Positions 1-30,119 of a stretch of 30,119 nucleotides of DNA are shown here, piece after piece. This stretch comes from a virus, in IMG/VR virus record IMGVR_UViG_3300035019_000002, positions 1 through 30,119 of that record. The stretch is one strand, 5' to 3'. Positions within the stretch are counted from its first letter, which is position 1. The number at the start of each line of letters is the position of its first letter. The notes under the pieces are model-generated. The model ran no database searches. It was not told the origin of the DNA and worked only from the letters and a program-made list of their open reading frames with translations. A program made the translations under genes and the position numbers.

Positions 1-400
1 GAGGACTGTAAATCACTCTCACTGGGCTGGCACTACAGATTCGCCAATCGCTGGCAGATGATGTGCCTGTGGCAATCCATAGATTAGAGCGATCGACCCG
101 AACATCTGCGATCAATTGCCCGATCGCCACTGGTGTCGTGATAGGCTTGCCGTTCTGCACAGTTATAAGAGCACCACCATCACCACCATCACCACCACCA
201 TCGGCATGCATCACGAGCCATGCGCCAGCGTCATCATTGGGGACGATCGCCGTATCACCATCATCATCAATAACGCTTGTGGCGTCGTATTGATACCATC
301 TTTTTTTTGATACAACAGTCCTGGCCAGCCCATTTACTCGACGATTCGCGGGAATGGCTCTTAAGTCAGCAACGGTGGCAACAGCATATCCAGTTTGCAT
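1..400 (-). CDS. Tail fibre/appendage-like protein, C-terminus missing (runs off left edge)
   Basis: The minus-strand frame opens with the ATG at 400-398, overlapping the TGA of the upstream gene in a TGATG junction. It stays open for 133 codons to the window edge, so the C-terminus is missing. The first part (ATVADLRAI, then an RWYQYDATSVIDDDGDTAI stretch and AGAWL) follows the pattern of short N-terminal domains in phage tail fibre or appendage proteins, where a Trp/Tyr-rich strand precedes a 'PNDDAGAWL'-type ending. A glycine/aspartate linker (DGGGDGGDGG, near residues 69-78) separates it from a second segment containing LWIATGTSSASDW, also common in fibre proteins. Translational coupling to the preceding tail gene is likely. 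The fibre assignment rests on residue patterns and position at the distal end of the tail module. The host-binding part, if there is one, lies outside the window. Confidence 0.7.
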   Translation of the reverse strand, partial: MQTGYAVATVADLRAIPANRRVNGLARTVVSKKRWYQYDATSVIDDDGDTAIVPNDDAGAWLVMHADGGGDGGDGGALITVQNGKPITTPVAIGQLIADVRVDRSNLWIATGTSSASDWRICSASPVRVIYSP

Positions 401-1101
401 CAGACGCCCACCCCATAAGTCGTATTCATGCCTGCAAGGTAGAGATCGTATGAGTACGGTTTGCCATCCTGCAACAGTCTTGGATCTGTCAAAACATCGA
501 GCAATACAATGCGAGCGGGCACATAACGCAAATAGAACGTGCCTGCCCCGGTCGAAGTAATGTCGATCGCCGTCACGCCATCGGTTGAGATTTGAAAGCT
601 ATCAGTTGCAACACTCATCACTTTGTAAATGGTGTTAGCCGCAACGCCAGTCGGAAGGGTTGATCCACCCTGCACGCTAAAGATCACCTCATTGCCATTA
701 ATCAAACCGTGAGCCGTTGCTGTGATCACATTCGTGGCAGCATTCACGCTTGCATCAGTTAAGGTTTTGTTGGCGGTGGCGTGTCCATTCGCAATCAGAA
801 ACACGGTCTGAAATTGCAATGCTCCACCATCTGCCTCAAAATCACCCGTCACCAGCGGTGCATCATAGCGCTTGTTGCTGTTGCTGAAACTGCCAGGGTC
901 AGAAAATAGGAGTTGCGATCGCGCGTAGCCATTTTGCTGCAACAGTTCTGCGGCAATGAAGTCTGCTCTGCTGCTCGCACGGGTTAATAGTGTGGTGTCT
1001 GCGAGGCAGAGGAAATACTTTGCCACGTCAGGCAGTGTTCCGCCGCCGAAGGGCAGCGCGAAGTGATAACTTACCCAGTCGTTATGAAAATATCGTGCCA
1101 T
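400..1101 (-). CDS. Tail protein with FCCH-like beta domain
   Basis: This 233-residue protein has no signal peptide or membrane segment. Residues 1-100 (RYFHNDWVSYHFALPFGGG and a following helix) are not recognised. Residues about 115-195 contain the series NVITATAHGLINGNEVIFS, GGSTLPTGV and YKVMSVATDSFQIS. This is the pattern of the small beta domain often annotated as 'ubiquitin-activating E1 FCCH-like' in phage tail and fibre proteins. The C-terminus (ARIVLLDVLTDPRLLQDGKPYSYDLY) is unassigned. The gene lies between the hub-like gene and the fibre-like gene, so a role in the distal tail is inferred. Its start is preceded by a TAGGAA element and stem-loop and has no conventional ribosome binding site within 15 bases. 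The next gene starts inside its stop codon. Confidence 0.7.
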   Translation of the reverse strand: MARYFHNDWVSYHFALPFGGGTLPDVAKYFLCLADTTLLTRASSRADFIAAELLQQNGYARSQLLFSDPGSFSNSNKRYDAPLVTGDFEADGGALQFQTVFLIANGHATANKTLTDASVNAATNVITATAHGLINGNEVIFSVQGGSTLPTGVAANTIYKVMSVATDSFQISTDGVTAIDITSTGAGTFYLRYVPARIVLLDVLTDPRLLQDGKPYSYDLYLAGMNTTYGVGV

Positions 1102-1136
1102 CGCTCAACCTCATGGGATCGGGCTGAGAATTCCTA
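1102..1136 (-). promoter_or_regulatory. Leader element 1: TAGGAA plus stem-loop before ATG
   Basis: On the minus strand TAGGAATTCTCAG is followed by the stem CTCAGCC (1128-1122) paired with GGTTGAG (1110-1104), with one G-U pair and an 11-base loop. Two bases separate the stem from the ATG at 1101. The AGGA at 1135-1132 lies 30 bases from the ATG in linear sequence, but 5 bases if the stem is excluded. It is one of eight similar leaders in this window. A ribosome-binding role is inferred; a promoter role is not excluded. Confidence 0.6.
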
Positions 1137-1172
1137 CAAATAGGTAACGGTAACAGCGCAATGGAATTCTCA
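1125..1172. repeat. 10-bp inverted repeat that could sequester leader element 1
   Basis: TGAGAATTCC at 1125-1134 and GGAATTCTCA at 1163-1172 are perfect 10-base inverted repeats separated by 28 bases. In a minus-strand transcript the upstream arm would pair with the AGGA and the 5-prime stem bases of leader element 1. It therefore competes with the stem-loop described there. On the plus strand the second arm is followed by CTTTTAGG, a weak terminator signature. Confidence 0.6.
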
Positions 1173-1195
1173 CTTTTAGGACCACATTGAAAGGG

Positions 1196-3559
1196 CTAGA
1201 GCAGATTTCCCCACTGGGCTTGGGTCATCTCTTCCCATTGCGCTGTGCTCATCTCTTCCCAGTCGAGCGACCCCACTCCATCACTACTGAATCCCATCGC
1301 AAGTCTGCCCTGCTCTGGGTTCGAGATGCCCACAAAACTGAAGCCAAGTGCAGCCCCGGCTTTCATATCGGACTGAGGACGAAGTGTAAAGCCAAGTGTA
1401 AACTCGCCCACGTCCTCAATCGGAGTGAGGTCATACGTGCGATCGCGGCTCGTGAAACTGAAGCCAAGTGCAAACTCCCCTTCATTGGTTTGTTTATAAA
1501 CAGGAGCAATGATTTCAGGATGATCCGCATCGACAAAGCCGAGCAACATGCCATCAAAACTGACCACACAACGGCGCTCTGCCATTGCGATCGCAAACCC
1601 ATCCATTAAATAGGCTGCTGTGCCGTCAGATTCGGCCACGTCGCCTCGTGAGAGCGGAGCATAGGCAAACCAACCATCATTCAAATCCGTCGTAATTGCT
1701 GCGCCTTTGTAGCGTCCCCAGTAGATGTTGCCCCAGACTGAGGCGAGTCGACTGGCTTCGGCTTTGGCATTGGCAATGCCCCCACTCACCCCACCTGAGT
1801 CGACGACAGCAGAGAGATATTCAAAGCTCAACTCCTTCCGGCGCGGGCGGAAGGGCAGAGTTGCATCGACCGGGAACTTACCCTTCCCTGACACCGTAAT
1901 GTCTTGAGTCGTGAACGGTGGGGAATAGGTATCCGGCGCGGGCGGCTGGGCTTGCCCAGAATTGGACGTGACGATGGTATTGCTGGCATCGACGAGCACC
2001 ATCAAATTAGCCGAATCGTAGAAGAGCGATTGCTTAATCAGCTTCTCCCGCAGGGTATCAGTCAAGTCTGGATAGAGAATTGGAATCACCTTTAGCACCT
2101 GCGTTTCGCTCTGCCACTCGCCAAACGTCCGCTCTCGCCACGTCTGGATTTGTTGCTCAGCTTCGTGCATCGATCGCATGGAGCGATATTGTGTCACGTT
2201 GGCTGGTAAAGCTTTATAGCCAAAGTCAGCCGGAATCACCGTGCCGATGGCTTTATAAGTGCGGGTGGTGATTTTGGGTCCATTCCCCAGCTTCTCTAGC
2301 TCTGGGATATCCTGTGGGTCGTCATCCTCAAGGGCTGGGGTTGTCACTGCCGCAGGCGTTAGCTCATAGCGGTAAGTCACATGCGTTTCTTCGATCAGGA
2401 CCAACGTGCCAAGCGCAAAATTCTGAACGAGTGCCTTCGGATAGGTCGATAAAATCTCCTTAAAGGTCGAATCGAACAGTCCATAAACCTGCGTGATGTG
2501 CTCTAGCAGCCGACCTTGATTGCCCTGGCTGCATTTACTCTCCCCGGCTTTGCCTGTGAGGGGTGCATTAACCTCATACTGAAAAGTTTCGATTCGATAT
2601 TCTGAATTAATGAGAGCCGTCCGACCAAATGCAGGCACATCCCGCACGAAGTCAATTGGAATCACCAAGCCTTCAGGCTGTGCGGTCCAGGTTTGCACTG
2701 TGCGTCGCTTCTTGGCGCGATCGAACTGATCTAGCGTCCGAGTGCGCTTGGTAATAATTTCTGACGCAGAAGATGACCCCGCTAGTAATGCAGGTCCATA
2801 CTCTTCGCTCTGGGTTTCGGTCGTGTCGCCCGTTTTGCGAACGATGGTCACCTTGCCGCGAATCAGCACCTCTTCTGAAGGTTGATCGCCTTCCAGCCGG
2901 GAATAGTCTGCCGAATCACTCGCCGCATTCAGGCTGAGGATGGGAGCCGATGGCTGGGCATTGATGCTGCTGGCTCTGACGAGTCCATTGCTATCGACCC
3001 AGAGAAAGTAGCCCGCTGCTGCTGCGATCGCACCTGCCTGCTGTAGATAGTTACCTTCTAGCAGCCGTGGGGAGGGGTGAGCCAGAGAACCGGGAACCGA
3101 ATCGATGAGGCTTGGGCATCCCGACGCTGCTAGTAATCGATTGATAATTTCACCCCGCGCAGTGCTTGTGCCGAGGCAGATTCCCGATTTATCGCCCTTG
3201 CCCTCTTTGAAATTCATCAGGGCAAATATATCGCCCACTTGCAGCGTTAGCTTGCGAGTCTTCAAATCGAAACCACTATCGAGAATAAATAATCGCCCAC
3301 CTCTCGGAGATGGGCGCAGTGTCCCAGAGCTATCAGCAATTTGAACGATGATCGCTTGACCCCGGCTCCAACGGCTATTCCTGCGATCGTCCAAACTCTC
3401 AAACCCAATTGGACGCCCTAAGACAATCTCGCCAGTGAATGTGACTAATCCAGATTGATCAAGCTTCGAGTCGCTGCCACGAAAACTGACGACCCCAGGC
3501 GTGCAGTCTAATCCGGCAATAACAATTTGATAATTGCGAATGCTCAAGTTAATCGTCAT
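1196..3559 (-). CDS. Tail hub / baseplate-like protein
   Basis: This is a 787-residue protein at the place expected for a distal tail hub, after the tape measure and one small tail gene. Residues 1-200 are beta-rich (TGEIVLGRPIGFESLDDRR; FILDSGFDLKTRKLTLQVGDIFAL), and the middle has hub-like segments such as TRKLTLQVGDIFALMNFKEG, but no named family is certain. The C-terminal 100 residues carry four copies of a G-x-(2)-LGF-(S/T)-(F/L) motif (GEFALGFSF, GEFTLGFTL, GAALGFSF, GRLAMGFSS). They end in a tryptophan repeat (DWEEMSTAQWEEMTQAQW). Such C-terminal repeats suggest an oligomerisation or adhesion part. The start overlaps the stop of the 3556-4050 gene (ATGA), so it is probably translated by coupling. 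Hub function is inferred from size and order. Confidence 0.65.
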   Translation of the reverse strand: MTINLSIRNYQIVIAGLDCTPGVVSFRGSDSKLDQSGLVTFTGEIVLGRPIGFESLDDRRNSRWSRGQAIIVQIADSSGTLRPSPRGGRLFILDSGFDLKTRKLTLQVGDIFALMNFKEGKGDKSGICLGTSTARGEIINRLLAASGCPSLIDSVPGSLAHPSPRLLEGNYLQQAGAIAAAAGYFLWVDSNGLVRASSINAQPSAPILSLNAASDSADYSRLEGDQPSEEVLIRGKVTIVRKTGDTTETQSEEYGPALLAGSSSASEIITKRTRTLDQFDRAKKRRTVQTWTAQPEGLVIPIDFVRDVPAFGRTALINSEYRIETFQYEVNAPLTGKAGESKCSQGNQGRLLEHITQVYGLFDSTFKEILSTYPKALVQNFALGTLVLIEETHVTYRYELTPAAVTTPALEDDDPQDIPELEKLGNGPKITTRTYKAIGTVIPADFGYKALPANVTQYRSMRSMHEAEQQIQTWRERTFGEWQSETQVLKVIPILYPDLTDTLREKLIKQSLFYDSANLMVLVDASNTIVTSNSGQAQPPAPDTYSPPFTTQDITVSGKGKFPVDATLPFRPRRKELSFEYLSAVVDSGGVSGGIANAKAEASRLASVWGNIYWGRYKGAAITTDLNDGWFAYAPLSRGDVAESDGTAAYLMDGFAIAMAERRCVVSFDGMLLGFVDADHPEIIAPVYKQTNEGEFALGFSFTSRDRTYDLTPIEDVGEFTLGFTLRPQSDMKAGAALGFSFVGISNPEQGRLAMGFSSDGVGSLDWEEMSTAQWEEMTQAQWGNLL

Positions 3560-4050
3560 GCCACCACCCGATCAAGTTCTTTCAGCACAAACCGAGCGAG
3601 ATAGCGGTATTGCAAGCTGCCAGTTTCTTCAGCTTTGGGTTCAAACATGCGAACGGCAAACACAGCAGGGTAGGCAATGCCGCCGCCAGCGATTGTGGTG
3701 ATGGGTCCGGCTGCTTGTCTTGTGGGTGCGATCTCATCTTCAACGTAATGCTGGATTGTATCTGAAAGATAGATTCGAGAATCTTCCTGGTTGCGCCGAT
3801 GTCGCTCTGCTCTAGCAAAAATTGCCCACAGCACTCGCCATTGCTCAACTCCGAGGTAGGTTTGAATTGTCCAAACAAACTTTGCCTCAAATAGCGAACC
3901 GTCGCTGATTGCGTTGCCGAACAAGCTGTATTCCGTGGTTCCGGTTTCGCCAAGGATTCGTTCATAGCCACCTTGGGCAAAGCGTGAAGACGTGCGATCG
4001 CCCAAGGCCAGTGAGAAGGCATCAATGCTAAGGGTCAAGGTTCTGGTCAT
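3556..4050 (-). CDS. Small tail protein following the tape measure
   Basis: This 164-residue soluble protein begins MTRTLTLSIDAFSLALGDR and contains GETGTTEYSLFGNAISDGSLFEAKFVWT, which looks beta-rich. No catalytic motif is visible and no family is recognised with certainty. Its position, one gene after the tape measure and overlapping the hub-like gene by 4 bases, matches the small distal-tail or tail-tip adaptor found there in many siphoviruses. That role is inferred from order only. The start follows directly on the 3-prime arm of a 6-bp stem (leader element 2) with no Shine-Dalgarno sequence next to it. The leader overlaps the remains of an older tape-measure reading frame. Confidence 0.65.
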   Translation of the reverse strand: MTRTLTLSIDAFSLALGDRTSSRFAQGGYERILGETGTTEYSLFGNAISDGSLFEAKFVWTIQTYLGVEQWRVLWAIFARAERHRRNQEDSRIYLSDTIQHYVEDEIAPTRQAAGPITTIAGGGIAYPAVFAVRMFEPKAEETGSLQYRYLARFVLKELDRVVA

Positions 4051-4082
4051 AGGGCAACGCTCAAACTGCCCTATCTTTCCTA
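4051..4082 (-). promoter_or_regulatory. Leader element 2: TAGGAA plus stem-loop touching ATG
   Basis: The minus strand reads TAGGAAAGAT, then stem AGGGCA (4072-4067), a 10-base loop, then TGCCCT (4056-4051) immediately before the ATG at 4050. The AGGA at 4081-4078 is 27 bases from the ATG in linear sequence and 5 when the stem is folded. The old tape-measure frame ends inside the loop, at TGA 4063-4061. Confidence 0.6.
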
Positions 4083-4165
4083 CCCTCTAGGCTAGAATCT
4101 GCGCTGCGGTTCGTGTAGTCGGCGTAGTTGTCGATCTGGGTTTGGCTGTTGAACGTCAGGCTGCG
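4061..4165 (-). pseudogene. Remnant of an older tape-measure 3-prime end
   Basis: Read on the minus strand in the frame beginning CGC AGC CTG ACG TTC (4165), this stretch encodes RSLTFNSQTQIDNYADYTN, then RSADSSL, and continues to a TGA at 4063-4061. The present tape measure ends with RSLSFTTQDPVSDYAKFMN, then ESAGSSLRNL (6279 downwards). In the 26 aligned residues from RSL to SSL without gaps, 13 are identical: R, S, L, F, Q, Y, A, N, S, A, S, S, L. Several others are conservative (S/T, V/I, D/N, F/Y). The homology starts at the dioxygenase stop codon (4156) and overlaps it by about 9 bases. I read it as the original 3-prime end of the tape-measure gene, left behind when cargo entered. Confidence 0.75.
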
Positions 4166-5022
4166 GCATTGCCAAATCGGAAACTAGACGAAACAATACC
4201 GCCAAAGAGGTTTTCATCATGATAAACACAAGCGCTTGGATCGTTTTGGGCCGCGCCAACTGTGACCATCAACGGTAGTAAATGGTCTTCCTGTGGGTGA
4301 GCTAATCGTGCAGCAGGTGCTTTAGCCCAGTGGATAAGTTTATCAACTCGCTGTGTTGGCTCAGATTGCACCAGCGTCTGCTGAAGCCAATCATCAAATT
4401 GCTGTGATGCTTCTGCACCTTTTGACCCAAAATCCCTGAGATTGTGATAGCTCAATCCGCTACCAATAATGAGTACCCCTTCCTTCCGCAATGGAGCCAA
4501 TGCTCGTCCTACTTCCAAATGAAGTTTTGGGTCATAACCTCGCTTGAGCGAAAGCTGAACGACAGGAATCTGTGCTTGCGGATACATAGGGTACATCACT
4601 GTAAAAGTCCCGTGGTCAAAGCCGCGGTTCGGGTCAAGACGGGCTGAATATCCAGCACCCTGAATCAGCGATTGGATGCGACTTGCCAATTCCGGTGAAC
4701 CTGGGGCACTGTACTTAACTTCGTATGTATGCGCGGGAAATCCTGAATAATCGTAAATCATCGGAGGATTTGGACTCGCCGAAACAGTGAAGTCTTCTTC
4801 CTCCCAATGCCCGGAAACTACTAACACTGCCTTGGGTGCCACTCCTAATTGGCGAGGGATATCCTGTAACGAAGTTTCGAGGCGATCGAACATTTGACCA
4901 AAATGGTCTTTCATGTAGGGCCAGGGGCCGCCACCGTGAGAAACAAAGTAGGTCGGAAATTCAGGCATTATCATATCGAAGTTCTGTTTGATGGTATTGG
5001 CTACGAGGTCTATATAACTCAC
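4156..5022 (-). CDS. LigB-family extradiol dioxygenase, 4,5-DOPA dioxygenase (YgiD) type
   Basis: The protein has the marks of the DODA/YgiD branch of LigB-type ring-cleaving dioxygenases: SHGGGPW near residue 29, VVSGHWEE, GFDHGTFTVMYPMYP followed by IPVVQLSL, VLIIGSGLSYHNLR and HPQEDHLLPL. In this family conserved histidines, including those in SHG, GHW and FDHG, hold the catalytic metal. The substrate is a catechol-type aromatic, but the physiological one cannot be told from sequence. The frame can start at GTG 5022 (288 residues), but family members usually begin a few residues before the SHG motif. An ATG at 4974 or 4968 (MPEFPTYFVSHGG) is therefore a likelier start. It is divergent from a LysR gene, a classic regulator-target pair. 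It is metabolic cargo unrelated to virion structure. Confidence 0.85.
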   Translation of the reverse strand: MSYIDLVANTIKQNFDMIMPEFPTYFVSHGGGPWPYMKDHFGQMFDRLETSLQDIPRQLGVAPKAVLVVSGHWEEEDFTVSASPNPPMIYDYSGFPAHTYEVKYSAPGSPELASRIQSLIQGAGYSARLDPNRGFDHGTFTVMYPMYPQAQIPVVQLSLKRGYDPKLHLEVGRALAPLRKEGVLIIGSGLSYHNLRDFGSKGAEASQQFDDWLQQTLVQSEPTQRVDKLIHWAKAPAARLAHPQEDHLLPLMVTVGAAQNDPSACVYHDENLFGGIVSSSFRFGNAAA

Positions 5023-5043
5023 TATATCTGTGCACTATTAGTT

Positions 5044-5066
5044 CATCAATAGATAGAATATTGATG
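5044..5066. promoter_or_regulatory. Probable LysR operator, perfect inverted repeat
   Basis: CATCAATA (5044-5051) and TATTGATG (5059-5066) form a perfect 8-base dyad with a 7-base spacer, in the gap between the divergent dioxygenase and LysR genes. It contains ATC/GAT half-sites of the kind LysR-type regulators bind. It is the only strong dyad in the gap and could control both promoters. Confidence 0.6.
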
Positions 5067-5101
5067 GATCATTTCCTATTAGTTGATATTGCTTGGGCAA
5101 A

Positions 5102-5998
5102 GTGGATACATTAGTGAGTATGCGGGTGTTTCGCAGAGTTGTAGAACTGAAAAGCTTTGTGGCTGCCGCCGATCGCATGGAAATGTCTGCTGCAATGGTT
5201 AGCAAACACGTTATGCACCTAGAGCAGCATTTAGGCGGTCGCTTGCTCAATCGCACTAGTCGGCATTTAAGTTTGACTGAAATCGGGAAAGTCTACTTTG
5301 AACAATGTTGCGAGATATTGGATAGCCTGGATGAAGTGGAAGCAACGGTCAGCCGAGCCACAATTGTACCGAGTGGGGTGCTAAAAATTAGTGCCCCAGT
5401 TTGGTTTGCCAATCGCACATTTACTAAGATACTTGCTAATTATCAGGCCCAGTTTGCCGCAGTCTCCTTGGACATTGACTTAAGTGGGCGAATGGTTAAC
5501 GTAGTAGAAGAAGGGTTTGATGTGGTATTGAGAGTGACTCAATCTCCTCCTAGTAACCTGATTGCACATCCAATTGCACCTGTTCCATTTTGCATAGTAG
5601 GCTCTCCGTCATACCTTCGCAAAGCTGGATACCCTTTAAAACCGAAAGATTTATCGCAGCACGCAATGATTACTTATTCGTATTTGTCACTTTCAGAGGG
5701 TGAACTGCCCTTTGAAGGACTAACTGGGAAAGAAAGCGTTAAGATTGGGCCGTCGGTGCTGCGGACTAACAATGAAAATCTGATGCACAACGCGGTAATA
5801 GATGGGATGGGTCTGGCATTCTTACCAACTTGGCTGATTGAAGACGATATTGCTGCCGGGCATCTAGAGAGGGTAATGCTGGATTATCGCTTGCCAGCTA
5901 ACATGCTTTATGCCATGTATACTAGCCGCAAATATCTTTCATCGAAAGTGCGAACCTTCGTTGATTTTATTGCTGAATGTAGCGAGCTAAAAAACTAA
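5102..5998 (+). CDS. LysR-family transcriptional regulator
   Basis: The N-terminal winged helix-turn-helix is clear: MRVFRRVVELKSFVAAADRM, then MSAAMVSKHVMHLEQHLGGR and LLNRTSRHLSLTEIG, matching the LysR DNA-binding domain over about the first 65 residues. The rest fits the periplasmic-binding-like effector domain (SGVLKISAPVWFA, LDIDLSGRMVNVVEEGFDVVLR, GMGLAFLPTWLIEDD). GTG 5102 gives the usual beginning (MDTLVSMRVF). TTG 5093 and ATG 5120 are alternatives, and none has a strong ribosome binding site. It probably regulates the divergent dioxygenase, with an aromatic or quinone-like effector as a family-level guess. It is transcribed against the phage genes. Together with the dioxygenase it forms a self-contained cargo inserted at the 3-prime end of the tape-measure gene. 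Confidence 0.9.
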   Translation: MDTLVSMRVFRRVVELKSFVAAADRMEMSAAMVSKHVMHLEQHLGGRLLNRTSRHLSLTEIGKVYFEQCCEILDSLDEVEATVSRATIVPSGVLKISAPVWFANRTFTKILANYQAQFAAVSLDIDLSGRMVNVVEEGFDVVLRVTQSPPSNLIAHPIAPVPFCIVGSPSYLRKAGYPLKPKDLSQHAMITYSYLSLSEGELPFEGLTGKESVKIGPSVLRTNNENLMHNAVIDGMGLAFLPTWLIEDDIAAGHLERVMLDYRLPANMLYAMYTSRKYLSSKVRTFVDFIAECSELKN

Positions 5999-6127
5999 CT
6001 CTTGAGAAGAGCAGTACAGCTATTGCAGTCAGGCGATCTGAGCGTTTTTGCTCATCTATCCATTCCCGTTAAAATCCAAGGCATAAACACAAGAGAAAGC
6101 TCTCGGAAACTTTCCTGCCCTCTCTTT

Positions 6128-6169
6128 GCTAACCTACTTTCCAACTGGGCTAACCTACTTTCCAACTGG
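6128..6169. repeat. Two perfect 21-bp tandem repeats at cargo/tape-measure junction
   Basis: The 21-base unit starting GCTAACCTACTTTCC occurs twice without gap at 6128-6148 and 6149-6169. It lies in the 191-base gap between the LysR stop and the tape-measure stop, close to the right boundary of the LysR/dioxygenase cargo. A short plus-strand frame from TTG 6002 would read it as ANLLSNW twice, but nothing else supports a gene. Apart from this repeat I see no feature in the gap. Confidence 0.75.
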
Positions 6170-6189
6170 CAAGAGTTGGTTTGGGAGGA

Positions 6190-9100
6190 TTAAAGATTTC
6201 GTAGGCTGGAGCCTGCTGATTCATTCATAAACTTGGCGTAGTCACTCACGGGATCTTGAGTTGTGAAACTTAAGCTGCGTGGCGTGTTGGCCAGCTTTTC
6301 AATGCGATCGGTCATCTGCTTCAGCGCCCCGATTACATCGCCGCCGCTCGTTGCGGCTTTGTTCACTGCCGATGCCACGCCGATGGCATTTGGTCCTGAT
6401 TTGAAGCTATCAAGTTTACTAGTCAAGTCAGCTACCTCACCAAACCCGCTCTTAGAAGCAATCAGGCTGAGGAATTCCTTCTCCCTGCCAGAGCTGAGGC
6501 TGAGCGCATTCAGTACCGCTTCTTTCTGCCCTTCCTGCCCACGGAACTCATTGCCCGCGATCGCTTGACTAAATGCACGACGGGCATTGTCGTAAGCGGT
6601 AATGTCGCCGCCCGAGAGAACCAGTCCTCCAGACGCGCCTAGCCCTCCACCCCCAGACGATCCCGCCCCTCCAACGCCTCCACCCCCAAATCCTTGAGCC
6701 AAAAGCTGATCTTTCAGTTGTGCCTGCTCGCGGTCTCTCGCACGTCCATTCTTCGCATTCTCCGCCTGTAATGCATCACGGGCAGTCTGTTGTTGCACTG
6801 ACTGAGCTTGTTTCTCTTTAGCAATCCGCTCGTCGATCAGCGCGTTCTGCTCCTGATTAATGTTTATATTTTCACGAGCAAAACCTTGCGACTCCTGAGC
6901 AAAATTCAGATAGTCTTGCGCTGACGAAATTTCCTCTGCATTACCCGACTTCTTTGCTAAGCGCAATTCTTTCTGGGCGTCCAGAACGTTCTGTTTTGCA
7001 GCATTCTCAGCGACTTTTGCTTCGTTAAGTGCCTTTCTTGCGGAAACCTTCTCAAGCTGTAATTGAATCGCTAACGATTCCCGCTCAAGTTGTTGCTGAG
7101 CCTGCATGGCCGCTAACTTCTCCGCATCGGCTTCTCGTTCCAATGCCTGACGATTCTGGGTCAGAGTTAGTACATCGGTTGGCTGTGCTCCTGATACCCC
7201 ACTGCCGCCAAGCTGCTGCTGTAGCACTGCTCTGAGGTTGGCTCCGGTATCTTTCGACTGGAGCGCTTTCACCCCGTCAATATTCTCGTTTGTGCGATCA
7301 ATGCCAATTTTGAGCGTACTTTGACGGGCATCCGCGATCGCTTGGGTTAATTTGAGTTCTGACTCTAAAGCGGTTTTTCGGTTATTAAGAACTCGTGTTT
7401 CAGCCTCAGCATTTGCCTGAATGCCTTTGAGTTGAATCTGTGCATCCAGTTCAACAATCCTATCCCGTTGCGCTCTGGAGTTCTGGTCAATTTGCCGTTT
7501 GCGATCCTCCGCCTCCTTATCAGACAATACTTTGACCGTTTCCTGGGTGGCTTTAGGAGCCTCAATATCAAACCCCAAATCCTTGAAGAAGTTAAATTTC
7601 TGCTGCTCTCTGGAGTCAATTGGGCGATTCACCACTTGAGCGGTGTTGAGTCGTGTTACTTCAGCATCTTCCTTCTGAAGTTGGTCGAACCGTTGCTGTG
7701 CTGCATCCCGTTCTGCCGTTGCCGAAGCAATCTGGGTTTTGATGCCCACAAAGCCGCTGCTGTCGAGGCCACCTAACTTAAAGTTAATGCTGCGATCGCT
7801 GAGCTGAGCATCAATATTCGCATTCACCAGTTTCGACGTGCGCTCAAATTGCTCAATGATCTTACGATTCGTCGCCTCTCTCAGGGCAAGCTCTTGCTCT
7901 GCCTGACGTACAGACAAATCAGCCAGATTATTGCTGAAATCCTGACTACGCCTCTCGTATTCCTCCTTCTTAACAATGCCACGGGCAAACGCCGACTCTA
8001 ATTCATCCAACTGAGATTGAGCGCTGGATTTCTGGGCGTTGGCCGTATTTAAGCCAATCTGCGCTTGGGCGATACCAGCATCCTCTTCGGAAATGGACTT
8101 GCCAATCTTCTGTCGAATCAGCCCCACCGTTGCAGCCGATTCCTGCTGTTTGATTTGAGCTTCACGTTTACGGGCAGAGCGCTCAATTTCAGCCAGTTTC
8201 GCGGCTTCGGCGGCTTTGACAGCAGCTACTTCGTTCTGAGCATTCTGCACCTCTTGATCACTGATACGATCGCCAATCTCACGCCGCTGTTTCTCGTATT
8301 CTTCAGCAGACAATGTGCCCGCTGCAAATGCTGCCTCAATTCCGTCGAGTTGTTGCTTGGTGCTGTCGAGTTCGGCTCTGCCCTTGGTGACTTGCAGGTT
8401 AGCACTTTCAGCACTAGCATCGGCTTCATAAATTGATCCAGTCTTTTGTTTTTCGAGCAATCCAATCTGGGCTGTGTTTGAGTCACGCTTAATCTGTGAT
8501 TCTCGCTCACGATTCGCTTTCTCAATTTCGGCAAGTTTGGCTTGCTCTTCTGCCTTACGCACGGCAATGCGGGCGCTGGCTCCATCCTTCTCCAGTGCTG
8601 TTTGCTGATCTTGAGCTTTTTTATAGTTGATCAGGTTGTCGATAATGGGCTTGGCGTCACTATTAGCAGTCCCTTTGGCCAGCTCCAAATCTGCGATCGA
8701 GGAGTCAAGACTCGCAGTTCTGCCCGTTGAGCCAATCCCGGCAGTGGCGAGTTTATCCTTGATCTCTGGGTCTTGCAGCTTTTTGGCCAGCTCATCCAGA
8801 ATCTGCTTATTGCCCTCAAACTCAGCACTGGCTTTATCCAGTTCACGGCGTGCCGACTGCACAGGAGCACTAATGCTGGCATTGGTATCACTGCCAAATT
8901 GCGCTAGTTGTTGTGTGAGGTCTTGCGTAACTCCTTTGTTAAACGCATTATCCGACTGGCGCTTGACTTCTTCCAACTTCGACGCCATTTCAGCAAAGGC
9001 TTTATTGAGATCTCGTGTCTTATCCGTCGTGATGCCAAGCTTACCCTGCAAGCGGTCTAGCTCATTTTGAGAATTCTGCAACCGCTGCAAATCGCCTTCA

Positions 9101-12100
9101 AGAATTGATTTTTGATCACCCGTGAGAGCTGGATTAGTGAGAGAATTTTTTGTGTTGTTGATTTGCGATGTAATCGCCGCCTGACGTTCAACGAATGGAT
9201 CGATTAATTTCTTGCGTTCTGCCTGCTTAGTCTGGATTTGCTCATCGAGCGCTTTCAGTTCACCCTTGTCGGCATTGGGCGATGCTGCCAAGCGGTTTTT
9301 ACGATTCTGGAGAGAACCGATTTCTTGATCTAGATTTTTGGCTTGCAGCAATGTATCAGTGTTAGTGCTGCGATCGAATGCTTGCCCGACGAGAGATTGG
9401 TTTTTCTCTCGAAAGCGATCGAACTCCAGAGATTCACTCTGCTGCTGCAACTCCTCAACCGTGGTGAAGCGTGCGAAATCCTTGTCTAGTCCAACAGTCT
9501 CATTAAACTTAGTATTGAGGGCGTTAGAAGCTTTGATCAGGTCATCTGTTTTAAACGAAAATCCCAATTGATCCAGCCCTGTTAGACCTAGGAAGCCAAA
9601 ACTAAGATCAAAGCCCTTCGATGTGCTTTTTCCTGGCTTAGGTCCAACTTCGCTAACTTCGCCTCTCGCCCGTTTTGCAGCATCCTCAATCCGTTTGAGG
9701 CTGGCTTCACCCTGATCGGCAAAGTCTTTAAACTGCTTGCCCTTTTCACTGAGAGAAAATACTTCAGTGGTCGATCGCAATGTCTCCATTCCAGCCGTGA
9801 TAAGGGCAAACCCGACCAGGAACTGAGGATTGAACAACGTTGTCGCCACTTTTGTGACTGCACCAGCCAGGGTGGTGAGTCCTGTAACGGCGAGTTTAGC
9901 TAATCCTGGAATCCCGACCAGTGACGTAACAAATTGACTCCCCAGAAGTAGAGCCGCCGTTCCGATCACTTTGACAAGCACATCTCCTCTCTCAGCAACG
10001 AGGTTCAGCGCTCCGGCCAGCCCGTTTGCGCCTATCTGAACAGCAGGCTGAAAAGCTGTACCGCTTGATTCTTGGAATTTCTGGAATGCGCTTTCCAATC
10101 GGAAGATGGAAGACTGAACATTCTTCGAGGCATTCGCTGCTGCCCCACCAAACTCAATATTTAACTGCTGGGCAAACTTGGGTAGAAAGTCCTTCGACGT
10201 AATCGATCCGGTTTGTAGTAACTTATTCAGCTCTTGTTCTGTGACTCCGATCGCACGGGCAGCCACGCCGAATGCACCTGCTAAACCTGCATCCCCGATT
10301 TGCCCTTTCAATTCTTCAGAGGACAAAACGCCCTTCGAGCTAATCTGCTGCAATGCCGTGAAGATGCGCCCTTGCTGATCACCATTCAAACCGAGCACGG
10401 TTGCGGCTGATCCAACCCCTGAAAAAATGTCTTGAGCTAATGCGCCACCTTCTGCACCTTTCAGCGATGCTCTCAGCTTGGCATAGCCATCTTGAGCCGT
10501 TTTAAGTGGAATGCCTAATCGTTCCGTTTCCTGACGAACAAAGGCAAGCTCTTTCGCCGCCTGCGCTGGACCTCCCGCCGCAAAGTTCAGCGCCGTCTTG
10601 AGGTTATCCAGTCGGATGCTGGCTTTTAGTGCGGCTCCACCAAACTCAAACACTAACGTTTTGAGGAACGATAAAGCTTGAAAGGCAAGGAACCCTTTCA
10701 CAACACTGCCAAGCTGAGCACTTAAGCCAGGAAAAACGCGATCGGCGAGTGCGGCAAACGGTTTCTCAGCATTAAAGCCAGAACTGAAGAGGGCTTTAAG
10801 TGTTTTGAAATCGTTAATAATGCCGCCAAACTTGCCCTCAAACTTTGCGCCAGCCAGAGCGCCTGACAAGGATGCACCAAAGCCGCTCTTGGCACTGCCA
10901 ACCGCTCGCCCTGCGATTTCTAGCGGGTTGAATGACTTACCTGCGCGAACCTCCTGAACACTCTGCCGCACAGAACCAAAGACGCGATCGCGACCAGAGA
11001 TAAATGAATCCCTTGCCCCAGAAGCCACTTGTGCCAGCGTGTCACGCGGCGTCACTCGCTCACCTTGCTTGATGCGATCAACGAGTGAAGCGATAGGATT
11101 GCGAATGCTGCTGATCACGCCTGCGATCGCATCTTTAGCAACACCAGCCGGATTGACGATTGTGCGCTGGGCATCCCGTTGCAAATCTCTGCCAACAGAC
11201 ACGCCAGCATTTGCCGCGACGGTTGCACCAGCCGCATAGGTCGTGCCCAGATTGGTGAGACGTGGATCAATGCGACGGGTATCGAGCTGCTCGTTATACT
11301 TACCCGTGTCGAATCGGTTGAGGGTATTGATCACGCCTGCTTGCGATCTTCCAACTCCGAAGCCACGATTGAAAAACTCAGCTTCTTTCGTCAGTTCGGA
11401 AAATCTAGCTTTTAGGCTTGAGAAGAAGTCCTTTGTGCCCTGCACCCGCGATTGAATGCCGTCGAGCAGCAATGCGCCTGCTTTGCGCCCAATTTCCCCC
11501 ACATCTTTGTAGAGCACCGGCGCAATCGGTTCGAGAATCGGTCGCGCGGCACGAGCCGCCGCAATACCCCCGGCAATCCCCGCTGCACCCAAACCCGCAA
11601 CGCCCAACGGAGATGATGCGATCGCACCTGCACCCGCTCCTAATTGAGCCAAACTCGGCAGAGCGAATCCACCACCTTGAGAACCTAATCCTGCTAATGC
11701 AGGCAATGCACCAATGGCATAAAATCCGTTTGTTCCGGTCTTCTGCCCAACATCTGAGCCTTGGTTAAATGCCTTAACAACCTGATCGAGTTCTTGCTTC
11801 TGGGCGTCAGTCTGAGGATTTGCAGGTTTCTCGAATTTTCCAAACCGAGACTCAACAGCACTCAGTTGGTCTTTTACCTGCGGTCGTAGCCCGCCAGAAC
11901 TGCGAATAAAGCCTTTGTAATTCGCCAGAACACCTGTGATGTTTTTGCCCAGTTTTCTGGCCAGGTCTTGTTCGATTTTGTCTTGCTCATCATCCAATGC
12001 TTTTAGCAGTGTTTGGAGCCGTTTTGCCTTCTCTGGACCTGTGGCAGATTTGGCTGCATCAAACTCAGCCCTGAATCGTTCCTTATTCGCCTTAACTTGA

Positions 12101-14238
12101 GCCTGAAATGCCTGCTTAGTGGGTTCAACACCTGCTTCTAATAATCCAGCTTTGGGAATTCGAGTGCCGATTCTGCTCTCATCAGAAACAGGCTCAGGAA
12201 TGGTATTACGCTGACGTTGCTGCTGAGCAAATGCGGCTGGGTCTGCCTCGAATGCCCTGCGATCTGAAATGACTCTGGCACTATTGCGAGCACGTTTGCG
12301 AAATGATTGCTGTTTGCGTTCGTAGTCCTGCTGGGCTTTGTCTATTTCTGCATTAGCCGTTGCAATTTCTTTTTCTAGCGCTGCCTGCTTGCGTGCCAGA
12401 TCACTTAAACTCTCGCGAACAGTGGCCACATCGCGATCGGTCTTAGCAGTAATTCCCTTATCGCTAAACAGCTTGGGAGATTGATAGAGGAAATTTTGCG
12501 TGTCCTGTTGAAAGGATTCTGACTTGAGGTAGGACGGTGCAAGGTGTCCGGCTCCGGTCGAGTCGGTGTAGAATTTTGAGTTCTTTGAAGCGAGACTAAA
12601 TGGGCTTAATGGGTCTAGTGCTCCGATCGAGGCTTGGTTGTTCTCTGGGTTCGGGTTGAGAATTCCAAATTGAGGTGTACCAAACGATACTGCCCGTGAG
12701 GGCACATCTAATTTTTTGAGAATCTGCTGAGCATCTGAAGCTGCAAAGCCGCCTGCTGAGTGCCCAACTAAATCAATTTGCGAGCCAGGATTTCTGAGGT
12801 AGCGAGCATAGGCTTGCGCGGCAATCTCTTCAGCGTCCTTATTGCTGCCTACCAGCCCATTTTTGGCAGTATTGGTGATGGCATTCACCAGCCAGGGAAT
12901 TGGTTGTTTTAGTGCATCAAATCTGACATCAGTATTTGTGTTTGCAACAGCAGTGACTTCACTCTGATTGAGGAATGGCTTGAGGGATTCGGCAAGCTGT
13001 TGTGAACCTTGGCCACCTTGCCCCGCATACCCTGCTGAAACAAACGCAAAGCGATCGCGATCGCTTTCCTTTAAGGTTGGCGCAATCTCTTCTGCTCTGG
13101 CCTTAACCCGCTCGGCTGAGGCTTGATAGCCCTCTTGATAGCGGCGGCGTGCCCCACCGATGATCGTGCCATCGTCGGCAGTGTCTTCGTAGAAGCTGAT
13201 ACCAGCCCCAACCACCTGCTTAAACTCTTGGCGATTGGCAACTGCCCCCGACTTTTCGGCAACGGTGCTCACTCGTGAAATGAGTCGACGGGCAGAAACT
13301 TCACCAATTTTTTCAAAGGTGAAGCCAAACTCGTTCTCTAGTTTCTTCTGAAAGCCACCCGCGAAGCTGGATGAAATCGAGACGCCAATCCCTTGCTGAA
13401 ATCCAGAAATCACCTGCCGTGCAGGTCCAGTTGCAGCAGCGATGCCTTGTTTGAACAGTCCAGCCCCGGTCTTAAAGACAGCTTCAAAGTCGATTAGCCC
13501 AGTTTTGAACCCACCGACGATCGCATCTTTCATCAGTGGCAGAACTGCACCACCAATCGACTCAACAAAACCGCTATAGAGAGACGTTGCGGTGCTGGCA
13601 ACTGGTCCCCGCTCTTGAGTTACAAATGATTTGGCAGAGACGGCACTAACAATCGAAGAAGTAGACTGTGCGATCGCACTGCGAATTTCAACAGAATCGA
13701 CATTCAGCTTCGCGCTGGGGCTTTGCGGCAGAGTGTATCCACCTGTAGTGCTAGAAATGGGAGCCTGTGTTGCTGCTGGCGCAATTGCTCGATAAACGGG
13801 CTGCTGTGGAACGTTGATCCGAACCTGCTGCCCGTTCAGCGTGCGAATGTTGGCTTGCAATTGCTCAAGCTGTTGATTCAGGCGCTGAATCGATTGCTCA
13901 CTTTTGGAGGTGTCGATCTCAATGGTGAGTTTGCGCCCAATCGTTAGATCTCGCAGTTGCGTTTGAAAATTACCCGTATTCTTAAGCTGAACATCAACCG
14001 CGATCGCAGGAAGCTTAAGGTCTTTCAGCTTACCTTTCAGCCCATCAATATCAGGGCAGATTTTAACGGGGATACAGTCCAGTTCTAGCCCTTTCAGTTG
14101 TTTCTTGAGGGATGCAGTGTTGAGCTTCACTTCAATTGGGGCAATACCCACGGTTTGAAGTTCTTGCAAGTCACGATTGAGCTTCTCTCGCCCAACAAGA
14201 ACCACCTCGATCCCGATTGATCCAACAATTTCAGTCAT
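6190..14238 (-). CDS. Tail tape measure protein with embedded alpha/beta-hydrolase domain
   Basis: This 2682-residue protein sets tail length and is probably partly delivered during infection. Residues 1-100 hold three related strand-helix units (APIEVKLNTASLKKQLKGL; CIPVKICPDIDGLKGKLKDL; PAIAVDVQLKNTGNFQTQL). Residues about 390-590 look like a lipase-type alpha/beta hydrolase: RFAFVSAGYAGQGGQG, nucleophile elbow GHSAGG with Ser494, LDPLSPF with Asp542 and GAGHLAPS with His565. Hydrophobic Gly/Ala-rich helices follow near 860-920. Residues about 1200-1400 match the conserved tape-measure domain (RLDNLKTALNFAAGG; ISSKGVLSSEELKGQIGDAG; EQELNKLLQTGSITSKDFLP). Long coiled coil fills about 1480-2510, including two 113-residue repeats, then a glycine linker near 2516-2543. 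The C-terminus is a diverged copy of a remnant found beyond the LysR/dioxygenase cargo. The ATG is preceded by leader element 3. Confidence 0.95.
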   Translation of the reverse strand: MTEIVGSIGIEVVLVGREKLNRDLQELQTVGIAPIEVKLNTASLKKQLKGLELDCIPVKICPDIDGLKGKLKDLKLPAIAVDVQLKNTGNFQTQLRDLTIGRKLTIEIDTSKSEQSIQRLNQQLEQLQANIRTLNGQQVRINVPQQPVYRAIAPAATQAPISSTTGGYTLPQSPSAKLNVDSVEIRSAIAQSTSSIVSAVSAKSFVTQERGPVASTATSLYSGFVESIGGAVLPLMKDAIVGGFKTGLIDFEAVFKTGAGLFKQGIAAATGPARQVISGFQQGIGVSISSSFAGGFQKKLENEFGFTFEKIGEVSARRLISRVSTVAEKSGAVANRQEFKQVVGAGISFYEDTADDGTIIGGARRRYQEGYQASAERVKARAEEIAPTLKESDRDRFAFVSAGYAGQGGQGSQQLAESLKPFLNQSEVTAVANTNTDVRFDALKQPIPWLVNAITNTAKNGLVGSNKDAEEIAAQAYARYLRNPGSQIDLVGHSAGGFAASDAQQILKKLDVPSRAVSFGTPQFGILNPNPENNQASIGALDPLSPFSLASKNSKFYTDSTGAGHLAPSYLKSESFQQDTQNFLYQSPKLFSDKGITAKTDRDVATVRESLSDLARKQAALEKEIATANAEIDKAQQDYERKQQSFRKRARNSARVISDRRAFEADPAAFAQQQRQRNTIPEPVSDESRIGTRIPKAGLLEAGVEPTKQAFQAQVKANKERFRAEFDAAKSATGPEKAKRLQTLLKALDDEQDKIEQDLARKLGKNITGVLANYKGFIRSSGGLRPQVKDQLSAVESRFGKFEKPANPQTDAQKQELDQVVKAFNQGSDVGQKTGTNGFYAIGALPALAGLGSQGGGFALPSLAQLGAGAGAIASSPLGVAGLGAAGIAGGIAAARAARPILEPIAPVLYKDVGEIGRKAGALLLDGIQSRVQGTKDFFSSLKARFSELTKEAEFFNRGFGVGRSQAGVINTLNRFDTGKYNEQLDTRRIDPRLTNLGTTYAAGATVAANAGVSVGRDLQRDAQRTIVNPAGVAKDAIAGVISSIRNPIASLVDRIKQGERVTPRDTLAQVASGARDSFISGRDRVFGSVRQSVQEVRAGKSFNPLEIAGRAVGSAKSGFGASLSGALAGAKFEGKFGGIINDFKTLKALFSSGFNAEKPFAALADRVFPGLSAQLGSVVKGFLAFQALSFLKTLVFEFGGAALKASIRLDNLKTALNFAAGGPAQAAKELAFVRQETERLGIPLKTAQDGYAKLRASLKGAEGGALAQDIFSGVGSAATVLGLNGDQQGRIFTALQQISSKGVLSSEELKGQIGDAGLAGAFGVAARAIGVTEQELNKLLQTGSITSKDFLPKFAQQLNIEFGGAAANASKNVQSSIFRLESAFQKFQESSGTAFQPAVQIGANGLAGALNLVAERGDVLVKVIGTAALLLGSQFVTSLVGIPGLAKLAVTGLTTLAGAVTKVATTLFNPQFLVGFALITAGMETLRSTTEVFSLSEKGKQFKDFADQGEASLKRIEDAAKRARGEVSEVGPKPGKSTSKGFDLSFGFLGLTGLDQLGFSFKTDDLIKASNALNTKFNETVGLDKDFARFTTVEELQQQSESLEFDRFREKNQSLVGQAFDRSTNTDTLLQAKNLDQEIGSLQNRKNRLAASPNADKGELKALDEQIQTKQAERKKLIDPFVERQAAITSQINNTKNSLTNPALTGDQKSILEGDLQRLQNSQNELDRLQGKLGITTDKTRDLNKAFAEMASKLEEVKRQSDNAFNKGVTQDLTQQLAQFGSDTNASISAPVQSARRELDKASAEFEGNKQILDELAKKLQDPEIKDKLATAGIGSTGRTASLDSSIADLELAKGTANSDAKPIIDNLINYKKAQDQQTALEKDGASARIAVRKAEEQAKLAEIEKANRERESQIKRDSNTAQIGLLEKQKTGSIYEADASAESANLQVTKGRAELDSTKQQLDGIEAAFAAGTLSAEEYEKQRREIGDRISDQEVQNAQNEVAAVKAAEAAKLAEIERSARKREAQIKQQESAATVGLIRQKIGKSISEEDAGIAQAQIGLNTANAQKSSAQSQLDELESAFARGIVKKEEYERRSQDFSNNLADLSVRQAEQELALREATNRKIIEQFERTSKLVNANIDAQLSDRSINFKLGGLDSSGFVGIKTQIASATAERDAAQQRFDQLQKEDAEVTRLNTAQVVNRPIDSREQQKFNFFKDLGFDIEAPKATQETVKVLSDKEAEDRKRQIDQNSRAQRDRIVELDAQIQLKGIQANAEAETRVLNNRKTALESELKLTQAIADARQSTLKIGIDRTNENIDGVKALQSKDTGANLRAVLQQQLGGSGVSGAQPTDVLTLTQNRQALEREADAEKLAAMQAQQQLERESLAIQLQLEKVSARKALNEAKVAENAAKQNVLDAQKELRLAKKSGNAEEISSAQDYLNFAQESQGFARENININQEQNALIDERIAKEKQAQSVQQQTARDALQAENAKNGRARDREQAQLKDQLLAQGFGGGGVGGAGSSGGGGLGASGGLVLSGGDITAYDNARRAFSQAIAGNEFRGQEGQKEAVLNALSLSSGREKEFLSLIASKSGFGEVADLTSKLDSFKSGPNAIGVASAVNKAATSGGDVIGALKQMTDRIEKLANTPRSLSFTTQDPVSDYAKFMNESAGSSLRNL
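7892..8569 (-). repeat. Tandem 339-bp (113-residue) repeats inside the tape measure
   Basis: Two consecutive in-frame units share KLAEIE, R-x-SQIK or R-EAQIK, a G-I/L-L/I segment, QLDGIEAAFAAGTLSAEEYE versus QLDELESAFARGIVKKEEYE, then a charged helix. The CTCGTATT encoding part of EEYE lies at 8293 and at 7954, exactly 339 bases apart. A third, diverged unit may begin downstream (ALREATNRKIIEQFERTSK). Unit duplications that keep frame in a coiled coil would directly lengthen the tape. Boundaries are approximate. Confidence 0.7.
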
Positions 14239-14272
14239 GCTCTAGCCCAGAAAATCTGGGCTAGCGTTCCTA
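14239..14272 (-). promoter_or_regulatory. Leader element 3: TAGGAA plus 10-bp stem-loop before tape-measure ATG
   Basis: On the minus strand TAGGAACG is followed by CTAGCCCAGA (14264-14255), loop TTT and TCTGGGCTAG (14251-14242), a perfect 10-bp stem, then AGC and the ATG at 14238. The AGGA at 14271-14268 is 29 bases from the ATG linearly and 6 with the stem folded. This is the strongest of the leader stem-loops. Confidence 0.7.
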
Positions 14273-14301
14273 TGAGTTAGAATTGCTGCAGTAATACAGG
14301 A

Positions 14302-14340
14302 AACCCCTACTCTCGCTAGGAGAGCAGGGGTTGTTTTCTA
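14302..14340 (+). terminator. Terminator-like hairpin between tape measure and HEPN gene
   Basis: AACCCCTACTCTC (14302-14314) pairs with GAGAGCAGGGGTT (14320-14332), 13 bp with one mismatch and a 5-base loop. TTGTTTTC follows on the plus strand from 14331. In the minus direction the tail after the stem is TTTCCTG, which is weaker. It may be the original terminator ahead of the tape-measure leader, or it may block plus-strand transcription. The rest of the 14239-14471 gap holds a TACAAT (14430-14435) that could be a -10 box for the HEPN gene, without a good -35. Confidence 0.55.
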
Positions 14341-14471
14341 AGAGGACGCGAACTTCAATATGTCTAGCAAATGCTACCCGCACCGTACTGCCTACATCCC
14401 GTTGGGTGAGTAGCAGTATGTAAAGTTGATACAATTTCGTTAGAGCAGCTTGGATTCTAAGTTAGTCCCCT

Positions 14472-15296
14472 ATGACTGAACCAATTGATACCGCAACTAC
14501 TTCAGTTCTGCACACCCCAGCTTATGCAAGCTTCGACTTCAACACTGATAAATTGAAGCACTTCATTCAGTTCATGGGTCGCGGGTTTCAAGGAATTAGC
14601 CAAGAAGCTACCTTATCAAAGACTAGAAGCTTTTACTCTGCGCCTAATGATTTATTAGAGTTAAACGCAGAAGAGCTTAGCAGTAGAGCAAAGAAGATCA
14701 ATTTGACACTAGACCAGCTAACAGAGATCGATCAAGAAATCTCAGATTATGCAGAGAAGTGGAATGCACATATCTCCGGGTTCAATGTGGGAGTCGAGTG
14801 GATGCCAGTGTTGATAGTTACCATTGTTGAAGCCTATCTCATGGATGTGCTTGTTTATGCTGCCAGCACTGATTCTATATTTATGGAAAAATCTGGAATG
14901 TCTTCTCCATATTCTGAAATGGCTAATGCTTCGTCGTTGGAAGAGTTACTTCAAGGTTTGAGATCTCAATGGGCAAGAAAATTCATCAATGATGGAGGTC
15001 CGAAATATTGGATTCATACCCTTACGAAGATGGGCGCTCGTGGGTATAGCTCAGAACTTACAGAAGAGATGGAGACTCTTTGGGGTATCAGGCATCTGAT
15101 TGTACATTCGACTGGAATTGCCACGCCTGATTTTGTTCATCGGCATCCAGACTTTGGTGTGGCAGTTGGAGAGAGAATTCAAGTGAAGTGGAATCAGTTA
15201 GGTGGTTGGTGTAAGTCGGTTTATCACTTTGTTGACGTAACTGATGCCTACTTCGCACAACGTTGCAAGCTGAAATCTTCTGAAACGCAAAGCTAA
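14472..15296 (+). CDS. HEPN-domain protein (putative ribonuclease, RiboL-PSP-like)
   Basis: This is a 274-residue soluble, helix-rich protein. Near the C-terminus WGIRHLIVHSTGIATPDFV contains the HEPN signature R-x4-H (Arg207 to His212). In HEPN ribonucleases this pair lies at the dimer interface and cuts RNA. The 'RxLIVHxxGI' form with a following VGERIQV strand is typical of the RiboL-PSP / MAE_28990-like HEPN groups. Upstream helices (VEWMPVLIVTIVEAYLMDVL; LEELLQGLRSQWARKFI) fit the four-helix HEPN core. No MNT nucleotidyltransferase partner with its GSx10DxD motif is next to it. It lies on the plus strand between two minus-strand phage genes and is probably cargo with a second gene downstream. 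Toxin, anti-phage or host-maintenance roles are possible and cannot be told apart. No good Shine-Dalgarno sequence precedes the ATG. Confidence 0.75.
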   Translation: MTEPIDTATTSVLHTPAYASFDFNTDKLKHFIQFMGRGFQGISQEATLSKTRSFYSAPNDLLELNAEELSSRAKKINLTLDQLTEIDQEISDYAEKWNAHISGFNVGVEWMPVLIVTIVEAYLMDVLVYAASTDSIFMEKSGMSSPYSEMANASSLEELLQGLRSQWARKFINDGGPKYWIHTLTKMGARGYSSELTEEMETLWGIRHLIVHSTGIATPDFVHRHPDFGVAVGERIQVKWNQLGGWCKSVYHFVDVTDAYFAQRCKLKSSETQS

Positions 15297-15383
15297 GCTT
15301 TATCATCTGCTAGCGCCCTATGCCTTTTATGTCCCAAAACAGTGCAGCCTGCTGGTATAAACTGCTTTAGCCTCAGGAGCCGA

Positions 15384-16037
15384 ATGATGAAAACGCAAGA
15401 CTCTAACAACTATACCGAGAGCAATGGGGTACAATTTCAGGGTTTTGTGTCATTGTCAGTTCTGCCTGTTACACCTGCGCTCATATTTGAGCCAATTCGA
15501 TTTCAAGTTGGACTAAGGATTAAGAACAATACGCCTACTCCTGTATGTATTAATCTCTTTAACACATTGAGTTGTACTATTCTTAGCGAAAATAATTCAG
15601 TTACTCCGTGCCACCACGTTTGCACGCAGCTTTGTCAAGCTTCTGAAAGAGATTTTTCCGCCATCCTACCAGGTGAGACATTGCTTCATCTCTACCCTGC
15701 ACAACTCTCACTTTTTGTAGATGGGGGCACTGGGAGATGGATGACACGCTGGTGGAGACGTTTCTTGAAATTGGTCAATCCTCAACTTGCTTATCTATCG
15801 GTTCGTTGGGAGACTGAACGTACTCTAGGTTTATCTATTTTGCCAGGGGATGGGAAATTAGGTTGTGAGCTAGTCAAGCCTGGAGTTCATCAAATTTTGT
15901 TCACCTACCGCAATCAACGCTCATCTTCAGAATTTTATGACCGTGCCACTAAAACTACACGCGTCGTAGAGAATCTTTGGGTCGGTAGCGTGACCAATAT
16001 TCCTCCCGTCCCGATCGATATTTCTCGATCGTCATGA
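15384..16037 (+). CDS. Unknown beta-rich protein, second gene of the HEPN cargo
   Basis: I do not recognise the family. The start is set by AGGAG at 15375-15379, followed by two in-frame ATGs at 15384 (4 bases) and 15387 (7 bases). The second gives better spacing and a protein of about 217 residues starting MKTQDSNN. The longer GTG start at 15342 lacks such a site. The sequence alternates hydrophobic strands (GFVSLSVLPVTPALIFEPI; RFQVGLRIKNNTPTPVCINL; LAYLSVRWETERTLGLSILP; GVHQILFTYRNQR), suggesting an all-beta, immunoglobulin-like or lectin-like fold. Four cysteines lie within residues 40-80. There is no signal peptide or membrane helix and no nucleotidyltransferase motif. It lies 87 bases after the HEPN gene, probably in one transcript, and ends before a bidirectional terminator. 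It could act with the HEPN protein or be an independent passenger. Confidence 0.7.
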   Translation: MMKTQDSNNYTESNGVQFQGFVSLSVLPVTPALIFEPIRFQVGLRIKNNTPTPVCINLFNTLSCTILSENNSVTPCHHVCTQLCQASERDFSAILPGETLLHLYPAQLSLFVDGGTGRWMTRWWRRFLKLVNPQLAYLSVRWETERTLGLSILPGDGKLGCELVKPGVHQILFTYRNQRSSSEFYDRATKTTRVVENLWVGSVTNIPPVPIDISRSS

Positions 16038-16169
16038 TGATCTGAATGCTAAATGCTCTGAAGCATAGGGTTATTGGTTTCCAGAAGACGTCGCCGAATC
16101 AGATGAAACTAAAGCTGTAATTAGGTGAGGGACGAAGATTTCTTGGAATATACTTAGGACGAGTTGGCG

Positions 16170-16271
16170 ATGATACTTTACTTAGCTCAACTAGGCACTG
16201 TGTGGAAGCCAGCTGCGATTGAGGAAGTTATCCAAGCTGCTATGCCTGGTCAATTACCTTTTGAAATTTAG
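16170..16271 (+). CDS. Possible 33-residue small protein
   Basis: In the 293-base gap 16038-16330 a short plus-strand frame starts ATG ATA CTT TAC at 16170 and ends TAG at 16271. The product begins MILYLAQLGTVWKPAAIEEV and ends MPGQLPFEI. AGGA at 16156-16159 precedes the ATG by 10 bases. It could be a real small protein or the decayed 3-prime end of a larger gene. No family is recognised. Apart from the terminator that follows, nothing else is visible in the gap. Confidence 0.3.
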   Translation: MILYLAQLGTVWKPAAIEEVIQAAMPGQLPFEI

Positions 16272-16276
16272 TACAG

Positions 16277-16315
16277 AACATTCCTTTTCCTATAGTAGAA
16301 AAGGAATGTTTCTTG
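16277..16315. terminator. Bidirectional terminator between convergent cargo and M15 peptidase genes
   Basis: AACATTCCTTTTC (16277-16289) and GAAAAGGAATGTT (16298-16310) form a perfect 13-bp stem with an 8-base loop. The hairpin lies between the plus-strand HEPN cargo and the minus-strand M15 gene, whose stop is at 16331. It is placed to end transcripts from both sides. The U-rich tail is weak (TTTCTTGG on plus). Confidence 0.7.
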
Positions 16316-16330
16316 GCTTAACGCGAATTG

Positions 16331-16765
16331 CTAATACATCCAGCGAATTGCGCCGTCGCCGTATTTAAACCCACCTCTACGCAAGTCGCAGTGCGTGAAC
16401 CCGCGTCCACTGGCAACGCCATAGCCCAAACCACCACCCCAGTTTTCATCCAGGAAGGTTTCAAACTCAGCATCACGACCGTCCATCGTGTAGATATCGG
16501 CGGCTGAACCATAGATGTGTTGAGAGTTGACCACTCCCCCACAAGCTAAATTGATTTCATAGGGACGATACCAGGATGTGACCCCAATTGCGCTGCCCCA
16601 TGCGTCTCTAACTTTGTCTAGTTCTACTGCCAGGTTCAAGATGGCAGCTTCTTCATCTGAACCCACCGCAGGGAGTCTGCGATCGTCGTTTTGAGTTACC
16701 TCTGCCACGGTGAAATGTTTGCTAACTGAAGCAGAGGGATTATTCCAATCAATAGGTTGAGTCAT
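16331..16765 (-). CDS. M15-family zinc D-Ala-D-Ala carboxypeptidase-like murein hydrolase
   Basis: This 144-residue protein is almost entirely a peptidase M15 domain (M15_3-like). HFTVAEVT lies near residue 17, TSWYRPYEIN at 63-72, and the zinc signature SQHIYGSAADIY gives His83 and Asp90. The third ligand is His125 in FTHCDLR, with Asp127 nearby. Members cut peptide links in peptidoglycan. There is no signal peptide or membrane segment. It may be the endolysin (needing a holin that is not seen here) or a tail-associated lysin that opens a hole during entry. Its place between the tail chaperone and the tape measure favours the second. Leader element 4 precedes its ATG, and a minus-strand terminator separates it from the chaperone extension upstream. 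Confidence 0.9.
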   Translation of the reverse strand: MTQPIDWNNPSASVSKHFTVAEVTQNDDRRLPAVGSDEEAAILNLAVELDKVRDAWGSAIGVTSWYRPYEINLACGGVVNSQHIYGSAADIYTMDGRDAEFETFLDENWGGGLGYGVASGRGFTHCDLRRGGFKYGDGAIRWMY

Positions 16766-16801
16766 GGGATGCGATCAAGAACTGCGATCGCAACATTCCT
16801 A
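16766..16801 (-). promoter_or_regulatory. Leader element 4: TAGGAA plus stem-loop built on a HIP1-type palindrome
   Basis: On the minus strand TAGGAATGT is followed by TGCGATC (16792-16786), a 9-base loop and GATCGCA (16776-16770), then TCCC and the ATG at 16765. AGGA at 16800-16797 is 31 bases from the ATG linearly and 8 when folded. The 5-prime arm is also part of a GCGATCGC palindrome that could pair with itself. Confidence 0.6.
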
Positions 16802-16810
16802 CTTCAAAGC

Positions 16811-16846
16811 AAAAACCCCTACCCAATGGATAGAGGTTTTGCTGCA
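16811..16846 (-). terminator. Terminator after the tail-chaperone extension
   Basis: In the minus direction AAAACCTCTATCC pairs with GGTAGGGGTTTT across loop ATTG (16840 down to 16811), with one G-U pair and one bulge. TTTGCTTTG follows. It lies 14 bases after the stop of the frameshifted chaperone and just before leader element 4. Confidence 0.6.
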
Positions 16847-16853
16847 AGCCACT

Positions 16854-17498
16854 TCATTTGAGCAGAACAATTTTCGACTCTACAAGTGAGAATTCTGCAT
16901 CCAACATCCAGCAATCGCCAGCAGGCACATCAACCGCAAACCACGTCTCACTATCCGGGTCTTTCACGTCCACAACACCCGCTGCACCGTCAACGATCGC
17001 GAATGGAGCCGTCACCTGCTGCCCTGAAATTCGAGGCAGCAATATCACAACGCCATCGCCAACCCAGATTCGTGGGCGAATGACTCGCCCATTTGCTCGA
17101 CCGGATTCAAGCTTATCGATCGGGCAGAGAGGCACTGCCCACGCAGGCATGATGCCATCCCGCACACAACTAAAGAAGGCATCGCACGCCGCAGCAGGGA
17201 TCGAGATATGCTCAGCAGCAGACTGGAAGTAATAAAAATCAGACGGTGATGCTGGCTCGCTGTCCTTGCCCCTGTTGGCATTGACAAACAAACTAGAGAG
17301 GGTAGCAATACCTAACTCATGCAGATGCAGTTCTTCATGATGCAGCTTGGCTCCCCACTCTAGCGCCTGAAAAATTAGGCTGATGGGCTGGAAGGCGAAG
17401 TTTCTGTGATTGAATCGCTCGTCGTGTCCCCAGTAGTGCTGGATTCGCCAGAAGATGCCGTCCCAGTCGGGTTCGGCGTCTCCTTCAAGGATTTTCCC
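16854..17498 (-). CDS. Tail assembly chaperone extension ('T' part), made by -1 frameshift
   Basis: This frame has no ATG or ribosome binding site; its only late start would be TTG 17291. Read in the -1 frame relative to the chaperone gene upstream, it is open from the slippery site at 17498 to the stop at 16854, through and beyond the chaperone stop at 17375. The overlap region encodes a protein-like sequence (DWDGIFWRIQHYWG; NFAFQPISLIFQALEWGAKL; HHEELHLHELGIATLSSLF). It continues into VNANRGKDSEPASPSDFYYF and a beta-rich end. This is the layout of G/G-T tail chaperones, where a minor fused product binds the tape measure during tail assembly. The fusion would have 222 residues from the upstream frame plus about 212 from this one. 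Confidence 0.8.
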   Translation of the reverse strand, partial: GKILEGDAEPDWDGIFWRIQHYWGHDERFNHRNFAFQPISLIFQALEWGAKLHHEELHLHELGIATLSSLFVNANRGKDSEPASPSDFYYFQSAAEHISIPAAACDAFFSCVRDGIMPAWAVPLCPIDKLESGRANGRVIRPRIWVGDGVVILLPRISGQQVTAPFAIVDGAAGVVDVKDPDSETWFAVDVPAGDCWMLDAEFSLVESKIVLLK

Positions 17499-18157
17499 AG
17501 CTCTTCATCTGTAGATGGTTCCTTGGTCGGTTCTGCGGTATTCCAGCCGTTTTTCTCTTTGTAAGCAAATGCTGCCACTTCACGGACCAGTTCATAGTCC
17601 AGAAGCTCTGGGTTCATCGTGTCTTCGAGTGTCCAGTTAGAGTCTAGACGGAAGATAATGATCGCCGCTGCATACACATAATTCTGGAAGGGCAGCGACT
17701 CTAGATAATTATTCGTGAGAGCTGTGATTTCTGCGTAATAGTCGCCATACCAAGCGGGTGTAACTAATTCGATGCCCTCGCCTGCAACTGAAACAAAATC
17801 ACCATCGCTACCAAAGGAAACCGTGATGAGTTCGTTTCCTTCAACGGTTTCAATTTTGGTGATTTTGCCCTCTTTGCCGTCTACTGTCACGAGGTCATTT
17901 TGAATGAAGCCGCCGAATAGGTAAGCATTGATGCGATCGTTAACATAGGCAAAATGAGCGCCCGTCTCGCGGGAAATTCGCTTGGCCAGTGCCGCCAGTG
18001 CAAACTGATAGTTGTATAAATCTTGTTTTTTAATGAAGCCAAACTCAGCACGGGTAAGATTTTCGTACTTTTTAATCGGTAGAATTCCAATCTCTTCATT
18101 ACCAACATCAACAACCTCGTACTGGCGTGAGGGTGCAACTTTAAAAGGAAGTGCCAT
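17375..18157 (-). CDS. Tail assembly chaperone ('G' part)
   Basis: This 260-residue protein begins MALPFKVAPSRQYEVVDVGNE, with a compact N-terminal part of about 195 residues (KKYENLTRAEFGFIKKQDLY; SLPFQNYVYAAAIIIFRLDS; LLDYELVREVAAFAYKEKNG). A low-complexity, Ser/Thr/Pro-rich tail of about 60 residues follows. The tail begins near the slippery site, so most of it exists only in the unshifted product. The gene lies between the tail tube-like protein and the tape-measure region, the usual site of tail chaperones. A conventional AGGA lies 9 bases before the ATG, in a degenerate version of the leader element. The family is assigned from order, length and the frameshift, not from a remembered sequence match. 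Confidence 0.75.
   Translation of the reverse strand: MALPFKVAPSRQYEVVDVGNEEIGILPIKKYENLTRAEFGFIKKQDLYNYQFALAALAKRISRETGAHFAYVNDRINAYLFGGFIQNDLVTVDGKEGKITKIETVEGNELITVSFGSDGDFVSVAGEGIELVTPAWYGDYYAEITALTNNYLESLPFQNYVYAAAIIIFRLDSNWTLEDTMNPELLDYELVREVAAFAYKEKNGWNTAEPTKEPSTDEELGKSLKETPNPTGTASSGESSTTGDTTSDSITETSPSSPSA
17492..17498 (-). promoter_or_regulatory. -1 ribosomal frameshift slippery site, G GGA AAA
   Basis: On the minus strand the chaperone frame reads CTG GGA AAA TCC, so the heptamer G GGA AAA sits in the X XXY YYZ register. Slipping back one base places the ribosome on GGG AAA ATC, which enters the long open -1 frame. It is one base different from the lambda G-T site (G GGA AAG). Confidence 0.85.
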
Positions 18158-18200
18158 TATCTGATTTCCTGCTCAACATCGCCCTAAGCATTCCCGCTAA
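18158..18200 (-). promoter_or_regulatory. Leader element 5 (degenerate) with conventional SD
   Basis: The minus strand has GCGGGAATGCTTAG where other leaders have TAGGAATTCTGAG. A weak stem GCTTA/TGAGC follows. Unlike most of the group, a normal AGGA stands 9 bases before the ATG at 18157, so the folded form is not needed here. Confidence 0.4.
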
Positions 18201-18224
18201 TCATCGTAGGAATCCCTAATATGA

Positions 18225-18270
18225 CCGAGCAGCCTACTCGCTCAACTCCTCTAGGCTGCTCGGCTTTTTT
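18225..18270 (+). terminator. Strong hairpin with plus-strand U-tract between tail genes
   Basis: CCGAGCAGCCTA (18225-18236) and TAGGCTGCTCGG (18252-18263) form a perfect 12-bp stem, followed on the plus strand by CTTTTTT. In the minus direction, in which the flanking genes run, the stem is followed by TCATATTAG, not a U-tract. It should stop plus-strand (antisense) transcription best. Confidence 0.65.
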
Positions 18271-18271
18271 A

Positions 18272-18979
18272 TTAGGCGTAGCGCAGAATCGTTGGCGATC
18301 CATTTCCGCGAAATGTGGTCTGGAAACTGAGGATGCCATCTGACTTAAGATCTTTGCTAAAGTCAGTCACAATGCACGCACCCTTCAAGCCATCGCCCGT
18401 GGTGTAACCAACTGGCGCGGGATCGTACTGCCAAATCCAAATTTCGCGCTGCGAGGTTCCATGACTGGAGGCATAATAGACGCGACGATAGGCATCGTCA
18501 TCAGCCAACAAATTCGCTGTCCAAGGAATTTCCCAGGAAGCCCCCGTGATCACACTGTCATCATATCCAAGCTCATCCTCAAACACCAAAGATTCTTGAG
18601 TCTTGTTGCTGAGTTTGGGGCTGGTCGACGTACCACCTAAGAGGCGTAACTTCGGAACATAGGTGGCTGTGCAAACCCCTGCAACCGTTGCCGCAGCAGG
18701 CTCGATTTGCAACACGGTAGCATCAGCTTTAGCATCTGCCGTGAGATAAACCTTGACCTTCGTGCCACCTGCATTGGCAAACTCTAGGGGAGTGCCGCCA
18801 GCAATACCCACACCACCCACAGCAGCGCCGAGGTTGATTGTGGTTGCGTTTGCGGTAATGCCAGCATTGCTGGTAGCGATACCGTTAATGGTAACGGGTT
18901 CGGTGCGATCGCCTAGTGGAAGCAGTGCAACATATACAAAAACTTTGTTGCCTGCTCCAACCTGGAACTTCTTAGGCAT
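18272..18979 (-). CDS. Major tail tube-like protein
   Basis: This 235-residue protein begins MPKKFQVGAGNKVFVYVALL. It is beta-rich with an Ala/Gly/Thr-rich middle (GIATSNAGITANATTINLGA; AGGTKVKVYLTADAKADATV). The last part (SWEIPWTANLLADDDAYRRV; REIWIWQYDPAP; CIVTDFSKDLKSDGILSFQT, ending FRGNGSPTILRYA) follows the usual end of a siphovirus tube protein, where a strand reading 'SFQTTFRGNG' is typical. Its position before the chaperone pair supports this. It has a normal GGAG 9 bases before the ATG, as suits a highly made protein, in addition to a copy of the TAGGAA leader motif. A strong hairpin follows its stop codon. Confidence 0.75.
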   Translation of the reverse strand: MPKKFQVGAGNKVFVYVALLPLGDRTEPVTINGIATSNAGITANATTINLGAAVGGVGIAGGTPLEFANAGGTKVKVYLTADAKADATVLQIEPAAATVAGVCTATYVPKLRLLGGTSTSPKLSNKTQESLVFEDELGYDDSVITGASWEIPWTANLLADDDAYRRVYYASSHGTSQREIWIWQYDPAPVGYTTGDGLKGACIVTDFSKDLKSDGILSFQTTFRGNGSPTILRYA

Positions 18980-19021
18980 AAATACTTACTCCAAATCTGG
19001 ATGTCAGACTCAGAATTCCTA
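18980..19021 (-). promoter_or_regulatory. Leader element 6: TAGGAATTCTGAG plus conventional SD
   Basis: TAGGAATTCTGAG (19021 downwards) matches the other leaders well, but the short stem TCTG/CAGA that follows does not reach the start codon. TTTGGAGTAAGTATTT places a normal GGAG 9 bases before the ATG at 18979. Retention of the motif where it is not needed as an SD hints at another role, such as promoter core. Confidence 0.5.
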
Positions 19022-19064
19022 CCAACGGGAAATCTAATAATGTCCCTTATCGCAAAGCAACGTT

Positions 19065-19469
19065 ATGGCGAACACTCTAAACATTCAGTTTTACAATCAG
19101 CTTCTAGCTTCCATGCTCAAGAGCGTGCAATCTCTTCGCGGGATTGTCGATCGCAAGGAAGCTGAGAAGGCAGAACTCAAGGTGCAACTCATCGAAGCAC
19201 ATGATTTGTTGACAACCAAAGACGCCACGATCGCGAATCTGAATGGGCAGATTGCTCAAATGCAAACGGGTCTAGAGTCAGAAGAGCAGGCTGCTCTTGT
19301 AGAACTAACTCAAGGTGTTGAGGCACTGAATGAGGAAATTTCTGCGATCGTTGCTCCAACTTCGACGGCTCCTGAAACACCTGCTGAAGAAGTACCTGTT
19401 GAAGCTGAGCCAGAAGCACCTGTTGAAGCAGTCGAAGAAGCCGAAGAAGTTGAAGGTTTCAGCGTCTAA
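19065..19469 (+). CDS. Acidic coiled-coil protein encoded against the operon
   Basis: This 134-residue plus-strand gene lies between two minus-strand tail genes. Residues about 20-100 form a coiled coil (SLRGIVDRKEAEKAELKVQL; DATIANLNGQIAQMQTGLES; EALNEEISAIV). The last 30 residues are Pro/Ala/Glu/Val-rich and highly acidic (TPAEEVPVEAEPEAPVEAVE). Its TAA (19467-19469) overlaps the TAG of the convergent minus-strand gene (19466-19468). It is divergent from the tail tube gene, with 85 bases between starts. No SD precedes the ATG. No minus-strand gene fills this interval, and composition and coiled-coil pattern look coding. The function is unknown: it could be a scaffold-like or DNA-mimic acidic protein, or a regulator made by antisense transcription. 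Confidence 0.7.
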   Translation: MANTLNIQFYNQLLASMLKSVQSLRGIVDRKEAEKAELKVQLIEAHDLLTTKDATIANLNGQIAQMQTGLESEEQAALVELTQGVEALNEEISAIVAPTSTAPETPAEEVPVEAEPEAPVEAVEEAEEVEGFSV

Positions 19470-19867
19470 AGCCAATCGTCGAATTCATCAACGTCTGGGA
19501 TTTTGACTGACACTTGTTCCCTGACACCGCTGCCTTTCTCGACCTTCACGGTCACGGCGCGTGTGTTAGGGAATTTTCTTCTGAGCTTATCCTTTGCTGC
19601 TTCCAGAGTGTAATTGCCACCCCACTGAACCAGAAACACTTGCCACATCTTTGCAGCTCTCACAGCATCAAAGGTCGCTTTACCTTCATCAGAAATGGGA
19701 TTACGACGAATAACAACTTCTAATCCTGTAACGGTGCGATCGCTGAGCACATCACCGCTATCCAGCACAATCACCGCTGGTGTGGTAACGCCACCTGTCA
19801 GGGCATAAGTGCCCACATCATCAACTAATAATTCTTGAATTTGGGTGCGGAGTTCTACAACATTCAC
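19466..19867 (-). CDS. Probable tail terminator protein
   Basis: This 133-residue protein begins MNVVELRTQIQELL. It has an alpha/beta pattern: a strand and loop (AVIVLDSGDVLSDRTVTGLE), VVIRRNPISDEGKATFDA, then KMWQVFLVQWGGNYTLEAAKDKLRRKF and a charged end. The 'W-x-V-x-L-V-Q-W' strand after a helix resembles small neck/tail-terminator proteins. The gene is the last of a tightly overlapping neck cluster (4-base overlap with the gene before it) and precedes the tail tube gene, where terminator proteins usually lie. No motif proves the function. Confidence 0.55.
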   Translation of the reverse strand: MNVVELRTQIQELLVDDVGTYALTGGVTTPAVIVLDSGDVLSDRTVTGLEVVIRRNPISDEGKATFDAVRAAKMWQVFLVQWGGNYTLEAAKDKLRRKFPNTRAVTVKVEKGSGVREQVSVKIPDVDEFDDWL

Positions 19868-20058
19868 AAGCGTGTTTCTATGGCTGCTATTTCATCCATT
19901 TTTCCCTGCAACTCTTGAAGCAGTTGCTTTCGGTAAATTGTTAGCAATCGATTGAGGCTTCCTCGGAAGCGATCGCGCTCTTCAGGGCTAAGAAATTCAA
20001 AGCTCACAACCTCACCAGACGGAGCACAGAGTTCATAGCGATACTTCTGATTACTCAC
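19864..20058 (-). CDS. Small neck-cluster protein, unknown function
   Basis: This 64-residue protein begins MSNQKYRYELCAPSGEVVSF. It has an N-terminal strand pair (YRYELCAPSG, VVSFEFLS), then one long helix rich in Arg, Leu and Glu (RDRFRGSLNRLLTIYRKQLL; QELQGKMDEIAAIE). It overlaps both neighbours by 4 bases, so it is translated by coupling and is probably real. No family is recognised. It may assist assembly of the head-tail joint. Confidence 0.6.
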   Translation of the reverse strand: MSNQKYRYELCAPSGEVVSFEFLSPEERDRFRGSLNRLLTIYRKQLLQELQGKMDEIAAIETRL

Positions 20059-20462
20059 GACAATCCTCGCTTCAACGCCTCGCCCATAATGCCTTCAAAA
20101 TCGGTATTTCGTGCAGCCTCTTCAGTCCACGGACGCCCAGAAACGATTGAGCCGTTGCTGGTAACATGCCCGTCGTGAACAGCAGCTGCATGATCAACGT
20201 TGTAAGTAACTGTTGCAATATTTGGATCGCTAAAGTCAACAGCCTGCGAATCGCGCAGATCACCCAAATCAACAATGTCACGAGGGCTGGATGCGATCGA
20301 GCCGTTGCGTCGATGGGTAATACCGTCCCACTCCCAAATGGGCGATTCGATCGCCTTCTTACATTCATCCCCGTATGCTTCCACGGTTTCTTCAAACGCT
20401 TTAGCGATCGCGCCATCCAATTTTTTAAGGGCTGCTGCATTGAGTTTAAGTTTAAAGCTCAC
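20055..20462 (-). CDS. HK97 gp10-like neck / tail-completion protein
   Basis: This 135-residue protein has the pattern of the HK97 gp10-like family: an N-terminal helix (LKKLDGAIAKAFEETVEAYG), TGT-like positions replaced by SIASSPRDIVDLGDLRDSQ, then ATVTYNVDHAAAVHDGHVTS and SGRPWTEEAA near the C-terminus. In this family the 'A..VH.G...' and 'RPW...A' segments are typical. Members sit at the head-tail joint. It overlaps both neighbours by 4 bases. Confidence 0.75.
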   Translation of the reverse strand: MSFKLKLNAAALKKLDGAIAKAFEETVEAYGDECKKAIESPIWEWDGITHRRNGSIASSPRDIVDLGDLRDSQAVDFSDPNIATVTYNVDHAAAVHDGHVTSNGSIVSGRPWTEEAARNTDFEGIMGEALKRGLS

Positions 20463-21208
20463 AGGAAAATCGGCTCCTCATCAATGTCGAGATAAATTTG
20501 CTGTGGGCTAATCACTCGCCCTGCTGAAGCTAGAAAGCCAGTTGTGATTGAATCTGCATCTTGGGTGATTAGTCCGTTTGAGCCTACAAATAACGGCTCT
20601 CCCGGCGTCCAATTCCAGCCAGAACTATTAATCACACCTTCTGACAACAGCACCACGGCTTGACCGGGATTCGTGGGAGCCTTGGTCATGCCGACGATCG
20701 CATAGGCATGGCTCAGAATGGATTGATCCGCATAAACCAACAATCCATCCACAACAGCAACAAGGCGATTAGACTCAAGTGCGATCGCAGATATTAAGCC
20801 ACTATCTACTACAGGCACTGGCGTTGTCTCCTTAAGCGCAGTGAACGTGCCATAGATTTTGTCTCCCAACACATCGCGAATGCCCCACACATCTTGGGTG
20901 GGAATTCGCATTAAGAACTTTCCAACCTGGCCACCGACGATCGCATCTGCCTCGGCCAGAACTGGAATGGAAGCAGGCACATAAATCGGGTTTGTCATGC
21001 GCCCGCTCATCGCTTCAGATGGCGTTTGCACTCCCGGCGAGGCATCGATGCTCCGATTGCTCTGCACCCCATCTGGTTTGAGGTAGCATTCAATATCCAA
21101 ATCCCCCAGAACAGAAATGACATTGCCCGTTGCTGGGTCTGTCACGGTCTGTCCTGTGGGGAGATGGAATGTCAGCTTCGCGTTAGTGGGAAACGGCGAG
21201 AGGCTCAT
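20459..21208 (-). CDS. Head closure/connector-like protein with extra C-terminal domain
   Basis: This 249-residue protein begins MSLSPFPTNAKLTFHLPTGQ. The first 125 residues (GDLDIECYLKPDG; PIYVPASIPVLAEADAIVGG; VGKFLMRIPTQDVWGIRDVL) have the small beta-barrel pattern of head-closure (stopper) proteins. Residues about 135-249 (YADQSILSHAYAIVGMTKAP; GWNWTPGEPLFVGSNGLITQ; GFLASAGRVISPQQIYLDID) form a second beta domain, resembling the small decoration domains in fibre or capsid-associated proteins. The combined length exceeds that of a normal stopper of about 110 residues. It overlaps the gene before it by 4 bases. The assignment rests on position and pattern. Confidence 0.55.
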   Translation of the reverse strand: MSLSPFPTNAKLTFHLPTGQTVTDPATGNVISVLGDLDIECYLKPDGVQSNRSIDASPGVQTPSEAMSGRMTNPIYVPASIPVLAEADAIVGGQVGKFLMRIPTQDVWGIRDVLGDKIYGTFTALKETTPVPVVDSGLISAIALESNRLVAVVDGLLVYADQSILSHAYAIVGMTKAPTNPGQAVVLLSEGVINSSGWNWTPGEPLFVGSNGLITQDADSITTGFLASAGRVISPQQIYLDIDEEPIFL

Positions 21209-21579
21209 GCGTTACCTTTTTTCAGCTCAGTAATGCGACGATTCAGCAGATTCACGATCGCTTTGCGCTGTTCTTTGGCAAGATAGCCTTCGAGCATCGG
21301 AATATCGAAGGTGGCTTCGATTACTTTCTGAGCATCTTCCTCAGAAAGTTTGTCTAAGCCGGATTCGACAGTGGTTTTCTTAGGGACAGTAGGCTTCTCT
21401 TCAATCACCTCGATCGCGCCCCATTCACTATGCTGAGCATAGTCAGGATGAGCTAACAGCTTCTTGACCTCATCCTCAGACCGATGATTCGTGCCTGGGT
21501 TGAGACGCAAGCGATCGTAGTACTGCTCCCCACGAAGAGGCGGATTCAGTTTCTCAGGACGGAATAGAACTAGCTTCAC
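21205..21579 (-). CDS. Small head/connector protein, unknown function
   Basis: This 124-residue protein uses a GTG start (frame MKLVLFRPEKL) with GGAG 8 bases upstream. The overlapping ATG at 21581 is in another frame and ends at once (ATGTGA). Residues 1-60 contain an N-terminal strand and GTNHRSEDEVKKLLAHPDYA. The C-terminal half is helical and charged (KLSEEDAQKVIEATFDIPML, then EGYLAKEQRKAIVNLLNRRI). Its position after the major capsid gene is that of a head-tail adaptor or head-completion protein, but no family is recognised. The 88-base gap to the capsid gene holds nothing else I can see. Confidence 0.6.
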   Translation of the reverse strand: MKLVLFRPEKLNPPLRGEQYYDRLRLNPGTNHRSEDEVKKLLAHPDYAQHSEWGAIEVIEEKPTVPKKTTVESGLDKLSEEDAQKVIEATFDIPMLEGYLAKEQRKAIVNLLNRRITELKKGNA

Positions 21580-21667
21580 ATTGAACTCTCCAAATTAATG
21601 GTTTACAACTGCGGAGATTTCAGGTCTCGACAACAGTAATGGCGTCTACAAAATCAACAACAAGTAA

Positions 21668-22597
21668 TTACGATGCTTTGACGTAATCGATTGACCGCGC
21701 GGCTTTGGGGAAATTCCAAATCACAGGAGAGGTGCACGCATACATCGGTGTGATGTATTTAGCGTTGCGATACTCTTCAGGCAATGGCTTGGTCATTTCG
21801 ATATGACGCTCTACAATCTCAGGATCGAGCGGGTAGAGCATCACGCGGTCTTTGTTGGTGCTGGCCGCTTGTACGCTATTGGCTTCGAGAGTAGCGCTTT
21901 TGAGTTCTGTGACCGGACGAATATCGGTCAAGCCCGTGTTTGCGAGAATATAACTCTTGATGTTGAGGTTTGCATCACCGACTCGCTTCTTCAGCAAAAT
22001 GCCGTGTAGCTCAGGGGTGACAAGCCCCAGCGTGGGAGATTCGGTGAGTTCGGTGTTGCTTTCAATGGCAACAATTTCATCGATAAACCACTCGATCACA
22101 TCGTCTGCCGTCGCCGTAGCTGGATTGAATGAACTGTTGTTGACGGGCACATCAGGGTTGTTCAAGAAGCCGGTGCAGTCGTATTTTGCCGCACCAAATG
22201 CCGCAATCTTGTTCATCTTCTCCGCGATCGCGCGACGAGCAGCAAATGCTTTCTTATCGCTCAATGGCACATTAGAAAATTGTGCTGCCTGCATCTGCCG
22301 AAACGTGAAATGGAAGCCAGAGAAGACTGCAATGATCTTGAACTGAACTTCTTCTGCACCCACATCTGCCAAGGGGATATCGAAGGCTTCATCTGCAACG
22401 ATCGCGGCTTCACCGACCACTTCCATTTGCTCTTGAACCAGGGTTGCTGCTCCCGGTTGTAAGTCCGCCATTGTGGGCACAAGCGAGCCGTTCTCAAATT
22501 GCAGTTGACGGTAACGCTTCTCTAGAACGCCAGGAAGCTTCTGCTCTAGCCAGCGCTTCAGAATTGCGCCAGCGCTATCGGTACGAAATGTCGTCAT
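21668..22597 (-). CDS. Major capsid protein, DUF2184 type (HK97 fold)
   Basis: This 309-residue protein matches the DUF2184 major capsid family: EVQFKIIAVFSGFHFTFRQM with the following QAAQFSNVPLSDKKAFAARR, then AIAEKMNKIAAFGAAKYDCT and GFLNNPDVPV (family pattern 'ARRAIxEKxNxIAxFGxxxxGLxGLLNxPxV'). A long helix-rich N-terminus precedes it (ILKRWLEQKLPGVLEKRYRQ). It should form the icosahedral shell. AAGGGG lies 9 bases before the ATG. It starts 6 bases after the cement gene's stop, in the same transcript as the protease/scaffold gene. Confidence 0.9.
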   Translation of the reverse strand: MTTFRTDSAGAILKRWLEQKLPGVLEKRYRQLQFENGSLVPTMADLQPGAATLVQEQMEVVGEAAIVADEAFDIPLADVGAEEVQFKIIAVFSGFHFTFRQMQAAQFSNVPLSDKKAFAARRAIAEKMNKIAAFGAAKYDCTGFLNNPDVPVNNSSFNPATATADDVIEWFIDEIVAIESNTELTESPTLGLVTPELHGILLKKRVGDANLNIKSYILANTGLTDIRPVTELKSATLEANSVQAASTNKDRVMLYPLDPEIVERHIEMTKPLPEEYRNAKYITPMYACTSPVIWNFPKAARSIDYVKAS

Positions 22598-22603
22598 GTC
22601 AAA

Positions 22604-23116
22604 TTACCCCTTGATGACTTGCATCAGAACTAAACCGGGACCTGCTGCTTCGAGAAACTTCAAGCGTGGGGCAGCATCACACTTGGCAGTGTCCGCATCA
22701 TTGCGATAGCGCCCAATTCGCTCATGAGCACCTGGTGCGCCGTTCAGCGTGTGGCGAAAATAAACGGTGTCTGTGGGCAGCACTGCTTCTTCGACATAGC
22801 CGTAGAACAGCCCTTCAACCGTGTAACCCATTGGACGTTTGGGTTCATAACCCAGGTCGCCATTGGCATCAACCGTTTTTTCGTTCTTTTCCCAAACGTC
22901 GGTTTTGGTTGAAATGCCCATGAATTGCTGCCCTGTGGCAGAAGGCAACGCGATCGCAACATCAGTTCCGGATGACCCTGTACCCCGAACAACCGTCCGT
23001 CCAAACGGAATAATGGCAGAGGTTGAGTTGTAGCCAGTTCGAGCTACCCAGTCTTCCATGCGGGCAACTTGTCCTTCATACCCACGTGCTAAATCGCCGT
23101 AATTGGTGATTCCCAT
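22604..23116 (-). CDS. Structural cement / head decoration-like protein
   Basis: This 170-residue protein begins MGITNYGDLARGYEGQVARM. Beta-rich segments (SAIIPFGRTVVRGTGSSGTD; QFMGISTKTDVW; PMGYTVEGLFYGYVEEAVLP; APRLKFLEAAGPGLVLMQVI) follow the pattern of the structural cement protein found between DUF2213 and DUF2184 genes in many phages. Such proteins bind the outer capsid and stabilise it. It shares one base with the DUF2213 gene upstream and lies 6 bases before the capsid gene. Confidence 0.75.
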   Translation of the reverse strand: MGITNYGDLARGYEGQVARMEDWVARTGYNSTSAIIPFGRTVVRGTGSSGTDVAIALPSATGQQFMGISTKTDVWEKNEKTVDANGDLGYEPKRPMGYTVEGLFYGYVEEAVLPTDTVYFRHTLNGAPGAHERIGRYRNDADTAKCDAAPRLKFLEAAGPGLVLMQVIKG

Positions 23117-24435
23117 TAGTCGTCACTTCCTTGCTTCCAAGCGGTTTCATAAGCGTTGGCTGCTTTTTTGCTGGCAGCATCGATCGCGTCGGTGTGAACG
23201 GTGTTTTGCGCGATCGTCACCAAGTCACGTAAGCTTTCAGAACTGTCAGTGCGAGCCGTTTTGTTCAGCGCAGGCGCGGTCAGCTCCCACATCGCTGCGA
23301 TCGCATCCTCAGATTTGCCATCGAGCTTGATTTCTGGAAACTTCTTTGCGATCGCTAACTTGTGAATGTCAGCCACAGGTAGTTTGTAATCAGGCTGATA
23401 GTCGGCGTTGTCCACTCGCAGCAGCGGCAGAACAATGCTCCACGCATCCAGACGGGCAGAAACCTCTGTAGAGACTTGATCCGCGTCTAAACGGGTTTTC
23501 TCTGCTGCGTCTAATTTCTGCGTGAGCTGTGTTTTTTCAGCCGTTACGACTTCGAGCTTTGCCTCTGTGGTATCGGCGCGTTTGGTTGCTTCGGTTGCTT
23601 TAGCATCTGATTCTGCACTGTCAGTTTGCAGTTTCAGCACCGAATCCGCGAGTTTGTCGTTGTCAATGGAAAATACTTCTCCACCGATCGTGATTTGTCT
23701 CATAGCTTTCGTTGGTGTGGGCGGTTGAGGGTTGTCTGCGGGTTGATTGCTTTGCTCTGTTGTTCCCTCATCGGATTTAGCCCGACCCACAAACACGCTG
23801 ACCTGACGATCGATTTCATCCAGATTCATCAATCGGTTAATCAAGGTTTCTGTACTCAGCAGCTTCTTGATGCGGGATTCGTCAAAGTCAGCATCATCGC
23901 GATCACTGCGAATGTGCAGCCAATACTCATCAGCCGAATCCACATGAAAGCCCACTTCTACCCCGGCTCTACCATGAGGGACACCAGCCACATGATTGCC
24001 TAAGCGCTCTACCTGATCGTATTTGCCATCACTTCTCAATCGGATGGGAGCATCGTAACCACAACTGGTTTGGTCAGTCCTACCAGAAATCACTTCCTCG
24101 ATCATTTCCTCGTCGAGAACCGTTGAAACCAACCCGAGAAAGTCACCATCAATGATGGCGGTATGACCCGTCAGCCCACGTGCATGCTGACGAGCATTTT
24201 TAGGCGTCACCCGTCCTCCTGGCGGATGCAACAGGGTGATGGGCTTCATTTTGAAGCTGTCGATCGAGTCTTTGTTAAACAAAACCTCTGGCGTGACAAC
24301 TTCAGTTCGCTCGGTTCCGTCCGTGTTGCGATATTGCAATTCGCCCACACGAGCGATTCGCATGTAAGCCCTGAGAAAGCCTTCGGGCGTAAATTGATGC
24401 TGTAAAATTCTGCCGCGATCGACGTGAAAAACCAT
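23116..24435 (-). CDS. DUF2213 prohead protease-scaffold protein
   Basis: This 439-residue protein has DUF2213 motifs in order in the first 190 residues: QFTPEGFLRAYMRIARVGEL, FNKDSIDSFKMKPITLLHPP, GHTAIIDGDFLGLV, SCGYDAPIRLRSDGKYDQVE, GNHVAGVPHGRAG. The family acts as capsid maturation protease. Residues about 230-330 are a coiled coil (DSVLKLQTDSAESDAKATEA; ADTTEAKLEVVTAEKTQLTQ), the pattern of an internal scaffold, and the C-terminus is helical. Fusion of protease and scaffold in one chain is common in this family. It precedes cement and capsid genes in one operon. Its leader carries element 7. Confidence 0.85.
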   Translation of the reverse strand: MVFHVDRGRILQHQFTPEGFLRAYMRIARVGELQYRNTDGTERTEVVTPEVLFNKDSIDSFKMKPITLLHPPGGRVTPKNARQHARGLTGHTAIIDGDFLGLVSTVLDEEMIEEVISGRTDQTSCGYDAPIRLRSDGKYDQVERLGNHVAGVPHGRAGVEVGFHVDSADEYWLHIRSDRDDADFDESRIKKLLSTETLINRLMNLDEIDRQVSVFVGRAKSDEGTTEQSNQPADNPQPPTPTKAMRQITIGGEVFSIDNDKLADSVLKLQTDSAESDAKATEATKRADTTEAKLEVVTAEKTQLTQKLDAAEKTRLDADQVSTEVSARLDAWSIVLPLLRVDNADYQPDYKLPVADIHKLAIAKKFPEIKLDGKSEDAIAAMWELTAPALNKTARTDSSESLRDLVTIAQNTVHTDAIDAASKKAANAYETAWKQGSDD

Positions 24436-24471
24436 TGTCAGCAGTGGGTTAAACTGCTCTTGGAATTCCTA
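24436..24471 (-). promoter_or_regulatory. Leader element 7: TAGGAATTCC plus stem-loop
   Basis: The minus strand reads TAGGAATTCCAAG, then AGCAGT (24458-24453), a 7-base loop, ACTGCT (24445-24440), GACA and the ATG at 24435. AGGA at 24470-24467 is 31 bases from the ATG linearly and 12 when folded, at the long end of useful SD spacing. Confidence 0.55.
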
Positions 24472-24511
24472 CCGAGCGCTTATTCGTTTGTCCCACTTTG
24501 TGATCGTTTAA

Positions 24512-24598
24512 CGGCTAACGTCGCGGTTGAGCGGCGACAAGCAAAACCGAAACAAAGCGAAAAGGCTCTGGTTGCCGCTCCAACAATTTGTTCTGCCG
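24512..24598 (-). repeat. attC-like folded recombination site downstream of marR
   Basis: CGGCTAAC (24512-24519) can pair imperfectly with GTTCTGCCG (24590-24598). Inside these, GTTGAGCGGC (24526-24535) pairs with GCCGCTCCAAC (24574-24584), leaving a single unpaired base. A bottom-strand fold with outer R boxes, inner L boxes and an extrahelical base is the layout of integron attC sites. On the minus strand the right end is GTTAGCC, near the GTTRRRY consensus but not exact, and the left box GCAGAAC is a poor RYYYAAC. No integron integrase is in view. Confidence 0.45.
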
Positions 24599-24650
24599 CA
24601 TTTCTTCGATAATCGCTCAACTTTAATCAGCCTTAAATTCGTTTCAACCG

Positions 24651-25154
24651 CTACTCCTCGAACGAAACTAACAGTTTACGAAGCAATAGGATGAGTGCTT
24701 CACGTTCTGGCGCTTCCAGAACGCTCAGAATTCGGTGTTCATTATCAACATGAGCTTCAACAGCTTCCTCAATCAGAGTAAAGCCCTCGTTTGTCAGCCG
24801 GATGAGCATGCCTCGTCGATCGCTTGGATCAGGAGTCCGCTTCACCAGGTCAGCTTGTTCTAAGCGATCAATACGATGCGTCATCGTCCCCGATGAAACC
24901 ATAAGCGTGTTAAACAACTCGGTGGGTGACAGTTGGTACGGTTGACCAGAACGGCGGAGCGCCGCTAACACGTCAAACTCTCCAGCGGTTAAACCAAAGT
25001 CTGAAAACGTCTTTTGAATTGCTCGTTCTAAGTGCTTGGCTAACCGCCCCATTCGCCCAATGATGCCCATGGGTGACACATCTAAATCAGGACGTTCTCG
25101 CTGCCATTGCCCCAAAATCTGATCGACTGGATCAAGCTCCATCGTCCAATTCAC
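24651..25154 (-). CDS. MarR-family transcriptional regulator
   Basis: This 167-residue protein has the MarR winged helix: FGLTAGEFDVLAALRRSG, YQLSPTELFNTLMVSSGTMT, HRIDRLEQADLVKRTPDPSD, then RRGMLIRLTNEGFTL with the typical 'D-x-R-G' wing. It is flanked by dimerisation helices. MarR proteins are usually repressors relieved by small aromatic ligands. It is divergent from a DMT transporter gene, with three operator-like repeats between them, so it probably represses the transporter and itself. It is non-virion cargo between the protease/scaffold and minor head genes. An attC-like site lies downstream of its stop. Confidence 0.9.
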   Translation of the reverse strand: MNWTMELDPVDQILGQWQRERPDLDVSPMGIIGRMGRLAKHLERAIQKTFSDFGLTAGEFDVLAALRRSGQPYQLSPTELFNTLMVSSGTMTHRIDRLEQADLVKRTPDPSDRRGMLIRLTNEGFTLIEEAVEAHVDNEHRILSVLEAPEREALILLLRKLLVSFEE

Positions 25155-25177
25155 TCATCTAAGTTTCTGAATACTAA

Positions 25178-25240
25178 ATATCTTGACATCAAAATAACTC
25201 CTATAATAATCTTGGCATCAAGTATCTTAGTATCGAGATA
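25178..25240. promoter_or_regulatory. Three MarR operator-like repeats in the marR/transporter gap
   Basis: ATATCTTGACATCAAAAT (25178-25195), AATCTTGGCATCAAGTAT (25208-25225) and TATCTTAGTATCGAGATA (25223-25240) share the core ATCTTrryATCrAg. This core is roughly self-complementary (CTTG-CAAG, TATCT-AGATA), as MarR dimers prefer. TTGACA at 25183 and TTGGCA at 25213 within the repeats could be -35 boxes, so bound repressor would cover the promoters. GAGG at 25251-25254 is the transporter's ribosome binding site. Confidence 0.6.
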
Positions 25241-25261
25241 AATAGAACGAGAGGTTCTAAA

Positions 25262-25717
25262 ATGAATGGACGGACGATCTACCTGCTGGCGGCACTGGCT
25301 GGCGGCGCTATTCTACCTGTTCAAGTTGCGCTGAACACGCTGTTGCGACGCTATGTGGGTGAACCCATGCAGGTGACCTTTATTTCATACCTTGCCGGAA
25401 CCTTAGCATCGCTCGCGATTTGCTTCGCTGCACGCTATCCCCTTCCCGCTTCGACTACGTTGGCTCAAACCTCTTGGTGGATGTGGGTTGGCGGCTGCTT
25501 AGGCACGTTGTATGTCTGGTCAACTATCTTCGCAACACCGAGGATCGGAGCCGCGCTGGCGCTAGCACTGACGATCGCCGGTCAGATGATTGCAGCCCTA
25601 TTTCTGGATCACTACGGCGCGATTGGACTGGCGAAGTATCCAGCCAGTCCAACGCGAATTGCAGGAGCTGTACTGGTGGTTTTGGGCGTTTCGTTAGTTG
25701 CTTATGCAAAGCGATAA
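25262..25717 (+). CDS. DMT-superfamily transporter, YdcZ (DUF606) family
   Basis: This 151-residue inner-membrane protein has about five hydrophobic segments (IYLLAALAGGAILPVQVAL; VTFISYLAGTLASLAICFAA; WWMWVGGCLGTLYVWSTIFA; IGAALALALTIAGQMIAALF; IAGAVLVVLGVSLVAYA). The pattern GAILPVQVALNTLLRRYVG, GGCLGTLYVWSTIFATPRIG and LTIAGQMIAALFLDHYG is that of the small YdcZ family, whose members act as dimers. The substrate is unknown. GAGG lies 7 bases before the ATG. It is divergent from marR and probably controlled by it. It ends 83 bases before the minor head gene, which is convergent with it. Confidence 0.9.
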   Translation: MNGRTIYLLAALAGGAILPVQVALNTLLRRYVGEPMQVTFISYLAGTLASLAICFAARYPLPASTTLAQTSWWMWVGGCLGTLYVWSTIFATPRIGAALALALTIAGQMIAALFLDHYGAIGLAKYPASPTRIAGAVLVVLGVSLVAYAKR

Positions 25718-25800
25718 GTGACTTAGACTTGCAAACACTCAGCACAACCAGAAACTCTGCTTAAAGAGCGATAAATTAAGGCAATCGTTTTTAGCACAAC

Positions 25801-26454
25801 TCACGCGGGTATCTCGCTCAAATACTCAGCTGTGCATCTACAGTTTGCACCACATTGGCAATTCTGCTTCGGCAATGGCAGAGACCCGATCGCAACCACT
25901 CCACGAGCTGCGTAACGAATGCAATCCGGGCATGATTCCGAGGCATGCAGACGCCTTCGCATGTAGCGATCGCCGTTGTCTTTTGAGTTTTGCTGCTCTG
26001 CCTGTGAGAAGCTGATGCCGGAAGCATTGGCATACAGTTTCAGGCGTTGCTCAAACTGGGCACGGGTCATCGTGCCTTTTGTTAGGTCTGTGGCGAATTG
26101 TCTAAGGTATTTGTACTGCGATCGCAACTCCCGACCTACGGCTAAATAATCTGCCGATGACATGCGATCGACTCCACCACGCCCCAAAATGGCTTGATTA
26201 ATGTGCAGCGTCTTAATCGTCTTGGCAGTGGTTTCCTGCCAGGTTCGCAGGCTGATTTTGCCATCTGCCAGCAGCCCGCCCACCGTTTGCAAATCTGCTT
26301 TGACTGCCTCCACATATCCCTTCTGGAGATTGAGCATCGCCTCTCTGGGAACGAACTTGCCCGAATCACCGTAGCGATAGCGCTGCAATCGAGCATCCCA
26401 AGTAAAGTTCGGGGAATCTAGTCGAGTTGGCAACAGGTCACTAAGGTTAACCAT
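25801..26454 (-). CDS. MuF-like minor head protein
   Basis: This 217-residue protein is helix-rich in its first 165 residues (FVPREAMLNLQKGYVEAVKA; LQTVGGLLADGKISLRTWQE; YKYLRQFATDLTKGTMTRAQ). Its Cys-rich end reads SCPDCIRYAARGVVAIGSLP, then LPKQNCQCGANCRCTAEYL. This ending, with CxxC, CxC and CxC cysteines, is typical of phage minor head (SPP1 gp7 / Mu F-like) proteins that follow the portal. They are usually a few copies per virion and help DNA entry or head assembly. Its start overlaps the portal stop by 8 bases, and AAGGGG lies just upstream. Confidence 0.8.
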   Translation of the reverse strand: MVNLSDLLPTRLDSPNFTWDARLQRYRYGDSGKFVPREAMLNLQKGYVEAVKADLQTVGGLLADGKISLRTWQETTAKTIKTLHINQAILGRGGVDRMSSADYLAVGRELRSQYKYLRQFATDLTKGTMTRAQFEQRLKLYANASGISFSQAEQQNSKDNGDRYMRRRLHASESCPDCIRYAARGVVAIGSLPLPKQNCQCGANCRCTAEYLSEIPA

Positions 26455-28399
26455 CGAGCAGCCCCTTAAACTTGTCAGGAGCCGATCGCTTCCAATCGTT
26501 CAACGCAGCATCAATATCGGCTTGGTCAATATCTGCGATCGCATCATACTCACCTTCACTCAGCACCTCACCTTCAATCTTCAATGGCTCAGCAGCGTCG
26601 GTTTTGTACTGGTTGATATCAGAAATTGATATCTCACGAATTCCACCAAAGAACTCAGCAGGCATCACTTGTTTGTAAATTTGCTCTGCCTGCGCTGCCG
26701 CGTCAAAGCCCAGCATCAGCTTCTCTTCATCGAATTGCCCGTTGATGTGTTGCGCGATCGCATAAACTTTTTTGCTGGCAAAATTGCTGCCCAAATAGCA
26801 ATCCACCGCCATGCCGTCCGCACCCTTCGTCTTCTGGATGTGCCCGTAGGCAACGGGCAACAGCCTCCCGTGACGCTGATCGAAGGGTAGATATTGCAGT
26901 CCTAACTTGAACCCGTGGAAATCAATGATCTTCTTTGTGGGCGTGCTGTCATCCGTGCGTAACGAATCCTGTTTCTGCCCGGGCTGCTTCTGCTGATTCG
27001 GTTGTTGAGGTTGAGATTGCTTTGCTTCCATCAACTTCTGGCTCGGTGTAACAGGCAACTCATTCGAGAGGATTTGTCGCTCGATCGAGTACTCGGAACC
27101 TCCCCACGCCCCTTGCCGGACTTCCTCTTGAGAAAGCGTCCCCATTGCGATCGACGGCGCATCAACTTCTCTAGTCTGCTTACCGCGTAACTCAACCTGT
27201 TCTTTCAAGTTCAGCTTCAGCACTGACCTATATTTGAGGCTCCATCCTTCCGGCACTCTGCCACCCGTGCAGCCATTCTGAGCTAAGAAACTAAGGCGAA
27301 AAAATTCGCTGACCTGTTCATCGATCGCTTCAGCCTGATAATCCTCAACACAGTCCGCCCATTCGTATTTGTCACCTTCAGAACTGTTGGAGAGCGCAGA
27401 TTTTTGAGAGCTTCCCCACAGTTTGGTGGGGGGCATGGCGGCGGCGGCTGAGGTGTCATCTTTCATCGCCTCGATTAAGTCCTTCAACCCGCTAAAGTTG
27501 CGGCTGACATACTCGCCGTCTTCGTTCTCGCTATCCATCGCCAATCCACCCAGGGCAGATTTAGAGAGCAAAATTGCTTGGAAGCGCTTCAGAATATCGT
27601 CTTGCTTTCCTTGCAGAATCAGTTGTGCCAAGCCTTTAAGCTTGTAGATGAACACATCGTAATCCTGCACCATACGGACGCTGTATTCGATCGTCGTCAA
27701 ATACTTGATGAATGACTGATAAAAGCTCAGCAGCACCGAGTCGTGATAGTGGCTGTTGTAGCTCAGCATGTCACCATAGAGCCGCTTACCCGGAAATCGC
27801 AGAACCCGCGATCGGTGAATCCGCCCAAACGTCATGCCGTTCCCTAGCCCTTGGTTCTGAGGCAACGCCAGACGGTAAAACTCTGGGTTTCCGGGTCGTC
27901 CTGTGTTGGTTTCTGGGGTGAGTTGATATCGAGTGACAACTTCTAGCCACGAAATCTGCCGAATGTTTTTCTCATTGATTGGCTGTTCTGGGGGCTGCCC
28001 GTCATCAATCCCCATCACAATGAAGCCGTCACCTTCGAGCCGTCCAAGGATGGCTGCCTCTCTCACGTCATCACGAAGCTTCAAATCGTTAGCATACTGA
28101 ATTGCTTTAGCAGGGATGTTTTTGCGTCCTTTGCCGACGGTAATTTCCAGCCATGTTTTACTTGTGGCGGCTTTGGGGAGTAGGTCTACAACTTTCTCGC
28201 ATAGCTTGACATTTCGATAGAGCGCGTGAAGTTCCGAGCGATCGAGCGGGACAACAATTGTGTTAATTCCTGTGTCGAGGAATTTGTCGCGCCCCGCTTG
28301 CCCCAGCCCAGTGTTACGGTTGCCAATGATCGAGCCAAAGGCATTGAGTAAAGCCCCATCATTCCGTACAAGGTCAATTGCCGTTGTTTCGTCACTCAT
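26447..28399 (-). CDS. DUF1073-type portal protein fused to a pyrophosphatase-like domain
   Basis: This 650-residue protein has an N-terminal portal part (GAWGGSEYSIERQI; LGRLEGDGFIVMGIDDGQPP; SRVLRFPGKRLYG; YHDSVLLSFYQSFIKYLTTI) matching the DUF1073 portal group over about residues 1-460. A Gln/Pro-rich linker follows. Residues about 490-610 (IIDFHGFKLGLQYLPFDQR; PVAYGHIQKTKGADGMAVDC; YLGS; INGQFDEEKLMLGFD) resemble the inorganic pyrophosphatase-like domain found in phage polyvalent and head proteins. The usual GADGDxVDVYIG is here GADGMAVDCYLG, so one acidic position of the signature is lost. The portal forms the DNA channel at the capsid vertex, and the role of the extra domain is unknown. 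Leader element 8 precedes the ATG, and the minor head gene overlaps the stop. Confidence 0.85.
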   Translation of the reverse strand: MSDETTAIDLVRNDGALLNAFGSIIGNRNTGLGQAGRDKFLDTGINTIVVPLDRSELHALYRNVKLCEKVVDLLPKAATSKTWLEITVGKGRKNIPAKAIQYANDLKLRDDVREAAILGRLEGDGFIVMGIDDGQPPEQPINEKNIRQISWLEVVTRYQLTPETNTGRPGNPEFYRLALPQNQGLGNGMTFGRIHRSRVLRFPGKRLYGDMLSYNSHYHDSVLLSFYQSFIKYLTTIEYSVRMVQDYDVFIYKLKGLAQLILQGKQDDILKRFQAILLSKSALGGLAMDSENEDGEYVSRNFSGLKDLIEAMKDDTSAAAAMPPTKLWGSSQKSALSNSSEGDKYEWADCVEDYQAEAIDEQVSEFFRLSFLAQNGCTGGRVPEGWSLKYRSVLKLNLKEQVELRGKQTREVDAPSIAMGTLSQEEVRQGAWGGSEYSIERQILSNELPVTPSQKLMEAKQSQPQQPNQQKQPGQKQDSLRTDDSTPTKKIIDFHGFKLGLQYLPFDQRHGRLLPVAYGHIQKTKGADGMAVDCYLGSNFASKKVYAIAQHINGQFDEEKLMLGFDAAAQAEQIYKQVMPAEFFGGIREISISDINQYKTDAAEPLKIEGEVLSEGEYDAIADIDQADIDAALNDWKRSAPDKFKGLLDG

Positions 28400-28437
28400 T
28401 CCCAGAAGCTCAACGCGATTCTGGCTCAGAGTTCCTA
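28400..28437 (-). promoter_or_regulatory. Leader element 8: TAGGAACTCTGAG plus stem-loop before portal ATG
   Basis: The minus strand reads TAGGAACTCTGAG, then CCAGAA (28424-28419), an 11-base loop, TTCTGG (28407-28402), GA and the ATG at 28399. The TAG of the motif is the stop codon of the gene before. AGGA at 28436-28433 is 33 bases from the ATG linearly and 10 when folded. Confidence 0.6.
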
Positions 28438-28845
28438 TCCTGCAATAACGCTCATTACAGGAGATCCACTCGTCGCATTCATTGAACCATCCAGGTCAGT
28501 CGTTGCCATAAACCCATTGGGCACATCAAGATCTAGTGCTAAGTCGATCGCGAGTTGTTCATCCATGAGGGAGTCGATCATCCCCACCAAACCACTGAAT
28601 GTAACCCCATCGGCTTGCTTGATGCTGACATCCCTACGGTTCTGCTGCAAGGCTTTAGCTGATACGTAGTAGCTGCGGTAGATAATCGTCCCACTGGCAA
28701 CCGTCACTCCTTCGATCGCAGTGTCCGCTTTCAGCTTGCCCGCCGACACCTTTAATTTTTGGCTCAGAATCACATCGCGATCGCTAATGCTCGTTAGCTC
28801 TTTCACAAACGCTAATGCTTCGGTTAAATCGGTATAAATTGACAT
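28435..28845 (-). CDS. Unknown protein between terminase and portal
   Basis: This 136-residue protein begins MSIYTDLTEALAFVKELTSI. A helical start (DLTEALAFVKELTSI) is followed by SDRDVILSQKLKVSAGKLKA, strands (GVTVASGTIIYRSYYVSAKA), SIKQADGVTFSGLVGMIDSL and MDEQLAIDLALDLDVPNGF, with a flexible Ser/Gly end. The size and helix-strand mixture would fit a small head-completion or adaptor protein, but I do not recognise it. It starts directly after the terminase stop (28846), so translation is probably coupled. Its stop codon is part of leader element 8. Confidence 0.65.
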   Translation of the reverse strand: MSIYTDLTEALAFVKELTSISDRDVILSQKLKVSAGKLKADTAIEGVTVASGTIIYRSYYVSAKALQQNRRDVSIKQADGVTFSGLVGMIDSLMDEQLAIDLALDLDVPNGFMATTDLDGSMNATSGSPVMSVIAG

Positions 28846-30119
28846 CTAAATGGCTCCAATCCAGTCAGCAGTATTCGCTTTCCTAAACCCAATCACGATC
28901 GCATCTCCAGCATCAGGCGAACGGTGCAATCGTTTTCTCGTCTTCTCCTTATCCTCCATGCGAATTTTTCCCGTTGATGTGGTTTCGTAATACACTCCTG
29001 CTAAGTCTTCCATCGCTCGGTCTTCCAAATCTCCGAGGGGTGCGATCGCGACTTCTTGGAGCCGCATCGCTTCACGCAGCATCCAAAAGTCTTCTGCCTT
29101 GGCATTGAGATATTCAGCCGCATTCTCCGCTGCCTGTCCCCAATGCACACCGCCTGCTGAGAATCCTTGCTCAATCAGCGAATCGAGTGGACCCGATCCA
29201 AACCCGCCAGAGCGATCGACGGTGACCGTTCCCGGATGTTCTTTCAGCCCTTGAACTGCCAAGCCTACGGCGCGGCTAGAGTCCTTCATGTCGCCTTTGG
29301 TAGGCATTGCACGAATGCTATAAAGCACAGCGCCACGCCAGCGCGATAAACCGTGTTCATCCACGCCATCACCCACATCCAAGCCAAAGCGAGAATCGTG
29401 AGGTTCTGCTTGGGCGTCCCAGTAGGCAGGATTGGCGTCATATCGACGCCGCGCTGCAATAAAGTACGATCGCGGGATAACTGATTGAGCCGAGTCTTCA
29501 GGGAAGAAGCCCTCAACCCGTGATTGCCAGTAGGCAGAGCCTTCACCATACTTTGCTCTGGCTTCTTCAATCCACCCGATCGACACGGCACCCGGAATTT
29601 TGTCTTGAGGACACCACTCTGCCCATTGGGACGGGGGTAAAACCTCGCCCTCGTCATTGCAGATGACGGCTCTAACTTCTGGCTTGAGGCGATACACCCC
29701 TTCTGAATCCGGTTGATACGCCCAAGCCACGTTGGGATGGTCCCAAACTGGAATGCGGATGTGTTTGCGCTTGCAGGCTTTCTCAAACGATCCACCCGTT
29801 TCGATCGGGTTGCCAATTCTAAGAAATCGGTTGTTTGCACCGGTGGCACATGACGAAGCACCCTCGTCAATCTCATTGGAGATACCGCAGGCTTCGTCTT
29901 CGATGACGAGCAAATACTCGTGATGCACGCCTTGAAAGGCGTTGGAGTTCGTATCTGAGGCAGTGAAACCAAAGGCTCTCGCTTCTTCACTGACTCTGAG
30001 AAAGGTTTGTCCTCGTTCTCCTGGTAAGTTCTTTTTGCCGTGGGTCTTGCGAATTTCGCCCCACAGCAGTTCAATCACCTGACGTTTCGTGGGTGCCGTG
30101 GTGATGCATAATCCACCCA
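28846..30119 (-). CDS. Terminase large subunit, N-terminus missing (runs off right edge)
   Basis: The minus-strand frame is open from the right edge, with codons before 30078 reading LCITTAPTKRQV, so the gene begins outside the window. A TTAPTxRQV segment belongs to the ATPase part. Further motifs are the Walker B-like YLLVIEDEACGI, with Asp-Glu, and RIGNP of the coupling region. The C-terminal RNase H-like nuclease shows acidic centres in RFGLDVGDGVDEHG, VTVDRSGGFGSGPLDSLIEQ and RSPDAGDAIVIG. It packages DNA into the prohead and cuts it. About 424 residues are visible. It is the first gene of the head module in view, and the next gene begins immediately after its stop. Confidence 0.9.
   Translation of the reverse strand, partial: GGLCITTAPTKRQVIELLWGEIRKTHGKKNLPGERGQTFLRVSEEARAFGFTASDTNSNAFQGVHHEYLLVIEDEACGISNEIDEGASSCATGANNRFLRIGNPIETGGSFEKACKRKHIRIPVWDHPNVAWAYQPDSEGVYRLKPEVRAVICNDEGEVLPPSQWAEWCPQDKIPGAVSIGWIEEARAKYGEGSAYWQSRVEGFFPEDSAQSVIPRSYFIAARRRYDANPAYWDAQAEPHDSRFGLDVGDGVDEHGLSRWRGAVLYSIRAMPTKGDMKDSSRAVGLAVQGLKEHPGTVTVDRSGGFGSGPLDSLIEQGFSAGGVHWGQAAENAAEYLNAKAEDFWMLREAMRLQEVAIAPLGDLEDRAMEDLAGVYYETTSTGKIRMEDKEKTRKRLHRSPDAGDAIVIGFRKANTADWIGAI

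Follow-up and report, generated by a model that had tools for sequence, protein, structure and literature searches.

The tape measure protein (TMP) encoded in the window, by which we mean the whole stretch of 30,119 nucleotides analyzed here, carries a hydrolase domain in its amino-terminal, head-proximal arm, before the TMP_3 core. Sequence conservation and structure prediction together assign this domain, with high confidence, the alpha/beta-hydrolase fold and a Ser-Asp-His triad. It is most likely a real, folded serine hydrolase that is active, and profile and model comparisons place it near the lipase/cutinase group, outside every named family.

The window constitutes an entire contig of a 5.97-Mb genome in which phycobilisome genes are also present, and the host is therefore a cyanobacterium. 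The contig contains terminase, portal, protease, cement, capsid, tape measure and tail-like genes, and no host flank is visible along its 30 kb; thus, it probably represents a prophage truncated on both sides. The cyanophage setting given in the preliminary description needs amendment in this respect, as the surroundings are those of a cyanobacterial genome contig (probably a prophage) and not of an isolated cyanophage. The carrier is recognized as a tape measure by the TMP_3 core within a very long ORF, downstream of the head and tail genes (Table 1). The hydrophobic stretches of the TMP itself are located beyond the hydrolase domain.

Table 1 Features of the window TMP and of its predicted hydrolase domain (positions in the window; aa, residues of the TMP)
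Feature	Position	Strand	Basis
Tape measure protein, 2682 aa, unbroken ORF	6190..14238	-	Pfam TMP_3 4.4e-21; PHROGs tape-measure families to 4.9e-29
TMP_3 conserved tape-measure core, aa 1202-1389	10072..10635	-	Pfam match
Long hydrophobic stretch of the TMP, aa 1419-1458; membrane-inserting part possible	9865..9984	-	Kyte-Doolittle maximum 1.71 over 19 residues
Alpha/beta-hydrolase domain as modeled, aa 359-609: leading helix and hydrolase core	12412..13164	-	AlphaFold2; PDB Foldseek and VIA matches
Strand and probable oxyanion-hole loop FAFVSAGYAGQ, aa 397-407	13018..13050	-	Motif present; Gly403 kept in 17/19 copies
Nucleophile elbow GHSAGG, aa 492-497 (Ser494 codon 12757-12759)	12748..12765	-	S in 16/19 and 30/37 copies; strand-helix junction in model
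Predicted catalytic acid Asp542, in LDPLSPF, aa 541-547	12613..12615	-	D in 18/19 and 33/37 copies, E in 2 more
Predicted catalytic His565, in GAGHLAPS, aa 562-569	12544..12546	-	H in 18/19 and 32/37 copies
Conserved Tyr570 near the predicted catalytic His	12529..12531	-	Y in 18/19 and 32/37 copies

Elsewhere on the contig, a gene for a LigB-type extradiol dioxygenase (4156-5022, minus strand; PF02900, 1.5e-30) is divergent from an ORF (5093-5998, plus strand) that, read by eye, resembles a LysR-type regulator. The pair (4156-5998) sits between the TMP and the next tail genes and is a possible metabolic cassette in the tail module. A gene for a YdcZ-type membrane exporter (25262-25717, plus strand; PF04657, 1.6e-38) lies amid the minus-strand head genes. 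The portal protein (26447-28399) has a carboxy-terminal segment matching Pfam InPase (PF18823, 1.5e-20), of a type that occurs on other phage head proteins too.

The preliminary description had placed a lipase-like domain at 12470-13075. Its four motifs are all found at the residues it had named, and its coordinates are a good match to the core of the domain, which spans residues ~359-603 within the segment that was modeled. GHSAGG is the sole G-H-S-x-G in the whole TMP ORF. Motif order and spacing alone are weak evidence and were rejected as such, because a loose Ser-Asp-His spacing arises in 3.4% of shuffles of the window TMP; the fuller elbow pattern hhGHSxGG appears in 0 of 2000. The decisive evidence for the putative domain is its conservation in homologues and its predicted fold.

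The AlphaFold2 prediction from a 19-sequence alignment (pLDDT 85.8, pTM 0.85) is an alpha/beta hydrolase, as had been anticipated, and the matches in the PDB agree. In the model (segment numbering), Ser494 comes after strand 129-135, Asp542 after 176-181 and His565 after 196-199. By strand order these are the canonical placements after beta5, beta7 and beta8, and the columns are conserved, which bears out the triad order first read from the motifs. The nucleophile elbow after beta5 and the nucleophile-acid-His order, as given by model and conservation, place the domain in the alpha/beta-hydrolase superfamily. Foldseek comparison with the PDB gives as best matches a lipase (6nkc, 2.3e-5), cutinases and the B. 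subtilis lipase A, while VIA finds minimal lipases, esterases, cutinases and thioesterases at Z 12.5-13.4 over 153-185 aligned residues. A profile of the domain matches a CE5 (cutinase-type) esterase (2.9e-5) and an extracellular lipase (0.006) in the PDB; phmmer with the single window domain returned only chance hits from that database. The best matches among viral models are gp48 and gp47 of phage CL131, assigned from their lengths and position in the CL131 record and not by name, together with a 'Tape measure domain protein'.

Pfam matches of the family members are all weak (Lipase_3, Thioesterase, DUF676, Cutinase and PGAP1). For Lipase_3 (PF01764), the window domain scores 13.2-13.7 bits against a curated cut-off of 22, and the other aligned members reach E 5.5e-4 at best. 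For Cutinase (PF01083), the window domain is not listed, and 5 of its 19 relatives match, up to 1.1e-4. Because these scores stay below the curated cut-offs, the window domain fits no named lipase family.

Single-sequence searches detected distant relatives, at roughly 25-31% identity, in long ORFs of other cyanobacterial genomes, and also matched Aphanizomenon phage CL131. The window domain alone gave no matches in IMG/VR, where profiles and relatives were required; these retrieved several contigs with the domain. Profile search found it in 3 of the 42 genomes of the order and in 11 of the 388 genomes of the class Cyanobacteria (about 3%). Plasmids searched with one relative gave no match, and profile A4 produced a single weak match in genome_contigs, from Chitinophagaceae. 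The cyanobacterial range refers to the sets covered, namely the Cyanobacteria-class genomes, IMG/VR, plasmids and genome_contigs. Weak profile hits that resemble ordinary host alpha/beta-hydrolases or chance (L006, L007 and L013-L030, except L028) were left out, and the full-diversity alignment A1, being too divergent, was set aside for the pattern scans.

The copies are mostly 20-35% identical to the window domain. Ser494, Asp542, His565 and Tyr570 rank among the most conserved columns of the 19-sequence alignment (Table 1). Across 37 copies, the nucleophile column holds G (5), C (1) or E (1) where it is not Ser, and the acid column E (2) or S (2) where it is not Asp. The TMP-borne copies keep Ser/Cys, Asp/Glu and His in 17 of 17 cases, four of which (two in L034, and L050 and L055) sit on unscanned carriers called TMPs from size and layout. 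Values of dN/dS are 0.02-0.15 across six pairs of copies, with dS saturated in some pairs. Some array copies lack the Ser nucleophile and are yet under strong purifying selection by dN/dS, which argues that part of the family serves something other than catalysis. In a tree of the copies, those on MuF-type proteins form one supported clade and those on TMPs mostly cluster; deep support is weak.

The insertion recurs in other cyanophage tape measures. It was found in at least 10 TMPs, in the amino-terminal half of L035, L036, L041-L043, L069, L070 and L072-L074. The domain thus lies inside a tape measure, as originally described, but it is not specific to TMPs, since MuF-type head proteins also bear it, as do separate proteins encoded upstream of the TMP. 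Two carriers, L040 and L071, are recognizable as MuF-type minor-head proteins; the window carrier is not, being a TMP. In CL131-like phages up to five copies are spread across two adjacent proteins, whose genes in CL131 directly precede that of the TMP, and arrays of 3-5 copies are seen in L008 (CL131 gp47 and gp48), L031 and L032. By alignment, one CL131 copy lacks the catalytic His and one, the fourth (AHGYGG), lacks the nucleophile and yet has a dN/dS of 0.016. A hydrophobic helix directly precedes most non-TMP copies and is absent from most TMP-borne ones. The Cys motif C..GK.CG..CIPK...C often precedes the copies in CL131-like proteins, and most TMP-borne copies are without it. A separate observation concerns L077 (6828-10943): the 1372-aa protein encoded there contains LRAT acyltransferase-type domains and a degenerate segment resembling the hydrolase, and it weakly matches NlpC/P60.

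A second module recurs in the amino-terminal arms of these TMPs. TMPs without the hydrolase present one or two HExxH/EExxH modules, several with a downstream LExDAYxFE motif; the module is seen in L087-L090 and, together with the hydrolase, in L069, L073 and L074. Neither module was seen in L091 and L092, two shorter TMPs. The model of the HExxH module is confident in the core. Foldseek yields no significant match for it. Most of its top VIA neighbors are zinc metallopeptidases, with Z scores of 5-7 that are too low to be trusted for assigning a family; judged from the model and these neighbors, it is likely a small metallopeptidase.

From aa 1104 of the window TMP to the end, a second TMP encoded in the same genome (L087, on contig G000:C69) matches it at 67-75% identity; before aa 1104 no similarity is detected, and the HExxH module is there instead. 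Its reading frame (3935-9985 and neighboring frames) is broken in at least two places. Genome G402 likewise has one TMP with the hydrolase and one with the HExxH module. Since TMPs with a related core bear the HExxH module instead, the amino-terminal arm is a slot for interchangeable enzymes. A large survey described strong mosaicism of TMP sequences, yet confirmed no genuine recent case (PMC10684548); the TMP pairs described here, whose cores are related and whose enzyme modules differ, are strong candidates for such exchange. We put forward, tentatively and as something we would sooner doubt than assert, that cyanobacterial phages own a dedicated mobile set of enzymes (the lipase-fold hydrolase and the HExxH module) swapped among TMPs and MuF-type proteins, with the virion delivering the chosen enzyme at entry, and that the lipase-fold module would be the first class of TMP-borne entry enzymes cleaving lipids or esters.

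As to function, we give roughly even credence to the following mechanism as a whole: while the genome enters, an ejected serine esterase/lipase would cut ester or acyl bonds at the host envelope. The domain would be carried in the tail or neck of the virion, be ejected together with the TMP and the DNA, and refold or be released in the host envelope. There it may hydrolyze ester or acyl bonds of membrane lipid, of acylated lipopolysaccharide or of another surface polymer, which would aid the DNA in crossing the envelope, or condition the membrane. That the hydrolase is carried in the virion, is ejected and is catalytically active is what we infer, along with its substrate, its site and the timing of its action. 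A folded domain of ~24 kDa may exceed the width of the tail lumen, in which case it would have to be kept unfolded or be housed at the neck. The neck is where the TMP amino termini of phage 80alpha meet the tail completion protein, and that TMP probably leaves the particle along with the DNA (PMC11661146). By analogy with the neck position in 80alpha, a hydrolase in the head-proximal part of the TMP would reach the host late in ejection. Because MuF-type proteins are also virion components thought to accompany the DNA, we infer that delivery with the genome is the factor common to the two types of carrier. The most likely site of action is the host membrane or an acylated surface polymer, given that the fold is lipase/cutinase-like and that most non-TMP copies have a hydrophobic helix next to them. 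Action on membrane lipid or a host surface ester, as suggested in the preliminary description, is plausible.

The MuF-type carriers fit a cytoplasmic effector as well as an envelope enzyme. A hydrolase injected to act inside the host on a metabolite, an acylated protein or a defense component, or on competing cells in the way suggested for MuF polymorphic toxins, with no role in envelope entry, is in our judgment rather unlikely. The fusion to MuF-type minor-head proteins argues for it, as do the variable toxin domains carried by MuF proteins of temperate phages (PMC5576092), the unrelated modules in the same arm of other TMPs, and, in contractile injection systems, effectors that derive from a TMP and have swappable domains (PMC13277306). 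In MuF toxins, however, the toxic domain is carboxy-terminal and comes with an immunity protein (PMC12226406), whereas the window domain precedes the TMP core and no gene for immunity was identified. The fold and the helices of the non-TMP copies also point to membranes.

Some TMPs mature by proteolysis, the alpha/beta-hydrolase superfamily includes peptidases, and a metallopeptidase-like module occupies the same TMP arm; all three would suit a serine peptidase of this fold that cleaves the TMP or a neighbor in tail assembly or ejection. We regard such a processing role as improbable, as the nearest folds are esterases, lipases and cutinases, many related phages lack the domain, and a TMP protease would not readily account for the tandem and MuF copies. 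There is similarly little likelihood that the fold persists for an architectural role in tail or neck or for ligand binding, with catalysis lost or irrelevant. The few array copies without a nucleophile, such as the conserved fourth copy of CL131, are in line with a relic of this kind, but every TMP-borne copy keeps the triad, in sequences that mostly share 20-35% identity with the window domain.

The proposed ejected envelope esterase/lipase bears on a poorly understood step, namely the passage of tailed phages through both membranes, outer and inner, of Gram-negative and cyanobacterial hosts. The enzymes known in tape measures attack peptidoglycan, and a conserved lipase/esterase-fold module in TMPs is a concrete, mutable candidate for a membrane-acting entry enzyme. 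Enzyme-bearing TMPs are already known. We searched the literature for tape measures with a lipase, esterase or hydrolase domain and found no report, which is not proof of absence.

In muralytic and peptidase TMPs, such as that of mycobacteriophage TM4 with its TMP motif (cited in PMC13277306), an enzyme is likewise built into the TMP, with presumed action on the envelope at entry; the window differs in presenting a putative serine alpha/beta-hydrolase of lipase/esterase type in the amino-terminal arm and no peptidoglycan enzyme. Minimal lipases and cutinases (B. subtilis LipA, Lip_vut1 6nkc and Fusarium cutinase; Pfam Lipase_3, Cutinase and DUF676) share the predicted fold and the order and position of Ser, Asp and His, while the window domain is 11-19% identical to them, falls below the Pfam cut-offs and is part of a virion protein rather than a secreted enzyme. 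The GDSL lipase domains described in tail-fibre ORFs (PMC7468147) are a different case from a TMP-borne hydrolase. MuF polymorphic toxins (PMC5576092) also display a variable enzyme domain on a virion protein, and the hydrolase module itself occurs on MuF-type proteins; the window carrier, in contrast, is a TMP with the module before its core and no identified immunity gene. In the Sle1/Tme effectors of contractile injection systems (PMC13277306), a TMP-related scaffold similarly bears an exchangeable functional domain, but this domain is carboxy-terminal (helical in Sle1) and the system is a bacterial injection system and no phage. A further counterpart is Aphanizomenon phage vB_AphaS-CL131, whose virion proteins have been determined by LC-MS/MS: gp47 and gp48, annotated as hypothetical, hold four homologous hydrolase domains immediately upstream of the TMP gene, as separate proteins with hydrophobic helices and Cys motifs, whereas in the window the domain is part of the TMP itself.

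Follow-up and report, generated by a model that had tools for sequence, protein, structure and literature searches.

Phage lambda makes its gpG and gpGT proteins through a well-known programmed −1 frameshift, which reviews credit to Levin in 1993 and Xu in 2004. In that phage, the tape measure protein is bound by G, and the tube subunit is brought in by T (PMC5009743). For Burkholderia phage KL1, a tail frameshift at G GGA AAC has been predicted in gp18/gp19 (PMC3483164); there, the 0-frame stop lies just past the site and an extra gene stands ahead of the tape measure gene. In actinobacteriophages, the authors of PRFect count about a thousand frameshifts at the G GGG GAA motif that they call 'fivetwo' (PMC10885494).

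Here, we analysed a 30,119-nt stretch of viral DNA (IMGVR_UViG_3300035019_000002), hereafter the window, whose sequence very probably carries a lambda-type G/GT tail-assembly chaperone gene with a programmed −1 frameshift, in a cyanobacterial prophage. It resembles lambda in having a seven-base −1 slip site close to where the shorter protein ends, a short product together with a fusion extended at the C-terminus, and the order tube, G/GT, M15 peptidase and tape measure, which corresponds to V-G-GT-H of lambda with extra genes. It differs from lambda in that its G and T lack detectable sequence similarity to any named G or T family, G has a Tudor-like insertion, the 0-frame tail continues for 38 codons beyond the slip site, and T is separated from the tape measure gene by an M15 peptidase gene plus two genes on the opposite strand.

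Anatomy of the G/GT locus

The features of the locus and its surroundings are as follows.

18272–18979, minus strand: tail tube protein gene, the upstream neighbour (NCBIfam NF047353, above cut-off)
17375–18157, minus strand: G, the 0-frame chaperone ORF, 260 aa, ATG start (ORF list)
17753–17899, minus strand: Tudor/KOW-like domain inserted in G, residues about 87–135 (AlphaFold model, pLDDT 91)
17492–17498, minus strand: slippery heptamer G GGA AAA (codons CTG GGA AAA), in register for −1 slippage
17450–17484, minus strand: candidate stimulatory stem-loop, starting 7 nt past the heptamer, 6+4+3 pairs
17375–17491, minus strand: dual-coding overlap, 117 nt, a 0-frame Ser/Thr-rich tail overlying the conserved start of T in the −1 frame
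16854–17498, minus strand: T domain in the −1 frame, from the heptamer to TGA, 212 residues beyond two shared codons
16854–17291, minus strand: 145-aa ORF starting with TTG, a likely gene-finder call, start probably spurious
16331–16765, minus strand: M15 peptidase (endolysin-like) gene, located after T and before the tape measure gene
6190–14238, minus strand: tape measure protein gene, the downstream neighbour, 2682 aa (PHROG, Pfam TMP_3, TIGR02675)

The first-pass annotation had placed a G GGA AAA heptamer in the correct −1 register of the chaperone frame, with a −1 frame open beyond the chaperone stop to 16854 and products of 260 and about 434 residues. A minus-strand reading agrees on each point: the context of the heptamer is GAA GAG CTG GGA AAA TCC TTG, and the −1 frame is stop-free from 17504 to the TGA at 16854–16856 (214 codons, counted from the heptamer). 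Joining the frames gives a predicted GT fusion of exactly 434 aa, made of 222 codons of G plus 212, and the predicted junction-spanning peptide reads ...STDEELGK followed by ILEGDAEPDWDGIFWR. The large minus-strand ORFs of the window contain two further in-frame G GGA AAN sites, at 1211 and 28972; both were rejected as frameshift candidates, their −1 frames shutting after 11 and 7 codons, respectively, and the site at 17498–17492 is the only one of the three that opens onto a long −1 frame.

On the proposed mechanism, most ribosomes would stay in the 0 frame and yield G, while a minority would slip back one base and yield GT. The P-site Gly (GGA) and A-site Lys (AAA) tRNAs would re-pair on GGG and AAA. 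Slippage on ribosomes and its frequency are inferred.

Conservation of the slip site

T-domain relatives were gathered from whole genomes, GTDB contigs, IMG/VR and phage records, and the resulting family comprises 58 loci, mostly cyanobacterial prophages and viral contigs, including Synechococcus phages S-CBS2 and S-CRES1. The collection scans used a closer set, because one broad alignment proved too diverse. In the 58-locus scan, the T frame was set by homology, the 0 frame was taken as one base ahead, and an in-register X XXY YYZ was sought inside the overlap. Such a canonical heptamer is present in 52 of the 58 loci. Reading the other six by eye revealed an in-register G GGG GAA or G GGG GAG in five, at least four of which fall at Leu-Gly-Lys/Glu codons homologous to the window site. 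Conservation of the heptamer in homologues, which had been named beforehand as a check on the frameshift, is thus seen as an in-register, slip-prone heptamer in 57 of the 58 overlaps. After near-identical loci had been collapsed, 41 of the 46 clusters contain the canonical heptamer, compared with an expected 2.5, given that such heptamers occur 15 times in 10,668 codons in other parts of these reading frames; as the clusters share ancestry, a Poisson value for this difference is not a true probability. We nevertheless regard a gap of this size as decisive for an excess over chance in these sequences.

The remaining locus (L059, about 2890–3060) has an upstream chaperone-like frame that is offset from T by +1 (or −2), at GAC TTT AAA AGC, which would reflect either slippage of another kind (+1 or −2) or an indel error in the contig. 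A further locus (L085 in G065; about 7200–7840 and 18296–18583) has the slip site G GGG GAA TAG and a fragment of a second T domain about 11 kb away.

The slip motif itself varies inside the family between GGGAAAN, AAAAAAN and GGGGGAR. The five relatives whose overlap has an in-register G GGG GAA/G share the 'fivetwo' motif of actinobacteriophage tail chaperones, whereas the window uses the canonical G GGA AAA. S-CBS2 and S-CRES1 carry T-domain homologues with 25–31% identity, preceded by a G-like ORF that ends in A AAA AAG TAA, in −1 register. They differ from the window in the heptamer (A AAA AAG), in the 0-frame stop that follows it at once, and in the position of G/T, which lies ahead of the major tail gene and an HNH gene. 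We found no report of a frameshift in S-CBS2 in the open-access literature.

Codon usage points in the same direction. Among the six closest homologues, a single codon is kept at just 10 of the 75 invariant G residues, and the GGA and AAA codons of the heptamer are among these 10. The preceding Leu codon is CTG or TTG, its final G being constant. All other invariant Gly positions of G in the six-homologue table use two or three codons each, and GGA makes up 20% of Gly codons in the window.

An alternative route to GT would be transcriptional slippage, in which the polymerase adds or drops bases at the run and the altered mRNA is translated normally. Three loci (L018, L025 and L026) do have runs of at least 7 A at the site, yet the run in the window consists of just three G and four A, which is short for polymerase slippage, and what the family conserves is the register of the slip motif relative to the codons rather than the length of a homopolymer. 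We consider transcriptional slippage highly improbable.

Evidence for translation of T from the heptamer

The start of T distinguishes programmed frameshifting from a reading in which the locus comprises two genes, the chaperone and an independently translated 145-aa protein initiated at TTG 17291. Both ORFs would appear in gene-finder output, and in the records of S-CBS2 and S-CRES1 the homologous halves are two genes, annotated without a frameshift. The TTG at 17291, however, is the earliest start codon in the −1 frame, 69 codons on, and the first ATG lies 354 nt past the frame opening. No SD-like sequence precedes the TTG in the upstream stretch CATGAGTTAGGTATTGCTACCCTCTCTAGTTTG. This codon sits inside T, whose conserved part (DWxxIFW...NFxxQP...) starts about 57 codons before it. 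The first-pass annotation had described a downstream frame with neither ATG nor SD, which these positions support, and its forecast that a gene finder would split off a 145-residue TTG orphan and lose about 67 residues fits the length of the stand-alone ORF, which omits 67. It had also named homologues with a separate, well-initiated T gene as a possible refutation; no such gene in place of the overlap is present in any of the homologues examined.

Substitutions in the overlap bear on the same question. We compared the window, as reference, with L002, L003 and L004 over the 117 nt, which align gap-free. In the three comparisons, 5 of 9, 8 of 14 and 13 of 21 substitutions fall at third positions of the −1 frame, and amino-acid changes number 3, 7 and 8 in the −1 frame versus 6, 9 and 16 in the 0 frame. 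Protein-level selection on the −1 frame is therefore visible right after the heptamer, and the third-position bias implies that this frame is already translated from the heptamer onwards, before the TTG is reached. The earlier expectation that the −1 frame encodes a plausible protein across the overlap holds in that the pattern of change there is that of −1-frame coding sequence. We also considered, and rejected, selection acting on the 0-frame tail: its substitutions lie mostly at second codon positions, so that the tail appears passively open. The 0-frame stop lies one codon past the heptamer in L005, L006, L016 and L017 and directly after it in many A AAA AAG members, ranging across the family from 0–1 to about 38 or more codons past the site. 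Such early stops in relatives show that the tail is dispensable, and in sequence comparison this Ser/Thr-rich stretch looks to be under little constraint.

Two separate genes would account neither for the −1-frame selection between the heptamer and the 0-frame stop nor for a conserved heptamer, which a separate gene would not need, and we judge this arrangement to be about as improbable as transcriptional slippage. Even less credible is a pseudogene split from a formerly single gene by a frameshift mutation or sequencing error: adjacent overlapping frames can originate in this way, but the recurrence of the two-frame arrangement in dozens of independent assemblies from divergent lineages refutes it for practical purposes, and changes between copies are biased to third positions in both parts.

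Candidate stimulatory structure

The stem-loop at 17484–17450 has a predicted folding energy of −19.2 kcal/mol (z −3.8). For 48 loci, folding the 50 nt that start 5 nt past the heptamer gave a mean z of −0.90 (s.e.m. 0.18; 11 below −2), compared with −0.15 to −0.40 at eight control offsets of the same loci. The closest relatives were searched for covariation in a stimulatory RNA, but the stem has no compensatory pairs, and the window has no Rfam match. Because a stem of the window type is not universal, being weak in some relatives, and lacks compensatory changes, we infer only that it may assist slippage.

Protein families, predicted structures and neighbouring genes

G shares an N-terminal LPF motif with its homologues and has no match in Pfam, PHROG or NCBIfam. 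T matches phrog_34388 only, a family of 'unknown function' (E 4.1e-10 for the window T), as do 35 of 38 T-domain homologues. The profile covers T from about residue 44 only, which fits with the start of the domain having been cut off in annotated members. AlphaFold models are confident, with a mean pLDDT of 91 for G and 87 for T. In a Foldseek comparison, the insertion in G matches Tudor domains with a probability of 1.00 and weak E-values (0.01–0.1); this barrel is carried by the window lineage (the window and L002–L006) and is missing in most relatives. Fold matches of G in the PDB were confined to this Tudor-like insertion. The PDB fold search returned no meaningful match for the T domain and no solved chaperone structure matching G or T. 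The best viral model match is F4YCJ6, with 181 residues, a length equal to that of S-CBS2 gp015.

The window G/GT lies between the tube and tape measure genes, with extra genes before the latter. A gap of 114 nt separates the tail tube gene from G, and the homologue of the tube gene in L082 matches Pfam Phage_tail_2. The tube protein (18272–18979) aligns to the tube model from residue 115 only, which leaves about 114 additional residues at its N-terminus. An M15 peptidase gene occupies the equivalent place in L003 and L004, while in L084 T stands immediately ahead of the tape measure gene. Two plus-strand ORFs (14472–16037; 274 and 231 aa) lie between the M15 peptidase and tape measure genes of the window, with no family match in PHROG, Pfam or NCBIfam. 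A LysR-family regulator gene (5093–5998, plus strand) is located inside the minus-strand tail cluster, beyond the tape measure gene.

The name 'tail chaperone' is thus based on anatomy and neighbours rather than on a family model or solved structure for G. The identity originally proposed is supported by the anatomy, the tube gene upstream and the tape measure gene downstream. Families of tail chaperones are known to lose recognisable similarity, for which reason the absence of a chaperone match does not exclude G from them. By analogy with lambda, G and GT would act as chaperones: G may form a coat on the tape measure protein, and the tail tube subunit may be recruited by the T domain.

A second G/GT copy in the same genome

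The same genome contains a second G/GT on contig C87 (L081, G000:C87, 449–1784), 91% identical to window positions 16863–18186 over 1.33 kb, with the heptamer and both frames intact and changes that favour third positions. No similarity to the window beyond G/GT was detected on this contig at the sensitivity of that search, and no other phage gene was recognised. The neighbours of the cassette are host-type (a DUF4347/SBBP/FG-GAP protein, SDR, LysR, a glycosyltransferase and TetR), and a multicopy repeat forms the end of the contig, about 0.3 kb from T. Another contig, C78, holds a second related prophage, broken off within its tube gene. Judging from these sequences, the likeliest explanation for the C87 copy is a rearranged piece of this second prophage, or an assembly artefact. 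It seems very unlikely that the host or a satellite maintains this copy as a functional stand-alone unit, as opposed to its being relocated scrap of the C78 prophage; were it functional, it could, for example, interfere with or supply tail assembly.

Implications

The mechanism is the well-known G/GT frameshift of phage lambda, and the locus represents a new family within a known system, as a phage specialist would expect. The finding is convincing and useful for annotation while being mechanistically ordinary. It gives the unnamed family phrog_34388, which corresponds to the T half, a likely role and its correct beginning, together with a G partner for which Pfam, PHROGs and NCBIfam have no model. 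As both the slip motif and the 0-frame stop vary within one family, the loci offer a natural series for the essential parts of a frameshift signal. With them, the G/GT rule is extended across cyanobacterial prophages.
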